Below, one piece after another: positions 1 through 64,000 of a stretch of DNA of 64,000 bases (positions are counted from its first letter, which is position 1; each line of letters begins with the position of its first letter). Below the pieces are notes generated by a model that saw only the letters and a program-made list of their open reading frames with translations, was not told the DNA's origin and ran no database searches. The stretch comes from Paracoccus sp. Z118. GTDB taxonomy: Bacteria; Pseudomonadota; Alphaproteobacteria; Rhodobacterales; Rhodobacteraceae. The stretch is taken from the NCBI RefSeq assembly GCF_019061185.1, contig NZ_JAHQZU010000005.1, positions 124,001 through 188,000 on the forward strand. Reading direction: 5' to 3'. The position numbers and the translations under genes are program-made.

Positions 1-154
1 CAATGGCGCGACGATCCGCCACATGCACGAACTGCCATTTTCGCCCCTCCCCCTTGCGCTGGATCGCGGCAATCTGCTCAATCCCTACTGGAGGCGGCGC
101 GAGGGGGTGCGCCGGCGCGATGGCCCGTGCGGCCTGGTTCCGGGAGGTTACGAC
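1..154. other. window edge, no gene assigned
   Basis: No convincing coding sequence is seen here. The reading frame of the following gene stays open back to position 23, but that upstream peptide is Arg/Pro/Gly-rich and unlike the N-terminus of the enzyme family, so I treat it as untranslated leader. The segment probably contains the promoter of the acyl-CoA synthetase gene. A ribosome binding site (GGGAGG, 142-147) lies just before the chosen start. Confidence 0.4.
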
Positions 155-1783
155 ATGGCCGATCAGACGATCTACGATTTGGCGCTGGACAAGAACGCGG
201 CGAACCACGTTCCGCTGACGCCGCTGACCTATATCGACCGCACGGCGCGGGTGTTTCCCGACTATCCGGCCGTGGTCTATACCGGCGTGCGTCGCAACTG
301 GGCCGAAACCTATGCGCGGACGCGCCGTATGGGCAGCGCGCTGACCCGGCGCGGCATCGGCAAGGGCGATACCGTCGCCATCGTCGCCGCCAACATCCCG
401 GAAATGTTCGAAGCGCATTTCGGCGTGCCGATGGCCGGCGCGGTGCTGAACGCGATCAACACCCGGCTGGATGCCGAGGGCATCGCCTTCATCCTGAACC
501 ACGGCGAGGCCAAGGTGCTGATCGTCGATCCCGAGTTCTCGGAGGTGGTGGACCGGGCGGTCAGGATGGCCCATGCGCATGACCTGCTGGTGGTGGACAT
601 CGTCGATCCCAGCTTCGAGGGGGGGCAGCGGATCGGGGCGCTGACCTATGAGGAGCTGCTGGCCGAGGGCGATCCCCAGTTCGAATGGCTGATGCCCGCG
701 GATGAATGGGACGCCATCGCGCTGAACTACACCTCGGGGACGACCGGCGATCCCAAGGGGGTCGTCTATCACCACCGGGGCGCGACGCTGAACGCGCTGT
801 CCTATATCGGCGACTGGGAGATGCCGCATCATTCGCGCTATCTGTGGACGCTGCCGATGTTCCACTGCAACGGCTGGTGCTTCCCGTGGACCATCGCCGC
901 CAATGCGGGGGTCGCCGTCTGCCTGCGCGCGGTCCGGGCCGAGCCGATCTTCCAGCTGATCCGGGACGAGAAGGTCACGCATTTCTGCGGCGCGCCCATC
1001 GTTCTGAACATGCTGGCAAGCGCGCCCGAGCAGCTCAAGAACTTCGACCACGAGGTGAAGGTGATGACCGCCGGCGCGCCGCCGCCCGCCAAGGTGATCG
1101 AGGCGATGGAGGCGACCGGCATCCATGTCACCCATGTCTACGGGCTGACCGAAACCTACGGCCCCTCGGTCATGTGCGCCTGGAAGACCGAATGGGACGA
1201 GCGCAGCCAGGGCGACCGCGCCCGGCTGAAGGTGCGTCAGGGCGTGCCGAACAGCGCCCTGACCGACGCGATGGTCGCCGACCCCGAGACGATGGAGCCG
1301 GTGCCCGCCGACGGCACCACGATGGGCGAGGTCTTCATGCGCGGCAACAACGTGATGAAGGGGTATCTCAAGAACCCCAGCGCGACCGATAAGGCGTTCC
1401 GCGGCGGCTGGTTCGCCTCGGGCGATCTGGGCGTGATGCACCCGGACGGGTATATCGAGCTGAAGGACCGCTCCAAGGACATCATCATCTCGGGCGGCGA
1501 GAATATCTCGTCCATCGAGGTCGAGGACGTGCTCTACCGCCACCCGGCGGTGATGGTCGCGGCGGTGGTGGCGAGGCCGGACGAGAAATGGGGCGAAACC
1601 CCCTGCGCCTTCATCGAGCTGCGCGACGGCGCTGAGGTGGACGAGGCCGAGATCATCGAGTTCTGCCGCGACAACCTTGCCCGCTTCAAGACCCCGAGGA
1701 CCGTGGTGTTCGGCGAACTGCCCAAGACGCCGACCGGCAAGATCCAGAAATTCATGCTTCGCGCGCGCGCAAGGGAACTATAA
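155..1783 (+). CDS. AMP-forming acyl-CoA synthetase (medium/long-chain or DmdB-like)
   Basis: A 542-residue cytoplasmic enzyme of the ANL superfamily, expected to activate a carboxylic acid through an acyl-adenylate and load it onto CoA. The ATP-binding P-loop YTSGTTGDPKG lies near residue 192, the YGLTET core motif near 328, SGDLG near 422 and the C-terminal catalytic lysine motif PTGKIQK near 527, so all key elements are intact. The central region (MFHCNGWCFPW) resembles the branch that contains plant AAE-type ligases and the methylmercaptopropionate-CoA ligase DmdB, so short, medium or methylthio acids are all possible substrates. I chose ATG 155 because GGGAGG lies 7 bases upstream and the family N-terminus fits; an in-frame ATG at 23 would add 44 unlikely residues. 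It stands alone ahead of an ABC operon. Confidence 0.9.
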   Translation: MADQTIYDLALDKNAANHVPLTPLTYIDRTARVFPDYPAVVYTGVRRNWAETYARTRRMGSALTRRGIGKGDTVAIVAANIPEMFEAHFGVPMAGAVLNAINTRLDAEGIAFILNHGEAKVLIVDPEFSEVVDRAVRMAHAHDLLVVDIVDPSFEGGQRIGALTYEELLAEGDPQFEWLMPADEWDAIALNYTSGTTGDPKGVVYHHRGATLNALSYIGDWEMPHHSRYLWTLPMFHCNGWCFPWTIAANAGVAVCLRAVRAEPIFQLIRDEKVTHFCGAPIVLNMLASAPEQLKNFDHEVKVMTAGAPPPAKVIEAMEATGIHVTHVYGLTETYGPSVMCAWKTEWDERSQGDRARLKVRQGVPNSALTDAMVADPETMEPVPADGTTMGEVFMRGNNVMKGYLKNPSATDKAFRGGWFASGDLGVMHPDGYIELKDRSKDIIISGGENISSIEVEDVLYRHPAVMVAAVVARPDEKWGETPCAFIELRDGAEVDEAEIIEFCRDNLARFKTPRTVVFGELPKTPTGKIQKFMLRARAREL

Positions 1784-1938
1784 ACCCCGCGCCCGCATCC
1801 TTCTTCTTGCCAAGCCGCGCGGGATGATGCCAGTCTCGCTTCCGTATCGAAATCCGGCCGCAGAGCCGGAAACTCCGTCCCGCCATCACCGGGGGGCGGG
1901 CTGCCACGATGGCAGAATGACACCAACGGGAGCTGACG

Positions 1939-2955
1939 ATGACGTTCTTTACCCCCTGGCAGATCGCGGCGGCCGCCGCCGTGACCCTTGCCGCAACGGC
2001 CGCGCAGGCCCAGACGGACATGCCCTTCACGCTCGACTGGAAGTTCGAGGGGCCGGCGGCGCCCTATACGGTCGCCATCGACAAGGGCTATTACACGGAC
2101 GAGGGGCTGAACGTCACCATCGCCGAAGGCAACGGCTCGCTCGACGCGATCCCGAAGGTCGCGACGGGGGCTTTCCCGGTCGGCTTCACCGACATCAACT
2201 CGCTGATGAAGTTCCTGGACCAGAACCCCGGCGCGCCGGTGACGGCGGTGATGATGGTCTATGACAAGCCCGCCTTCGCCGTGGTGGGCCGCAAGTCGCT
2301 GGGAATCGAGCAGCCGAAGGATCTGGAGGGCCGCAAGCTGGGCGCCCCGCCGCCTGACGGCGCATGGGCGCAGTTCCCGATCTTCGCCGCCGAAAACGGC
2401 CTCGACATGTCCAAGATCACCGTCGATCCGGTCGGCTTCCCGGTGCGCGAGCCGATGCTGGCCGAAGGCAAGGTGGACGCGGTGACGGGCTTTTCCTTCA
2501 CCTCCACGTTGTCGAGCGAGCGGCTGGGCGTGCCGCCCGAGGATCTGACCGTGCTGCTGATGGCCGATCACGGCGTCGCGCTTTACGGCAACGCGGTGAT
2601 CGTCAACACGGATTTCGCCGAGGCGAACCCCGAGGCCGTGACCGGCTTCATCCGCGCCACCGCCAAGGGCTGGCGCGACGCGGTGGCTGATCCGGCTGCT
2701 GCGGTGGACACGCTGGTGGCCCGCAACCCGGCGATGGACAAGGAGCTTGAGGTGCGCCGGCTCGGCCTCTCGATCGAGGGCAACGTGCTGACCGACTATG
2801 TCAAGGAACACGGCATGGGCGGCGTCGATCCCGAGCGGTTCGCGCTGGCGATGCAGCAGCTTGGCACCGTCTATGATTTCCAGAACGAACCCGACGCCGC
2901 CGTGATCTTCAGCGACGCCTATCTGCCCGATGACGGCAGCCTGATGATCCAGTAA
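1939..2955 (+). CDS. ABC transporter substrate-binding protein, NMT1/THI5-like
   Basis: A 338-residue periplasmic binding protein. Residues 1-24 form a Sec signal peptide (hydrophobic Ala-rich core, AQA cleavage site before QTDMPF). The mature part has the NMT1/SsuA fold: the N-terminal DWKFEGPAAPYTVAIDKGYY segment is the usual ligand-side opening of these proteins, followed by the GFTDINSL region. It is the first gene of an importer with the ATPase and permease downstream. A start at ATG 1939 is supported by GGGAG 6 bases upstream. Related systems carry thiamine precursors, riboflavin, taurine, nitrate or aromatic acids; nothing here fixes the ligand, and I see no TPP or FMN riboswitch in the 155-base leader. 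Confidence 0.88.
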   Translation: MTFFTPWQIAAAAAVTLAATAAQAQTDMPFTLDWKFEGPAAPYTVAIDKGYYTDEGLNVTIAEGNGSLDAIPKVATGAFPVGFTDINSLMKFLDQNPGAPVTAVMMVYDKPAFAVVGRKSLGIEQPKDLEGRKLGAPPPDGAWAQFPIFAAENGLDMSKITVDPVGFPVREPMLAEGKVDAVTGFSFTSTLSSERLGVPPEDLTVLLMADHGVALYGNAVIVNTDFAEANPEAVTGFIRATAKGWRDAVADPAAAVDTLVARNPAMDKELEVRRLGLSIEGNVLTDYVKEHGMGGVDPERFALAMQQLGTVYDFQNEPDAAVIFSDAYLPDDGSLMIQ

Positions 2956-2976
2956 GCGCCGGCCGATCCATCACCG

Positions 2977-3777
2977 ATGCAGAATCTGATCGACATCAAG
3001 GGCGTGACCCACGCCTACCGGACCCGTCACGGCGCCTTGCCGGTGCTGGACAACCTCGACATCTCCGTGCCGCAGGGCGAGTTCTGCGCGGTGGTCGGCC
3101 CCTCGGGCTGCGGGAAATCGACGCTTACGCGGCTGATCTCGGGGCTGATGAAGCCGAACGCGGGCGAGGTCTGGCTGTCGGGCGAAAAGATCACCAGCCC
3201 CCGCAAGACCGTGGGCATGGCCTTTCAGAACCCGGTCCTGCTGGAATGGCGCACGATCATCGAGAACGTGGTCCTGCCGCTGGAAATCGTCGCGCCGTCC
3301 ATGCCGAAGGCGCAGGCGAACGACCGGGCCATGCACCTGCTGGAGATGGTCGGCCTCAAGGGCTTCGAGAGCAAGCGCCCCTCCGAGCTGTCGGGCGGGA
3401 TGCGGCAGCGGGCGAGCCTGTGCCGCGCCATCGTCCACAAGCCCGAAGTGCTCATCATGGACGAGCCCTTCGGCGCGCTGGACAACTTCACCCGCGAGGA
3501 TCTGTGGCAGACCATGCGCGACCTGCGCGCGGCCGAGCCGTTCACCGCCGTCCTCATCACCCATGATCTGCGCGAAAGCGTGTTCCTGGGCGATCAGGTT
3601 GTGGTGCTGTCGGGGCGGCCCGCGCGGACGCAATACGTGCTGAACGTCGATCTGCCGCACGACCGAACCATCGACATCCTCTACGAGAAGGAGGCTGTCG
3701 GGATGCTTCACGTCCTGCGCGAACAGATCCGCATCGCTCAGGGGCGCGACGGCGGCACCGACGGGGGGGCGCATTGA
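2977..3777 (+). CDS. ABC transporter ATP-binding protein, NitT/TauT type
   Basis: A 266-residue cytoplasmic ATPase that powers the importer. Visible motifs are Walker A GPSGCGKST (about residues 42-50), signature LSGGMRQRASL (about 138), Walker B VLIMDEPFGALD (about 158) and the H-loop LITHDL (about 192). The GM in the signature and the EPFGALD form are typical of the nitrate/sulfonate/taurine/thiamine-precursor subfamily. The gene starts 21 bases after the binding-protein gene, and its stop overlaps the permease start (TGATG), so translation is coupled. Confidence 0.93.
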   Translation: MQNLIDIKGVTHAYRTRHGALPVLDNLDISVPQGEFCAVVGPSGCGKSTLTRLISGLMKPNAGEVWLSGEKITSPRKTVGMAFQNPVLLEWRTIIENVVLPLEIVAPSMPKAQANDRAMHLLEMVGLKGFESKRPSELSGGMRQRASLCRAIVHKPEVLIMDEPFGALDNFTREDLWQTMRDLRAAEPFTAVLITHDLRESVFLGDQVVVLSGRPARTQYVLNVDLPHDRTIDILYEKEAVGMLHVLREQIRIAQGRDGGTDGGAH

Positions 3778-4541
3778 TGGAGCGTTTCCAGAAGATCGCC
3801 GTCCCGCTGCTCGCCATCGCGGTTTTTCTCGCCCTGTGGGAGTTCGTCGTCTGGATCAACGGCTGGCCGCCCTACAAGATGGCCGCGCCGTCCGACCTGC
3901 CCGCCGCCTTCATCCGCTTTCAGGACCAGTTCATCGGGATGGGGTGGCAGACGCTGTGGCGCACCGTGCTGGGGCTGGCCCTCGCCGTGGTGTTCGGCAC
4001 GCTGCTGGGCATGGTGATGGGCTTCTCGCGGGTGGCCCGCGACGCGCTCTATCCGCTGCTGGTCGGCTTCAACGCGGTGCCCAAGGCGACGCTGGTGCCG
4101 GTGATCGCGCTGATCTTCATCGGCCAGCACGACTTCAACACCGTGCTGATGGCGTTCCTGATCTCGTTCTTTCCCATCGCCGTGTCGGTCGGGATCGGGC
4201 TTTCGACGCTGGAGCCGGAATACCGCGACATCCTCGCCGCGCTCGGCGCGTCCAAGCTGACGATCTTCCGCAAGATCGCGCTGCCCAAGACCCTGCCCGA
4301 GTTCTTCGGCGCGCTGAAGGTGTCCGTCACGCTGGCCTTCATCGGCACCAATCTGGTGGAAATCGTCTCGCCCCACGGCAAGGGACTGGGCGCGCTGTTC
4401 CTGTCGGGGCAGATCAACAGCGACTACCCGCTGATGTTCGCGGTGCTGATCGCGCTCGCCGTGTTGGGCATCCTGCTCTATTACGGCGTCGTCGCGCTGG
4501 AACGCATCTTCGCCGGCTGGGCGGAGCGCGAGGCGCAATAG
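3777..4541 (+). CDS. ABC transporter permease, NitT/TauT type
   Basis: A 254-residue inner-membrane permease of the BPD_transp_1 family with about six membrane helices. The coupling-loop region with EYRDILAALGASKLTIFRKIALP is the conserved EAA motif that docks on the ATPase. The ATG at 3777 overlaps the stop of the ATPase gene (TGATG); a TTG one codon earlier is less likely. It is the last gene of the operon, followed 2 bases later by a perfect hairpin that probably terminates transcription. Confidence 0.92.
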   Translation: MERFQKIAVPLLAIAVFLALWEFVVWINGWPPYKMAAPSDLPAAFIRFQDQFIGMGWQTLWRTVLGLALAVVFGTLLGMVMGFSRVARDALYPLLVGFNAVPKATLVPVIALIFIGQHDFNTVLMAFLISFFPIAVSVGIGLSTLEPEYRDILAALGASKLTIFRKIALPKTLPEFFGALKVSVTLAFIGTNLVEIVSPHGKGLGALFLSGQINSDYPLMFAVLIALAVLGILLYYGVVALERIFAGWAEREAQ

Positions 4542-4543
4542 CA

Positions 4544-4568
4544 GGGTCGGGCGGCTTCCGCCCGACCC
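4544..4568. terminator. perfect hairpin between convergent genes
   Basis: An 11-base-pair uninterrupted stem (arm GGGTCGGGCGG, loop CTT, arm CCGCCCGACCC) fills the 30-base gap between the permease gene and the convergent MgtC-like gene. There is no T tract on either side, so intrinsic termination is inferred from position and symmetry; it could serve both strands. Confidence 0.6.
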
Positions 4569-4571
4569 CGG

Positions 4572-5099
4572 TCAGCGCCGCTTTCGCCAGTTGCGCCCGT
4601 CGCTGCTGCCCGATGAGTCGCCGTCCTCCTCATCGTCGATCTGGATGGTGTATTCCTGCGTGAAGGGCCGGCTGAGCAGCAGCAGGGCGATCAGCAGCAG
4701 GGTCAGCAGCCCGGCGAGCCACAGGAACCCCAGCCCGCAGATCAGGCCGACCGCCCCCGCCGCCCAGATCGACGCCGCCGAGCCCGCGCCATAGACGGTG
4801 TGATCCTCCCGGAACAGCGCCCCCGCGCCGATGAAGCCGATGCCGGTCATCACCCCGCTCAGCACCCGCGCGGGGTCGATGGTGATCGTGTCATGCGCGT
4901 TGCCATAGGCGAATTCGATGATCGAGACGGTCAGCGCCGACGAGGCAAGGGCGATGATGACGAACGGGCGGAAGTCGATGGGCTTCTTGCGCAGGAACCG
5001 CTCCAGCCCTAGAGCCAGCGAAAGCAGCATCGCCGCCCCGAGCCGCAGGATCGCGTCCATCCAGCTCAGGTGAGTGGGACTGAAGGCTCCGAGGTCCAT
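4572..5099 (-). CDS. MgtC/SapB family membrane protein
   Basis: A 175-residue inner-membrane protein. The N-terminal half has the MgtC/SapB fold: helices around residues 15-30 (RLGAAMLLSLALGLERFLRKKPIDFR, the family hallmark with conserved GLER), 43-62, 84-102 (GVMTGIGFIGAGALF, conserved glycine-rich helix) and 108-140. The tail is charged and acidic (DDEEDGDSSGSSD) and probably cytoplasmic. MgtC-like proteins are linked to growth at low Mg2+ and, in pathogens, to ATP synthase inhibition; many environmental homologues have no known role. The gene is monocistronic, convergent with the ABC operon. ATG 5099 is the longest start; a second in-frame ATG lies at residue 14. Confidence 0.85.
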   Translation of the reverse strand: MDLGAFSPTHLSWMDAILRLGAAMLLSLALGLERFLRKKPIDFRPFVIIALASSALTVSIIEFAYGNAHDTITIDPARVLSGVMTGIGFIGAGALFREDHTVYGAGSAASIWAAGAVGLICGLGFLWLAGLLTLLLIALLLLSRPFTQEYTIQIDDEEDGDSSGSSDGRNWRKRR

Positions 5100-5183
5100 G
5101 ACGGCGAACGCGGGCGGCGTTGGGCGGGTTCCTGCGCGGAGGCCCGCCCGCAGACGAGGATCAGACTGCGCGGCTTGCGCCGC

Positions 5184-6434
5184 TCACTCCACCCCAGGCC
5201 GGCGGGGCAGCCAGTCGGCGGCGACCACTTCGCCAGCCTCGGTGACGACCGCCTCGCGCGGGATCGGGTGGCTGATGAAGTTGACGGGACTGGTGGTCGG
5301 GCCATAGGCGCCGCTCATGTGGATGGCGACCAGCGCGCCGGGTTCCACGCGCGGCAGCATCGCCCCCTGCGCCAGCCGGTCGATCGAGGTGCAGAGCGGG
5401 CCGGTCAGGTTCACCGGCTCGGCCTCGCCCGATCCGCCGACCAGATGCAGGCGGTAGTTGCGGTGGATGACCATGCCGAAATGCCCGCTGGCCGCCAGAT
5501 GCGCGTTCATACCCCCATCGCACAGCCCGATCCGCTGCCCGCGCGAGTCCTTCACCGCCACCACGCGGGTCAGGAACCAGCCGGCGGGGCCGACCAGATA
5601 ACGGCCGAGTTCCAGCAGCGGCCGGGCGAACCGCCCTTCCGCCGCCAGCGCGTCGAGATCGGGGGCGATGGCATCCGCGACCGCCGAAAGGTCCAGCGGC
5701 GCATCGGTTTCGTGATAGGGAATCCCCAAGCCCGCGCCCAGGATCAGCCGCAGCTTTCCGCCCTCGCAGAGCGGCGCAAGCCCGCGCGCGAGGCCCAGGA
5801 AGATGCGCCAGTTCTCGACCACCGCATCGGCGCGCAGGCACTGGGTGCCGGAATAGAAATGCAGCCCTGCCAGCCGCAGGTTGGGCAGCGCGGCGATCTG
5901 CGCCAGCGTGTCCGCCGCCATCTCGGCGTCGATGCCGAAGGGGCTGGGCCGCCCGGCCATCTGGTCGCCGAAGCCCTTGGGCACCCGGTCCGGCGCGATC
6001 CGCGCCACCACCGCCTGCCGCAGCCCAAGTTCGGCGGCGGCGGCATCCGCCATCCGCGCCTCGGCCAGAGATTCCACGACCAGTTCGCCCAGCCCGACCG
6101 CCAGCGCGCGGCGAATTTCGGCCTCGCGCTTGGCGGGGCCGGTAAAGCTGATCCGGCCCGCGTCCCAGCCTGCGGCGATGGCCTGCGCCAGCTCTCCGCC
6201 CGAGGACACGTCGAGCGTGTCCACGACCCCGATCATCGCCCGCAGCAGGGTGGGATTGGGGTTGGCCTTCACCGCGAAGCTGAGCCCCAGCCGGCCGCCG
6301 AAAGCTTCCCGCAGCCGGGCCGCCCGCGCCGTCACCCGCCGCAGATCGTAGAGATAGAGCGGCGTCCCTGCCGCCGCGGCGCGGGCCAGGATCGCGTCGT
6401 CGGGCGGCGTGAGATCGTCAGCCAGATCGATCAT
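5184..6434 (-). CDS. PLP-dependent fold-type III decarboxylase
   Basis: A 416-residue alanine-racemase-fold decarboxylase of the Orn/DAP/Arg decarboxylase-2 family. The PLP lysine is in FAVKANPN (K56); the glycine-rich phosphate-binding region GAGLGIPYH is present; and the cysteine/aspartate element of the dimer active site appears as GPLCTSIDRL (the usual form is CESGD). It resembles decarboxylases found in exopolysaccharide loci together with an acyl-CoA ligase and a carrier protein, as here. The substrate is unknown: a basic amino acid or diaminopimelate, free or carrier-bound, is plausible. ATG 6434 (GAGG 5 bases upstream) avoids overlap with the ACP gene; a TTG at 6479 would add 15 residues overlapping it. 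It is the last gene of the minus-strand polysaccharide arm. Confidence 0.85.
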   Translation of the reverse strand: MIDLADDLTPPDDAILARAAAAGTPLYLYDLRRVTARAARLREAFGGRLGLSFAVKANPNPTLLRAMIGVVDTLDVSSGGELAQAIAAGWDAGRISFTGPAKREAEIRRALAVGLGELVVESLAEARMADAAAAELGLRQAVVARIAPDRVPKGFGDQMAGRPSPFGIDAEMAADTLAQIAALPNLRLAGLHFYSGTQCLRADAVVENWRIFLGLARGLAPLCEGGKLRLILGAGLGIPYHETDAPLDLSAVADAIAPDLDALAAEGRFARPLLELGRYLVGPAGWFLTRVVAVKDSRGQRIGLCDGGMNAHLAASGHFGMVIHRNYRLHLVGGSGEAEPVNLTGPLCTSIDRLAQGAMLPRVEPGALVAIHMSGAYGPTTSPVNFISHPIPREAVVTEAGEVVAADWLPRRPGVE

Positions 6435-6459
6435 GTCCGCCTCGGCCCAGCCGGGCAGG

Positions 6460-6687
6460 TCAGCGGCGGGCGGCGACAAGGGTCTGCATCCGCGCGGCGG
6501 TGTCGAGGTTTTCCAGCGTCACATCCTCGGTGCCCATCTGGATGCCGCCATGCGTCTCGATATAGCCGATCACGTCCATCATCGCGACGGAATCGATCAG
6601 GCCGGTGGAGAACAGCGGCGTATCGGGTCCCACGGTCTCGTCGCCCGAGGTGCGGCGCAGGAAGCTCAGCAGGTCATCTTGTTTCAT
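6460..6687 (-). CDS. acyl carrier protein
   Basis: A 75-residue phosphopantetheine-binding carrier protein. The attachment site is GLIDSVAMMD with Ser33 in place of the usual DSL serine, so DSV. The length and helix pattern match stand-alone carrier proteins such as DltC. It lies between the ligase gene (overlap of 14 bases) and the decarboxylase gene, implying that the ligase loads it and the product is used in the same pathway. ATG 6687 is preceded by GGAG at a 6-base spacing; a GTG one codon upstream is possible. A 4'-phosphopantetheinyl transferase gene at 26720-27382 could activate it, though it is not adjacent. Confidence 0.88.
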   Translation of the reverse strand: MKQDDLLSFLRRTSGDETVGPDTPLFSTGLIDSVAMMDVIGYIETHGGIQMGTEDVTLENLDTAARMQTLVAARR

Positions 6688-8200
6688 CACTGACTCCGTT
6701 CTGATCGTTAAAGGCGGCGGCGACCGATTTGCGGTCGAGCTTTCCGCTGGAAATCCGGGGCATCGGCCCCTGCCATTCGTGAATGCGCCGGGGCATCATG
6801 TAATGCGCCGCGTGTGCGCGGAAGTGGTCTATCAAGGCAGGTTGCGAAAACCCGTCCCGCGCGGTCACCGCCAGATGCACGGCCTGACCCATGGCGTCAT
6901 CCTCGACCCCCCAGGCGACGGCATCGGCGGCGAGGCCGCTGGCATAGGCATGTTCCTCGATCTCCTCGGGGGAAAGGCGGAAGCCCATCGTCTTGATCAT
7001 CGCGTCGCGCCGGCCGACGAACCACAGATCGCCATCGGCATCCATCCGCACGGTGTCGCCGGAATGGACCACCCGCGCCCCGCCGAGCGCGGGGCAGGGG
7101 CGGAACTTCTCGGCCGTCTGCTCGGGCCGGCGCCAGTAGCCGAGGCTGACCAGCGGCCCGGCATGGATCAATTCGCCATCCTCGCCCGGCCCCGCCAGCG
7201 TGCCATCGGGCCGCAGCACGCGCACGTCGGCGCCGGGAATGGCCCTGCCGATGGCGCCCGGCTTGGCGGCGAACAGATCGGGCGGCAGGTGGGTGGAACG
7301 GAACGCCTCGGTCAGCCCATACATCAGGTGGATCGCGACGCCCGGAAAGACCTGCGGCATCAGCGCGAGGATCGGATCGGGGATCTTGCCGCCGGTGTTG
7401 GTCACGCGCCGCAGCGAGGGGACGGGCGTCGGGTTGTCGGCCAGATGCCGCACCACCTGCCCCCAGAGCGGCGGCACACAGGCCAGTCCGGTCGCGCCGT
7501 GGCGGTTCATGGTGGCCACGATCTCGGCCGGCATCGGCACCGGCTGGTGGATCACCGTGCCGCCCAGCAGCAGCATCGTGGTCAGCTGGTTCAGCCCATA
7601 GTCGAAGCTGTAGGGCAGCACGCTCATCAGCCGGTCGCCGGGCGTCAGGCCGAGATAGCGGGCCACCGCGCGGGCGCCGGTCAGAACGTTGTGATGGCTC
7701 AGCATCACCCCCTTGGGCCGCCCGGTCGAGCCGGAAGTGTAAAGGATCATCGCCAGGTCGCTGTCCAGCACGGCGGCGGTGGGCGGGGGCGGCCCGGCAT
7801 CGGCCCAGCCCTGCGCCGTGCGGACCAGCACCGGCGGCGCGCCTTTGCCCAGCCGTCCGGCCGCAGCGGGCGCGGTCAGCACTGCCGAAGCTTCGCTGTC
7901 CTCGATGACATAGGCCAGCTGCTCGGCCGTCCACTGCGCGTTCACGTTGACCACCACCGCGCCGATCCGCGCCGCGCCCAGCATCGCCGCGACCTCGGAG
8001 GCCGATTTCCGCAGATGGACGATCACCCGGTCGCCCCGGCCGACGCCCTGCGCGGCCAGCCAGCCGGCGATGGCCGCCGCTTCGGCGTGCAGCTCGGCAT
8101 AGGTGACGGGGCCGGTCGGCTCGATGATCGCGGGCGCGCCCGACCGCGCGGGCAGGTTGTCGGCCAGCAGATCGTGCAGCGTCATCGCCAGCGGGGTCAT
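6674..8200 (-). CDS. AMP-forming acyl/aminoacyl ligase for carrier protein
   Basis: A 508-residue ANL-superfamily ligase. It carries the P-loop YTSGSTGRPKG, the core motif YGLTEAF, the hinge region and the C-terminal catalytic lysine in ISSGKLDRK. Overall it resembles the acyl-CoA ligase described in exosortase-A-type exopolysaccharide loci and also amino acid adenylation enzymes like DltA. The overlapping ACP gene downstream makes the carrier protein, rather than free CoA, a likely acceptor. The substrate cannot be read from sequence. I chose ATG 8200 (AGGG upstream); a longer form from 8227 and a shorter ATG at 8185 are possible. Confidence 0.85.
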   Translation of the reverse strand: MTPLAMTLHDLLADNLPARSGAPAIIEPTGPVTYAELHAEAAAIAGWLAAQGVGRGDRVIVHLRKSASEVAAMLGAARIGAVVVNVNAQWTAEQLAYVIEDSEASAVLTAPAAAGRLGKGAPPVLVRTAQGWADAGPPPPTAAVLDSDLAMILYTSGSTGRPKGVMLSHHNVLTGARAVARYLGLTPGDRLMSVLPYSFDYGLNQLTTMLLLGGTVIHQPVPMPAEIVATMNRHGATGLACVPPLWGQVVRHLADNPTPVPSLRRVTNTGGKIPDPILALMPQVFPGVAIHLMYGLTEAFRSTHLPPDLFAAKPGAIGRAIPGADVRVLRPDGTLAGPGEDGELIHAGPLVSLGYWRRPEQTAEKFRPCPALGGARVVHSGDTVRMDADGDLWFVGRRDAMIKTMGFRLSPEEIEEHAYASGLAADAVAWGVEDDAMGQAVHLAVTARDGFSQPALIDHFRAHAAHYMMPRRIHEWQGPMPRISSGKLDRKSVAAAFNDQNGVSDETR

Positions 8201-8255
8201 GGCCTGCCCTCGGCGTCGATGCGCCATGCCCGTGCGTTCGCAGATGCGCGCAAGG

Positions 8256-8876
8256 TCAGGCCCCCCGGCTCAGCGGGCCGAGGCGCCGCACGATGCGCGC
8301 GGGCGAGCCCACGGCGATGCAGTCGTCGGGCACGTCGGTCGTGACAGCGGTGTTCGCGCCGATGCGGACCCGGTTGCCGATGCGGATGCCGCCGAGGACG
8401 CAGGAGTTGACGCCGATGAACACGTCATCGCCGATCACCGGAGCCTCCGGTCCCATGTTGGTGCCGATGGTGACGTTGTGCATCACCCCCAGCCGGTCGC
8501 CGATCACCGCGCCGGGGTGGATCGAGATCGAGCCCTCGCAATGGATGATGTGGAAATCCTTACCGATCCGCGTCTGTGGCGGCATGAACACCCGCGTCCA
8601 CGGGGTGACGAAGAAATTGAGCAAGCCATAGAACTTGTTGGCGAGGGTCCGCGCCCAGCGGCGCTGGCGCGAGATCGCCCACTGGCCAAAGCGGAACGTC
8701 GCCATTGCGACGAAGGCAGGCTCCACGCGGCGGCCATGCACGTTCCAGTCGCCGCGCACGGCGGCGCGCAGGCTCGCGACGTCGGGCAGCGGGCGGTAGG
8801 GGCCGGGCTGAACGGTCGCAGTGCCGCGGGATTGCGGCGGGTGCGCGTTCGGGTCGATCGGTGCTGCGTCCTTCAT
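8256..8876 (-). CDS. serine O-acetyltransferase-like hexapeptide acetyltransferase
   Basis: A 206-residue protein whose C-terminal half is a left-handed parallel beta-helix made of hexapeptide repeats (GAVIGD, NVTIGT, VIGDDV, IRIGNRV, RIGANT), ending in the typical SPARIV cap. It resembles the CysE/EpsC branch used in capsule and exopolysaccharide loci, where it acetylates a sugar or serine residue from acetyl-CoA. The catalytic histidines of the family correspond to HCEGS and MHN. Residues 1-35 are Pro-rich and probably disordered. Its start overlaps the GT61 stop by 4 bases (ATGA), so the two are translationally coupled. Confidence 0.82.
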   Translation of the reverse strand: MKDAAPIDPNAHPPQSRGTATVQPGPYRPLPDVASLRAAVRGDWNVHGRRVEPAFVAMATFRFGQWAISRQRRWARTLANKFYGLLNFFVTPWTRVFMPPQTRIGKDFHIIHCEGSISIHPGAVIGDRLGVMHNVTIGTNMGPEAPVIGDDVFIGVNSCVLGGIRIGNRVRIGANTAVTTDVPDDCIAVGSPARIVRRLGPLSRGA

Positions 8877-9925
8877 GCCGCCTCGGCCATGATGTCGAAT
8901 GTCGCGAGCAACTCGTCCTCCTCGACCGCGAAATGTTCGGCGGTGCCGGTTCCTATCAGAATGCCGTAATGCTGAAAGCGGCGGTCCGTCATCAGCTTGA
9001 GCCCGCCAGTGACCCGGTCGGGCGGGTGGATGGTCAGCAGCCCGGCACCGGGCGGCATGGAGACCAGCGCATGGGCCAGGTGGCTGCCCTCGACCCCCAC
9101 GGCGACGCGGGCACCGGCGCAGACGGCGATGATCGTCGCCGCGTCGTCCTGCCGGACATCGACGATGGTCAGACCGCGCGCATGGGCCAGCCGTTCGGCG
9201 ATCTGCCGTTCGTCGGCAAGGGCGCGCAGGCTGCCCGATGTTCCGCGCAGGATGAACACGCCCGGATGGGGCGACGCATCGACGCCGTCGATCAGCCGCC
9301 TGCGCTGCTCGGCCGCGCGGGCCTGCAGGGCCGCATGGGCGGAATGATCCTCGAGCAGGGTCAGCTCGTCGAAATGCCCTTCGGTCACGTGCCTCGGGGT
9401 CATGCCGAGCCGGGCCTGATAGTCGATCATGTGCCCTTGCGGCTGCGGGCGGGTGGTGACGATGGGGCTGTCCGCCATCCGCTCGGCCAGAATCGCGGTC
9501 AGGCAATCCTCGGCAAGCCAGTTGCCGAAATAGCTGTTGCCGACCCAGGTTTCATACATCGTCCCCCGACCCAGGTCGGGCAGCGAGCCATACCACGGCC
9601 GGCGATGGCTGCGGGGCCGCATGTGCCGCGCCGCGCCGGCGGCATAAAGCACCCCGTCCGCCAGATCGACGTCCTTCAGCCGCAGCGACAGCGTCGGTGG
9701 CTGGGGCGCGTCGAACCCCCCGGCGAAGTGCTTGAGCACCTGCGGCGGCTCGGCGAATTCGGTGCTGCGCATCCGCTCCATCATGCCGGGCAGGCAGATG
9801 GCGGGCGGAACCGTCTGGACGCCGCCCGGCTCCACCTCAGTGATCTCCGCCCGCGACGCGAGATCGGGAGCGGATCGGCCCAGGCGCGCCAGCAATGCGT
9901 TGAGTCCGGGTCGAAACGAGATCAC
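8873..9925 (-). CDS. glycosyltransferase family 61 protein (DUF563)
   Basis: A 350-residue protein matching the capsular-polysaccharide glycosyltransferase 61 family: an N-terminal region ending in VGNSYFGNWLAEDCLTAIL, followed by the conserved C-terminal block with FILRGTSGSLRAL, an ADERQIAERLA segment, and VGVEGSHLAHALVSMPPGAGLL, the classical GxxGSxLxN-like region that ends the family domain. It is expected to add a sugar in the cytoplasm. It is the only clear glycosyltransferase in this locus. GTG 9925 has AGAGGA 4 bases upstream; the longer ATG form from 10015 lacks a ribosome binding site and would add 30 residues. Confidence 0.78.
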   Translation of the reverse strand: MISFRPGLNALLARLGRSAPDLASRAEITEVEPGGVQTVPPAICLPGMMERMRSTEFAEPPQVLKHFAGGFDAPQPPTLSLRLKDVDLADGVLYAAGAARHMRPRSHRRPWYGSLPDLGRGTMYETWVGNSYFGNWLAEDCLTAILAERMADSPIVTTRPQPQGHMIDYQARLGMTPRHVTEGHFDELTLLEDHSAHAALQARAAEQRRRLIDGVDASPHPGVFILRGTSGSLRALADERQIAERLAHARGLTIVDVRQDDAATIIAVCAGARVAVGVEGSHLAHALVSMPPGAGLLTIHPPDRVTGGLKLMTDRRFQHYGILIGTGTAEHFAVEEDELLATFDIMAEAA

Positions 9926-10042
9926 GCTATCCTCTAAGGCTTTGGGCGCAGTATGTGTGGCGGAACCGGCTTTGTCGATTGCCAAGGACGCTCGACCGCG
10001 CCGGAGAGAGCGCATGGTGTTGCCGAACGGCGGCGCGTCCCG

Positions 10043-11155
10043 TCAATCGAAGGGAGAGCGTTCCGCCGCGGCCAGGCTCGCCTCGATCGCCGCCGCGATC
10101 GCCGCGTGATCGGCGAGCGAGGGATGCCATCCGCAGGCCGTCTTTTCCATTCGCGGCAGGCTGACCAGCGCGATGGCGGTATCCCCCGCGGCGAGCCTTT
10201 CCGACAGCGCCTCTCGCTGGGCGCGCATGTAGGGGCGGCCGTATTCCGGCCAGACGGCCAGCAGGATGCCGGCCGACGGTGAATGCTCGCGCAGCACCGC
10301 CAGAAAATCCGCGAGCGCCGGGGCGAAGTCGCGGGCGACGGCGCGCGGGCTGTCCCACCTCTCGTCCGGCTGCAACGGAGAGTCGAAATCGTTCGATCCG
10401 ATCGCCACGACGATGAGTTGCGGTTGCCACGGATCGCCCGGACCCGCTGACGCGGCATCGGGCAGAGGCGGCCAGAGCGTGCGGCGATAGAGCGCAGGCA
10501 TGACCCGGCCCGGCTCCGCCCCGCCGTAGTTGCGGATCAGGCCGATTCCGCTCGCGGCGTGAAGGCGCAGCTCGGCGTCCAGCTTGCGGGCCAGCAGCGA
10601 AGGCCAGGCGGCGGTGCTGTCCGATGATCGCTCGGTCGTCGGCCCGTCGCAGTCGCGGCCGACATGCAGGATGCCGTGACCGGTGCTGTCGGAATCGCCG
10701 ATCACCTCGATCCGCCGGGGCGGCGCGGCGGGGGGCGGCCGAATCGCCTCGGCATCGGGCACCAGCAGGCGGGGCAGGGCACCGGGCACGCCCAGCGTCT
10801 CGCCCAGCGATTCGATCACCACGCGATGCGGGCCGGGGCCGTCCAGATGCAGGTCGAGCGTGCCGGGTTCGCGGCGCTCGACCATCTGAACCCGAGATTC
10901 GGCCCCGCCGGAGTCGATCGTCACCCGATAGCGCGCTGGACTGCCCGGCAGCGCGAGCATGGCCGATTCGCCCGCAATGACCGCCTCCGCGCGGATGCCG
11001 GGCCATTGGTGAAGGCGCGTGCCGTCCCGCTCGGCGATCCGCCCCTGGGTTCGCATGGGCGGCTCGGTCCACCCCGCAGGCGGGGCAACCGGATCGGCGG
11101 GGGCGCCTGCGGGCTGCGTCGCGGCCAGCGCCAGCGCCAGAATATGGGCGATCAT
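10043..11155 (-). CDS. secreted SGNH/GDSL esterase, CE2-like
   Basis: A 370-residue exported esterase. Residues 1-16 look like a short signal peptide. Residues about 25-135 form a beta-rich domain as in carbohydrate esterase family 2, and residues 147-365 form the SGNH hydrolase domain: block I GDSDSTGHG (nucleophile Ser155), Gly in ASGIGLIRNYGG (about 203), block III GSNDFDS (Asn255) and block V GWHP (His344). The position three residues before His344 is Cys rather than Asp, so a Ser-His dyad may operate, as known for some CE2 enzymes. In this locus the natural guess is removal of acetyl groups from the polysaccharide in the periplasm, opposing the acetyltransferase next door. Confidence 0.8.
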   Translation of the reverse strand: MIAHILALALAATQPAGAPADPVAPPAGWTEPPMRTQGRIAERDGTRLHQWPGIRAEAVIAGESAMLALPGSPARYRVTIDSGGAESRVQMVERREPGTLDLHLDGPGPHRVVIESLGETLGVPGALPRLLVPDAEAIRPPPAAPPRRIEVIGDSDSTGHGILHVGRDCDGPTTERSSDSTAAWPSLLARKLDAELRLHAASGIGLIRNYGGAEPGRVMPALYRRTLWPPLPDAASAGPGDPWQPQLIVVAIGSNDFDSPLQPDERWDSPRAVARDFAPALADFLAVLREHSPSAGILLAVWPEYGRPYMRAQREALSERLAAGDTAIALVSLPRMEKTACGWHPSLADHAAIAAAIEASLAAAERSPFD

Positions 11156-11213
11156 GCCGGTTTCCGCCGCGGCTTCGGCGTGGCGCAGCGCCCGTGCGCC
11201 CGTTGGGCGCGGC

Positions 11214-12677
11214 TCATGTGACCGGGGGCGAGATCAATTGCCACGAATACCATGCCCCGGCGGTCAGAATTCCGACCGTGATCGCCATGCGGACGAGACC
11301 GGACATCCGCTCGGCCGGGGTGGGAATGCGGTGGGCGACCGCGATCGCGCCGACGCCGAGCGCCTGTTCCAGTTGCCGGGGGGTCCGCAGGATCGGCCGG
11401 CGCAGTTCCAGCAGCAGCGCCAGCAGCAGCGCGACGCCGACGCTGGCGGCGAGTCCCAGCACCGCCACCCGGCGGCGGCTGGAGGATTGCGGCAGGTCCG
11501 GCACCGCCGCCCGCTCCAGGATGACCATGCGCTCGCCATGTTCTTCCGAGACTAATCCCTGATCCAGCCGGGCCGCGGCGAGCCGGGCCGCGACCGCGTC
11601 GCGTTCGGTTTCCAGCGTGCGGAGCTGGCGGAGCTGCGCATCTAGCCGCTGCGCGGCCTCGGGCATGCGGGCGATCGCAAGGTCGATTTCCGCCAGCCGC
11701 ATGTCGAGGGCGGTCCGTTCGTCCTCCATCGTGGCAAGCTGTTCGTCGATCAGCGCGATCTGCTGCTGGATGCCGGGCGGCAGGTCGCGCACGCCGCCCT
11801 GTTGCAGATCGTCGATGCTGGCCTGCAGGCGCTGCACCTCGGGATGGCTTTCGCCCAGGCGGCGGCGGGCCTGCGCCAGATCGATCCGCAGCCGGCCGAT
11901 CTGTTCGGACAGGGACACGGCGCGCGCCCCGCTTTCCCGGTCGCCGTCGCTGACTTCCAGCATCAGCCGCTCGCGTTCCAGCGCCTGGATCTCGCGGCTG
12001 GTCGCCACGCGCTGCGCCTGTAGCGTTGTCAGTTCGGCCTGCAGCACGTCGCGGTTCTCGGGCAGGGCGTCGCCCTCGCTGCGGCGGATCGCGTCCAGAT
12101 CCGCCTCCACGGCGGCGATCCGGGTCATCAGGCGCCGATCCTCGGCGACGAGGGCCGCGTTCAGATCCTCCATCCGCCGGGTGACGACGCTGCGGTTGCC
12201 GGTGACGATCTGGTCGGCCACGTCGTTCGCCAGCGTGGCGGCGGTCGGCGCGCTGCCGGCATTGGCCGTCACGAGCAGGGCCGACACCCCGCGATCCGCG
12301 CTGCCCGCCCCTGCCGACGGGATCAGGTCGATCCGCAAATCCTGCCGGAACAGCCAGATCCGCTCGCCTTCGGTCAGCTCCGGCCGGTCGTCGAACAGAT
12401 GGTGCCGCTCGATCATGTCGAGGACGTTCTGCCGGCTCGTCACCTGCTGCTCGATCAGGCGCAGCCGGGCCGGCGCATCGACGAGCTGCGAGCCTTCGCC
12501 GCTGCCCTGCAACGCCGAGGGTTGCAGCTGGATCACCGTGATTGCCTGATAGCTGTGCGGGATCGACATGACGTGGCTCAGCGTGGCGATGACGCCGGCA
12601 ACCATCACCAGCGCGATCAGCGGCGCGTGGCGCACCAGCATCAGGATCAGTTCGCGGATTCCGACGATCGGTCCCAT
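11214..12677 (-). CDS. Wzz/GumC-type polysaccharide chain-length protein
   Basis: A 487-residue inner-membrane polysaccharide co-polymerase. A first membrane helix lies at about residues 17-37 and a second at about 402-425 (VAVLGLAASVGVALLLALLLE). Between them is a long periplasmic region rich in heptads (about 160-385, with MEDLNAALVAEDRRLMTRIAAVEADL-like stretches), as in GumC/ExoP proteins. It controls chain length or couples polymerisation to export. No fused kinase domain is present; the partner ATPase is the immediately preceding gene, which ends 1 base before this start. A short hydrophobic tail (ITVGILTAGAWYSW) may be a third membrane segment. Confidence 0.85.
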   Translation of the reverse strand: MGPIVGIRELILMLVRHAPLIALVMVAGVIATLSHVMSIPHSYQAITVIQLQPSALQGSGEGSQLVDAPARLRLIEQQVTSRQNVLDMIERHHLFDDRPELTEGERIWLFRQDLRIDLIPSAGAGSADRGVSALLVTANAGSAPTAATLANDVADQIVTGNRSVVTRRMEDLNAALVAEDRRLMTRIAAVEADLDAIRRSEGDALPENRDVLQAELTTLQAQRVATSREIQALERERLMLEVSDGDRESGARAVSLSEQIGRLRIDLAQARRRLGESHPEVQRLQASIDDLQQGGVRDLPPGIQQQIALIDEQLATMEDERTALDMRLAEIDLAIARMPEAAQRLDAQLRQLRTLETERDAVAARLAAARLDQGLVSEEHGERMVILERAAVPDLPQSSSRRRVAVLGLAASVGVALLLALLLELRRPILRTPRQLEQALGVGAIAVAHRIPTPAERMSGLVRMAITVGILTAGAWYSWQLISPPVT

Positions 12678-13604
12678 TCAGCCCTCGGCATCATAGAGGA
12701 ACACGCCCAGCACGGGCCGGCGGGTGGCAATCAGCCGTTCCGCGCCGCGCACGGTGGCGGCCGTGTCCTGGGTTCCGTCCACGGCGATCAGCACCGTGTC
12801 CACGAGTTCGATCGCGGCGATCCCGGCATCGCCGACCAGGATCGGCGGCACATGCACGACCACCAGGTCGGGTTCCAGATCGTCCAGCAGGTCGCCGACA
12901 TGGTTCTTGAACTGCGACGACAGCAGGGTTTCGGACCCCGCCCCGGCGGGGGCGACGAAGCTGATCACGGCAAGATTGGGCCGCAGGCGCGCCTTGCAGC
13001 CGCGGGTCGGCCCGTCCGGCGCGGGCAGCGTCTGCCCCACAAGGTCCAGCACCGCCTGATGTTCGATATCCAGATCGACCAGCGCCACCCTCTGATCGGG
13101 CCGCCGGGCCGCCGCCAGCGCCAGGTTCAGCGCCGTCGCGGCCGAGGCGGGGCCGGGGCTGGACTGCGTGATGCCGATCCGCGACCAGCCGACATCGGTC
13201 ATCGCCTGAAGCGCGCGGGTCCGCAGCACGTCGTAGGGATGCACCGCCGCAAGGCCGGGATGGGTCGAGGGGCCGCCCGCCAGCCGGCGGCGCAGCCCCG
13301 CGCCGTGCGGCCACGGAATGGGCGACAGCGCCGCCCAGGCCTCTTCGATGGGCTGGCGCGGAGGGGTGAGGGCGGGCAGGGACGTGGTGATCCTCGCCTC
13401 CGGGCCGGAGCGGGCGGAGGCGGCCTCGTCCCCGCCGTCCTCGGCGCCCCGGCTGGCCGCTCCCACCGGCACGACGGCGGGCCGGGTGTTCGAGGCGGCG
13501 CGGAACGGCACGCCGTGCGACACGCGCCCGGACGGCGACTCTGCCGAACGATCGTCCTTAGCGGTGCTGTCCACGATTCCCCCGTCGGTTGCGACTGGGA
13601 TCAT
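12678..13604 (-). CDS. BY-kinase-like ATPase with degenerate P-loop
   Basis: A 308-residue protein aligned with CpsD/CapB/BY-kinase ATPases that partner Wzz proteins. Residues 1-115 are low-complexity. The ATPase part starts near YDVLRTRALQ. The P-loop, normally PGEGKTTTALNLA, reads PGPASAATALNLA, so the Walker A lysine and first Thr are gone. Walker A-prime survives as VALVDLD, but Walker B, normally IIDTPP, reads VVHVPP, losing the Asp. No C-terminal tyrosine cluster is present. I infer a catalytically dead scaffold or regulator for the Wzz partner. It is the first gene of the minus-strand arm. ATG 13604 was chosen; an upstream ATG at 13691 would run through the divergent promoter region. 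Confidence 0.75.
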   Translation of the reverse strand: MIPVATDGGIVDSTAKDDRSAESPSGRVSHGVPFRAASNTRPAVVPVGAASRGAEDGGDEAASARSGPEARITTSLPALTPPRQPIEEAWAALSPIPWPHGAGLRRRLAGGPSTHPGLAAVHPYDVLRTRALQAMTDVGWSRIGITQSSPGPASAATALNLALAAARRPDQRVALVDLDIEHQAVLDLVGQTLPAPDGPTRGCKARLRPNLAVISFVAPAGAGSETLLSSQFKNHVGDLLDDLEPDLVVVHVPPILVGDAGIAAIELVDTVLIAVDGTQDTAATVRGAERLIATRRPVLGVFLYDAEG

Positions 13605-13769
13605 ACGCGAGTTTGCCGACCCCTCAACGAGGTTTGCACCGCACACGGCCGGCCAGCATGGAAAAAACGCAGCAACTGCCCGGCCTTCCATGCCCGACCT
13701 GTCCTTTCTGGCAGGGTTGCCGGAGGCGGGCGCGCCTATATGCTCCGCTCAGCGAAAGGGGGCGGGCTG
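13605..13769. promoter_or_regulatory. divergent intergenic region of the polysaccharide locus
   Basis: This gap separates the two divergent arms of the polysaccharide locus, so both promoters should lie here. I could not identify a convincing -35/-10 pair or a symmetrical operator. The assignment rests on gene orientation only. Confidence 0.4.
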
Positions 13770-15185
13770 GTGCATTCGCCGTTGGGGTTCATCGTCCTTC
13801 TGTCGTGGCCCCTGGTCGCGGCGGTGCTGTTCTCGCGCCTCGACCGCGTGCGCGCGGTGATCTGGACCATTCTCGGCGGATATCTGGCGCTGCCTCCGGT
13901 CGTGGCGATCGACCTGCCGATGATCCCGGCGATGGACAAGAACTCGGTCGCCAGCGTTGCGGCGCTGGCCGGGGTCCTGATCCTTGGCACGGGAAGCGCG
14001 GGCGCGGCGCCGCGGATGCCGGGATGGATCAAGGCCATGCTGGCGCTGGGGATCGCCTCGCCCGCGCTGACCGCCCTGACCAATCCCGAGCCCCTGATCG
14101 AAGGCGTCAGTTACCGGCCGGGCATGACCCCTTATGACGGGTTCTCCGGCGCGATCATGGCGTCGTTCCAGATCATCCCCTTCCTCCTCGGCTATCTGGT
14201 GCTGTCCTCGCCGCAGGCGCTTCGTGCCTGGCTGAAGGCGCTGGTCATCGGCGCGCTGGCCTATGCCCCGCTGATGCTGGTGGAGATCCGGCTGAGCCCG
14301 CAGATCAATGTCTGGGTCTATGGCTTCTTCGCCCATGATTTCGGGCAGATGATGCGTTACGGCGGGTTCCGCCCGATGGTGTTCCTGTCCCACGGGCTGT
14401 GGGTCGCGATCTACACCTCGGCCGCCGTGCTGGCGGCGGCGGCGCGGGTGCGCGACCGCGCGGTCGAGGGCGCGCCGAAGGGCAAGCGCCTCGCCATGGT
14501 CGCGGGATTGCTGCTCCTGCTGGTTCTCTGCAAGAGCGCCGCCGCGATCCTCTACGCCGTTCTGCTGGTGCCGGTGATCCTGCTGACCTCTCCCCGGATG
14601 CAGTTCCGGGTGGCGACGGTGCTGGCGCTGCTGGTGCTGCTTTACCCGCTTGCCCGCTGGGTGGAGGCGGTGCCGGTCCGCGAGATCAGCGATTTCGTGA
14701 TCGGGCTGGACCCGGAGCGCGGCCAGTCGCTGGAGTTCCGGCTGCTGAACGAGGATGTGCTGCTGTCCCGCGCCGCCGAGAAGCCCCTGACCGGTTGGGG
14801 CGGCTGGAACCGCAACCACGAGGTCAATCCCGATAACGGCCGGGTGATGACAGTCACCGACGGGCACTGGATCGTGCTGATGTCGGCCGGCGGCCTCATC
14901 AGCTTCGTCTGCACCTTCGGCCCGCTGACCTGGGCGGTCCTGCGGGCGGCGCGTGCGGTGCGGCGCGTGGCTTCGTCCTCGGACCTTCCGGCGGCAGGTC
15001 TGGCGCTGATCCTGGCGACGAACATGGTCGATCTCATCCCGAACGCGACGCTGACCTCGCTGACCTGGGTGTCGGCGGGCGTGCTGGCCGGCTGGGCGGT
15101 GCGGCGCGAGACCGAAGGCGCCGGCGCGGGCGCGGCGATCCCGCAGCGGGCGGGGTCCGCGCCCATGCGCGTGATCCTGTCATGA
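13770..15185 (+). CDS. O-antigen ligase/polymerase-like membrane protein
   Basis: A 471-residue integral membrane protein with about ten hydrophobic helices, a long loop around residues 300-350 and, within it, the segment EDVLLSRAAEKPLTGWGGWNRN, which matches the Wzy_C/O-antigen ligase signature region (family pattern RxxLWxxxxxxxxxxPxxGxG). Members either polymerise repeat units (Wzy) or ligate glycan to a carrier (WaaL) at the periplasmic face. With Wzx and Wzz-like genes in the same locus, a Wzy role is the likelier reading. GTG 13770 has a G-rich ribosome binding site 7 bases upstream; ATG 13740 is an alternative with worse spacing. Confidence 0.75.
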   Translation: MHSPLGFIVLLSWPLVAAVLFSRLDRVRAVIWTILGGYLALPPVVAIDLPMIPAMDKNSVASVAALAGVLILGTGSAGAAPRMPGWIKAMLALGIASPALTALTNPEPLIEGVSYRPGMTPYDGFSGAIMASFQIIPFLLGYLVLSSPQALRAWLKALVIGALAYAPLMLVEIRLSPQINVWVYGFFAHDFGQMMRYGGFRPMVFLSHGLWVAIYTSAAVLAAAARVRDRAVEGAPKGKRLAMVAGLLLLLVLCKSAAAILYAVLLVPVILLTSPRMQFRVATVLALLVLLYPLARWVEAVPVREISDFVIGLDPERGQSLEFRLLNEDVLLSRAAEKPLTGWGGWNRNHEVNPDNGRVMTVTDGHWIVLMSAGGLISFVCTFGPLTWAVLRAARAVRRVASSSDLPAAGLALILATNMVDLIPNATLTSLTWVSAGVLAGWAVRRETEGAGAGAAIPQRAGSAPMRVILS

Positions 15186-15385
15186 CGGCGGCGGCAGGCG
15201 CGGCGACGACCGCCGGCCGGCGGAACGGATCGCCACGCAGGCATCCTCGTGCCGTGCCGCCGGTCCCGGTGCGGCCCATTCCGGCAACAGTCACCCGGCC
15301 GCGACCGGCCGCGCCGCGCCGCAGGCTTGTCCGCTCCATCCCGCGAGGCATATGAGTTCCCCAAATGGAGCATTCGGAAGCCGAC

Positions 15386-17029
15386 ATGACGTGGGACGTG
15401 ATCGTGATCGGCGCCGGACTCGGCGGCGGGCTGTGCGGCCGTGCCCTGGCTGAGGCGGGGCTGTCGGTCCTGTTCGTCGATCGCGGAACCGAAGGCGACC
15501 GGGGGGCGACGGGCGCGCTCGACGGCTCTGACCACGATCCCGGGACGCGGCATCTGCGCGGCTGCTGGCCGACCCGGCTGCACGGCAGCATCGACGGGCG
15601 GCAGATCACCGATTTCGCCCTGCAAGGGACGGGGCCGGGCGGCACCTCGGTCTTCTACGCAGCCTCGCTGGAGCGGCCCGAGCGGCACGATCTGGAACCC
15701 ACCGCGGCGATGCCGCACCCGACGGGCGGCTGGCCCGTGGGCTATGACGAGTTCCGGCCCTGGTTCGACCGCGCGCAGGACGTGATGATGCTGTCGGGGA
15801 CCGACGACCCGCTGCGCGCCGACGCCGTCGCGCCCCTGCGCCCGCCGCCGCCGCTCTCGCCGGCCGAAGCGGCGCTCGTCGCCCAGATGGAGGCGCGGGG
15901 CCTGCATCCCTATCGGATGCACCTCGCGATCAGGGGCGGTCCGGGCTGCATGGAGTGCATCGGCCATAAATGCCCGATGGACTGCAAGCGCGACGGCCGC
16001 TCGGCGGGGGTGGAGCCGGCGCTGGCCACCGGCCGCGCGGTGTTCATGGGCGATACCGTCGTGCAGCGTCTCTGCGGCGACCGCAGCCGCATCACCCATG
16101 TCGAGGCGGAATGTGCGGGCAAGCCCGTGGTCCTGCGCGCGCGGATCTTCGTGTTGGCGGCGGGCGGGCTGGGCTCGGCGCATCTGCTGCTGGCCTCGGC
16201 CTCGCCCGACTGGCCGCAGGGCTGCGCCAATGACAGCGGGCTGGTCGGGCGCGGGCTGATGTTCCATCTGGGCGAGCGGGTGGCGATCTGGCCCCCGCGC
16301 GGGCTGGATCGGCGTGGGGCGCTGAAGACCCTGTGCCTGCGGGACTTCTATGCCCATGACGGGCGCCGGCTCGGGCTGTTCCAGTCGATGGGCCTGCCCG
16401 CCAGCTACGGCAATATCGTGCAGATTCTGAACGACCGCTACGACAACTCGCCTCTGCGGCGGTTCCGGCCGGGGCGCGAGCTGACCCGCATTCCCGCCTG
16501 GATCGCCGCCCGCCTTCTGGGCGAGGCGCGGATCTTCTGCGGCATCCTCGAGGATCTGCCCGTGGACGAGAACCGGCTGACCTACGATCCGGCCTATCCG
16601 CAGGGGTTCACCTTCACCTATCGGGTGTCGGATGATCTGCGCGAACGGCGCGCGATGTTCCGGCGCCGCATCCGGCAGGGCCTGCGCGGCCTGCGCTCGC
16701 TTTTCCTGTCGCATGAGGTCGAGCTGAACCTCGCCCATCCCTGCGGCACTGCGCGGTTTTCCGACGATCCGAAGCGGGGCGTGCTGGATCGCGACTGCAA
16801 GGCGCACGGGCTGGACAACCTGTATGTGGCGGATTCGTCCTTCATGCCGACCTCGACCGGGGTGAACCCGAGCCTGACCATCGTCGCGAACGCCTTGCGC
16901 GTCGCGGATGTCATCTCCCGCAGGTTGGAGGACGTCGGAACGACGGTGTCGGGGCAGGGCGAAGCCGATGCGCCGCCCGTGCAGGCTGGTCCGGCCGCAA
17001 CGCCGCAAACCGGGATGCTGTCCGTCTGA
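15386..17029 (+). CDS. GMC family FAD-dependent oxidoreductase
   Basis: A 547-residue flavoprotein of the glucose-methanol-choline family. The dinucleotide-binding motif VIGAGLGGG is at residues 7-15, and the C-terminal GMC domain has HPCGTARFSDD followed by LYVADSSFMPTSTGVNPSLT, the conserved His/Asn active-site block. A four-cysteine-like stretch CMECIGHKCPMDC near residue 190 is unusual for a simple GMC enzyme and could bind a metal or form disulfides. In a polysaccharide locus the natural role is oxidation of a sugar hydroxyl or a modifying group. ATG 15386 (GGAAG 6 bases upstream) places the FAD motif at the N-terminus; an ATG at 15365 is possible. The 200-base gap upstream shows nothing identifiable. 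Confidence 0.85.
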   Translation: MTWDVIVIGAGLGGGLCGRALAEAGLSVLFVDRGTEGDRGATGALDGSDHDPGTRHLRGCWPTRLHGSIDGRQITDFALQGTGPGGTSVFYAASLERPERHDLEPTAAMPHPTGGWPVGYDEFRPWFDRAQDVMMLSGTDDPLRADAVAPLRPPPPLSPAEAALVAQMEARGLHPYRMHLAIRGGPGCMECIGHKCPMDCKRDGRSAGVEPALATGRAVFMGDTVVQRLCGDRSRITHVEAECAGKPVVLRARIFVLAAGGLGSAHLLLASASPDWPQGCANDSGLVGRGLMFHLGERVAIWPPRGLDRRGALKTLCLRDFYAHDGRRLGLFQSMGLPASYGNIVQILNDRYDNSPLRRFRPGRELTRIPAWIAARLLGEARIFCGILEDLPVDENRLTYDPAYPQGFTFTYRVSDDLRERRAMFRRRIRQGLRGLRSLFLSHEVELNLAHPCGTARFSDDPKRGVLDRDCKAHGLDNLYVADSSFMPTSTGVNPSLTIVANALRVADVISRRLEDVGTTVSGQGEADAPPVQAGPAATPQTGMLSV

Positions 17030-17178
17030 CGAAACGGCCCGCGGCGGGCGAGGCGGCCCGCCAGCAGATACCGCATTTGTTGTCCTTTACGGCAACCCTG
17101 ACGCGGTGGTGATGGCGGGCGGGCAAGGGGCCGTGCTATCTGGAATTGCACCGTCAAAGAGCCTGAAGGGAGGCCACG

Positions 17179-17529
17179 ATGAGACTTCCGCGACTTCCCC
17201 GCGCGATTGCCGCAGTCCTGGCGATGGCCGCCGCCGCCCCGGCGATGGCCGGGCAATGGCCGGCGCGCGACGCGGCGCAGATCCTGTTCTTCGGGAACAG
17301 CCTCATCAACTATCCCATGTTTCCGGTCGAGGAATTCCATACCGACCATTCCCCCCACGGCACCGCCACGACCTGTCTGCTGGCCGCGATGGTGACCTAT
17401 GCCGCGATCAACGGCGAACGGCCGCCGGCCGGTTTTCCCGTGCCGGAGGGAATCGAGCCCGCCATCGCGCCGGGCTGCGAACCGATCGCGGATCGCATCC
17501 GGGCCGCCATGGCCGATGATCCCCGCTGA
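17179..17529 (+). CDS. small secreted protein of unknown function
   Basis: A 116-residue protein with a clear signal peptide (residues 1-25, cleavage after AMA). The mature part starts with a segment ILFFGNSLINYPM that looks like the first block (GNSL) of an SGNH hydrolase, but the protein ends long before the other catalytic blocks, so it is either an SGNH relic or an unrelated small periplasmic protein. Two cysteines (CLLAA and PGCEP) could form a disulfide. A strong GGAGG lies 5 bases before the ATG and the next gene, the flippase, starts 3 bases after the stop, so it is probably expressed and part of the locus. I do not recognise the family. Confidence 0.7.
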   Translation: MRLPRLPRAIAAVLAMAAAAPAMAGQWPARDAAQILFFGNSLINYPMFPVEEFHTDHSPHGTATTCLLAAMVTYAAINGERPPAGFPVPEGIEPAIAPGCEPIADRIRAAMADDPR

Positions 17530-17532
17530 TCC

Positions 17533-18882
17533 ATGCTGGCCGCGCTGACCCGCATCCGGCATGGGCAGGGCTTGTCCCAGCGTGTGGTGCGCGGGGCGGC
17601 CTGGACGATTATCGGCGTGTTCGGATCGCAGGGCACCCGGCTGGTCTCGAACCTGATCCTGACGCGGCTCCTGTTCCCGGAGGTGTTCGGGATCATGGCG
17701 CTGATCATGGTGGTCATCACCGCGCTCAACAACTTCTCCGATGTCGGCGTCGCGCCCGCGGTGCTGCGCAGCGAACGTGGCGACGATCCGGCGTTCCTCG
17801 ACACCGCCTTCACCCTGCAGGCCATCCGCGGGGTGGGGCTGTGGCTGGCCTGCTGCGCGCTGGCCGTGCCGGTGGCATGGTTCTATGACGTGCCGGAACT
17901 GGCGTGGTATCTGCCGGTGGCGGGGTTCAGCTCGGTCATCTGGGGCGTGCTGACCACCCGGATCGAGCAGGCGCAGCGGCACCTGCATCTGGGCCGCCTC
18001 ACCCGGATGGAGATCTACAGCCAGATTCTCGCCACGATCCTGACGGTCGCGCTGGCGGCGGTGTGGCAGTCGGCCTGGGGGCTGGTGGTCGCGCTTGTCT
18101 TCGGCGCGGTCATCAAGCTGGTGATCGCCGACCGGATGCTGCCGGGCCACCGCAACCGCTTCCGCTGGGACCCCGCCGCCGCGCGCGAGATCATCGACTT
18201 CGGCAAGTGGATCTTCCCCAGCACGATCGTCGGCTTCATCCTGGCGCAGGGCGACAAGGCGATCCTCGGCAAGTATCTCACCCTCGCGGCGCTGGGCCTT
18301 TACAACATCGCCTTCTTTCTCGCCACGGTAGCGCAACAGCTCGGCGGAACGGTGATCGGGCGGATCATGATGCCGATCTACCGGGAGTCGCCGCCCAAGG
18401 GGAGCCGCGAGAATTTCCTGCGCATCCGCCGCATCCGCATGACCCTGACGGCGGGATTCCTGGCCGTGCTGGCCATCGTGGCGGCGCTGGGGCCGTGGCT
18501 GGTCGATGTGCTCTACGATGCCCGCTATGAGCCGGCGGGCGAGATGGTGCGGCTGATCGCCTGCGCCACGATCCCGCAGATGATCGTGCTCGGCTACGAC
18601 CACGCCGCTTTGGTGGCCGGGGATTCGCGCCGGTATTTCGCGCTGACCGCGATCCGGGCGGCGCTGTTCCTGGCGCTGTTCTGGCTTGGTGTGCATCTGT
18701 GGGGGCTGGTGGGCGGCCTGGGCGGGCAGGCGCTCGCGGCGGTGCTGGCCTATCCGGCGACGGTGTGGCTGGCCCGCCGGCACGGCGCGTGGGACCCGCT
18801 GCACGACGTGCTGGCGGCGCTGGCCGGGCTGGCGATCGTGGCGGCGTTCGTCCGGCCGGGACAGATGACGGGGCTTTTCTGA
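17533..18882 (+). CDS. Wzx-like oligosaccharide flippase
   Basis: A 449-residue membrane protein of the MOP superfamily (polysaccharide synthesis type), with about 12 hydrophobic segments. The N-terminus RVVRGAAWTIIGVFGSQGTRLVSNLILTRLL and the LLFPEVFGIMAL segment are the family start; ALGLYNIAFFLAT near residue 255 is the second repeat. It is expected to flip an undecaprenyl-linked repeat unit across the inner membrane, supplying the Wzy-like protein. It is the last gene of the plus-strand arm. Confidence 0.87.
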   Translation: MLAALTRIRHGQGLSQRVVRGAAWTIIGVFGSQGTRLVSNLILTRLLFPEVFGIMALIMVVITALNNFSDVGVAPAVLRSERGDDPAFLDTAFTLQAIRGVGLWLACCALAVPVAWFYDVPELAWYLPVAGFSSVIWGVLTTRIEQAQRHLHLGRLTRMEIYSQILATILTVALAAVWQSAWGLVVALVFGAVIKLVIADRMLPGHRNRFRWDPAAAREIIDFGKWIFPSTIVGFILAQGDKAILGKYLTLAALGLYNIAFFLATVAQQLGGTVIGRIMMPIYRESPPKGSRENFLRIRRIRMTLTAGFLAVLAIVAALGPWLVDVLYDARYEPAGEMVRLIACATIPQMIVLGYDHAALVAGDSRRYFALTAIRAALFLALFWLGVHLWGLVGGLGGQALAAVLAYPATVWLARRHGAWDPLHDVLAALAGLAIVAAFVRPGQMTGLF

Positions 18883-19111
18883 GCGGCCCCGTTCACGACG
18901 TCATCAGCCGCCGCAGCGTATGCGGGAACGCGGTTAACCTCCTCGACCACCTCACCCGGTTTTCCGCACGCCCCATCGGGGACGACCCGGCCTGCATCAT
19001 CCCGAGTTACAACTCCCGCCGGTCGCCGAAAACGCGCCCTCGATGATGGCCCCCTGACAGGCCGATGCAACCGCGCTTTGTGCCGCGCCCGAGGGAACCT
19101 GCCCCGCGCGA

Positions 19112-19141
19112 GGCGGGTTGGCGTCAGGGTGACCCGCCAAC
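19112..19141 (+). promoter_or_regulatory. two mutually exclusive hairpins before the ribosome binding site
   Basis: Within 30 bases two inverted repeats overlap: GGCGGGT (19112-19118) with ACCCGCC (19132-19138), and GTTGGCG (19117-19123) with CGCCAAC (19135-19141). They share bases, so in RNA only one can form at a time, and both end a few bases before GAGGAGG of the next gene. The rest of the 274-base gap 18883-19156 shows no other structure I can name. A regulatory leader or a protein operator is possible; this is inference from the symmetry. Confidence 0.35.
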
Positions 19142-19156
19142 GTCGAGGAGGAACCG

Positions 19157-21466
19157 ATGAGCGATGACGAAGCCACCCGGCAACGCCCGGACACCGCCCA
19201 TTACACCAACGCCACCGGCGGCTGGGGGTCGCTGAAGGGCGTGGCCCGCGTTCTTGCCGACCAGAAGCCGACCGCCGGTGCGCTGCGCACGCTGATGCGC
19301 CAGAACAAGGTCGGCGGGCATATGTGCACGTCCTGCGCGTGGACCAAGCCGGCGAACGCCCATCTGTTCGAGTTCTGCGAGAACGGTGCCAAGGCGACCA
19401 TCTGGGACCTGACCCGCGACCGCTGCGGTCCCGATTTCTTCGCCGATCACAGCATCACCAGCCTGCGCGAGCGGTCCGACCACGAGCTGGAGGAGACCGG
19501 CCGCCTGACGCATCCGCTGCGCTACGACGCCGAATCCGACCGCTATGTCGAGACGACGTGGGAGGAGGCGTTCCGGGCGATCGGGGCGAAGCTGCGCGAA
19601 CTCGACCCGAAATCGACGGTCTTCTACGTGTCCGGCCGGGCGAGTCTCGAGACCTCGTATCTTTATGCCCTGTTCGCGCGGCTTTACGGGCACAACAACC
19701 TGCCCGACAGCTCAAACATGTGTCACGAGACGACCGCGGTCGGGCTGAAGAAGGTCATCGGCGTGGGGGTAGGCACCGCCATCCTTGCCGATTTCGATCA
19801 TTGCGATCTCATCATGTTCTTCGGCCAGAACACCGGCTCGAACAGCCCCCGTTTCGAGCATACGCTGAAATCCGCGAAGGAGCGGGGCTGCAGGATCGTC
19901 ACCTTCAATCCGATCCGCGAACGCGGCCTGCTGGAATTCGCCGATCCGCAGAGCCCGGCCGACATGACGGTGAAACCCGCCACCAAGGTCTCGGACATCT
20001 ATCTGCAGGTGCGGCCCGGTGGCGACATCGCGGCGCTGGCCGGGATGTGCAAGCGGGTGCTGGAACTGGACGCCGAGCGGGACGGCGCCATCCTCGACCG
20101 CGACTTCATCGACGCGCATACGACCGGCCTGGATGAGCTGAAGGCGCGGCTGGGCCAGATCACCTGGGACGAGATCGAGCGCGAAACCGGCCTGCGCCGC
20201 GCCGATATCGAGCAGGTGGCCGAGCTTTACGCCGATTCCAGGAACACCATCGGCATCTATGGGATGGGCCTGACCCAGCACGTCAAGGGCTGGCTGAACC
20301 TCGCGATGCTGGTCAACCTGCTGATGCTGCGGGGCAATATCGGGCGCGACGGAACCGGCGTTTCGCCCGTGCGGGGGCATTCCAACGTGCAGGGGCAGGC
20401 GACGGTCGGCGTGACCTACAACCCCGAGAACGTTCCGAGCGACAAGCTGCGCGAGCTGTTCGGCTTCGAGCCGCCGCAGGAAAAGGGGCGCACCATCGTC
20501 AAGACCGCCGAAGGGCTGCTGGACGGTTCGGTCAAGGGGATGATCGTCCTGGGCGGCAATCTCGTCCGCTCGATGCCCGACCGGGAACGGATCGAGCCGT
20601 GCTGGGCCGATCTGGAGCTTAACGTGCAGGTGGCGACCAAGCTGAACCGGGGGCATCTCTATCCCGGCAAGAACAGCTGGCTGCTGCCCTGTCTCGTCCG
20701 GTCCGAGGAGGACATGCAGGCGACCGGCCCGCAGGCCGTGACGATGGAGGACAGCCTCAGCATGATTCACGGCTCGCTCGGCAAGCGAAAGCCGGCCTCG
20801 CCGCATCTGAAATCCGAGGTGGCGATCGTCGCAGGCATCGCCAAGGAGACGCTGCCCGAAAATCCCAAGGTCGGCTGGGACGACTGGACCGGCCATTACG
20901 GCCTGATCCGCGATCTGATCGAGGCGAGCTATCCCGACATGTTCGCCGATTTCAACGCCAAGCTGTTCACGCCCGGCGGCTTCTACAAGGGCAACGACGC
21001 GCGCGAGCGGATCTGGAAGACCGACAGCGGCAAGGCTCAGTTCACCGCGCCCCAGACGCTGAACGCCTTGGGCGAGGAGCCCAGGGGCGACGAGGTGACG
21101 CTGTTCACGCTGCGCTCGAACGACCAGTTCAACACCACCATCTACGGCTTCTCGGACCGGCTGCGGGGGATCGCGGGCAGCCGCGAGAACCTGCTCATCA
21201 ACCCCGAGGAGATGCGGCGGCGGGGCCTGACCGAAGGGCAGGCGGTGATGCTGGAATGCGCCATCGCCGACGGCAACACGAGGGTGGTCCGCGGCCTGCG
21301 CGTCGTGCCCTACGACCTGCCGGATGCCTGCATCGCGGCCTACTATCCCGAAACGAACCCGCTGATCCCCGTCGCCTATCACGACGAGCTGTCGCAAACC
21401 CCCGGCTACAAGGGCGTGCCGGTGCGCATCCGGGCCGACGAGACCGAAGCGAGGGCTGCCGAATGA
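19157..21466 (+). CDS. YdeP/FdhF-family molybdopterin oxidoreductase
   Basis: A 769-residue member of the DMSO reductase superfamily, in the FdhA-like/YdeP branch. CTSC (residues 57-60) and Cys74 form the N-terminal cysteine group; the Mo-ligand position is in SNMCHE (Cys189); GRASLETSY and FFGQNTGSNSP are cofactor-binding segments; and the C-terminal molybdopterin dinucleotide domain starts near 640 (LFTLRSNDQFNTT). There is no twin-arginine signal, so it is cytoplasmic. The reaction is unknown; E. coli YdeP is tied to acid resistance and this family is often labelled formate dehydrogenase without proof. It overlaps the CtaG-like gene by 4 bases (ATGA), linking it to the oxidase genes. Confidence 0.88.
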   Translation: MSDDEATRQRPDTAHYTNATGGWGSLKGVARVLADQKPTAGALRTLMRQNKVGGHMCTSCAWTKPANAHLFEFCENGAKATIWDLTRDRCGPDFFADHSITSLRERSDHELEETGRLTHPLRYDAESDRYVETTWEEAFRAIGAKLRELDPKSTVFYVSGRASLETSYLYALFARLYGHNNLPDSSNMCHETTAVGLKKVIGVGVGTAILADFDHCDLIMFFGQNTGSNSPRFEHTLKSAKERGCRIVTFNPIRERGLLEFADPQSPADMTVKPATKVSDIYLQVRPGGDIAALAGMCKRVLELDAERDGAILDRDFIDAHTTGLDELKARLGQITWDEIERETGLRRADIEQVAELYADSRNTIGIYGMGLTQHVKGWLNLAMLVNLLMLRGNIGRDGTGVSPVRGHSNVQGQATVGVTYNPENVPSDKLRELFGFEPPQEKGRTIVKTAEGLLDGSVKGMIVLGGNLVRSMPDRERIEPCWADLELNVQVATKLNRGHLYPGKNSWLLPCLVRSEEDMQATGPQAVTMEDSLSMIHGSLGKRKPASPHLKSEVAIVAGIAKETLPENPKVGWDDWTGHYGLIRDLIEASYPDMFADFNAKLFTPGGFYKGNDARERIWKTDSGKAQFTAPQTLNALGEEPRGDEVTLFTLRSNDQFNTTIYGFSDRLRGIAGSRENLLINPEEMRRRGLTEGQAVMLECAIADGNTRVVRGLRVVPYDLPDACIAAYYPETNPLIPVAYHDELSQTPGYKGVPVRIRADETEARAAE

Positions 21467-22176
21467 TCCCCGACATCTGGGCGGGCATCTATTGCGGCCC
21501 GGCGCCGAATCCCGGCGAGTTGTGGCAAAGCTGGAACCTCGATCCGGTCCTGCTGGCGGCGATGGCGGCGCTTGCCTTCGTGCTGGGCCGATCGCGCCCC
21601 GGCGCGGCGGCGGTGGCGGTGCTGGCGGTGGCGTTCGTCTCGCCGCTCTGTGCGCTGTCGGCGGCGCTGTTCTCGGCGCGGGTGGTCCATCACATCCTGC
21701 TGGTTGCGGTCGCGGCGCCACTGATCGCGCTGGCGTTCCCCGCGCGGCGCGAGGGGCATCCGGCGCTGCCGTTCATCGTCTCGACGGCGGTGCTGTGGCT
21801 CTGGCATCTGCCGGAGGCCTATGACGCGGCGATGGCCGACATTGCGGTCTACTGGGTGATGCAGGTCACGCTGCTGGGTTCGGCCACGGTGTTCTGGCGG
21901 GCGGTGTTCGGCTTCGGCCGGACCTCGGCGCAGTCGCTGCTGTTCATTCTCGGCGCCTACATGCAGATGGGCCTGCTGGGCGCGCTGCTGACCTTCGCGC
22001 CGGGCACGCTCTACGCGATCCATGCCGTTGCGCCGCTGCAATGGGGCTACGCCCCGCTGGCCGACCAGCAGCTTGGCGGGATCATCATGTGGGTGCCGGC
22101 AGGCATCCCCTATGCGGCCTTCGGCGCGTTCGTGGCGCTGCGCGGCTGGCGGCGGATGCAGGGACGACCGGCATGA
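21463..22176 (+). CDS. CtaG-like (Caa3_CtaG) oxidase assembly membrane protein
   Basis: A 237-residue membrane protein with about six helices. Residues near 68-75 (ARVVHHILLV) and 106-115 (LWLWHLPEAYDAA) hold the conserved histidines of the Caa3_CtaG family, the DUF1404-type proteins associated with assembly of heme-copper oxidases; it is not the Cox11-type CtaG. It is coupled at both ends by ATGA overlaps, with the molybdopterin enzyme upstream and the CopD/HemJ-like gene downstream. Confidence 0.82.
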   Translation: MIPDIWAGIYCGPAPNPGELWQSWNLDPVLLAAMAALAFVLGRSRPGAAAVAVLAVAFVSPLCALSAALFSARVVHHILLVAVAAPLIALAFPARREGHPALPFIVSTAVLWLWHLPEAYDAAMADIAVYWVMQVTLLGSATVFWRAVFGFGRTSAQSLLFILGAYMQMGLLGALLTFAPGTLYAIHAVAPLQWGYAPLADQQLGGIIMWVPAGIPYAAFGAFVALRGWRRMQGRPA

Positions 22177-22688
22177 TCGACTGGCTTCAGCCGATCATCC
22201 CGCATCTGAAGGCGCTGCACATCATGGGGCTGGTGATCTGGTGCGCGGGCCTTTTCGCCATGCCGATGATCCTCGCCCGGCACAATCCGGGCGTGGATCA
22301 GGTCGCCTACAGCCGCATCAGGCTGGCGTCGCATTTCGGCTATATCTGGGTCATCACCCCCGCCGCGCTGACGGCGATCGCGGCGGGCACGCTGCTGATC
22401 TTCGTGCGTGAGGTGTTCGTCATCTGGATGTTCGCCAAGCTGATCTTCGTGGCGCTGCTGATCGCCTTTCACGCCTGGGTCGGCGGCCAGATCGTCGGCA
22501 TCGGCGAGGAGGAGCGCGCGCACCGGACGCCCCAGCCCACGGTGCCGCTGCTGCTGCTGACGGTGCCGGTCGTCATGATCCTCGTGCTGGTCCTCGCCAA
22601 GCCCGAGCTGGAGCGGATTCCCATGCCCGACTGGCTGATGCAGCCAAGGGGCAATCAGTTGCCGTTCGACGATCCCCCCAGATTGTAA
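22173..22688 (+). CDS. CopD/HemJ-like membrane protein
   Basis: A 171-residue protein with four membrane helices. The start HLKALHIMGLVIWCAGLF and the pattern of an early His and a Lys-Leu-Ile-Phe helix (FAKLIFVALLIAFHAWVG) resemble HemJ (protoporphyrinogen IX oxidase, UPF0093) and CopD-domain proteins. A heme-related or copper-related role would suit an oxidase operon, but the sequence does not decide between them. Its 3' end overlaps the convergent DUF2231 gene by 34 bases. Confidence 0.75.
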   Translation: MIDWLQPIIPHLKALHIMGLVIWCAGLFAMPMILARHNPGVDQVAYSRIRLASHFGYIWVITPAALTAIAAGTLLIFVREVFVIWMFAKLIFVALLIAFHAWVGGQIVGIGEEERAHRTPQPTVPLLLLTVPVVMILVLVLAKPELERIPMPDWLMQPRGNQLPFDDPPRL

Positions 22689-23230
22689 TCGAAAACGAGC
22701 TTGCCGCCATGCCATCCCGTTGCGCCCACCATGACGACGCAGAAGCCCGACAGCAGGATGCCCCAGGGCAGCACCGCCGATTCAAACCCCTGCATCCGAT
22801 AACCCCAGTTCAGCCCCAGCAGCGACAGCAGCACCATGGCGATGGCCGCATGGGTCCAGGCCGAGGCCCGCTGCCGGATGCCGGGGACGAGCAGCAGCTC
22901 CGGCAGGCCTGTCAGCGCCGCGGCCAGCCCGATCAGAAACGAGACGCCCGCGGCCCACAGCCCGGCCCGCGCCCAGAAGATGTCGCCCGTCCACCAGTAG
23001 AACACGTCCGCACCGAAATTGCTGAAGGTCAGCGCGATCGGGAAGGCGACGGCCATCGCATGGATCGGATGGCTGCCGACCGCGATCTTCGATCCGGTCT
23101 GGTGGAAGCCCGGCCGCTTGGCGACGGGGTCGGTCAGACCGCCCGTATGCGTCTCGCTTTCCTTGCGGTAATCCTCGTCCGGGGTGCCGTTCTGCGGGCG
23201 ATCCTGCGGGTCGTTCCGGGTGTCGGTCAT
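22655..23230 (-). CDS. DUF2231 membrane protein
   Basis: A 191-residue protein. The first 45 residues are hydrophilic and charged (DPQDRPQNGTPDEDYRKE), followed by four helices carrying the DUF2231 pattern: HPIHAMAVAFPIALTFSNFGADVFYWW, LPELLLVPGIRQRASAWTHAAIAMVLLSL and TGWHGGKLVFDY. The conserved His residues (HP-H, TH, WHGG) suggest heme or metal binding. It is antiparallel inside the oxidase gene group: its end overlaps the CopD-like gene and its start lies 21 bases from the divergent subunit II start. AGGAGAG is 7 bases before ATG 23230. Role unknown. Confidence 0.85.
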   Translation of the reverse strand: MTDTRNDPQDRPQNGTPDEDYRKESETHTGGLTDPVAKRPGFHQTGSKIAVGSHPIHAMAVAFPIALTFSNFGADVFYWWTGDIFWARAGLWAAGVSFLIGLAAALTGLPELLLVPGIRQRASAWTHAAIAMVLLSLLGLNWGYRMQGFESAVLPWGILLSGFCVVMVGATGWHGGKLVFDYNLGGSSNGN

Positions 23231-23251
23231 CGTCGCGCTCTCCTGCGAGGG

Positions 23252-23923
23252 GTGGTCGCAACCGTAACGCCGCTGGCGCTGGCTGGTTGCGAAGAGAGGC
23301 TCTCGACCGTCCACCCCGCCGGGCCGGCGGCGGATGCGATCGCGGTGCTGTGGTGGGTGATGCTGATCGGCGCGGCTGCGATCTTCGCGCTGGTCGCCGT
23401 GCTGCTGGTCATGGCCTTCCGCCGGAGCGAGGAGCATCCGGGCGCCGAAGCCGATGCGCGGCACGAGCGGATCTGGATCAAGGCGATGGGCCTCGGCTTC
23501 ACGCTGACGGTGCTGGCCGCGCTGACCGTCTGGGGCATCTATATCGGCGAGCGGCTGCTGCCCCGCCCCGGCCCCGAGGTGGTCAGCGTCGGCGCGACGG
23601 GCGCGCAGTGGACGTGGCGCTTCACCTATGCCGACGCGCCGGGCCGACAGACCGAGGGTGTCCTGCACATCCCCGCCGGCCGCCCCGTCGATGTGGGGAT
23701 CGAGTCGGCGGACGTGATCCACAGCTTCTGGGTGCCGCGCCTCGCGGGCAAGCTGGACGCCGTTCCGGGCCATACCAACGTCCTGCGGATACAGGCGGAC
23801 GCGCCGGGCGACTATGCCGGGCTGAGCGCCGAGTTCAGCGGCCCCGGCTATACCGGCCACCGCTTCACCGTGCGCGCCCATGACGAGGCCGGCTGGGATG
23901 CCTTTCTGCGGGGAGAAGGTTGA
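23252..23923 (+). CDS. heme-copper oxidase subunit II lacking CuA (quinol-oxidase type)
   Basis: A subunit II lipoprotein of about 223 residues. The lipobox LALAGC is followed by two membrane helices (residues about 28-51 and 71-93) and a cupredoxin domain. The CuA ligand loop, normally containing CxxxC and a following His/Met, reads GLSAEFSGPGYTGHRF with no cysteine, and the whole mature domain has none apart from the lipidated one. This fits a quinol-oxidising enzyme (CyoA/QoxA-like) rather than a cytochrome c oxidase. The start is uncertain: GTG 23252 gives a short lipoprotein signal; ATG 23147 would add 35 residues but overlap the divergent DUF2231 gene. Its stop overlaps the next start (TGATG). 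Confidence 0.8.
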   Translation: MVATVTPLALAGCEERLSTVHPAGPAADAIAVLWWVMLIGAAAIFALVAVLLVMAFRRSEEHPGAEADARHERIWIKAMGLGFTLTVLAALTVWGIYIGERLLPRPGPEVVSVGATGAQWTWRFTYADAPGRQTEGVLHIPAGRPVDVGIESADVIHSFWVPRLAGKLDAVPGHTNVLRIQADAPGDYAGLSAEFSGPGYTGHRFTVRAHDEAGWDAFLRGEG

Positions 23924-26406
23924 TGAATGCACTGCGCCGCCATCGCGAGCTGGAACGCATCTGGGGCCCGCGTCCGGGCTGGCGGGGCATGCTGACGACG
24001 GTGAACAACAACGACATCGGGCTGATGTTCCTGATCGTCGCGGCCACGTTCTTCTCGATCGCGGGCGTGCTGGCGATGCTGATCCGGGCCCAGCTCGCCA
24101 CGCCCGAATCCGTCTTCGTGGGGCCCGAGGTCTTCAACCAGCTCTTCACGATGCACGGGACCATCATGATGTTCCTGTTCGCGATCCCGCTGTTCGAGGG
24201 GCTGACGATCTATCTGCTGCCGAAGATGCTGGGGACGCGCGACCTCGCCTTTCCGCGCCTCAGCGCCTTCGGCTTCTGGTGCTACCTGTTCGGCGGCTCG
24301 CTGCTGATCTTCTCGATGGTGGCGGGGATCGCGCCGAACAGCGGCTGGTTCATGTATCCGCCGCTGTCATCGACGCTCGGCACGCCCGGCATCAACTCGG
24401 ATTTCTGGCTGCTGGGGATCACCTTCGTCGAGATTTCGGCGATCTCGGCGGCGGTCGAGATCGTGGTGACGATCCTGCTCTACCGCGCCGCCGGCATGTC
24501 GCTGGACAAGATGCCGATCTTCGCCTGGTATATGCTGATCGTCGCGGTGATGATCTTGACGGCGTTCCCGCCGATGATCCTCGGCTCGATCCTGTTGGAG
24601 CTGGAGCGCGCCTTCGGCATGCCCTTCTTCCAGGTCGAGCATGGCGGCGACAGCCTGCTGTGGCTGCATCTGTTCTGGCTGTTCGGCCACCCCGAGGTCT
24701 ACATCATCTTCCTGCCCGCCGCCGGGGTCGTGTCCACCGTGCTGCCGGTGATGGCCCGCACCACGCTGCTGGGCTACGGCTGGCTCGTCGCCGCCGTCGC
24801 CGCGCTGGGGGTGCTGAGCTTCGGGCTGTGGGTCCACCACATGTTCACCACCGGCATCCCGCATATGGGGCTGGCCTTCTTCTCGGCCGCATCGACGCTG
24901 GTGGCGGTGCCCACCGGGTTGCAGATCTTCGCCTGGATCGGGACGATCTGGAAGGGCCGGCCCGAGATGCACCTGCCGATGCGCTGGATTCTGGGGTTCT
25001 TCGCGACCTTCGTGATCGGCGGGCTGACCGGGGTGATGATCGCCATGGTGCCCTTCAACTTCCAGTCGCACGACACCTATTTCATCGTGGCGCATTTCCA
25101 CTATGTGCTGGTGGGCGGCTTCGTCTTCCCGATGATCGCCGGCATTTATTACTGGCTGCCGCATTTCACCGGCCGCAAGCGCTTCTTCAGGATCGGAGAG
25201 ACGGCATTCTGGCTGGTCTTCATCGGCTTTCACGGCACGTTCCTGCTGCTGCACTGGGCCGGGCTGCTGGGGATGCGGCGGCGGATCGACCATGTGGACG
25301 CGGGGTCCGGGTGGGAGGGGATCAACCTCATCTCCTCGGTCGGCGGCTTCGTGATGGCGATGGGCTTTGCGCTCATCATCATCGACATCGGCGTGAACGT
25401 GGCGGTGGCGAGCCGCGGGCCGCGCAACCCATGGAAGGCGGGCACGCTGGAATGGGCGATGCCCGCGCCGTCGGGGGCCTACAACATGGCCTCGATCCCG
25501 ACCGTGCGCAGCCGCGATCCGCTGCATGACGACCCCGACCTTCCGCTGCGCATCGCGCGGGGCGAGGGGTATCTGGGCACCCCGCCCGCCAGCGGCCTGC
25601 GCGAGACGATGATGGTCGAGATGTCCAGCGGGCGGCCCAGCCACAAGATCATCTTCCCCGGCAACTCCGCCATGCCCATCACCATGGCGGTGGTGACGGG
25701 CGGGCTGTTTATGGGGATGCTGCTGAAATGGTACTGGCTGGTGCCGCTGTCGGCGCTCGGCGTGATCGGCATGGCGGTCTGGTGGGCCTGGGGCCTCGGC
25801 AGCCGCCGGGACGAGGGGTTGCAGGATGTCGGCAACGGCCTCGCCCTGCCGCCCGGCACGCAGTCGGTGAACCCGCCGGGCTGGTGGGGCTCGCTGTTCA
25901 CGCTGCTCGCGGACGGGGTGATGTTCGGATCGCTGCTGTTCGGCTATGCGTTCCTGTTCACGCTGGCGCCGAACTGGCCGCCGCCCGAATGGTTGCGCCC
26001 CGAACAGCGCGACCTGATGCTGTGGCTGGGCGGCGCGGTGCTGGCCTTCGGCGGTATCCGCCTTGCCGACGGCGCCCTGCGGCGCGAGGGGACGCCGTGG
26101 CCGGGCCTTCTGATCGGGCTGGCGGGGCTGGCCGGCCTTGGCGCGGCGGCGCTGTCGGTGCTGCGCGGCACCACCCATGACGGCCACGCCTATGAGGCGA
26201 CGCTGTGGGTGCTGGGCGGCTATGTCCTGTTCCATGTCGCCGTGGCGCTCATCATGATGGCGTTCCTCTGCGTCCGGGAAAGCTTCGGCTATCTGTCGGC
26301 GCTGCGGATCGGCGAGGCGCGGGTGGTGCGGCTGTGGTCCGACTATGCCGTTGCGGTGGCCCTGCTGGGGCTCGGCGCGGCGTGGCTGCCGGGGCTCGCG
26401 CCATGA
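23923..26406 (+). CDS. heme-copper oxidase subunit I fused to subunit III
   Basis: An 827-residue fusion. Residues 30-500 are subunit I; 635-827 resemble subunit III. Ligands are intact: His78 and His393 for low-spin heme, His391 for the high-spin heme, His256, His305 and His306 for CuB, and Tyr260 of HPEVY for the cross-linked tyrosine. Glu258 (E286 equivalent) and Asp107 (D-channel mouth) are present. However, the K-channel lysine position (PTGVKVF in standard enzymes) reads PTGLQIF, with Gln334, and the D-channel asparagines of FGN and PRMNN are replaced (LTIY, PRLSA). Oxygen reduction by quinol is the likeliest activity. It overlaps the small downstream gene by 4 bases. Confidence 0.9.
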   Translation: MNALRRHRELERIWGPRPGWRGMLTTVNNNDIGLMFLIVAATFFSIAGVLAMLIRAQLATPESVFVGPEVFNQLFTMHGTIMMFLFAIPLFEGLTIYLLPKMLGTRDLAFPRLSAFGFWCYLFGGSLLIFSMVAGIAPNSGWFMYPPLSSTLGTPGINSDFWLLGITFVEISAISAAVEIVVTILLYRAAGMSLDKMPIFAWYMLIVAVMILTAFPPMILGSILLELERAFGMPFFQVEHGGDSLLWLHLFWLFGHPEVYIIFLPAAGVVSTVLPVMARTTLLGYGWLVAAVAALGVLSFGLWVHHMFTTGIPHMGLAFFSAASTLVAVPTGLQIFAWIGTIWKGRPEMHLPMRWILGFFATFVIGGLTGVMIAMVPFNFQSHDTYFIVAHFHYVLVGGFVFPMIAGIYYWLPHFTGRKRFFRIGETAFWLVFIGFHGTFLLLHWAGLLGMRRRIDHVDAGSGWEGINLISSVGGFVMAMGFALIIIDIGVNVAVASRGPRNPWKAGTLEWAMPAPSGAYNMASIPTVRSRDPLHDDPDLPLRIARGEGYLGTPPASGLRETMMVEMSSGRPSHKIIFPGNSAMPITMAVVTGGLFMGMLLKWYWLVPLSALGVIGMAVWWAWGLGSRRDEGLQDVGNGLALPPGTQSVNPPGWWGSLFTLLADGVMFGSLLFGYAFLFTLAPNWPPPEWLRPEQRDLMLWLGGAVLAFGGIRLADGALRREGTPWPGLLIGLAGLAGLGAAALSVLRGTTHDGHAYEATLWVLGGYVLFHVAVALIMMAFLCVRESFGYLSALRIGEARVVRLWSDYAVAVALLGLGAAWLPGLAP

Positions 26407-26723
26407 ACGACATCCTGCGCATCTCGGTCCCGCTGACCGTGTGGATCGCCGCCTTCAGCGCCGTCTATGGATTGCAGGGCATCGTCTGTTCCGATCACTG
26501 GGGCGCGGCGGGGCTGGGCCTTTCCGCCGCCCGCGCCGCGCTGGTGGCGGCGTGGCTGGTCGCCATCGCGATCCAGCTTGGCCTGCTGCTGGTGCTGCAG
26601 ACGCCGCGCTACGCCTCGCCTTCGCGCTGGGTGCGGTGGGTCAGCGTGGCGCTCGGGATCGTGGCGCTGATCTCGACGGTATGGACGCTGCTGCCGGTCG
26701 TCATGACCTCGGTTTGCATTTGA
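26403..26723 (+). CDS. small membrane protein of the oxidase operon
   Basis: A 106-residue protein with three hydrophobic segments (about residues 9-28, 42-65 and 82-104), translationally coupled to the oxidase gene by an ATGA overlap. Position and size suggest a subunit IV-like or assembly component, but I do not recognise a family. It has two cysteines, one in GIVCSDHW and one at the penultimate residue. Confidence 0.75.
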   Translation: MNDILRISVPLTVWIAAFSAVYGLQGIVCSDHWGAAGLGLSAARAALVAAWLVAIAIQLGLLLVLQTPRYASPSRWVRWVSVALGIVALISTVWTLLPVVMTSVCI

Positions 26724-27382
26724 GGGAAGCGGTCGAGCGACTGACAGCCGCCGCGACGAGGCTGGCCCTGCCGTCCGGCAGCGCGCTGAGGATCGTGCCG
26801 GTGACGGCGGCGGCAGGCCCCGTGCCCGAGACGCTGCGCTCCGCCGCGCCGCGCCGCCGCAATACCTTCGCCGCCGGACGGCGGGCGGCTGCGGAGGCAC
26901 TGGCCGCGGCGGGCAGCGCGGGCGCCGAGGTCGGGATCGGCCCGGATGGTCTGCCGCTCTGGCCCGAGGGCTGGATGGGCAGCATCACCCACACCGACGA
27001 CATCGCTGCCGCGCTGGTGATGCGGGCAGCGCCGGGCGCAGTCCTCGGCCTCGACCTGGAGGCGATGATGACCCCGGACCTCGCTCGCGACATCGCGCCC
27101 GAGATCATGCCCGAGGGGCTCTCAGGCGTGATGCCGCCCGAGTTGGAGGTCACGCGCGCCTTCTCGGCCAAGGAGGCGCTCTACAAGGCGCTCTATCCCG
27201 CGACCCGTCAGTTCCGCGACTTCCATGCTGCCGTGATCGGGTGGGATGGCTCCCGCCTCACACTGGCCGAGGACTGGGGCGCGGACTGGCCCGCCGGCCG
27301 GGTGCTGCCCGTCCGGCAGGTCGTTGCGGGAGGGCATGTGCTGAGTGTTGTGTGGGACGGACGGCGCGGGGTGAGGACGTGA
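26720..27382 (+). CDS. 4'-phosphopantetheinyl transferase (EntD/Sfp type)
   Basis: A protein of about 220 residues that transfers 4'-phosphopantetheine from CoA to carrier-protein serines. The motifs are RRNTFAAGRRAA (RxxxxxGR-type, about 48), SITHTDD (about 93), the Mg-binding GLDLE (about 117) and FSAKEALYKA (the WxxKEA motif, about 153). The best start is TTG 26720, overlapping the stop of the previous gene, without a good ribosome binding site; GTG codons downstream are alternatives. It could activate the carrier protein of the polysaccharide locus or carriers elsewhere; a link with the oxidase is not obvious. Confidence 0.83.
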   Translation: MREAVERLTAAATRLALPSGSALRIVPVTAAAGPVPETLRSAAPRRRNTFAAGRRAAAEALAAAGSAGAEVGIGPDGLPLWPEGWMGSITHTDDIAAALVMRAAPGAVLGLDLEAMMTPDLARDIAPEIMPEGLSGVMPPELEVTRAFSAKEALYKALYPATRQFRDFHAAVIGWDGSRLTLAEDWGADWPAGRVLPVRQVVAGGHVLSVVWDGRRGVRT

Positions 27383-27467
27383 CCGCGGGGGCGGATGCCG
27401 CGCCGGGCTTGTTCCGGTCATGCCGGACGGCAGGGTGCGGGCGGAACCGATAGCCTACGTCGAACTC

Positions 27468-27483
27468 CGCCCCCCGAGGGGCG
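27468..27483. terminator. short GC hairpin between convergent genes
   Basis: Arms CGCCCC and GGGGCG with a 4-base loop lie in the 133-base gap between the phosphopantetheinyl transferase gene and the convergent glpK gene. There is no T tract, so a terminator role is a positional inference. Confidence 0.3.
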
Positions 27484-27515
27484 ACCGAAGCCGCTTCCCC
27501 GTCCGGGCGGATGCG

Positions 27516-29006
<1,491 letters not shown>

Positions 29007-29024
29007 GGCGGTCTCCGTGAAGAT

Positions 29025-29049
29025 GGGAACCCGGACGGGCCGGGTTCCC
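29025..29049 (-). other. intercistronic hairpin between glpV and glpK
   Basis: A perfect 10-base-pair stem (arms GGGAACCCGG and CCGGGTTCCC with a 5-base loop) lies in the 51-base gap between the two genes. There is no T tract. Structures at this position commonly protect upstream mRNA from 3' exonucleases or reduce read-through, which would favour the binding protein over the kinase. Confidence 0.5.
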
Positions 29050-29057
29050 CTGTGGCG

Positions 29058-30773
<1,716 letters not shown>

Positions 30774-30791
30774 GTCGTTCCTCCCCAGGAT

Positions 30792-30808
30792 GGGCCCCTT
30801 GCGGGCCC
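30792..30808 (-). other. intercistronic hairpin between glpU and glpV
   Basis: Two GGGCCC arms separated by five bases form a 6-base-pair GC stem in the 39-base gap before glpV. It lies just upstream of the GGGGAGGA ribosome binding site and may act as an RNA-stabilising or processing element. Evidence is symmetry and position only. Confidence 0.35.
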
Positions 30809-30812
30809 GGTT

Positions 30813-31213
30813 TCACACCCAGCGGAACACCGCCGCGGCGTAGATGAGTGACAGGACAAGTCCCCCCCAGGCCGGTTCCCCCCAGAGACCGAGCCAGGCG
30901 AGGTTGATGAAGGCCGAGCCGAGCAGGCTGATGAACAGCCGGTCGCCCCGCGTCGTAGGAATGCCGAGGACGCCCCTGCGCGGCGTCTCGGGAAAGCGGA
31001 TCGCGAGCCATGTGAAGGTGAGCAGCAGGGCGGCGATCACCCAGAAGAAGAGGGCGGTCGGAAAGGTCCACGCCATCCAGCCGCCGGGATTGAGGCTGCC
31101 GGTCCACTCGCGCGCGCCGTCGTCCACCGGGACGAGGGCGACGAGCCAGCCGAGGAAGGCGAGCATCAGCAGCCCGGCCAGCGCGAACCAGGGGGTGACG
31201 GAGCGGACGCGCA

Positions 31214-31214
<1 letters not shown>
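30813..31214 (-). CDS. glpU: DUF2160 small membrane component of glycerol ABC transporter
   Basis: A 133-residue protein with four hydrophobic segments (about 9-29, 45-67, 89-107, 112-130) belonging to the DUF2160 family, which occurs with GlpSTPQV-type glycerol importers. Its function in the complex is unknown. The start overlaps the glpQ stop by 3 bases, and it precedes glpV. Confidence 0.85.
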
Positions 31215-32885
<1,671 letters not shown>

Positions 32886-32886
<1 letters not shown>

Positions 32887-33965
32887 CACGCGGCCCTTTC
32901 CAGCGGGGCGAGGCGCCAGTCGTCCACGAAGACGCCGATGCGGGCGGGATCCAGCGCCACCCGGTCGAAAGATGCCGGGATCGGCTCGTCTTCGGGCACG
33001 GTGACGTTGAAGGCCGCGCCCGCGACCTCGCCGCGCAAGATGCGGTGGTGGCCCACGTCCTCGACCCGGATCAGGCGGAAGGGCAGGCCCTCGGTCGCGG
33101 GGCGGGCGGCGTCGGGGCGGATGCCGATCTGCACGCGGCCCTTGGGCGGCGCGTAAGCCGTGCCGAGCGGGATGGTGGTTCCGGCGACGAAGGCCGTTGC
33201 GCCCTGCACCTCGGCGTCCAGCAGGTTCATGCCGGGAGAACCGATGAAATAGCCGACGAAGGTATGCGCGGGTGCGTCGAACAGCGACCGGGGCGTGCCG
33301 ACCTGCACCACGCGCCCCTCGGACATGACGACGACCTCGTCCGCGAAGGTCAGCGCCTCGGTCTGGTCGTGAGTGACATAGATCATCGTGTGGCCGAACT
33401 CGCGGTGCAGCGACTTGAGTTGGGTGCGAAGTTCCCATTTCATCTGCGGGTCGATGACGGTCAGCGGCTCGTCGAACAGGATCGCGTTCACCTCGTGCCG
33501 GACCATGCCGCGGCCGAGGCTGATCTTCTGCTTGGCATCCGCCGTCAGCCGCCGGGCGCGGCGGTCGAGCGCGTCCTCCATCCCGATCATCCGGGCGACG
33601 TCCTGAACGCGGCGGGCGATCTCGGCCGCCGGTAGGCAACGGTTCTTCAGCGGGAAGGCGAGATTCTGGCGCACCGTCATTGTGTCGTAGACGACCGGAA
33701 ACTGGAACACCTGCGCGATGTCGCGGGCCGCGGTGGGCAGGGCTGTCACGTCGCGGTCCTCAAACAGCACCCGTCCCTGGGTGGGATGCAAGAGGCCCGA
33801 GATGATGTTGAGCAGCGTGGACTTGCCGCAGCCGGAACTGCCCAGCAGCGCATAGGCGCCGCCGTCGCGCCAGGTCAGCGTCATCGGCTTCAGCGCCCAG
33901 TCGTCATCCGTCTTCGGCGCGGGGCGGTAGCTGTGGGCGAGGTTTTCCAGCGTGATCCGGGCCAT
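32886..33965 (-). CDS. glpT: glycerol ABC transporter ATPase (degenerate signature motif)
   Basis: A 359-residue ATPase with a C-terminal TOBE-like domain. Walker A GSSGCGKSTLL (about 42), Walker B AILFDEPLTVID (about 158) and the H-loop IYVTHDQTEAL (about 192) are intact, but the signature LSGGQ is replaced by LTADAKQKISLGRG (about 136). It is one half of a heterodimer with GlpS, whose signature is intact while its H-loop is not. So one composite ATP site should be active and the other degenerate. The start ATG 33965 overlaps the glpS stop. Confidence 0.93.
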
Positions 33966-35032
33966 CACGCCACTGCCGCATAAGGGGCGCGGCAGGCGAG
34001 CCGCCCGTCCTGCCCGAACAGATAGACATGCGTTGAGTCAAGCCACAGCGTCAGCGCCGCCCCCCGCTCCAGCCGCTGCACGCCGGGGACCAGCGCGATC
34101 AGGCGCGCCTCGCCATGCAGCAGGTGCAGGAACGTCTCGGCCCCGGTGAACTCGGTCACGTCCACCCGCGTCTTCAGCGGGATGGCGCCCGGCAGCGGGT
34201 CCAGCCGCAGATGGGCGGCGCGGAAGCCAGCGCGATAGCTGCCGTCGGGCAGGGCCACCGGCCAGTCGTGACCGTCGAGCCGCGCCATGCCGCCCCGCAC
34301 GGCGACCGGCTGAAAATTCATCGGCGGATCGCTGAACACCCGCGCGGTCGTCGCATCCACGGGCGCGCGATAGACCTGCGGCGTCGGGCCGAACTGGGTC
34401 ACGCGGCCTTCCCACAGGGTCGCGGTGTTGCCGCCCAGCAGCAGCGCCTCCTCGGCCTCGGTCGTGGCATAGACGAAGATCGCGCCGGAGGCTTCGAAGA
34501 TGCGTGGGATTTCCGCCCGCAGTTCCTCGCGCAGCTTGTAGTCGAGATTCGCCAGCGGCTCGTCCAGCAGCACCAGCCCCGCGCCCTTGACCAAGGCGCG
34601 GGCCAAGGCCGTCCGCTGCTGCTGGCCGCCCGAAAGCTCCAGCGGGCGGCGGTCCAGAAGGGGGGTCAGCCGCATCATCTCGGCGGTCTGGCGCACGCGG
34701 GCGTCGATCTCGGCCCGCGAGGTCCGCTGCAGGCGCAGGGGCGAGGCGATGTTCTCGTAAACGCTCATCGACGGGTAGTTGATGAACTGCTGATAGACCA
34801 TCGCCACACCGCGCTTCTGAACCGGCATCCCGGTCACGTCCTGCCCCTGCCAGAAGATGCGCCCGGCGGTCGGCTGGTCCAGCCCCGCCATCAGCCGCAT
34901 CAGCGAGGTCTTGCCGGACAGCGTCGGCCCCAGCAGCACGTTCATGCTGCCGGGCGAGAGCGTCAGATCGGTCGGGTGAATCCAGTCCTGTCCGGCGACC
35001 TTTCTGGATACCCCGCGCAGTTCCAGCGTCAT
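33965..35032 (-). CDS. glpS: glycerol ABC transporter ATPase (degenerate H-loop)
   Basis: A 355-residue ATPase with a TOBE-like C-terminus. Walker A GPTLSGKTSLM (about 35), signature LSGGQQQRTALARAL (about 134) and Walker B LVLLDEPLANLD (about 154) are intact, but the H-loop histidine is missing: IFVYATTEAEEALLLG in place of VTHDQxEA. It complements GlpT in the importer. It overlaps the glpD stop by 4 bases (ATGA). Confidence 0.93.
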   Translation of the reverse strand: MTLELRGVSRKVAGQDWIHPTDLTLSPGSMNVLLGPTLSGKTSLMRLMAGLDQPTAGRIFWQGQDVTGMPVQKRGVAMVYQQFINYPSMSVYENIASPLRLQRTSRAEIDARVRQTAEMMRLTPLLDRRPLELSGGQQQRTALARALVKGAGLVLLDEPLANLDYKLREELRAEIPRIFEASGAIFVYATTEAEEALLLGGNTATLWEGRVTQFGPTPQVYRAPVDATTARVFSDPPMNFQPVAVRGGMARLDGHDWPVALPDGSYRAGFRAAHLRLDPLPGAIPLKTRVDVTEFTGAETFLHLLHGEARLIALVPGVQRLERGAALTLWLDSTHVYLFGQDGRLACRAPYAAVA

Positions 35033-36579
35033 GCCGCCGCCCTCCCGCTGCCGATGAAGTCCCCGACCGCCGCGATCTGGTCGGGGGTCATCCGCAGCCC
35101 CAGCTTGGAGCGTCGCCATACGGCATCCTCGGCGCTGCGGGCCCATTCGCGGTCGATCATCCAGCGCAGTTCGGCTTCGGTCAGCGTCGCCCCGAAGTCG
35201 CGGCCCAGATCGGCGGCGGCCTTCGCGCCGCCCAGCACCAGCGGCGCCTCGGTCCCGTAGGCATGGACCAGCCGCTCGGCCCACGGCGCGGTCAGGAAGG
35301 GATGATCGCGCCGCAGCCCCTCGCTCAGCGCGGCAACCCCATCGACGGGGAAATCACCGCCCGGAAGAGGGGCGCCCGCCGTCCAGTTCTCGCCCGCGAC
35401 GGGCAAATGCGGGGTCAGCTTCGCCAGCGCCGCCTCGGCCAGGCGGCGATAGGTGGTCAGCTTGCCGCCGAAGACATGCAGGCAGGCGGGGCCGTTGTGA
35501 TCCAGTGCCAGCACGTAATCCCGCGTCGCCGCCGTGGCCGAGGACGCGCCGTCATCATAGAGCGGCCGCACCCCGGAGAAGGTCCAGACCACATCGGCGG
35601 GCGTCACCTCGCGCCTGAAATAGCCCGACACGAAGCGGCAGAGATACGCGGTTTCTTCGGGTGTGCAGACGGCATCGCCCGGCGGCCCGTGGTGATCGGC
35701 GTCGGTGGTGCCGATGAGGGTGAAGTCACGCTCATACGGGATCGCGAAGATGATCCGCCCGTCCGCGCCCTGAAGGAAATAGGCCTTGTCGTGGTCGTAG
35801 AGCCGCCGGGTGACGATATGGCTGCCCCGCACCAGCCGGACATGCGCGGTCGAGGGCAGGTGCTCCACGTCGCGGATCACCTGATCGACCCACGGCCCCG
35901 TGGCGTTCACCAGCGCGCGGGCGCGGAAGCTGCGCTCGTCGGCCAGCCGGACGGTCCAGCCGCCGTCCTCGCGCCGCGCCTCGGTCACGCGCGCGCCGAC
36001 CATGATGTCGGCGCCCCGCGCGGCCGCGTCGCGGGCGTTCAGCACCACCAGCCGCGCGTCATCCACCCAGGCGTCGGAATATTCATAGCCCCGCCGCAGC
36101 CGCGCTTGCAGCGGCGCCCCTTCGGGCGTCCGGCGCAGATCCAGCGACGTGGTGCCGGGCAGGATCTCGCGCGCGCCGAGATTGTCATAGAGAAACAGCC
36201 CGGCGCGGATCATCAGATTGGGCCGGTGGCCGCGCGACCACGGCATCGCCAGCGATTGCAGCCGAGAAACCGGAGAGTTGCCGGCAAAGCGCATCTGCGG
36301 GTCCAGCGGCAGGACGAAGCGCATCGGACGGGCGATATGGGGCATGGCGCGCAGCAGCACCTCGCGCTCGCGCAGCGCCTCGCGCACCAGCCGCAGTTCC
36401 AGGAACTCCAGATAGCGCAGCCCGCCGTGGAACAGCTTGGTCGAGGCGCTGCTGGTCGCCCCGGCCAGATCGCCCTGTTCCGCCAGCCGCACGGTCAGCC
36501 CGCGTCCGGCGGCGTCGCGGGCGATGCCCGTGCCGTTGATACCGCCCCCGATGACGAACAGGTCCGTCGCCGCCGACAT
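35029..36579 (-). CDS. glpD: glycerol-3-phosphate dehydrogenase
   Basis: A 516-residue membrane-associated FAD enzyme that oxidises glycerol 3-phosphate to dihydroxyacetone phosphate and passes electrons to quinone. The N-terminal FAD motif is VIGGGINGTGIARDAAGRG, followed by the GlpD signature ATSSASTKLFHGGLRYLE. The C-terminal DAO_C domain ends near GLRMTPDQIAAVGDFIG. Length fits the family. It is the first gene of the operon, diverging from glpR across a region with two operator-like dyads. Confidence 0.96.
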   Translation of the reverse strand: MSAATDLFVIGGGINGTGIARDAAGRGLTVRLAEQGDLAGATSSASTKLFHGGLRYLEFLELRLVREALREREVLLRAMPHIARPMRFVLPLDPQMRFAGNSPVSRLQSLAMPWSRGHRPNLMIRAGLFLYDNLGAREILPGTTSLDLRRTPEGAPLQARLRRGYEYSDAWVDDARLVVLNARDAAARGADIMVGARVTEARREDGGWTVRLADERSFRARALVNATGPWVDQVIRDVEHLPSTAHVRLVRGSHIVTRRLYDHDKAYFLQGADGRIIFAIPYERDFTLIGTTDADHHGPPGDAVCTPEETAYLCRFVSGYFRREVTPADVVWTFSGVRPLYDDGASSATAATRDYVLALDHNGPACLHVFGGKLTTYRRLAEAALAKLTPHLPVAGENWTAGAPLPGGDFPVDGVAALSEGLRRDHPFLTAPWAERLVHAYGTEAPLVLGGAKAAADLGRDFGATLTEAELRWMIDREWARSAEDAVWRRSKLGLRMTPDQIAAVGDFIGSGRAAA

Positions 36580-36595
36580 GGCTCCCCCCCTCTGG

Positions 36596-36610
36596 TGTTC
36601 AGATCGAACA
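36596..36610. promoter_or_regulatory. GlpR operator-like inverted repeat 1
   Basis: The perfect inverted repeat TGTTC-N5-GAACA lies 16 bases upstream of glpD and overlaps the proposed -10 of the glpD promoter. The half-site TGTTC is shared with the second dyad. Binding by the divergent DeoR-type GlpR is inferred. Confidence 0.6.
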
Positions 36611-36631
36611 ACCGCGCGCAGATTCTGTCAA
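36603..36631 (-). promoter_or_regulatory. proposed glpD promoter
   Basis: On the minus strand TTGACA (36631-36626) is followed after 17 bases by TTCGAT (36608-36603), a weak -10. The -35 is consensus. The downstream operator dyad covers the -10 and the second lies just upstream of the -35, an arrangement suited to repression. Confidence 0.5.
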
Positions 36632-36636
36632 CGACG

Positions 36637-36654
36637 ATGTTCGTTTTCGCGCAT
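36637..36654. promoter_or_regulatory. GlpR operator-like inverted repeat 2
   Basis: ATGTTCG-TTTT-CGCGCAT is an 18-base near-palindrome that resembles the known enterobacterial GlpR operator type (ATGTTCG-N4-CGAACAT), with one mismatched pair. Its centre is about 42 bases from the first dyad, four helical turns, so cooperative binding by a GlpR tetramer is plausible. It lies between glpD and glpR. Confidence 0.6.
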
Positions 36655-36733
36655 CGATCTTCGCTTGACGGTCGGACCCTGCGCGTTTCCCTTGGCGGAC
36701 AGGGACCGGGCAAGCCGGCGGGGCCGAATCGGA

Positions 36734-37486
36734 ATGAACATCAGGCAGATGCAGATCCTCGAACACGTGCGCGGCTCGGGCCGGGCCAGCGTCGAGGAAC
36801 TGGCCGCCGCGCTCGGGGTGACGCCGCAGACGATACGCCGCGATCTGGCGGAACTGGCGGGGCAGGGGGCGCTGGACCGCGTCCACGGCGGCGCGATCCT
36901 GCGCAGCGGCGCCAGCAACATCGCCTATGAGGAGCGCCGTCGTATGAACGACGAGGCGAAGACCGCCATCGGCCGCGCCTGCGCCGCGCAGATCCCCGAC
37001 AACAGCTCGGTGATCCTCAACATCGGCACGACGACCGAGGCCGTCGCGCGCGCCCTTCTGCGCCATCGCGACCTGACCGTCATCACCAACAACATGAACG
37101 TGGCCAATATCCTTGCCGCCAACGACAGCTGCGAGGTGGTCGTCGCGGGCGGGCTGCTGCGCCGGTCCGATGGCGGGCTGGTGGGGGATCTCACCAGCGA
37201 ATTCATGGCGAATTTCAAGACCGACTACGCTATCGTCGGCTGCTCGGCGCTGGACGAGGATGGCGACATCCTCGATTTCGACATGGCTGAGGTCCGCGTC
37301 AGCCGCGCCATCCTTCAGCAGGCGAGGGAGCGCTGGCTGGTCACGGATGCCGCAAAGCTGGGCCGCAAGGCGCCGATCCGGGTCGTATCGCTGGGCGAAC
37401 TGGACGCGGTGTTCATCGACCAGCCGCTGCCGGCGGCGCTGGCGCGGCTCTGCGACGAAGGCGGAACGCGGGTGGTCGTCGCCTGA
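36734..37486 (+). CDS. glpR: DeoR-family repressor of the glycerol regulon
   Basis: A 250-residue DeoR/GlpR regulator. Residues 1-55 are the winged helix-turn-helix (RQMQILEHVRGSGRASVEELAAALGVTPQTIRRDL, the DeoR signature), and residues 75-235 the sugar-phosphate sensor domain (ILNIGTTTEAVARAL, VITNNMNVANIL, AGGLLRRSDGGLVG, VGCSALDEDGDILDFD). Glycerol 3-phosphate is the expected inducer. ATG 36734 follows a weak GGA-type ribosome binding site. It is divergent from glpD and convergent with the GntR gene 10 bases away. Confidence 0.93.
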   Translation: MNIRQMQILEHVRGSGRASVEELAAALGVTPQTIRRDLAELAGQGALDRVHGGAILRSGASNIAYEERRRMNDEAKTAIGRACAAQIPDNSSVILNIGTTTEAVARALLRHRDLTVITNNMNVANILAANDSCEVVVAGGLLRRSDGGLVGDLTSEFMANFKTDYAIVGCSALDEDGDILDFDMAEVRVSRAILQQARERWLVTDAAKLGRKAPIRVVSLGELDAVFIDQPLPAALARLCDEGGTRVVVA

Positions 37487-37495
37487 GGGCCGACG

Positions 37496-38167
37496 TCAGT
37501 ATCCCAAGGCTTCGCGCAGATGATGCTCCACCGTCCGCAGATGGGCGCGCATGGCATCGGCGGCGGCCTGCCCGTCGCGGGCCGCCACCGCCTCGACGAT
37601 GCGGTCGTGCTGCTCGAAGCTGTGGTGGTCGGCCGGAGGGCGTCCGGGATTGTCGCGGCGGCGGCTCCACGTCACGGCGCGGCGCACGGTGGTCATCGTG
37701 TCCAGGAGACCCAGCAGCAGCGAGTTCTGCGTCGCCTCGCCCATCGCGCGATGCAGGCGGTTGTCGTGATGCTCATACTGGCGCCAGGTGGGCGCCTGCC
37801 GGCATTTCAGGGCGCAGGCGCGCAGGTCGTTGATCTGCGCCCCGGTGGCGTTGACGGCGGCGAGGCGCGCGATCTCGGGCTCGAAGGCGAGACGGGCGGC
37901 CATCACCTCGGTCGGATTGGTGCGCAGCACCAGCGCGTTGATGTCGGTCGCGCTGTCGATGGGCCGCTCGCCCAGGAAGGTGCCCTTGCCGACATGGCGC
38001 CACACGACCCCCTGTCCCTGCAACGTGGCAAGCGCCTTGCGCAGCACGGTGCGGCCCATGTCGAGCGTCTCGGCCAGCTCCCGTTCGGGCGGCAGGCGGC
38101 CATCGTCGCCCAGATCGGCGCTTTCGAGATAGCTGCGCAGTTTTTCCAGCGGCGAGGCGTCGAGCAT
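37496..38167 (-). CDS. GntR-family (FadR/FCD type) regulator
   Basis: A 223-residue repressor-type protein. Residues 5-65 form the GntR winged helix (DDGRLPPERELAETLDMGRTVLRKALATLQGQGVVWRHVGKGTFLG), and 85-215 the FCD ligand-binding domain with the metal-binding residues in EHHDNRLHRAMGEATQN and SFEQHDRIVEAV plus a final HLRTVEHHL. It probably controls the divergent ABC/hydrolase operon; a perfect palindrome overlaps the region just before its start. The inducer is likely an organic acid, by family analogy. Confidence 0.88.
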   Translation of the reverse strand: MLDASPLEKLRSYLESADLGDDGRLPPERELAETLDMGRTVLRKALATLQGQGVVWRHVGKGTFLGERPIDSATDINALVLRTNPTEVMAARLAFEPEIARLAAVNATGAQINDLRACALKCRQAPTWRQYEHHDNRLHRAMGEATQNSLLLGLLDTMTTVRRAVTWSRRRDNPGRPPADHHSFEQHDRIVEAVAARDGQAAADAMRAHLRTVEHHLREALGY

Positions 38168-38171
38168 TTTG

Positions 38172-38193
38172 GAACCAATGTTTGTATTGGTTC
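38172..38193. promoter_or_regulatory. GntR operator-like palindrome 1
   Basis: Perfect 8-base arms GAACCAAT and ATTGGTTC separated by 6 bases lie only 4 bases before the start codon of the GntR gene. The same half-site, ATTGGTTCA, recurs in front of the divergent operon. Autoregulation by the GntR protein is inferred. Confidence 0.6.
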
Positions 38194-38336
38194 ATCATTG
38201 CGGCGCAGGGCCCTGATGTCAATCCGCTGTCTCGGTTCGTCTGGGCCAAGGACACGCAAAGAAGATTACGCTCAGCTGCGGCGATAATCTCGCCGCCGGC
38301 TGAAAATCGTTGACGCGCAATCAGAATCAACGCAAG

Positions 38337-38351
38337 CATTGGTTCACAATG
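38337..38351. promoter_or_regulatory. GntR operator-like repeat 2
   Basis: CATTG-GTTCA-CAATG is a small inverted repeat that contains the ATTGGTTCA half-site shared with the first palindrome. It is 34 bases before the binding-protein gene, near the expected promoter; a TTGACG at 38310-38315 is a possible -35, but I could not find a good -10. Confidence 0.5.
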
Positions 38352-38385
38352 GGCTTGGAGGAGCCCTCGTTGGGGAGGAGAGAAG

Positions 38386-39375
38386 ATGGGATTTCTTGCT
38401 GACAGGATGCGGCCGCTGGCCATGGTCTCCACGCTGGCGCTGGCCGTGGCGCTGCCTGCCGCGGCCTCTGCCGATCCGATGCGGGTCGCTTTCGGCGATA
38501 TCGCCACCATCGAAACGCTGGGCCTGCTGATCGCGCTGGAACGGGCCAAGGAGCAGGGGGTCGAGATCGACACGACCTTCCTGAAAAGCGAGGACATCGC
38601 CGCGCAGGCGGTCGTCAGCGGGCAGGCCGATATCGGCATCGGCGGTCCCTATGCGCTGCTGCAGAAGGTGAAGGCGCCGATCCGCATCTTCCTGCAGCTG
38701 AGCGAGTTGCAGATGTATCCCGTGGTCAACACCGAGTTCTATCAGGACTGGGCCGACCTGAACGGGCAGGAGATCGCGGTCCATTCGCGCGGCTCGGGGA
38801 CCGAGGCGATCATGCAGATGATGGCCGACGAGCACGGCATCGAATATTCCAGTATCGCCTATGTGCCCGGCGCCGAGGTCCGCACCGGCGCGCTGTTGCA
38901 GGGCAACGTCAAGGCGACGATCGTGGACTCCTCCGGCCGCCGCATCCTGGAATCCGAGGCGCCCGAGAAGTTCGCCTTCCTGCCGCTGGACGGGGTCGAG
39001 GCGACGGACGAGGCGATGTTCGCCAATACGGACTACCTGTCCGAGAACTCGGATGACGTGGCGACGCTGGTCGAGGCGATCGTGACGACCTGGCGCGAGA
39101 TCGCCGCCGATCCGACCGTGGTGGCCAGCCTGCGCGAGCAATACAACCTGCTGCCCGACGCCACGCCCGAGATGCTGGCCGATATCGAGCCTTATTATTC
39201 CGGCATGAAGGACGCGCTGCCGATGAACGGCGGCGGCGCGGATGCGGCGCGGGGCGACTTCGAGTTCTACACCGTCTCGGGCGCGCTGGAGGGCGAAGCG
39301 GCGGATCTGAAGGTCGAGGATTTCTGGGATCTGGCGGTGCTGGACTCGGTCCTCGGCAAGATCGGGACCCAGTGA
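38386..39375 (+). CDS. ABC transporter substrate-binding protein (NMT1-like)
   Basis: A 329-residue periplasmic binding protein with a signal peptide (residues 1-29, cleavage near ASA). The NMT1/SsuA-type fold is recognisable from MRVAFGDIATIETLGLLIALERAKEQGVE, ADIGIGGPYALLQKV and IVDSSGRRILESEAPE. It has a strong GGGAGGAG ribosome binding site. It heads an operon with two permeases, an ATPase and a fumarylacetoacetate hydrolase-family enzyme, so the ligand may be an organic or aromatic acid; the exact compound is not readable. Confidence 0.86.
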   Translation: MGFLADRMRPLAMVSTLALAVALPAAASADPMRVAFGDIATIETLGLLIALERAKEQGVEIDTTFLKSEDIAAQAVVSGQADIGIGGPYALLQKVKAPIRIFLQLSELQMYPVVNTEFYQDWADLNGQEIAVHSRGSGTEAIMQMMADEHGIEYSSIAYVPGAEVRTGALLQGNVKATIVDSSGRRILESEAPEKFAFLPLDGVEATDEAMFANTDYLSENSDDVATLVEAIVTTWREIAADPTVVASLREQYNLLPDATPEMLADIEPYYSGMKDALPMNGGGADAARGDFEFYTVSGALEGEAADLKVEDFWDLAVLDSVLGKIGTQ

Positions 39376-39376
39376 G

Positions 39377-40204
39377 ATGAGCGTCATGTCGGACGATACC
39401 AGCGTGGCGCCCCCTGCGGGCGCCACCAGGATGCAGTCGCTGCGCCTGTTCGCCGAGCGGCGCCGGTCGTTCTGGGTCGTCTTGTCGCTGCTGGCCCTGT
39501 TCACCGCATGGGAGATCGCCGGGCGCATCCCGATCAGCTTCGCCTTCCCTACCTTCCTCGACACGCTGGCCGCCTTCTTCGAGATGGTGGGCGACGGCAC
39601 GATGATCCGCGCCTTCTTCCTGACCCTGCAACCGCTGGTGCTGGGCGTCGCGATCTCGGCGCTGCTGGGGATCGGGATCGGCATCGCGATGGGGCTGTCG
39701 GACAAGCTGGAATGGCTGTTCGCGCCGGTCTTCATCGTGCTGCAGGCCGCGCCGATGGCGGCGCTGGTGCCGCTCGTGACCTTCGTCTACGGGATCGGGC
39801 TGGTCGCCAAGACGCTCGCCGTCATCATGCTGGCGCTGCCGGTGATCGTGCTGAACTCCTACAAGGCGGTGCGGCATGTGAATCCATCGCTGGTGGACAT
39901 GTGCCGGTCGTTCCAGGGCTCGCGCCGCCAGCAGATCTTCAGGATCATCATTCCCGACGCCTCGCCGGTGCTGTTCGCCGGGCTGCGGCTGGGCGTGGCC
40001 GCCGGCTTCATCGGCGTGATGCTGGCCGAACTGCTGATCACCCCCACGGGGATCGGCGACCTGATCACCTACCACCGCTCGGTCGCGAACTACGCGCATA
40101 TGTATGCCGCCGTCGCCGCCATCATCGCCGCGTCCACGGTGACGCTGGCCCTGCTGCAGTGGTTTGAAACCAACGTCATGCGCCCCGAAAAGAGGAGGAG
40201 CTGA
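39377..40204 (+). CDS. ABC transporter permease 1, NitT/TauT type
   Basis: A 275-residue inner-membrane permease of the BPD_transp_1 family with six helices after a hydrophilic N-terminal 30 residues. The docking motif is around LVDMCRSFQGSRRQQIFRIIIPDASP. The gene starts 1 base after the binding-protein stop. The operon encodes a second, different permease (41037-41789), so the channel may be a heterodimer, unusual for this class. Confidence 0.9.
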   Translation: MSVMSDDTSVAPPAGATRMQSLRLFAERRRSFWVVLSLLALFTAWEIAGRIPISFAFPTFLDTLAAFFEMVGDGTMIRAFFLTLQPLVLGVAISALLGIGIGIAMGLSDKLEWLFAPVFIVLQAAPMAALVPLVTFVYGIGLVAKTLAVIMLALPVIVLNSYKAVRHVNPSLVDMCRSFQGSRRQQIFRIIIPDASPVLFAGLRLGVAAGFIGVMLAELLITPTGIGDLITYHRSVANYAHMYAAVAAIIAASTVTLALLQWFETNVMRPEKRRS

Positions 40205-40205
40205 G

Positions 40206-41030
40206 ATGAACGCCGCCGCACTTGCCAATCCCGCACTCGCAAAGGACGAGTTCGACCCCGCGAGCATCGTTACCAACGATCCCGTCGTCCGGGTCGAGGC
40301 GATCTCGAAGCACTACGGCGCGACCGAGGCGCTGCGCAGCATCGACCTGCAGTTCGAGCGCGGCAAGCTGACGACGCTGCTCGGCCCCTCGGGTTGCGGC
40401 AAGACCACGCTGCTCAAGATCATCGCCGGGCTGGTGCCCGCGACCTCGGGGCGGATCGTGGTCAATGGCCGCGCCGTCACCGGACCGGGGCCGGAACGCG
40501 CCTTCGTCTTCCAGGATTTCGCGCTGATGCCCTGGGCGACCGTCATGCGCAACGTGGCCTTCGGGCTGGAGCTGAAGGGGAGGGGCGCCACCGAACGCAA
40601 CCGCATCGCCCGGCACTACATCGAGGAGGTCGGCCTTCAGGGTTTCGAGGACAAGTATCCGCACGAGCTTTCGGGCGGGATGCGCCAGCGTGTCGGCATC
40701 GCCCGCGCCTTCTCGGTCAACGCCGACGTGCTGCTGCTGGACGAGCCGTTCTCGGCCGTGGACGAGCAGAACCGCCGCAAGTTCCAGGAGGATCTGCTGC
40801 GGCTGGTCGAGATGGAGCGCAAGAGCTTCATCTTCGTCACCCACTCGATCGAGGAGGCGGTCTATGTCTCGGACCGGATCGTGCTGCTGTCGCCGCGGCC
40901 CGGCCGGGTGTCGAACGTCATCGAGCCGCGCATCGACCGCACCGCCAACCCCGACGACATCAGGCGCGACCCAGGTTATCTCGACGTGGTCGAGGAGATC
41001 TGGCAGGGCCTGCGCCATTATGCGGAGTGA
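40206..41030 (+). CDS. ABC transporter ATP-binding protein, NitT/TauT type
   Basis: A 274-residue ATPase. Walker A GPSGCGKTTLL (about 64), signature LSGGMRQRVGIARAF (about 160), Walker B VLLLDEPFSAVD (about 178) and the H-loop FVTHSIEEAVY (about 213) are all intact. ATG 40206 lies directly after the permease stop; an upstream in-frame ATG at 40164 would overlap it by 41 bases. It sits between the two permease genes. Confidence 0.93.
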   Translation: MNAAALANPALAKDEFDPASIVTNDPVVRVEAISKHYGATEALRSIDLQFERGKLTTLLGPSGCGKTTLLKIIAGLVPATSGRIVVNGRAVTGPGPERAFVFQDFALMPWATVMRNVAFGLELKGRGATERNRIARHYIEEVGLQGFEDKYPHELSGGMRQRVGIARAFSVNADVLLLDEPFSAVDEQNRRKFQEDLLRLVEMERKSFIFVTHSIEEAVYVSDRIVLLSPRPGRVSNVIEPRIDRTANPDDIRRDPGYLDVVEEIWQGLRHYAE

Positions 41031-41036
41031 CCGGCC

Positions 41037-41789
41037 ATGACATTGTTCGGATACCGCATCCCCATGATGGCCTCGCTGCTCGTCTGGGCCTTGGTGTGGG
41101 AAATCGTCGGCCGGTTGGACGTGATCTTCCTGATCCCGCCGATGACCGCGATCATCGCCGCAGGCATCGATCTGGTGCAGACCGCGTCTTGGCAGAACGC
41201 GACGCTGGTCACGATCCGGTCCTTCATCATCGGCATGGCGCTGGCGATCGGGGTGGGCGTGCCGCTGGGCGTGATGATGGGCCGGGTGAAGATCATCGAC
41301 AACATCTTCGGCCTGTGGGTGAACATCTTCGTCAGCGCGCCGCTGTCCGCGCTGGTGCCGGTGCTGATGATCCTGTTCGGGATGGGCGAGGCGACCATCG
41401 TCGTCACCGTCTTCCTGTTCGCGGTCTGGATCATCGTGCTGGACGCCCGCGCGGGCGTCATGCAGGTGCCGACCTCGCTGATCGAGATGGCGCGGTCCTA
41501 CGGCGCCTCGCAGCCCACGATCATGCGCAAGATCATCCTCGTCTCGGCGCTTCCCGAAATCCTCGCGGGTGTCCGCATCGGGGTGATCCGGGGGGTCAAG
41601 GGGGTGGTCATCGGGCAGATCCTCGTTGCCATCATCGGCTATGGCGAGCTGTTCGAGCTTTACTCCAGAAGCTTCGACATGGAGCGGTTCTGGGCCCTGA
41701 CAATGGTTCTCTTCGCCGCGGCCATGGTGCTGTCGGCGATTGTTGAAAACGCAGAAAAACGCATCGAATACTACGCAGGAGCGAGATGA
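41037..41789 (+). CDS. ABC transporter permease 2, NitT/TauT type
   Basis: A 250-residue permease with six helices and the docking motif SLIEMARSYGASQPTIMRKIILVSALPE. It differs clearly from the first permease, so the two are paralogues in one operon. The stop overlaps the hydrolase start (ATGATGA). Confidence 0.9.
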   Translation: MTLFGYRIPMMASLLVWALVWEIVGRLDVIFLIPPMTAIIAAGIDLVQTASWQNATLVTIRSFIIGMALAIGVGVPLGVMMGRVKIIDNIFGLWVNIFVSAPLSALVPVLMILFGMGEATIVVTVFLFAVWIIVLDARAGVMQVPTSLIEMARSYGASQPTIMRKIILVSALPEILAGVRIGVIRGVKGVVIGQILVAIIGYGELFELYSRSFDMERFWALTMVLFAAAMVLSAIVENAEKRIEYYAGAR

Positions 41790-42496
41790 TGAACGACATG
41801 ACCAAGGTTGCCGACTACGTCTTCGTGCCGGAACCCACCCCCACCATCCCGGTCGCCGGCAGCGACAAGCTGTTCCCCGTGCGCCGCATCTACTGCGTGG
41901 GCCGGAACTTCGCCGAGCACGCGATCGAGATGGGCCACGATCCCGACAAGGAGCCGCCGTTCTTCTTCCAGAAGAACCCCGACTCGATCGTCCCGCCCGG
42001 CAAGGACGTTCCCTATCCGACCGAGACGAGCGACCTGCACCACGAGATCGAACTGGTCGTCGCGCTGAAATCGGGCGGCACCGACATCGCGCCGGAAGAC
42101 GCGCTGGACCACGTCTACGGCTACGGCGTCGGGCTGGACATGACCCGGCGCGACCTTCAGGGGCAGGCCAAGAAGATGGGCCGCCCGTGGGAAACCGGCA
42201 AGTCGTTCGAGGCGTCGGCCCCCTGCTCCGCCATTCATCCGGTGTCCGAGGTGGGCCACCCCGCACAGGGCGCGATCCGGGTCTCGGTCAATGGCGAGCT
42301 GCGCCAGGAGGGCGATCTGAACCAGATGATCTGGAAGGTGCCGGAGATGATCGCCTATCTTTCGCGCCTGTTCGAACTGCGCCCCGGCGACGTGATCTTC
42401 GCCGGAACGCCTGCGGGCGTGGGCAAGGTCGAGCGCGGCGACGTGATGACCGGCCATGTCGAGGGTGTGGACGAGATCACCTTCAGGATCGTCTGA
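41786..42496 (+). CDS. fumarylacetoacetate hydrolase family enzyme, fumarylpyruvate hydrolase-like
   Basis: A 236-residue cytoplasmic FAH-family enzyme. RRIYCVGRNFAEHAIEMGHDPDKEPPFFFQKN is close to fumarylpyruvate hydrolases of the gentisate route. The metal ligands HHEIELVVAL (ExE) and a later Asp in GLDMTRRDLQ are present, as are the substrate-side TPAGVGKVE segments. It would cleave a 2,4-diketo acid or related acylpyruvate. Co-transcription with an importer suggests that the imported compound, or a product of it, is an acid of this type. No ring-cleavage enzyme is nearby, so gentisate breakdown itself is not shown. Confidence 0.85.
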   Translation: MMNDMTKVADYVFVPEPTPTIPVAGSDKLFPVRRIYCVGRNFAEHAIEMGHDPDKEPPFFFQKNPDSIVPPGKDVPYPTETSDLHHEIELVVALKSGGTDIAPEDALDHVYGYGVGLDMTRRDLQGQAKKMGRPWETGKSFEASAPCSAIHPVSEVGHPAQGAIRVSVNGELRQEGDLNQMIWKVPEMIAYLSRLFELRPGDVIFAGTPAGVGKVERGDVMTGHVEGVDEITFRIV

Positions 42497-42510
42497 TCCC
42501 CTGATCCGAT

Positions 42511-42536
42511 GCGGCCCCCGCGGGGGCCGCTTTCTT
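42511..42536 (+). terminator. Rho-independent terminator
   Basis: A 20-base perfect GC palindrome (arms GCGGCCCCCG and CGGGGGCCGC) is followed by TTTCTT. It lies 14 bases after the hydrolase stop and ends the ABC operon. Confidence 0.8.
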
Positions 42537-42553
42537 CCCGGCCGGAGCGCGCG

Positions 42554-43378
42554 ATGCCCATTTCCCTGACCCTTGTGACCACCTTCACCTTCGTCCTTGC
42601 GCTGAGCGGGTGCGTCTCGGGCTTTCTGGCCGGGCTTCTGGGGGTCGGCGGCGGCATCATCATCGTGCCGGTGCTGTATCACGTCCTCGCCGCCTTCGAC
42701 GTGGACATGGCGCTGCGGGCGCATATCGCGGTGGGCACCTCGCTCGCGACGATCATCCCGACCTCGATCCAGTCGATCCGCACCCACCGCGCCAAGGGCG
42801 CCGTCGATGAGACCCTGCTGCGCTGGTGGGCCCCCTTCGTGGGACTGGGCGTCCTGATCGGCGTGCTGATCGCCCGCTTCGCGCCGGGGACGCTGCTGAC
42901 GGCGGTGTTCGGCGTCGTCGCCGCCATCGTCGCCGCCTACATGCTGTTCACCCGCGAGGGCTGGCACCCGTTCCGCGCCCTGCCGTCGAAAGCCGCGCAG
43001 GGCGGCATGGCGACCGGGATCGGCACCATCTCGACCCTGATGGGCATCGGCGGCGGCACGCTGACGGTGCCGGTCCTCAGCATCTTCAGCTATCCCGTGC
43101 GCCGCGCGGTCGGCACCGCCTCGGTCGTCGGCCTCATCATCGCGCTGCCGGGAACGCTCGGCTATATCTTCAACGGGTTCGGGCGCGAGGGGCTGCCGCC
43201 GTTCTCGCTTGGTTACGTGAACCTTGCCGCGCTGCTGGCGATCGTGGTGACGAGCATGTTCTTCGCCCCCTGGGGCGCCCGCGCCGCCCATTCGATCGCT
43301 CCGGCGCATCTGCGCAAGGCGTTCGGGATCTTCCTGGCGATCACGGCGGCGAAGATGCTGTCGGACGTGCTGGCATAA
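42554..43378 (+). CDS. TauE/SafE family exporter
   Basis: A 274-residue membrane protein with about eight helices and the duplicated TauE/SafE motif: FLAGLLGVGGGIIIVPVL in the first half and LMGIGGGTLTVPVL in the second. Family members export sulfite, sulfoacetate or other organic anions, but the substrate is open. ATG 42554 was preferred over ATG 42509, which would start inside the terminator. It probably has its own promoter downstream of that terminator. Confidence 0.88.
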   Translation: MPISLTLVTTFTFVLALSGCVSGFLAGLLGVGGGIIIVPVLYHVLAAFDVDMALRAHIAVGTSLATIIPTSIQSIRTHRAKGAVDETLLRWWAPFVGLGVLIGVLIARFAPGTLLTAVFGVVAAIVAAYMLFTREGWHPFRALPSKAAQGGMATGIGTISTLMGIGGGTLTVPVLSIFSYPVRRAVGTASVVGLIIALPGTLGYIFNGFGREGLPPFSLGYVNLAALLAIVVTSMFFAPWGARAAHSIAPAHLRKAFGIFLAITAAKMLSDVLA

Positions 43379-43385
43379 GCGCGCG

Positions 43386-43670
43386 TCAGTCCTTCCGCGC
43401 CTCCTCCAGCAGCCCCGCGATCCAGCGCCCGGACAGGAAGTTCAGCGGAACGCCCAGCACGACCGACACCAGCACCGCCATTTCGGGCGACATGCTGGAC
43501 AGGCCGATCGACTTGCCGAGCAGGCTCAGCATGAACAGGTTGATCGCCACGGCGGTCGCGGTGAAGGGATACAGCACCAGCAGCAGCGCCCAGCCGGCGC
43601 GGCCATCGGGCCGGACCCAGCGCGGATCAGTGGCTGGTGCCATCTTCGAAGGTGATCTTGTTCCAGACAT
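43386..43670 (-). CDS. small membrane protein downstream of nirN
   Basis: A 94-residue protein (or 85 from ATG 43643) with two membrane helices (about residues 28-50 and 61-80). The start overlaps the 3' end of nirN by 44 bases, or by 17 for the shorter start, so it is probably the last gene of the nir operon. I do not recognise it. A role in denitrification is inferred only from co-transcription. Confidence 0.7.
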   Translation of the reverse strand: MSGTRSPSKMAPATDPRWVRPDGRAGWALLLVLYPFTATAVAINLFMLSLLGKSIGLSSMSPEMAVLVSVVLGVPLNFLSGRWIAGLLEEARKD

Positions 43671-45219
43671 TGTATTTCCCGGACGGCTTCCTCATCGGCA
43701 GCCGCCGCACTTCCTCCAGCGTTTTCGCATCATAGACCACCACCGCCCCGTCGTCTTCCCAGATCGAGACCAGCGCGTGTTTCCCGTCGCGGGTGAACTC
43801 TGTATGGGCCACGGTCTTGCCGGGCGCGGGGTTGAGGGTCTTCACGATCTCCAGCGTCTCCTTGTCGATGATATGGACCTCGTCCTTGTGCGGGCCGAAG
43901 AACACGTCCGCCCAGACATGCGGGCTGGTCGCATGCGAGCGCAGGAAGAAGCCCGGCCCGTTCGTCTCGACCTGCCTGACCAGCGTCCAGTCGTCCATGT
44001 CGATGACCGACAGCACCCCTTCGTTCAGATGCGGGGTCGCCATGACCTTGTGCCCGCCCCGGTCCCAGGTGATCCCCGACCCCAGATGCGGCATCCCCGG
44101 CAGCGGCAGCTCCGCAATCTCGCGCCCCACGTCGAGGTTGACGACGACGCCCTTGTTCCCTTCCCGATTGGTGCCGATCAGATGGCGATAATCCGGGTCG
44201 AAGAAGAAGTCGTCCAGCGGCTCCTCGGTGACGATACGGCGGCGGGCGAACAGGCCCCGCTGCGCGCCGAAGCTTTCCTCCATCCCCTTCTCGTGGCTGT
44301 GGACCAGCCCCTCGTGGAACGGCCCGGCTTCGGGGTCGGTCGCAATCTCCCAGATTTCCGGCGCGTCCTTCAGCGCAAGGACAAAGCTTTTCCGCTGCGG
44401 TGCCTGATAAACGGCGCTGACCCGGCTGGGCGTTCCGTCGCGGGCGGCAACGTCGATCACCTTGACTGGTCTCAGATCGGCGGTGGACAGGATCGTCAGC
44501 GTCTGCGGCAGGTAGTTGGCGACGGCGAGCCACTGGCCGTCATGGCTCATGGCGATGTTGCGGCTGTTGAGCCCGGCGCGGACGCGCCCGACCTCCTGCA
44601 GCGACCAGATGTCGTATTTCTGCACCCAGCCGTCGCGCGACATGATGAAGACATACCGCCCGTCCGGCGAAAACTTAGGCCCGCCATGCACGGCATAGGG
44701 CGTCTCGAACCGGTCCAGCACGTCGAAGCTGTCGCCATCCAGCACGCTGATATGCTGATCGCCCGTCTCGACCACCAGCGTGATGTTCATGGGATCGGCG
44801 GTGAAGACCGGCGCGGCGGCGGGGGAGTAGACCGGCGCCATCTCGCGGCTCGCCTCGATCTCGGCGACCGTCCAGGCGGGCACCTCGGCCACCGGCGTCT
44901 TGATGAACTCGACCAGCGCCGCGATCCGCTCGGGCGACAACTCGCCCTCAAAGCCCAGCATCTGCGTCGCGGGCCGCCCCCGCGCGATCACATCCTCCAG
45001 CCCCTTCACCCGCCCCAGCGTTTCGGGGATCAGCGCCGGCCCGGTCCCGCCCAGCCGGTTCTCGGCATGGCAGGACGCGCAATGCTCCGCGTAATCCGCC
45101 GCCGGATCAGCCGAAACCGCCAGCGGAGCCAGCGCGAGGGCCGCCGCCCACAGGACTTCTTTCTGGCCCAAATACCCCCGCCGGAGGCGTCTTTCAGAAG
45201 AAACGATGCGCGGGGTCAT
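43627..45219 (-). CDS. nirN: NirN, cytochrome c / d1-type protein of heme d1 maturation
   Basis: A 530-residue periplasmic protein: signal peptide, a cytochrome c domain with heme site CASCH (about residue 47), then an eight-bladed d1-type propeller like that of NirS. Known NirN proteins are dihydro-heme d1 dehydrogenases that complete heme d1 and hand it to NirS. Conserved blade segments such as [22 protein letters not shown] are present. The start is uncertain: ATG 45219 overlaps nirJ by 26 bases; TTG 45171 would avoid the overlap. Confidence 0.93.
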
Positions 45220-46417
45220 GGCTCTTTCCACGGAACGGCGTCACGGTCAGCCGCTCAAGGTCGTCCTCGACCCCGATCTCGGCATTGGACAGATAGCAGG
45301 CCGGGTCCTCGGCCCAGGGATCGCCGGTCAGTTGCAGCGCGCGGATGCGGGTGTTGCCGCCGCAGACCTCCTTGAAGGCGCAGGCGCCGCAGCGCCCGTT
45401 CAGCGGGCGCGGGCGGGTCCGCAGCGTCGCCAGCATCGGATCGTCGCCGGTCCACCAGTCGGTGAACGGCTTTTCCTTGACCGAGCCGATCGTGTAGTCC
45501 GACCAGTAGGTGTCGGGATGGACCTTCCCCTGCGGGTCGATATTGGCGACCCCGAGCCCCGAGGAGTTGCCGCCCCACGCCTCAAGATGCGCGCGCATCG
45601 CGGCAACCAGCCCCGCGTCGAAGTTCCGCTCGGCCCAGCGGAGGAAATAGACCGCGTCGGCGTCGTTGTTGCCGGTCACGATCTCCACCGGGCGGCCGCC
45701 GGATACGGCGTCCCAGCCGCGCTCGATCAGCAGGTCCATCGCCGCGCGGGTATGGGCGTGCTGCTGATCCTCGCCCCGGTGCTTGTCGCCGCGCCCCGCA
45801 TAGACGAGATGCGAGAGGTAGAACTTGTCCACCCCTTCGCCATCGCACAGGTCCAGCATCGCCGGCAGCTGATGCGCGTTGTCCTTCGTGATGGTGAAGC
45901 GCAGCCCCACCTTGACGCCCCGCGCCTTGCAGGCCCGCACCCCGGCCAGCGCGTTGTCGAAGGCCCCATCGACGCCCCGGAACCAGTCGTTCGTCGCCCC
46001 GATCCCGTCGAGGCTGATGCCGACGTAATCGAACCCCAGCGCCGCCACCCGGTCGGCCACGCCCGGCTCGCCCAGCTTCGTGCCGTTGGTGGACAGCGAC
46101 AGATGCCGGAAATCCAGGGCACGCGCGCGTTCGGCCAGTTCCCAGAAATCGAAGCGGCTCAGCGGCTCCCCCCCCGACAGGATCAGCGCCGGGATGCGGA
46201 AAGCGGACAGGTCGTCCAGAACTCCCAGTGCCTGATCATGGGTCAGCTCGCCCGGAAAGACGTGGTCCGAGCTGACGGTATAGCAATGGCGGCATTTCAG
46301 GTTGCAGGTGCGGGTCAGGTTCCAGATCACCACCGGCTTGACCTTGCCCGGAACGCCGCGGCGCTTGACCGGAGTCGGTTCCACCAGCTGGTGCATGTAT
46401 TGGGTCAGACGGAACAT
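45194..46417 (-). CDS. nirJ: NirJ, radical SAM enzyme of heme d1 synthesis
   Basis: A 407-residue radical SAM protein. The SAM-cluster motif is CNLKCRHC (about residues 39-46), and the C-terminal SPASM-like cysteines are in [12 protein letters not shown] and DPACYLSN. It removes propionates from didecarboxysiroheme to make the oxo groups of heme d1. SGGEPLSR (about residue 80) binds SAM. It lies 12 bases after nirH. Confidence 0.96.
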
Positions 46418-46429
46418 CGCGGCCCCCTT

Positions 46430-46918
46430 TCATTCGGTGTCGCGCAGGCGCAGCCCGGTCTTTTTCAGGATACGCGTGGAGTAAAGAATATCGTGCCCCC
46501 GGCAGGCGCCCCCAAGAATGCGGGACACTTCGCCGCGCTTGGCCTCGACCTCGTCGCGGGTGCCGCCGTGCAGCATGGCGAACAGGTTAAAGGGCCACTC
46601 GGGCAGCGCGCGCGGGCGCTGGTAGCAATGGGTGACGAAGGGCAGCGCGCCGATCCGCCGCCCCAGTTCGCTGATGCGGTCGTCGTCCACGTCCCACACG
46701 CTCATCCCGTTTGCAGTCATGCCGAGCGCGTAGTGGTTCGGCGCGATGGCGATGCGGCGGATCACGCCCCGGTCCTGAAGGGCCGTCAGGCGTTCGATCA
46801 CCTGCGATTCCGTCAGGCCGACCTGATCGGCCACTGCGGCGTAGGGCGCGGCGACCAGCGGCAGCCCGGCCTGCGTCGCGGCGACAAGGCGGCGGTCGAT
46901 GGGGTCCAGCGCGCTCAT
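46430..46918 (-). CDS. nirH: NirH, siroheme decarboxylase subunit
   Basis: A 162-residue AsnC/Lrp-like protein: an N-terminal helix-turn-helix-like domain (LTESQVIERLTALQDRGVIRRI) and a C-terminal ferredoxin-like domain with HYALGMTANGMSVWDV and CYQRPRALPEWPFNLFAMLHG. With NirDL and NirG it decarboxylates siroheme to didecarboxysiroheme. ATG 46918 overlaps the nirG stop by 4 bases. Confidence 0.92.
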   Translation of the reverse strand: MSALDPIDRRLVAATQAGLPLVAAPYAAVADQVGLTESQVIERLTALQDRGVIRRIAIAPNHYALGMTANGMSVWDVDDDRISELGRRIGALPFVTHCYQRPRALPEWPFNLFAMLHGGTRDEVEAKRGEVSRILGGACRGHDILYSTRILKKTGLRLRDTE

Positions 46919-47397
46919 GCCGGCACCCGGAAGCCGATGAAATATTCTTCGAGTTTGGGAAACAGCATCACCTTCAATCCCGTCTCGGCCTCGATGGCCT
47001 GCGCCGTCCGCTCGATCCCCTCGGGCGTGTCGGTCGCCAGCACGAACCACATGTTCAGCGCGTGCGTGCGCTCATAATTATGGGCGACCTCGGGATGCGC
47101 GTTGACCTGGGTCAGGACGGCGTCGAAATCCGCCGCCGGAACGGCCATCGCGCCCAGGCAGAACGCCCCGCCCATCGCCGCCGCATCGAAGAACGGGCCG
47201 AAACGGGTGATCGCGCCGATCTCGCGCAGCCGTCCGATGCGGGCGATCAGGTCATCGCCCGAAATCCCCAGCGCCGCCCCCGCGTCGTCATAGGGGCGGG
47301 GGGTCAGGGGAAAGCCGTCCTGAAGCGCGTTCAGGATCGCGCGGTCGGTCGCGTCCAGCGCCTCTGGTGGCAGGACGATGCGGGCGGGGCGGGTCAT
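46915..47397 (-). CDS. nirG: NirG, siroheme decarboxylase subunit
   Basis: A 160-residue protein of the same AsnC-like fold as NirH (ATDRAILNALQDGFPLTPRPYDD at the N-terminus, YERTHALNMWFVLATD in the C-terminal domain). It acts with NirDL and NirH in heme d1 synthesis. It overlaps both neighbours by 4 bases. Confidence 0.92.
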   Translation of the reverse strand: MTRPARIVLPPEALDATDRAILNALQDGFPLTPRPYDDAGAALGISGDDLIARIGRLREIGAITRFGPFFDAAAMGGAFCLGAMAVPAADFDAVLTQVNAHPEVAHNYERTHALNMWFVLATDTPEGIERTAQAIEAETGLKVMLFPKLEEYFIGFRVPA

Positions 47398-48380
47398 GGC
47401 TTCGCCTCCTCGATCAGGGCGCCCGACTGCTTGAAGCAGCGGGTGGAGAACAGGGTCTTGTGCGGCGCGCCCGCCAGTTCCGGCAGGGCGCAGGCGCGGT
47501 CCAGCACCGCCAGCGCCTCGGGGCGCGAGCGGGCGTGAATCATGCAGAACAGCGGCCAGTCCCAGACGCGCGGCACCGTGCGGCGCTGGTAGCAGAGCGT
47601 GACGCCCGGCACCTGCGCCAGCGCCCGGCCCGCCGTCTCGATGGCGTCCTCGGGCAGTTGCCAGACCACCATCGCGTTGGCGGCCCAGCCGAGCGCCCGG
47701 TGGCGGACGATCACCCCCACGCGGGTCAGGATGCGGGCGCGGGCCAGCGCGCCGATGCGGTGGATCACCTCGTCCTCGGTCCGCCCCAGCCGTTCGGCCA
47801 GCGCGGCGAAGGGGCGCGGCACCAGCGCCAGCCCCTCGGACAGCGCCTGCATCAGCGGGCGGTCGTCACCTTGCAGCACCGACATATCGGCGGGCCGGTC
47901 CAGCCCCAGCGCCTCGCGCGGGCCGGTCAGGCGGAAGCCGAGATCGATGTTGAAGGGCCGCAGCAGCGGCAGCGACAGCACTGGCAGGCCCGTCGCCGCT
48001 TCGATCCGGGCGAGGCTGGCGTCCAGCGCCTCGGGGTCCGAGGCGGTGGCGACGAACCACAGATTCCAGTCGTCCTCGCGCAGATAGGAATGGTTGACGC
48101 CCGGCTCGGCCCCGACGATCGCCGCCACCTCGTCGATGCGGTCCTCGGGGATCGCCAGCGCCGCCAGGGTCGAGGCGCCCGCCGTGTTCGGGCGGCAGGT
48201 CGCGCCGACGCGGGTGATGCGGCCGCTGGCCCGAAGCCGCGCCAGACGGGCGATCACCTGATCTTCGGAGACGCCCACAGCCTCGCCCATCGCGGCGAAG
48301 GGGCGCGGTTCAAGCGGCAGGTCGCGCTGGAATTCGTCCAGCAGCCGCGCATCGATGGGGTCGAGCGAGTGGACCGTCAT
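47394..48380 (-). CDS. nirDL: NirDL, fused siroheme decarboxylase
   Basis: A 328-residue fusion of two AsnC/Lrp-like units: NirD-like (residues 1-155, DPIDARLLDEFQRDLPLEPRPFAAM) and NirL-like (about 175-328, DRPLMQALSEGLALVPRPFAALAERLG, with CYQRRTVPRVWDWPLFCMIH). Other denitrifiers encode these separately; the fused form is known in Paracoccus. It starts heme d1 assembly by decarboxylating siroheme. ATGA overlap with nirF upstream. Confidence 0.94.
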   Translation of the reverse strand: MTVHSLDPIDARLLDEFQRDLPLEPRPFAAMGEAVGVSEDQVIARLARLRASGRITRVGATCRPNTAGASTLAALAIPEDRIDEVAAIVGAEPGVNHSYLREDDWNLWFVATASDPEALDASLARIEAATGLPVLSLPLLRPFNIDLGFRLTGPREALGLDRPADMSVLQGDDRPLMQALSEGLALVPRPFAALAERLGRTEDEVIHRIGALARARILTRVGVIVRHRALGWAANAMVVWQLPEDAIETAGRALAQVPGVTLCYQRRTVPRVWDWPLFCMIHARSRPEALAVLDRACALPELAGAPHKTLFSTRCFKQSGALIEEAKP

Positions 48381-49624
48381 AGCCCGGTCCGATGCGCGCG
48401 GGCGGTGAAGAAGATGCCGGAAGGTGCTTGCGCGGGCACCTCGCCCACGACCTCGTAGGTGTGAGCGTCGCGGATCTCGACGCGGTTCTCGTCGCGGACG
48501 GACAGCCAGACCTCACGGCCGCGCGGGGTGAATTCCATGTGCAGGACGCCGGGGCCGGGTTCCAGCGTCTGCTTGACCTCGCGCGTCACGGCGTCGATCA
48601 CCTGCACCTTGCCGTTGTCGGGCGGGGCGAAGTTCACCCATAATTCGCGCCTGTCGGGGCGGGCGGTGACGAAGATGGGCTGGCCGGCGACATCGGTGCG
48701 GGCGATCTCGTCGCCGCTGGCCGGGTCGGCCCACAGCACCTGATGGATGCCGACGGCCGGCAGCGCATATGTGCCCGAGGCCAGCGTCCAGCCCTGAAGA
48801 TGCGGCATCTTGTAAACGGGCAAGTCGGGCTCGTTCTTGCCGTAATCGGGCAGGATGCGGCGCGGCTGCGGCGGGTCGTCCCACATGTCCAGCGTGGTGA
48901 GCCCCTTTTCCCCGAACAGCCCGACCACATAGGTCCGCCCGTCGCCGGTCATCAGCGCGTCATAGGGATTCGCGCCGATGTCCTCGATCCTTGTGATCAC
49001 AGGGTTCGCGGGATCGGCGGAATGGTCCAGCACCCAGACCTCGCCCGTATCCCAGGTGGCGACGACGAAGCGCGCGCCGGGCGCGTCGGCCAGACCCACG
49101 GTCTTCGACCCCATCGGCACGTCCGCGACCAGATCCAGCGTTTCGGCGTCGAACACCTTGACCCCGCCGGGCTCGTAGTTCGACACGGCGACCAGCCTGC
49201 CATCGTCGGAAATCGCCCCGCCGATGGAGTTGCCGCCCTGAATCACCCGGTCCACGATGGAACAGGCGAGGATGTCCAGCTTGGTCAGCCCGCCGTCGCG
49301 GCCGAAGACGAAGGCATAGCGGGCGTCGGGCGAGAAGGTCAGCGAGGCGTGGGACAGATCGCCCAGCCCCTCGACCCGGCAGAGCGCCGCGCGGTCGGAC
49401 TGGTCCACGACCAGAACCGAACCCGTCGCCCGTTCGATCACGACGCCCAGATCGCCGGTGCCGCGCAGCGCGGCAGGATCGACGGCGAGCGGGGCAGGAA
49501 CCTCGATGGCGGGGGCCGCCGGAGTCTGGCCCGCCGGAAGGTCGGCCCCGCCCGTCTGCGGCGCAGGCGTCTGGGCGGCGGCGGGCAGGGCCGCCAACAG
49601 GGCGATCAGCGCGGCTCGGATCAT
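48377..49624 (-). CDS. nirF: NirF, heme d1 biosynthesis protein
   Basis: A 415-residue periplasmic beta-propeller related to the d1 domain. Residues 1-17 are the signal peptide; residues 18-52 are an unusual Pro/Ala-rich linker (PAPQTGG, PAGQTPAAPAIEVPAP) before the propeller starts at GTGDLGVVIERATGSVLVVD. The propeller has the conserved GWTLASGTYALPAVGIHQVLW region. It is required for heme d1 production, probably in the dehydrogenation or handling step. Overlaps nirC by 4 bases. Confidence 0.94.
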   Translation of the reverse strand: MIRAALIALLAALPAAAQTPAPQTGGADLPAGQTPAAPAIEVPAPLAVDPAALRGTGDLGVVIERATGSVLVVDQSDRAALCRVEGLGDLSHASLTFSPDARYAFVFGRDGGLTKLDILACSIVDRVIQGGNSIGGAISDDGRLVAVSNYEPGGVKVFDAETLDLVADVPMGSKTVGLADAPGARFVVATWDTGEVWVLDHSADPANPVITRIEDIGANPYDALMTGDGRTYVVGLFGEKGLTTLDMWDDPPQPRRILPDYGKNEPDLPVYKMPHLQGWTLASGTYALPAVGIHQVLWADPASGDEIARTDVAGQPIFVTARPDRRELWVNFAPPDNGKVQVIDAVTREVKQTLEPGPGVLHMEFTPRGREVWLSVRDENRVEIRDAHTYEVVGEVPAQAPSGIFFTARAHRTGL

Positions 49625-49986
49625 TCGGGCCTCTCCTTCAGCAGATATTCCGCGATCCAGAGCGCCTCGGCCTCAGAGATCAGCGGTCGCCACGGAGGCA
49701 TGGCGGTGCCCGGCACCCCGTCGAGGACGATCGCCGCCAGCCCCTCGGGGTCGCGGCCTTCCAGCACCTCGGGCGTGATGGGCGAGCCGAGGCCCCCCTT
49801 CATCGTCAGGCCGTGGCACGAGCCGCAGTCCTGCACGACCATGTGTTCCAGCTCCGCCGCGCGCCGGTCGGTCACGTGCGCCGCCGCCCCGCCGGTTCCC
49901 GCAGGAACGGCGGCGGGAAGGGCCGTGGCTGCAAGTCCCGCTGCGATGGCGGCGAAAGCCGCGGCCAGCAGCGGCGCGTCAGCCAT
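49621..49986 (-). CDS. nirC: NirC, cytochrome c55x
   Basis: A 121-residue small mono-heme cytochrome c with an N-terminal signal peptide (to about residue 35) and the heme site CGSCH (about residue 54), plus a distal Met in PGTAMPPW. It is a periplasmic electron donor or maturation factor for NirS. It overlaps nirE by 8 bases. Confidence 0.92.
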   Translation of the reverse strand: MADAPLLAAAFAAIAAGLAATALPAAVPAGTGGAAAHVTDRRAAELEHMVVQDCGSCHGLTMKGGLGSPITPEVLEGRDPEGLAAIVLDGVPGTAMPPWRPLISEAEALWIAEYLLKERPE

Positions 49987-50758
49987 TGCGGACGACCCTC
50001 AGCGTCGGTGCCCGCGCGGGCAGGGGCAGCGCGGCTGTCGAATACAGCGACACGACCCTGCCGATCATGAACAGGACCGGTGCCTCCATCGGACCCTTGG
50101 CGAGATCCGCGGCGACATGGGCGAGGGTGGAGAGCATCCGCATCTCGCGCGGGGTGGTGGCGTGGGCGACGGCCAGAACCGGCGTGTCGATAGCAAGGCC
50201 ATGCGCGATCAGCTGCGCGGCGATCTCGGCCATGTTCGCGGCGCCCATATAGACGACCAGCGTGGTGTCGGGATCGGCCAGCGATTTCCAGTCGAGGTCC
50301 AGCCCCGCATCCCGCGCCCGGTGGCCGGTGACATAGCGCACGCCGGTCGCCAGCCCGCGATGGGTCAGCGGCACGCCGGTCGAGCCTGCCGCCCCCTGCG
50401 CGGCGGTGATGCCGGGAACATAGACATAGGGAACGCCCGCGACCGCCAATTCCTCGGCCTCCTCGCTGCCGCGCCCGAAGATCAGCGGATCGCCCCCCTT
50501 CAGCCGGGCGACGGTGTGGCCCTCGCGGGCCAGATCGACCAGCAGCGCGTTGATGCGGTCCTGCGGGACCGAGTGGAAGCCCGAGGTCTTGCCGACTGAA
50601 ACGCGGCGCGTGGCGGCAGGGATCAAGGCCATGATCTCGGGGCTGACGAGGCGGTCGAAGACCACCACATCGGCGGTCTGCAGGACCTTCAGCGCCTTGA
50701 CGGTCAGAAGATCGGGGTCGCCCGGACCCGCGCCGATGAGGAAGACTTTGCCCGACAT
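49979..50758 (-). CDS. nirE: NirE, uroporphyrinogen III C-methyltransferase
   Basis: A 259-residue cytoplasmic SAM-dependent methylase that makes precorrin-2, the first committed step toward siroheme and heme d1. VFLIGAGPGDPDLLTVKA at the N-terminus, VARLKGGDPLIFGRG, GITAAQGAAG and VVYMGAANM are the SUMT motifs. ATG 50758 follows AAGG; a GTG 9 bases upstream is an alternative. It is separated from nirS by a hairpin. Confidence 0.95.
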   Translation of the reverse strand: MSGKVFLIGAGPGDPDLLTVKALKVLQTADVVVFDRLVSPEIMALIPAATRRVSVGKTSGFHSVPQDRINALLVDLAREGHTVARLKGGDPLIFGRGSEEAEELAVAGVPYVYVPGITAAQGAAGSTGVPLTHRGLATGVRYVTGHRARDAGLDLDWKSLADPDTTLVVYMGAANMAEIAAQLIAHGLAIDTPVLAVAHATTPREMRMLSTLAHVAADLAKGPMEAPVLFMIGRVVSLYSTAALPLPARAPTLRVVRNG

Positions 50759-50796
50759 GATAGTCACCCTTGCTGGAAAGGCTGGGGGAGGATGAA

Positions 50797-50814
50797 GGGG
50801 GCGCGGCCGCCCCC
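50797..50814 (-). other. hairpin between nirS and nirE
   Basis: A 7-base-pair GC stem (arms GGGGGCG and CGCCCCC, 4-base loop) fills most of the 76-base gap after nirS. Weak T content follows on the minus strand. It probably acts as a partial terminator or RNA-stability element so that nirS is expressed more highly than the biosynthetic genes downstream. Confidence 0.5.
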
Positions 50815-50834
50815 CTCGGGTTCACAGGACGCGA

Positions 50835-52988
<2,154 letters not shown>

Positions 52989-53004
52989 TCATCGCATCGA
53001 AAAC

Positions 53005-55227
53005 ATGATCTTTCCGATTCGTTCCCGGCCGGTAATTGCATTGCGTCACCTGATCGCGGCGTTGGCGCTTGCCATTTTCGCGGCGGCGTTGATGCCCGGC
53101 CCGGTTGCGGCGCAGGGCCGCGGCGAGTCCGGCGATGCCGCGGCCGTCGCCCTGACCCAAGCGGCGGCGGCGGCCCTGTTCGGGGTGACGGATGGCGACT
53201 CCGTGCGCCTTCAGCGGCAGCAGGGGCCGGTCCCCTCGTGGGAGGCGCGGGCGGATGGCCGCCCGCTGGGGCTGATCGGCTCGACATGGGAGCTTGCCGG
53301 TTCGACCGGCTATTCGGGGCGGCCGCTGGACGTGCTGGTCGCGGTGACGCCCGATGGCGTGATCGCCGGGGCGCAGCTGGTCCGCCACAACGAGCCGGTG
53401 CTGACGCTGGGCATCTCGGACGCGGACATCGCCGCCTATGTGGACGGGTTCCGGGGCTTCGACCTCGCCAATCGCGCCGGCGGGACGCTGGACGCGCAGG
53501 CGGGGGTGCCGGACGTGATCTCGCGCGCGACCGTCACGACCGGGGTGATCCGCGACGGCATCCTGCGCACCGCCCGCATCCTGTCGGCGGCGCAGGGCGT
53601 CGGCGGCGGCGGCCAGGGGATCGACCGCGTCCGGTTCGAGCCGGCTGACTGGGCCGCGCTGCTTGACATGGGCGCGCTGACGCATCTGCGCGTCAGCATG
53701 GCCGAGGCCGCGCAGGCGTTCGAGGGTGCGCGGCGTCCGGTGACGCCATCGGACGCGCCGTTCTTCGAGATGTGGACCGGCCTTGTGGACACGCCGACCG
53801 TCGGCGCCAACCTGCTGGGCCAGCAGGCGCTGACCGAGGCCGCGGCGGCCCTTGCCCCGGACGAGGCGTTGCTCGCGATCCTGTCGCAGGGCGTCCACTC
53901 GCATCGCGGCACCGGCGTGCGGCAATCGGGCGTGTTCGAGCGCATCGCCATCACGCAGGGCGGGACGAGCATCGTCCCCACCGCCGAATCGCTCATTCCG
54001 GTCGGTCCGCTCGCCCCCGAAGACGCGCCCGAGCTGAAGGAGCGCAGCCTGTTCCGCATCCCCGCCGATCCCGCGCAGGGCGGCATCGACGTGACGCAGC
54101 CATTCTTCGTCACCGTCACCGCCACCCGAGAGGCCGCGGACGGCGGCACCCTGACCCTGCCGATGACCGCCGAGGTGAGCCTGCCCGAGGCGTTCCGCCT
54201 TGCCCCGCCGCCCGAGCCGGTGCCGCTGTGGCAGGAGTTCTGGGTGCAGAAACAGCAGCAGATCGCCGTCGTGGGCGTGATGCTGGGCATCCTCGGGCTG
54301 ATCCTGTTCGGGCAGGAATGGCTGGTGCGCCGCCCCCTCGTGTGGCGGCGGGTGCGGCTGGTCTATCTGGCGACGACGCTGGTCGTGCTGGGCTGGGGCC
54401 TCGGGGCGCAGCTGTCCATCGTGCAGGTGGTCGCGTTCGTCCATGCCCTGCTCGCCGGGTTCCGGTGGGAGACGTTCCTGATCGCGCCGCTGATCTTCGT
54501 GCTGTGGTCGGCGGTCGCGCTGGGAATGCTGTTCTGGGGCAGGGGCGTCTTCTGCGGCTGGCTGTGCCCGTTCGGCGCGTTGCAGGAACTGACCAACGTC
54601 GCCGCGCAGCGGCTGGGCGTGCGCCAGATCGCCGTGCCGCAGGCGCTGCACGAGCGGTTGTGGGTCATCAAATACACGCTGTTCGTCGCCATCATCGCGC
54701 TGTCCTTCTATTCGATGAAGCAGGCGCTGATTCTGGCCGAGGTGGAGCCGTTCAAGACCGCGATCTCGATGCGCTTCATGCGGGCCTGGCCGTTCGTGCT
54801 GTATGCCCTGCTGCTGCTGGGCGCGGGGCTGTTCATCGAGCGGTTCTTCTGCCGCTATATCTGCCCGCTCGGCGCGGGGCTGGCGCTGCCCGCCAAGCTC
54901 AAGGTGTTCGACTGGCTCAAGCGCCGGCCCCAATGCGGGCGCGAGTGCCGGTTGTGCGAGACGCGCTGCCCGATGGGCGCGATCGACCCGCTGGGGCGGA
55001 TCAACGCCAATGAATGCGTGATGTGCCTGCGCTGCCAGGTCATCATGAACGATCCCGACACCTGCCCGGTGCTCAAGCGCCGGGTGCGGGGATCGGCCCC
55101 GCCGCCGCCCGCGCCGCCGCCGGTGTCGCGCAATCAGGTTCCGGCGGGCGCCCATGCCGCAGGCGCAGGCGAGCCGACCCCCTCGGCCCAGCCCCCCGCA
55201 TTCCAGGCCCGGCAGGTGACGCAATGA
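53005..55227 (+). CDS. nirI: NirI, NosR/NirI-family membrane flavo-iron-sulfur protein
   Basis: A 740-residue membrane protein. Residues 1-36 are a signal peptide; 80-400 a periplasmic FMN_bind domain with the covalent flavin site near SRATVTTG (Thr176; the usual SGAT has Arg here). Six helices follow with polyferredoxin cysteines FCGWLCPFGALQE and FCRYICPLGAGLALP. Two 4Fe-4S clusters at the cytoplasmic C-terminus are in CGRECRLCETRCPMG and CVMCLRCQVIMNDPDTCP. The tail (about 690-740) is Pro/Ala-rich. Related proteins support nir expression and electron transfer. It diverges from nirS. Confidence 0.94.
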   Translation: MIFPIRSRPVIALRHLIAALALAIFAAALMPGPVAAQGRGESGDAAAVALTQAAAAALFGVTDGDSVRLQRQQGPVPSWEARADGRPLGLIGSTWELAGSTGYSGRPLDVLVAVTPDGVIAGAQLVRHNEPVLTLGISDADIAAYVDGFRGFDLANRAGGTLDAQAGVPDVISRATVTTGVIRDGILRTARILSAAQGVGGGGQGIDRVRFEPADWAALLDMGALTHLRVSMAEAAQAFEGARRPVTPSDAPFFEMWTGLVDTPTVGANLLGQQALTEAAAALAPDEALLAILSQGVHSHRGTGVRQSGVFERIAITQGGTSIVPTAESLIPVGPLAPEDAPELKERSLFRIPADPAQGGIDVTQPFFVTVTATREAADGGTLTLPMTAEVSLPEAFRLAPPPEPVPLWQEFWVQKQQQIAVVGVMLGILGLILFGQEWLVRRPLVWRRVRLVYLATTLVVLGWGLGAQLSIVQVVAFVHALLAGFRWETFLIAPLIFVLWSAVALGMLFWGRGVFCGWLCPFGALQELTNVAAQRLGVRQIAVPQALHERLWVIKYTLFVAIIALSFYSMKQALILAEVEPFKTAISMRFMRAWPFVLYALLLLGAGLFIERFFCRYICPLGAGLALPAKLKVFDWLKRRPQCGRECRLCETRCPMGAIDPLGRINANECVMCLRCQVIMNDPDTCPVLKRRVRGSAPPPPAPPPVSRNQVPAGAHAAGAGEPTPSAQPPAFQARQVTQ

Positions 55228-55286
55228 GTTCCCCGACCATCCATCGCGCCGGACGGCGCCCCAACCCGCGCGAGGCATTGGCATGA
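55224..55286 (+). CDS. 20-codon bridging ORF between nirI and nirX
   Basis: A 20-residue ORF whose ATG overlaps the nirI stop (ATGA) and whose stop overlaps the nirX start (ATGA). It has an AGGTGA-type ribosome binding site 7 bases upstream. The peptide is basic and hydrophilic (SSPTIHRAGRRPNPREALA). It could be a translational-coupling cistron or a small protein; neither is proven. Confidence 0.4.
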   Translation: MSSPTIHRAGRRPNPREALA

Positions 55287-56161
55287 TCGCTCGCCGCCGC
55301 TTCCTCGCCCTCGCCGCCTGCGCGCTGGCCGCCCCCGCCGCTGCCGCGCAGCCGGCGCATCTGTGGCGCGGGACCGCGCTCGGCGCGGATGTCACCCTGC
55401 GCGTCGAGGGCGGCAGCACCCGCGCCGCCCGCGCCTTCTTCGCCGAAGCGGCCCGCGCCCTGCGCTCGGTCGAGGCGCGGTTCTCGCTGTTCCGCGGCTC
55501 GGACCTGATGCGGCTGAACGCGATGGGCCATTTGCCGCACCCCTCGGCCGAAATGCTGGCGGTGCTGGACCTTGCCGGGCAGGTGCATGACGCGACCGGC
55601 GGCGCGTTCGATCCGACCGTGCAGCCGCTGTGGCAGGCCCGGCGCAGGGGCGAGGATGAGGCCGCCGCCCGCGCCCTGACGGGCTGGGCCGACGTGCGGA
55701 TCGCGCGGGACGGGATCCGCCTGCTGCGACCCGGCATGGCGCTGACGCTGAACGGCATCGCCCAGGGACATGCCGCCGACCGGCTGGCGGACATCGCCCG
55801 CGCCCACGACCTCGGCGACGTGCTGATCGACGCGGGCGAGACCCGCGCCCTCGGCCCGCGCGGCTGGCATGCGGCGATCGACGCGCCCGGCGGCGAAAGG
55901 CTGCGCGAGCTGACCCTGCGGGACGCGGCGCTGGCGACCTCGGCCCCTTTCGGCACACGGATCGGGCCGGACGGCGACCGCCCGCATATCCTGTCGCCGG
56001 GCGGCGGCCCGCCGCGCTGGTCTGTCGTTTCGGTCAGCGCCCCGCAGGCCGCCCTGGCCGATGCGCTGTCCACGGCGTTCTGCGTGATGGACCGCGCGGC
56101 CATCGACGGCGCATTGTCGGCATTCCCGCACGCACGGGTAGTATGCCTCACTTCCCTGTGA
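55283..56161 (+). CDS. nirX: NirX, ApbE-like FAD:protein FMN transferase
   Basis: A 292-residue periplasmic ApbE-family enzyme that attaches FMN to a threonine of NirI. Signal peptide with a Tat-like start (MIARRRFLALAACALAAPAAA). The ApbE motifs are FDPTVQPLW, LTLNGIAQGHAADRLADIAR (residues 150-170, the FAD/substrate site) and LIDAGETRALG; the C-terminal block has ADALSTAFCVM. It is the last gene of the nirI arm; a GAGG lies 7 bases before ATG 55283. Confidence 0.92.
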   Translation: MIARRRFLALAACALAAPAAAAQPAHLWRGTALGADVTLRVEGGSTRAARAFFAEAARALRSVEARFSLFRGSDLMRLNAMGHLPHPSAEMLAVLDLAGQVHDATGGAFDPTVQPLWQARRRGEDEAAARALTGWADVRIARDGIRLLRPGMALTLNGIAQGHAADRLADIARAHDLGDVLIDAGETRALGPRGWHAAIDAPGGERLRELTLRDAALATSAPFGTRIGPDGDRPHILSPGGGPPRWSVVSVSAPQAALADALSTAFCVMDRAAIDGALSAFPHARVVCLTSL

Positions 56162-56168
56162 TAGCGTT

Positions 56169-56185
56169 TCCCTGCCGGACAGGGA
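56169..56185 (+). terminator. hairpin after nirX
   Basis: Arms TCCCTG and CAGGGA with a 5-base loop follow the nirX stop by 7 bases. No T tract follows, so this is a tentative terminator between nirX and the norC promoter. Confidence 0.35.
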
Positions 56186-56216
56186 CAAATGCAATTCCGA
56201 GCCAAGTGATCAACTT

Positions 56217-56230
56217 TTGACTTTCGTTAA
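56217..56230 (+). promoter_or_regulatory. FNR/Nnr-type box upstream of norC
   Basis: TTGAC-TTTC-GTTAA, the same half-sites as the nirS/nirI box, centred about 71 bases before the norC start. An Nnr-activated promoter with a start near 56265 (centre at -41.5) fits; ACTAGG at 56251-56256 is a weak -10 candidate. Confidence 0.7.
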
Positions 56231-56294
56231 GGCTCCGGGTTTGCGGGTGAACTAGGTCTGGGCGCACTTGAAACCGCTCGAAGGGATCGCCGCC

Positions 56295-56747
56295 ATGCGC
56301 GACGTCATGACCAAGAGCATGGCCCGCAACGTCTTTTACGGCGGGTCATTGTTCTTCATCTTAATCTTCCTCGCGTTGACCGCCCACAGCCATATCTATG
56401 CGAAGAACGTGTCAACGGACGACGCAGGGCTGACCGACAGCGTCGCCGCGGGAAAGCACATCTGGGAACAGCGCAGCTGCATCAACTGCCACACGATGCT
56501 GGGCGAGGGTTCGTATTTCGCGCCCGAACTGGGCAACGTGATGCGGCGCTGGGGGGTGCAGGATGACCCGGAAGCGGCGATGGACGTGCTGAAGGGCTGG
56601 ATGGACGCGATGCCGTCGGGGATCGAGGGCCGCCGCCAGATGCCGGCGTTCAACCTGACCGACGAGGAATACCGCGCGCTTGCCGACTTCTTCCTGTGGA
56701 CCGGCCGCATCAACACCCAGAACTGGCCGCCGAACGATGCCGGCTGA
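56295..56747 (+). CDS. norC: nitric oxide reductase cytochrome c subunit
   Basis: A 150-residue membrane-anchored cytochrome c, the length of Paracoccus NorC. One N-terminal helix (about residues 12-32) anchors the periplasmic heme domain with CINCH (about 57-61) and the distal Met in RRQMPAFNLTDEE. It passes electrons to NorB. ATG 56295 gives MRDVMTKSMARN, matching the family; ATG 56307 and an upstream TTG are alternatives. Confidence 0.96.
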   Translation: MRDVMTKSMARNVFYGGSLFFILIFLALTAHSHIYAKNVSTDDAGLTDSVAAGKHIWEQRSCINCHTMLGEGSYFAPELGNVMRRWGVQDDPEAAMDVLKGWMDAMPSGIEGRRQMPAFNLTDEEYRALADFFLWTGRINTQNWPPNDAG

Positions 56748-56759
56748 GGGGGACAGATC

Positions 56760-58148
56760 ATGAAATATCAATCACAACGCATCGCCTACACCTATTTCGG
56801 CTGCGCGCTGGCGCTTTTCGCGCTGCAGGTCACGTTCGGCCTGATGATGGGCTATATCTATGTCCAGCCGAACTGGCTGTCCGAGATCCTGCCCTTCAAC
56901 ATCATCCGCATGCTGCACACCAACTCGCTGATCGTGTGGCTGCTGCTGGGCTTCTTCGGCTCGGCCTACTACCTGGTCCCCGAAGAGGCCGAGCGCGAGA
57001 TCCACTCGCCCATGCTGGCCTATCTTCAGCTGCTGATCCTCGTCGTCGGCACGCTGGGCGCGGTGGTGACGTATATCTTCAACTTCTTCCAGGGCAGCTA
57101 TCTGCTGGGCACCCAGGGGCGCGAGTTCCTCGAGCAGCCCACCTGGGTCAAGGTCGGCATCGCGGTCGCCGCGGTGATCTTCCTCTATAACGTCACGCTG
57201 ACCGTGCTGCGCGGGCGCAAGACCGCGATTTCCAACGTGCTGCTGCTGGGCCTCTGGGGGCTGGCGGTGCTGTGGCTGTTCGCCTTCTACAACCCGGTCA
57301 ACCTGGTGCTGGACAAGCTCTACTGGTGGTATGTCGTCCATCTGTGGGTCGAGGGCGTCTGGGAACTCATCATGGCCGCGATCCTGGCCTTCCTGATGCT
57401 GAAGCTGACGGGGGTGGACCGCGAGGTCGTGGAAAAATGGCTGTATGTCATCGTCGCCACGGCGCTGTTCTCGGGTATCCTCGGGACCGGGCACCACTAC
57501 TACTGGATCGGCCTGCCGGCCTACTGGCAGTGGATCGGCTCGATCTTCTCCAGCTTCGAGATCGTGCCCTTCTTCGCGATGATGGCCTTCGCCTTCGTGA
57601 TGGTCTGGAAGGGCCGGCGCGATCACCCGAACAAGGCCGCCCTGCTGTGGAGCCTCGGCTGCACCGTGCTGGCGTTCTTCGGCGCCGGGATCTGGGGCTT
57701 CCTGCACACGCTGCACGGGGTGAACTACTACACCCATGGCACGCAGATCACGGCGGCGCACGGCCACCTGGCCTTCTACGGCGCCTATGTCTGCCTCGTG
57801 CTGGCGATCGTCACCTATGCGCTGCCGATCATGCGGGGCCGCGATCCCTATAACCAGGTGCTGAACATGGCCTCGTTCTGGCTGATGTCCGGTGGGATGC
57901 TGTTCATGACCTTCACGCTCACCTTCGCCGGAACGGTCCAGACGCATCTTCAGCGGGTGAACGGCGAAGCCTATATGGACGTGCAGGACCAGCTGGGCAT
58001 CTTCTACTGGATGCGCTTCGGCTCGGGCGTGGCGGTCGTGGTGGGCGCGCTGCTGTTCATCTACTCGGTCGCCGTCGTGCGGCGCGAGGTCGTGACGCCC
58101 GGCCCGGTGCAAGCCCACAAGGACGGCCATATCGAGCCTGCGGAGTAA
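56760..58148 (+). CDS. norB: nitric oxide reductase large subunit
   Basis: A 462-residue, 12-helix membrane protein of the heme-copper superfamily, identical in length to Paracoccus NorB. His53 binds heme b; [10 protein letters not shown] contains the FeB His and the nearby Glu residues; GTGHHYYW holds the His pair of the FeB site; [15 protein letters not shown] holds the ligands of hemes b3 and b. It reduces two NO to N2O with electrons from NorC. It starts 12 bases after norC. Confidence 0.97.
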
Positions 58149-58153
58149 GCGGA

Positions 58154-58957
58154 ATGAACGCATATGCAAAACTGAAGGGGGCCGAAGCCCCCTTCTACCT
58201 TCCCCAGAGCGATGAAGTCGCCGTGTTCGAGGCGGCGGCGAAGAACGACCTGCCGGTGCTGCTGAAAGGCCCGACGGGCTGCGGCAAGACCCGCTTCGTC
58301 GGCCATATGGCGGCGCGGCTGGGTCGCCCGCTTTACACCGTCGCCTGTCATGACGACCTGTCTGCGGCCGACCTGATCGGGCGCTATCTGCTCAAGGGCG
58401 GGGAGACCGTCTGGGTGGACGGGCCGCTGACCCGCGCGGTGCGCGAAGGCGCGATCTGCTATCTCGACGAGGTGGTCGAGGCGCGCAAGGACGTGACCGT
58501 CGTCCTGCATCCGCTGACCGACGACCGCCGCATCCTGCCCATCGACCGCACCGGCGAGGAACTGGAGGCGGCGCCGGGCTTCATGCTGGTCGCCAGCTAC
58601 AACCCCGGTTACCAGAACATCCTGAAGACGCTGAAGCCGTCCACCCGCCAGCGTTTCGTGGCGTTGGAGTTCGACTTCCCCGGCCGCGAACAGGAAACCG
58701 CCATCGTGGTGCAGGAAAGCGGGCTGGACGAATCCCGCGCCTCGCTGCTGGTGCGTCTGGCGGGCAAGCTGCGGGCGCTGAAGGGGCAGGATCTGGAGGA
58801 GGGGGTTTCCACCCGCCTTGTCGTCTACGCCGCGATCCTGATCGCCGGCGGGATGCCGATCAACCGCGCCATCACCGCGGCCATGATCGAGCCGCTGACC
58901 GATGACGCCGACGTCAAGCGCGGCCTCGCCGATCTGGTCGTGGCGGTTCTGGGCTGA
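58154..58957 (+). CDS. norQ: NorQ, MoxR-family AAA+ ATPase
   Basis: A 267-residue cytoplasmic AAA+ protein with Walker [12 protein letters not shown] (about 39), Walker [13 protein letters not shown] (about 100) and a sensor region [12 protein letters not shown]. With NorD it inserts or activates the FeB centre of NorB. It starts 5 bases after norB. Confidence 0.95.
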
Positions 58958-58961
58958 TCCG

Positions 58962-60908
58962 ATGTCCGCTTGGCGCGAAATCGAACCGTGGGAGCCCGAG
59001 GAAACCGTCGGCAAGCTGTGGCACGGCTGGGCCTCGGGCTTCGACGCCCTGCCGATGCACGAGGATGCCCGCGTCGAACTGACCGAGGTCGCGGGCCGTC
59101 TGGCGGTGCTGTTCCGGGGCCTTGGCGGCGATCACTCGGTCGAGTTCCGCTCGAACGCCGACCGGGTCAGCCGCCACCGGCTGTCGTGGCGGCGCAAGCT
59201 GGGCACCGTCGTCGAGGCGATCCCGCAGGCCAGCTTCGACGGCGCGATCCTGCGGATGCCCGCCTCGCTGGCGCTGCTGCCTACGCCCGAAGCGAACGGG
59301 GCGCTGTATCTGTGGCTGGCCGCCGCAGCCGCCCACGCGGCCGGCGGGCGGGTCGAGGATGACCCGCTGCGCCGCGATCTCGCCCGCCTGATCGCCGCCC
59401 GCGCGACGGTCGAGGCGACGCTGGAGTCCGCGCCCGGCATGACCGGTCTCTATCACGAGCTTTCATCGCTGATGCTGGCCACCCGGCCCGTCTCGCGGCT
59501 GCCCGCGAACGAGGCGGCGGTCGAGGCGCTGGCCCGCGCCCTGCTGGGCGATCCCGCGCCGCTGCCCCCCCGCGCCGAGGAGATGCTGGCGGCCATCGAA
59601 TCCGGCGACCTGTCCGGGATCGCCGCGCCATCCGGCTATCGCCCCATGCGCCCGGTCGTGCTGTGGCCCGATCTGGAAGGCGATGCCGCGTCGGAGGCGA
59701 CCCGCGTCGAGACGCGCGACACCGAGGGCACGCCCGAGGAATCCACCGCCGGTGAAAAGACCGTCCGCGCCCGCCGCCGCAAGGCCGACGCCGCCGACCG
59801 CCGCGACAGCCTGATCCTGCACAAGTTCGAGGCGATCCTCAGCTGGGCCGAGTTCCTCAACCTCAACCGCCGGGTCGAGGATGACGACGACGACAGTGCC
59901 CGCAAAGCACTGGACGATCAGGACGAACTCGGCCTCGGCCAGATCAGCAAGGCCCCGGCGACGCGGCTGAAGCTGCATCTGGACCTTTCCCCCGAGGACG
60001 TGGACCGCGAGGCGATTTCCGGCGTCCATGTCTATCCCGAATGGGAAGCCCGCAGCGGCACCTATCTGCGTGACCATGTGCGGGTGCTGGACAGCACGCC
60101 CGAACCGACCCCCGGCGAGGAGGCCGCGCCCTTCGACGAGGCCGCCCGCCGCCGCATCCGCGCCGTCCGCCAGCGGTTCGAGGCGCTGCGCCCCGGCCGG
60201 GTCACCACCACCGGCCACCGCGACGGGGATGAGCTTGACCTTGAACTGACCGTCCGCTCGCAGGTGGGGCTTGTCACCAGCGGGCAGGGCTCCGACCGCA
60301 TCTGGCGGCAGACCCGTCCCGAGGCGCGCGACCTGGCGGTGTCGATCCTGCTGGACGTGTCCCGTTCCACCGAAAGCGCGGTCACCGGCCGCGCCGTCAT
60401 CGATATCGAGCGCGAGGCGCTGGCCGCGCTCGCCTGGGGGCTGGACGGGCTGGGCGACGCGGTGTCGGTGCAGGCGTTCTCCTCGCTCAAGCGCGACCGG
60501 GTGTTCGTGCGGACCTGCAAGACCTTCGACGAGCCGATGAGCGCGGCGGTCGAGGCCCGCATCGCGGCGCTGCGGCCGATCTTCTACACCCGGCTGGGCG
60601 CGGGCATCCGGCATGTGTCCAAGGGGCTGTCCACGCAGGCCCGCCGTCGGCGGCTGCTGCTGGTCATCACCGACGGCAAGCCGAACGATCTGGATCACTA
60701 CGAGGGTCGCCACGGGATCGAGGACAGCGCCATGGCCGTGCGCGAGGCGCGGCGGGCCGGTCACGCCGTCTTCGGGATCACCGTGGACCGCGACGGCAAG
60801 TCATGGTTCCCGCGCATCTTCGGGCAGGGCGGCTTTGCGCTGGTGCCCCATCCCGACAAGCTGCCCGAGACGCTGCCCTCGATCTACCGCCAGTTGGTCG
60901 GCGCATGA
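58962..60908 (+). CDS. norD: NorD, von Willebrand factor A activation protein
   Basis: A 648-residue protein that partners NorQ. The C-terminal vWA domain has an intact MIDAS motif DVSRSTES and later TDGKPND. The middle part is charged (VEDDDDDS). It starts 4 bases after norQ at ATG 58962. It overlaps norE by 4 bases (ATGA). Confidence 0.95.
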   Translation: MSAWREIEPWEPEETVGKLWHGWASGFDALPMHEDARVELTEVAGRLAVLFRGLGGDHSVEFRSNADRVSRHRLSWRRKLGTVVEAIPQASFDGAILRMPASLALLPTPEANGALYLWLAAAAAHAAGGRVEDDPLRRDLARLIAARATVEATLESAPGMTGLYHELSSLMLATRPVSRLPANEAAVEALARALLGDPAPLPPRAEEMLAAIESGDLSGIAAPSGYRPMRPVVLWPDLEGDAASEATRVETRDTEGTPEESTAGEKTVRARRRKADAADRRDSLILHKFEAILSWAEFLNLNRRVEDDDDDSARKALDDQDELGLGQISKAPATRLKLHLDLSPEDVDREAISGVHVYPEWEARSGTYLRDHVRVLDSTPEPTPGEEAAPFDEAARRRIRAVRQRFEALRPGRVTTTGHRDGDELDLELTVRSQVGLVTSGQGSDRIWRQTRPEARDLAVSILLDVSRSTESAVTGRAVIDIEREALAALAWGLDGLGDAVSVQAFSSLKRDRVFVRTCKTFDEPMSAAVEARIAALRPIFYTRLGAGIRHVSKGLSTQARRRRLLLVITDGKPNDLDHYEGRHGIEDSAMAVREARRAGHAVFGITVDRDGKSWFPRIFGQGGFALVPHPDKLPETLPSIYRQLVGA

Positions 60909-61468
60909 CGGAGGAACGGACATCCCCCGCGCCCGCATGGGCGAGCCTGCCCGGCGAGCTGATCATGTGGGTGCTGATCGTCAGCGAACTCGCGGTCTTC
61001 GGCGCGGGGCTGCTGATCTTCCTCATCATCCGGCTGGGCGATCCCGAAGGGTTCGCCGCCTCGCAGGACCAGCTGCACCGCGTTTCGGCGGCGATCAACA
61101 CGGCGGTTCTGGTGACCTCCGGCTGGTTCGCCGCCCGCGCCGCGCGTGACGCCGAACACGGGCGGACGGGGCCCACACGGGTGAACCTCGGACTCGCCGG
61201 GCTGCTGGGGATCGTGTTCCTGGTGCTGAAAGGCTGGGAATACGCCGACGCCGCCGCCAACGGGCTGGGCTTCGAGGCGCACACGTTCTTCACCTTCTAC
61301 TGGCTGTTGACCGGATTTCACGCCGCCCATGTGATCTTCGGCGTCGGTATCCTCGCGCTGGTGGCGATCCGCGCCCGCGCCGACCATGTGGAGGCCGGAG
61401 CGCAGTTCTGGCACATGGTCGATCTCGTCTGGGTCATCCTGTTCCCCATCATATACCTGCTGCGATGA
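60905..61468 (+). CDS. norE: NorE, cytochrome oxidase subunit III-like protein
   Basis: A 187-residue membrane protein with five helices of the COX3 family (PGELIMWVLIVSELAVFGAGLL, EAHTFFTFYWLLTGFHAAHVIFG, FWHMVDLVWVILFPIIYLL). It supports NO reductase activity or stability but is not catalytic. Both ends are coupled by ATGA overlaps. Confidence 0.94.
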   Translation: MTEERTSPAPAWASLPGELIMWVLIVSELAVFGAGLLIFLIIRLGDPEGFAASQDQLHRVSAAINTAVLVTSGWFAARAARDAEHGRTGPTRVNLGLAGLLGIVFLVLKGWEYADAAANGLGFEAHTFFTFYWLLTGFHAAHVIFGVGILALVAIRARADHVEAGAQFWHMVDLVWVILFPIIYLLR

Positions 61469-61728
61469 ACGATCCCCTGACCAGAGCCTGGGCGAGCCTG
61501 ATCGGGCTGAGCGCGATTTCCGCAGTGATCGCGCAGTTGCTGCCGGGCTTCGACGCGCTGGCGCTGAAGCTCGCCTCGGTCGCGATCCTGCTGATCGGCT
61601 GGGCGAAGGCGCGGGTGATCCTGTCCACCTATCTGGGGCTGGACGCGGTGCCGCCGATCCGGCGCGGCTTCGGGGTGGTGCTGGGGTTTTTCATGGCGGC
61701 GGCGCTCGCGCTTTATCTGCTCGCCTGA
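61465..61728 (+). CDS. norF: NorF, small membrane protein
   Basis: An 87-residue protein with three hydrophobic segments, COX4-like, the usual partner of NorE. It ends the nor operon, 4 bases from the convergent nnr gene. Its assignment rests on position and similarity to NorF. Confidence 0.88.
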   Translation: MNDPLTRAWASLIGLSAISAVIAQLLPGFDALALKLASVAILLIGWAKARVILSTYLGLDAVPPIRRGFGVVLGFFMAAALALYLLA

Positions 61729-61732
61729 GCGG

Positions 61733-62431
61733 TCACTTCATCCACGCCTTGCCGGGGTCCTCGGCGGCAAGCGCGCGCAGCTTGCCGACATCCTCGATAT
61801 GGGCGACGTTCGCCTCCATCCGCACGCCGTAGCTGCGCAGGCGGTTGAACGCGCGCGAGAGGCTTTCGGGCTTCATCCCCAGCCGCCCGGCGATCAGCGC
61901 CTTGTTGTAGGGCATCAGCACCTCGCAAGCCCCCTCGCGGCAGAGGGCGAGATCGGCCAGGAATTCCGCCACCCGCTGCACGCCCGAGCGGGCCTTGAGC
62001 TGTTCGACCTGAGCCACCAGCGATTGCAGATGGACGAAGGTCCCGGCCAGAATCGCGGTGGCGAGCGCCGGGTTCTCGTGCATCTGCTGGCGCAGCCGGG
62101 CGCCGTCGATGCGGACCAGCACCGCGTCGGTGATCGCCTCGGCCGACACGGGGTAGGGCGCGCCGCGCAGGGCCACCGCCTCGCCGAAGCTGCGGCCGCG
62201 GGTCATCACGCTGACCACCGCCTCGGCCCCGCTGGGCGCGACGCGGTAAAGCTTCACCCAGCCGTCGGCGACGATATAGACCGCAGCCGCCTCGTCCCCC
62301 TGAACGAACACGGTGGCGCCGCTCGTGAACCGAGCGATCTGCGCGCCCGAAAGGATGCGCTGCTGCATTTCCGGCGGAAGCCCGGACAGCAGCGCGGCTT
62401 CGCGGGCGATCCGCAGATACGACTCTGGCAT
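61733..62431 (-). CDS. nnr: Nnr, CRP/FNR-family regulator of denitrification
   Basis: A 232-residue regulator. Residues 10-125 are the cyclic-nucleotide-binding-like domain (GATVFVQGDEAAAVYIVADGWVKLYRV), and 150-225 the crp-type helix-turn-helix with recognition helix LGMKPESLSRAFNRLR, the Nnr/Dnr form. There is no N-terminal Cys cluster for a 4Fe-4S centre, so it is not FNR; NO sensing is inferred from the Nnr family. It is convergent with norF and read alone. AGGAC precedes the ATG. No FNR-type box was found in front of it. Confidence 0.88.
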   Translation of the reverse strand: MPESYLRIAREAALLSGLPPEMQQRILSGAQIARFTSGATVFVQGDEAAAVYIVADGWVKLYRVAPSGAEAVVSVMTRGRSFGEAVALRGAPYPVSAEAITDAVLVRIDGARLRQQMHENPALATAILAGTFVHLQSLVAQVEQLKARSGVQRVAEFLADLALCREGACEVLMPYNKALIAGRLGMKPESLSRAFNRLRSYGVRMEANVAHIEDVGKLRALAAEDPGKAWMK

Positions 62432-62621
62432 GGGCTGTCCTGCGGCAACGGCGAAAATCGGTTCCGCAGCTTACTTGCTTCGGAAGGGGAGGGGAATGGC
62501 ACGCCGGCTGCGAACCGCACGGCCTTATCCGTGCCGGGGGGCTGCGCCAGCAGTTGTCGTGATATGAAAACGGGCCCCAAAAGAGATCGGTCGAGCCCTT
62601 CCTCGTGAGGCTGTCAGGCCC
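62432..62621. other. intergenic region upstream of nnr
   Basis: This 190-base gap should hold the nnr promoter (minus strand) and the 3' end of the fpr transcript. One small inverted repeat (CACGG, 6-base loop, CCGTG) is visible. I find no FNR-type dyad and no clear terminator. Confidence 0.35.
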
Positions 62622-63458
62622 TCAGCCCACGAACGCCTTTTCCACCACATAGTGCTGCGGATCGGAGTTCGCGCCTTCCTCAAGCCCGAAACCTTCCAGC
62701 ACGCCCTTGATGTCGATGTTGAAATCCAGCGAGCCGCAGACCATCGCCCGGTCGGTTTCCGGCGCGATCCGCTCCACGCCCAGATCGCGCTGCGCCTCGC
62801 CCGAGCGCAGCAGGTCGGTGATCCGGCCCATCTTGCCGCTCTCTTCGCGCGTGGTGGTGGGATAGTAGCGCAGCTTGTCGCCGATCAACTCGCCGATCAG
62901 CGGATCGTCCGGCAGCGCCTCGACGATCTCGCGGCCATAGGCCAGCTCGGCCACAGTGCGGCAGGTATGGGTGACGATGACCTGCTCGAACTTCTCCCAC
63001 GTCTCGGGCTCGCGCAGGAGCGAGGCGAAGGGGGCAAAGCCCGTGCCGGTGGCGAACAGCCACAGCCGCTTGCCGGGCAGCAGCGCGTCATGGACCAGCG
63101 TGCCCACGGGCTTGGGGCGCAGGATGATCTGGTCGCCCGGCTTGATGTGCTGAAGGCGCGAGGTCAGCGGGCCGTCCTGCACCTTGATCGAATAGAATTC
63201 CAGTTCGTCGTCCCAGGCGGGCGAGGCGATGGAATAGGCGCGCAGGACCGGCTTGATGCGGCCCTTCTCGTCCGGCTCGCCGGGCAGGCCGATCATCACG
63301 AACTCGCCCGAGCGGAACCGCAGGCTGGCAGGCCGCTTGCAGCGGAACGAAAACAGCCAGTCCGTCCAGTGCTTCACCGCCGTCACCTCGACCCCGTCGG
63401 GCAGGGCGGGGGTGACGGGTTCGGCGGCTTGCGGCTTCGCGGCGGTCATCTGGTTCAT
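62622..63458 (-). CDS. fpr: ferredoxin/flavodoxin-NADP reductase
   Basis: A 278-residue cytoplasmic FAD enzyme. RAYSIASPAW (RxYS, FAD site, about residue 75), TGTGFAPFASLLREPE (NADP site, about 138) and the C-terminal HYVVEKAFVG match bacterial Fpr. It exchanges electrons between NADPH and ferredoxin or flavodoxin. AAGGA is 7 bases before ATG 63458. Sequence upstream (63459-63516) holds the terminator of the next gene on the same strand. Confidence 0.93.
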   Translation of the reverse strand: MNQMTAAKPQAAEPVTPALPDGVEVTAVKHWTDWLFSFRCKRPASLRFRSGEFVMIGLPGEPDEKGRIKPVLRAYSIASPAWDDELEFYSIKVQDGPLTSRLQHIKPGDQIILRPKPVGTLVHDALLPGKRLWLFATGTGFAPFASLLREPETWEKFEQVIVTHTCRTVAELAYGREIVEALPDDPLIGELIGDKLRYYPTTTREESGKMGRITDLLRSGEAQRDLGVERIAPETDRAMVCGSLDFNIDIKGVLEGFGLEEGANSDPQHYVVEKAFVG

Positions 63459-63499
63459 GGGAAAATCCTTGCGGCGGCTGCCGCATCTCTGAATGGGGA

Positions 63500-63526
63500 A
63501 AGGAAAAGCGGGGCTGTCAGCCCCGC
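63500..63526 (-). terminator. Rho-independent terminator of the DUF934 gene
   Basis: Arms GCGGGGCT and AGCCCCGC with a 3-base loop (63508-63526), followed on the minus strand by TTTTCCTTT. The hairpin overlaps the DUF934 stop codon. It separates that transcription unit from fpr. Confidence 0.8.
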
Positions 63527-63972
63527 AGCCGCGCCTGATAGTCGTGCGCCATCCAGTTGGCGCGGGCGAGCCACTGGTCCTCGGGCTGGCGGGCGGCGAG
63601 CGTGTCGCTGACCTCGACCTCGTCGAAGCCGGCGCGGCGGGCCATCGCATACTGGTCGGCGATCAGGCCGCGGGCGCGAAGGCGGCCCTGATAACCCATC
63701 TCGCGCAGGCGCTTGGCGATGGTGAAGCCGCGCCCGTCCGCGAAGCTGGGGAAGTCCACGCGGATGATCCGGGTGTCGTCCAGACGGCCCGAAAGCTCGG
63801 CCGGATCGGCGGTCGAGGGCAGGTCCAGCGCAGCCGCGGGCGCCTCGTTCAGGTTGGCGAGCGGCTCGAACGGGGCGTTCCAGTCGTCGGCGCGGAAGCC
63901 GTCGTCGCGGGCGATCCGGTGGCCGGCGGGCGGGGCGCTTTCGGTTTTCGCTTCGGGCATGGTCTCGGTCAT
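63517..63972 (-). CDS. DUF934 protein (sulfite-reduction gene neighbour)
   Basis: A 151-residue soluble protein of the DUF934 family. The conserved part is residues 65-145: IIRVDFPSFADGRGFTIAKRLREMGYQGRLRARG and DQYAMARRAGFDEVEV. DUF934 genes normally follow cysI and cysH (sulfite reductase and PAPS/APS reductase), so the window probably cuts an assimilatory sulfate operon beyond 64000. ATG 63972 starts it; an ATG at residue 5 is possible. Confidence 0.88.
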   Translation of the reverse strand: MTETMPEAKTESAPPAGHRIARDDGFRADDWNAPFEPLANLNEAPAAALDLPSTADPAELSGRLDDTRIIRVDFPSFADGRGFTIAKRLREMGYQGRLRARGLIADQYAMARRAGFDEVEVSDTLAARQPEDQWLARANWMAHDYQARLRG

Positions 63973-64000
63973 CGTGTCGGCTTTCGTCTGAATGGTCGTT

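Follow-up and report, generated by a model that had tools for sequence, protein, structure and literature searches.

A CuA-less A-type haem-copper oxidase with remodelled proton channels, most likely fed by quinol, in Paracoccus sp. Z118

The oxidase locus in the window (the whole 64,000-nucleotide stretch of Paracoccus sp. Z118 DNA analysed here) raises the question of how a haem-copper oxidase might work with a subunit II devoid of the CuA cysteines and a subunit I carrying Gln in place of the K-channel lysine, namely from which donor it would take electrons, by which path it would take up protons, and which acceptor it would reduce. According to passages of PMC8239185, A-type enzymes take up approximately 2 of 8 protons via the K channel and 6 via the D channel; in B- and C-types only the K channel is retained. 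The features of the locus are summarized in Table 1.

Table 1. Genes and diagnostic codons of the oxidase locus (positions in the window)
Feature	Coordinates	Strand	Evidence
Caa3_CtaG-type assembly protein (proposed CuB insertion factor)	21463..22176	+	PF09678, 99 bits, E 3e-28 on ORF 21256-22176
Small membrane protein, CopD/HemJ-like (UPF0093)	22173..22688	+	PF03653, 51 bits; HemJ model below its cut-off
DUF2231 four-helix membrane protein	22655..23230	-	PF09990, 116 bits; conserved His54, His57, His127, His174
CuA-less subunit II with lipoprotein-type signal, site GLSAEFSGPGYTGHRF	23252..23923	+	TIGR02866, 134.5 bits (longer frame), just below the 147.7 cut-off
Fused subunit I/III	23923..26406	+	TIGR02891, 678.4 bits (cut-off 670.75); PF00115, 472 bits
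Gln334 codon (K-channel lysine position)	24922..24924	+	alignment and computed numbering
Glu179 codon (D-channel Asn207 position)	24457..24459	+	alignment and computed numbering
Arg452 codon, GMPRR to GMRRR	25276..25278	+	alignment
Small membrane protein with two conserved cysteines, at a subunit-IV-like position	26403..26723	+	conserved neighbour of oxidase genes

Subunit II starts with GTG at 23252, carries the lipobox LAGC and ends with the stop codon at 23921-23923; its PDB matches were Thermus caa3 subunit II, aa3-600 subunit 2 and CyoA. Comparison with the CuA subunit of Thermus caa3 (FCAELCGASHARMLF) revealed that four of the six CuA ligands were lost, the Cys, Cys, His and Met being replaced by Ser, Ser, Tyr and His, respectively, and that the first His (DVIHSF) and the Glu were retained. 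A sequence-only reading of the locus had noted the missing cysteines; both are indeed Ser, and the substitution of the second His and the Met further removes the protein from the CuA ligand set of a cytochrome c oxidase. The loop at the site now reads SGPGYTG, similar to SGPGFSG of CyoA. One clade of 66 rows uniformly lacked the two cysteines, the second histidine and the methionine, and none of the 66 carried a haem-c motif in subunit II (scored as CxxCH within its frame).

The fused subunit I/III (827 aa) begins with an ATG at 23923 that overlaps the subunit II stop, and scored above the cut-off of the CtaD_CoxA model TIGR02891. The six histidine ligands (computed as H78, H256, H305/306 and H391/393), the Tyr of HPEVY (Y260) and the equivalents of Glu286 and Asp132 (E258 and D107) were all present at the numbers given by the earlier reading, in agreement with the alignment. 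As also proposed there, the K-channel lysine position is occupied by Gln334, which stood opposite Rhodobacter K362 in an alignment of 191 sequences whose PTG motifs line up. The lysine has therefore not shifted nearby; the closest downstream lysine (QIFAWIGTIWK) lies 10 residues away. Passages of PMC3084760 list the K channel as Lys354/362 with Thr, Ser and Tyr. The equivalents of the last three were retained in the window protein, and the pathway is left without a protonatable residue because Gln replaces Lys. A possible subunit II contribution was less clear, since the column of the K-channel entry Glu aligned poorly and the occurrence of E..[WF] (48/67 CuA-less sequences, 2/13 relatives lacking the CuA Met, 15/36 and 14/56 of the other CuA-bearing ones, 12/15 of the lysine type) comes from a pattern match rather than reliable scoring.

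The replacement of the D-channel asparagines was likewise substantiated, Ile96, Ser114 and Glu179 standing at N121, N139 and N207 (Asn113, Asn131 and Asn199 in Paracoccus numbering), and the third of these is thus a carboxylate. E92, R106 and E170 (numbered from the ATG) are additional charged residues characteristic of the clade. The Glu at the Asn207 position is akin to a laboratory N207D change, which reportedly decouples pumping. Position 452, the Pro of GMPRR, was Arg in 66/67 CuA-less sequences as against Pro in 101/105 CuA-bearing non-lysine sequences, and Thr in 3/18 of the lysine type; the two conserved arginines next to it are those of the haem propionates. An AlphaFold2 model of subunit I/III had a pTM of 0.88 and a mean pLDDT of 82.5, with stretches below 50 that include 139-159, 254-257 and 305-316. 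Judged by its residues and its position in the tree, the window protein appears to be a variant rather than a typical member of the A-type, beside which it is still placed.

The same substitutions recurred among the relatives. As the 191 sequences were picked by similarity to the window, the 161 with Gln at the K362 position represent no natural frequency. The locus search supplied the best 80 of its 558 confirmed loci; a genome survey, limited to two candidates per genome so that its counts are lower bounds, contributed 26 of at least 28 strong matches outside the window genome; 19 of 21 genus rows (own genome and G013 apart) and 35 further hand-picked places were included, and 18 hand-picked lysine-type sequences formed the outgroup. 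The partial L180 was left out of the trees, and L001, L102, L131 and L154, which lack a subunit II, received no CuA call. Glu at N207 was found in 162 of the 164 Q/M-type sequences scored, and Asn in 18/18 of the lysine type. The CuB and high-spin-haem histidines, the Tyr and the Glu286 and Asp132 equivalents were retained in 67/67 CuA-less non-lysine sequences, and the H102 ligand in 66/67, with a gap in L069. By giving up the lysine of the K channel and mostly keeping Glu286 and Asp132, this natural clade represents the reverse experiment of the B- and C-types.

The earlier reading had listed the altered channels and the missing CuA side by side. The changes themselves are real, but they are not tied to CuA loss: the same Gln occurred in 97 CuA-bearing relatives, which rules out Lys → Gln as a consequence of CuA loss, and Glu at N207 in 94/105 CuA-bearing non-lysine relatives. 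The losses were nested on the tree, in which the Lys → Gln and Asn207 → Glu changes define a clade of proteobacterial A-type enzymes; CuA and a fused haem c are still present in its outer members. CuA loss and the channel changes are separate events, CuA loss being the later. The 66 CuA-less rows formed a clade with a support of 100 in the tree of 190, and 29 of them also grouped with a support of 100 in a mixture-model tree. Some surviving relatives lack haem c, and others lack the CuA Met and keep the cysteines; the latter are side branches whose exact order was weakly supported in the mixture-model tree, and therefore need not be steps of the path. With survivors lacking haem c, the CuA Met or the Cys pair, the path from a cytochrome c oxidase to a CuA-less oxidase becomes directly testable.

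CuA was lost once in the 66-member clade and probably again in one other species of the window genus, whose CuA-less enzyme (L145) grouped with CuA-bearing ones. The subunit I tree rejected a single CuA-less clade (p-AU 0.0105); the subunit II tree gave L145 the same placement with a support of 91 and did not reject a single clade (p-AU 0.403), and by plain identity subunit II of L145 was nearest to a CuA-less sequence on one count and to a CuA-bearing one on another. A second loss is thus likely but not settled: a single origin of all CuA-less forms is opposed by subunit I, subunit II being indecisive. The window protein did not cluster tightly with the well-studied quinol oxidases compared; the bo3-/aa3-600-type L100, L101, L139 and L140 fell with the lysine-type outgroup (L100 and L101 also in the mixture-model tree), which rules out close kinship.

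Taken together, the locus probably encodes a working A-type O2 reductase whose CuA loss was independent of that in bo3 and aa3-600. It is most likely a quinol oxidase in which proton uptake has been remodelled and possibly decoupled; as part of the same probable reading, it would descend from a CuA- and haem-c-bearing caa3-like enzyme with both channels already remodelled. Because relatives preserve steps of the loss of electron entry, it is probably a separately evolved membrane-fed oxidase. Electrons would enter haem a, most likely from the membrane quinol pool, and O2 would be reduced at an ordinary haem/CuB/Tyr site, the ligands of which are in place. Protons would be taken up mainly via the rebuilt D pathway from Asp107 to Glu258, in which the carboxylate Glu179 replaces Asn207 and hydrophobic or small residues replace Asn121 and Asn139, and the K pathway, with Gln for Lys, would have lost its protonatable residue. 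The earlier suggestion of a divergent quinol oxidase, possibly with different proton coupling, fits these data.

The donor was approached through neighbouring genes and the quinol site. Cytochrome c genes adjoined 43/52 haem-c-bearing as against 3/60 CuA-less loci with 11 queries, all taken from haem-c-bearing loci and thus favouring that group; with a profile of the fused haem-c domain, they were found at 22/52 haem-c-bearing, 2/31 haem-c-free CuA, 0/12 Met-less and 1/60 CuA-less loci. As the haem-c-free CuA-bearing relatives are also without them (2/31 and 0/12), their absence does not single out quinol. The quinol site of bo3 in subunit I, formed by R71, D75, H98 and Q101, was sought in the 67 CuA-less sequences: R71 was mostly Val or Ile, D75 was Leu in 66/67 (one gap), and H98 was mostly Ile or Val, with His in 10. 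Only the Gln of this site was kept in the window clade, as it was in most CuA enzymes.

Conserved neighbours bear on the same question. Among the 60 CuA-less loci with flanks of at least 3 kb, the CtaG gene and the gene of the subunit-IV-like small protein (which had no NCBIfam match) were each found at 59. In the CopD/HemJ-like protein, whose homologues are annotated as 'CopD family' in plasmid records, H16, K89 and H100 were invariant across 122-123 aligned homologues. The DUF2231 gene, divergently oriented from the subunit II gene in the window, lay near 60/60 CuA-less, 12/12 Met-less and 31/31 haem-c-free CuA loci, antiparallel in every one, compared with only 11/52 haem-c-bearing loci; its product is a candidate partner of the respiratory complex. 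His54, His57 and His127 were retained in 127-128 of 129 homologues. Residue 174 was Leu in 14/14 basal rows of the DUF2231-bearing clade, all of which possess the gene, His in 18/21 and Gln in 3 of the following group (haem c in 1/21), and His in 66/66 of the CuA-less clade. The tree thus indicates that the gene joined the locus before most haem-c losses, the fourth histidine being acquired at roughly that stage.

These patterns would suit a dedicated membrane partner, in which DUF2231, possibly with the HemJ-like protein, feeds electrons as a b-type cytochrome or quinol-oxidising module in place of cytochrome c, and the best Foldseek match of its AlphaFold2 model (mean pLDDT 83.5) was cytochrome b561. 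We regard this reading as rather unlikely, however, as the match fell short of significance (E 0.087) and four-helix bundles tend to match many structures, the VIA-align Z of up to 13.7 lying in a range common for helical bundles. The coupling of haem-c loss with His174 is not strict either, since five basal rows without haem c still have Leu174 (L092, L111, L163, L172, L175) and in L113 haem c and His174 occur together. The secondary structure places the four histidines near one end of the bundle, which equally suits one haem or metal site, and the presence of CtaG and CopD-like genes nearby points rather to a role in copper or haem assembly. An extended version, which we consider unlikely, is that a DUF2231-centred entry module with the HemJ-like protein replaced cytochrome c stepwise and made CuA dispensable, and that the enzyme, with no protonatable K channel and a naturally decoupled D channel, would remove O2 rapidly and pump few protons or none.

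Alternatively, DUF2231, the CopD/HemJ-like protein and CtaG may all be assembly factors, and haem a may receive its electrons directly, without CuA, from a soluble protein, either cytochrome c or a cupredoxin. Subunit II is still a cupredoxin by sequence, in which QWTW, DVIHSFWVP and the Glu of the CuA site are preserved, the Met-less relatives still have the cysteines, and CtaG and CopD resemble the CtiP copper factor of Corynebacterium as described in passages of PMC9145763. The loss of both cysteines and the second His in 66/66 clade rows, and the lack of a subunit II haem-c motif in every one of them, nevertheless make this quite improbable.

A decaying or non-catalytic paralogue would explain why the locus lacks CuA and the K-channel lysine, losses that would cripple a textbook enzyme, and the genome does encode a canonical aa3 (L001). 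The dN/dS was approximately 0.13-0.23 at dS 0.6-1.1 (NG86, four pairwise comparisons), however, and the oxidase is under purifying selection, which argues against a pseudogene; the frames are intact, the catalytic ligands are kept and the same gene set occurs at 59-60 of 60 CuA-less loci, so that decay is very unlikely. With this dN/dS, and with Gln shared by so many members of the similarity-chosen set, the Gln and the CuA-less state reflect neither chance nor decay. A further Gln-type oxidase encoded in the genome, L003, possesses CuA together with a haem-c motif.

Passages of PMC3084760 give the NO reductase motifs as H-X-(Arom)-X-E and H-H-X-(Arom)-(Arom)-X17-E; the window protein has HPEVY, HHMF, the CuB ligands and Tyr260. 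That the enzyme is an NO reductase or NO-detoxifying member of the nir/nor set, noted within the same 64 kb by the first sequence reading, which had also raised NO as another acceptor, is highly improbable: all 67 CuA-less sequences keep the CuB histidine triad and the HPEVY Tyr, which speaks against an NO reductase, the relatives' loci have the conserved oxidase-type neighbours CtaG, CopD-like and DUF2231, and the one other COX1-superfamily gene of the window (start 56760; NCBIfam matches weak and all below cut-off) lies approximately 30 kb away.

Among known systems, the alphaproteobacterial COX operon 'type a' (Degli Esposti 2014, 2019; PMC4013037, PMC6431628) has, as here, a fused subunit I/III (COX1-3) and a Caa3_CtaG gene; the window oxidase differs in missing CuA, and the passages available from these two sources contain no mention of Gln for Lys, Glu for Asn207 or DUF2231. 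Loss of the K channel within family A is discussed in part of Degli Esposti 2021 (PMC8239418), where the case is an archaeal COX1, whereas the present one is a proteobacterial clade of Gln-type enzymes.

The bo3 and aa3-600 enzymes also have a CuA-less subunit II of the cupredoxin type, but the four sequences compared have retained both the lysine of the K channel and all three Asn, differ from the window clade at the bo3 quinol-site positions, and lie on the opposite side of the tree. Murali, Hemp and Gennis reportedly found in 2022 that quinol oxidation arose independently at least seven times within the superfamily. The window clade may represent one of these origins, and the CuA-less branch may already be in the literature; none of the papers listed by our literature search described the clade. 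L097, which has an annotated separate subunit III, and its tree neighbours L189 and L191, tentatively assigned to coxMNOP by gene layout, resemble the window enzyme in having Gln at K362 and Glu at N207 but keep CuA and the haem-c motif and have Asn at D132. The coxMNOP (ccaa3-type) oxidases are described in passages of PMC5492768. The name 'coxMNOP-like' for this tree branch is a label of the present analysis, and the branch includes fused enzymes.

The oxidase locus in the window consists of six genes, with a molybdoenzyme gene upstream, as listed below. Comparison with relatives upheld the sequence-only reading for both subunits. Subunit II lacks both cysteines of CuA, the copper electron-entry site; one His and the Met are lost as well, while the first His and the Glu remain. 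The fused subunit I/III keeps the metal ligands together with Tyr260, Glu258 and Asp107. As had also been claimed, Gln334 takes the place of the K-channel lysine, aligning precisely with K362 (Rhodobacter numbering), and the D-channel asparagines N121, N139 and N207 are replaced, now by Ile96, Ser114 and Glu179. The extra charged residues Glu92, Arg106 and Glu170 (numbered from the ATG) are typical of the clade and atypical of the lysine-type outgroup (Lys at K362), and the evolution of the gene is constrained.

Genes of the oxidase locus and the gene upstream of it
Feature	Position	Strand	Remark
FdhF/YdeP-family molybdoenzyme	19157-21466		upstream of oxidase locus
Caa3_CtaG	21463-22176
CopD/HemJ-like membrane protein	22173-22688
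DUF2231 gene	22655-23230	minus	divergent
Subunit II	23252-23923
Fused subunit I/III	23923-26406
Small membrane protein	26403-26723

The comparison set comprised 191 subunit I sequences picked by similarity to the window (subunit II for 187), in which the residue at K362 is Gln in 161, Lys in 18, Ala in 6, Met in 4, and Thr and Gly in one each. The 18 lysine-type sequences, a chosen outgroup, all keep the three D-channel asparagines. The N207 position is Glu in 67/67 CuA-less non-lysine sequences and in 94 of the 105 that bear CuA; Asn at this position (8 of the 105) is confined to L096, L129, L130, L179, L185, L186, L187 and L190. These eight make up an A-type branch of their own, in which Trp replaces E286, the K362 position holds Ala, Thr or Gly, and all three asparagines persist. 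Since most CuA-bearing non-lysine relatives also carry this Glu, the channel remodelling, judged from the sequences, predates CuA loss and is spread more widely, and the two are separate events. The Pro before two conserved arginines is Arg in 66/67 CuA-less and 1/105 CuA-bearing non-lysine sequences. The window genome itself encodes a CuA-less Gln-type (L002), a CuA-bearing Gln-type (L003) and a canonical aa3 oxidase (L001). Among Gln-type sequences, the D-channel entry Asp is replaced by Asn, Ser or Ala in L097, L098, L127, L128, L189, L191 and L192, and by Glu in L003, L094, L125 and L194.

In a tree of 190 rows, built with trait columns excluded, and a mixture-model tree of 94 rows, the haem-c, CuA and DUF2231 states nest. 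The outer branches carry the haem-c motif of subunit II in 8/8, 35/35 and 2/2 rows. In the first 14 rows of the DUF2231-bearing clade, haem c is present in 9/14 and both DUF2231 and its Leu174 in 14/14, and thus five basal rows lost haem c while still retaining Leu174. The following 21 rows have haem c in 1/21, both CuA cysteines and Met in 21/21, and His174 (18) or Gln174 (3). In the next 26, the CuA Met is present in 12, replaced by His or Asn in 13, and subunit II was not found in one; both CuA cysteines occur in 24, and the 24 DUF2231 proteins found have His174 (23) or a gap (1). In the innermost 66 rows the CuA cysteines and the haem-c motif are both absent, and all 66 carry His174; the work of Murali et al. 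2022 very likely bears on this CuA-less branch. Because the branching order among the Met-less groups was weakly supported in the mixture-model tree, these groups are close relatives of the CuA-loss transition, not proven steps. L060, L063-L066, L070, L072, L073, L075, L077, L083, L087 and L088 keep the CuA cysteines but have His (in 11) or Asn (in 2) where the Met ligand should be, and may have altered CuA sites. L145, from a genome of the window's genus (G420), falls in the 26-row group and lacks the CuA cysteines, keeps the Met and clusters with CuA-bearing enzymes, probably representing a second, apparently independent loss.

The gene neighbourhood was counted at loci with flanks of at least 3 kb. 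Cytochrome c genes, searched with queries from haem-c-bearing loci, lie near 43/52 haem-c-bearing, 2/31 haem-c-free, 0/12 Met-less and 3/60 CuA-less loci (22/52, 2/31, 0/12 and 1/60 with a fused haem-c-domain profile instead), and DUF2231 lies near 11/52, 31/31, 12/12 and 60/60, respectively. The DUF2231 gene follows the oxidase series, residue 174 passing from Leu in basal relatives to His in the CuA-less clade. Its product is confidently modelled as a four-helix bundle, near one end of which His54/57, His127 and His174 would lie according to secondary structure. In fold searches its best Foldseek hit fell short of significance (E 0.087).

Strong matches (E <= 2.2e-144) to the oxidase occur in at least 24 of 387 alphaproteobacterial genomes, the window's included, with a maximum of two candidates scored per genome; two belong to the E286W branch, and a gap separates them all from the next match at 412 bits. 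Within the window's genus, 21/37 genomes have a match, the window's included; three others show 69-71% identity over the full length, another a partial match (67% over 371 residues), and a separate search found a further species with 66% identity. DNA-level matches fall in 38 plasmid records. This distribution suggests horizontal movement. Plasmids of Paracoccus, Limimaricola and Roseomonas are annotated with identical gene order, and the Roseomonas copy has CuA.

Beyond the directly observed ligands, residues lost and gained, nested losses and gene neighbourhood, the CuA-less enzyme would reduce O2 with quinol as the putative electron donor, protons presumably entering chiefly on the D side. 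Any quinol site would have to be new, since the residues that form it in bo3 are mostly missing. In Rhodobacter, N207D is reported to decouple pumping; by analogy, the natural Glu at this position may do likewise.

Published work already covers fused COX1-3 enzymes with CtaG (PMC4013037, PMC6431628), coxMNOP (PMC5492768) and archaeal family A enzymes that have lost the K-channel (PMC8239418). In the open-licence literature searched, no account came up of proteobacteria with the Gln/Glu signature in the channels, a graded loss of CuA or a link to DUF2231.

An FdhF/YdeP molybdoenzyme homologue lies near 7/60 CuA-less, 1/12 Met-less, 3/31 haem-c-free, 5/52 haem-c-bearing and 0/14 lysine-type loci. 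The small membrane protein gave no match in an NCBIfam search, and two of its cysteines are kept in 82/82 aligned homologues.
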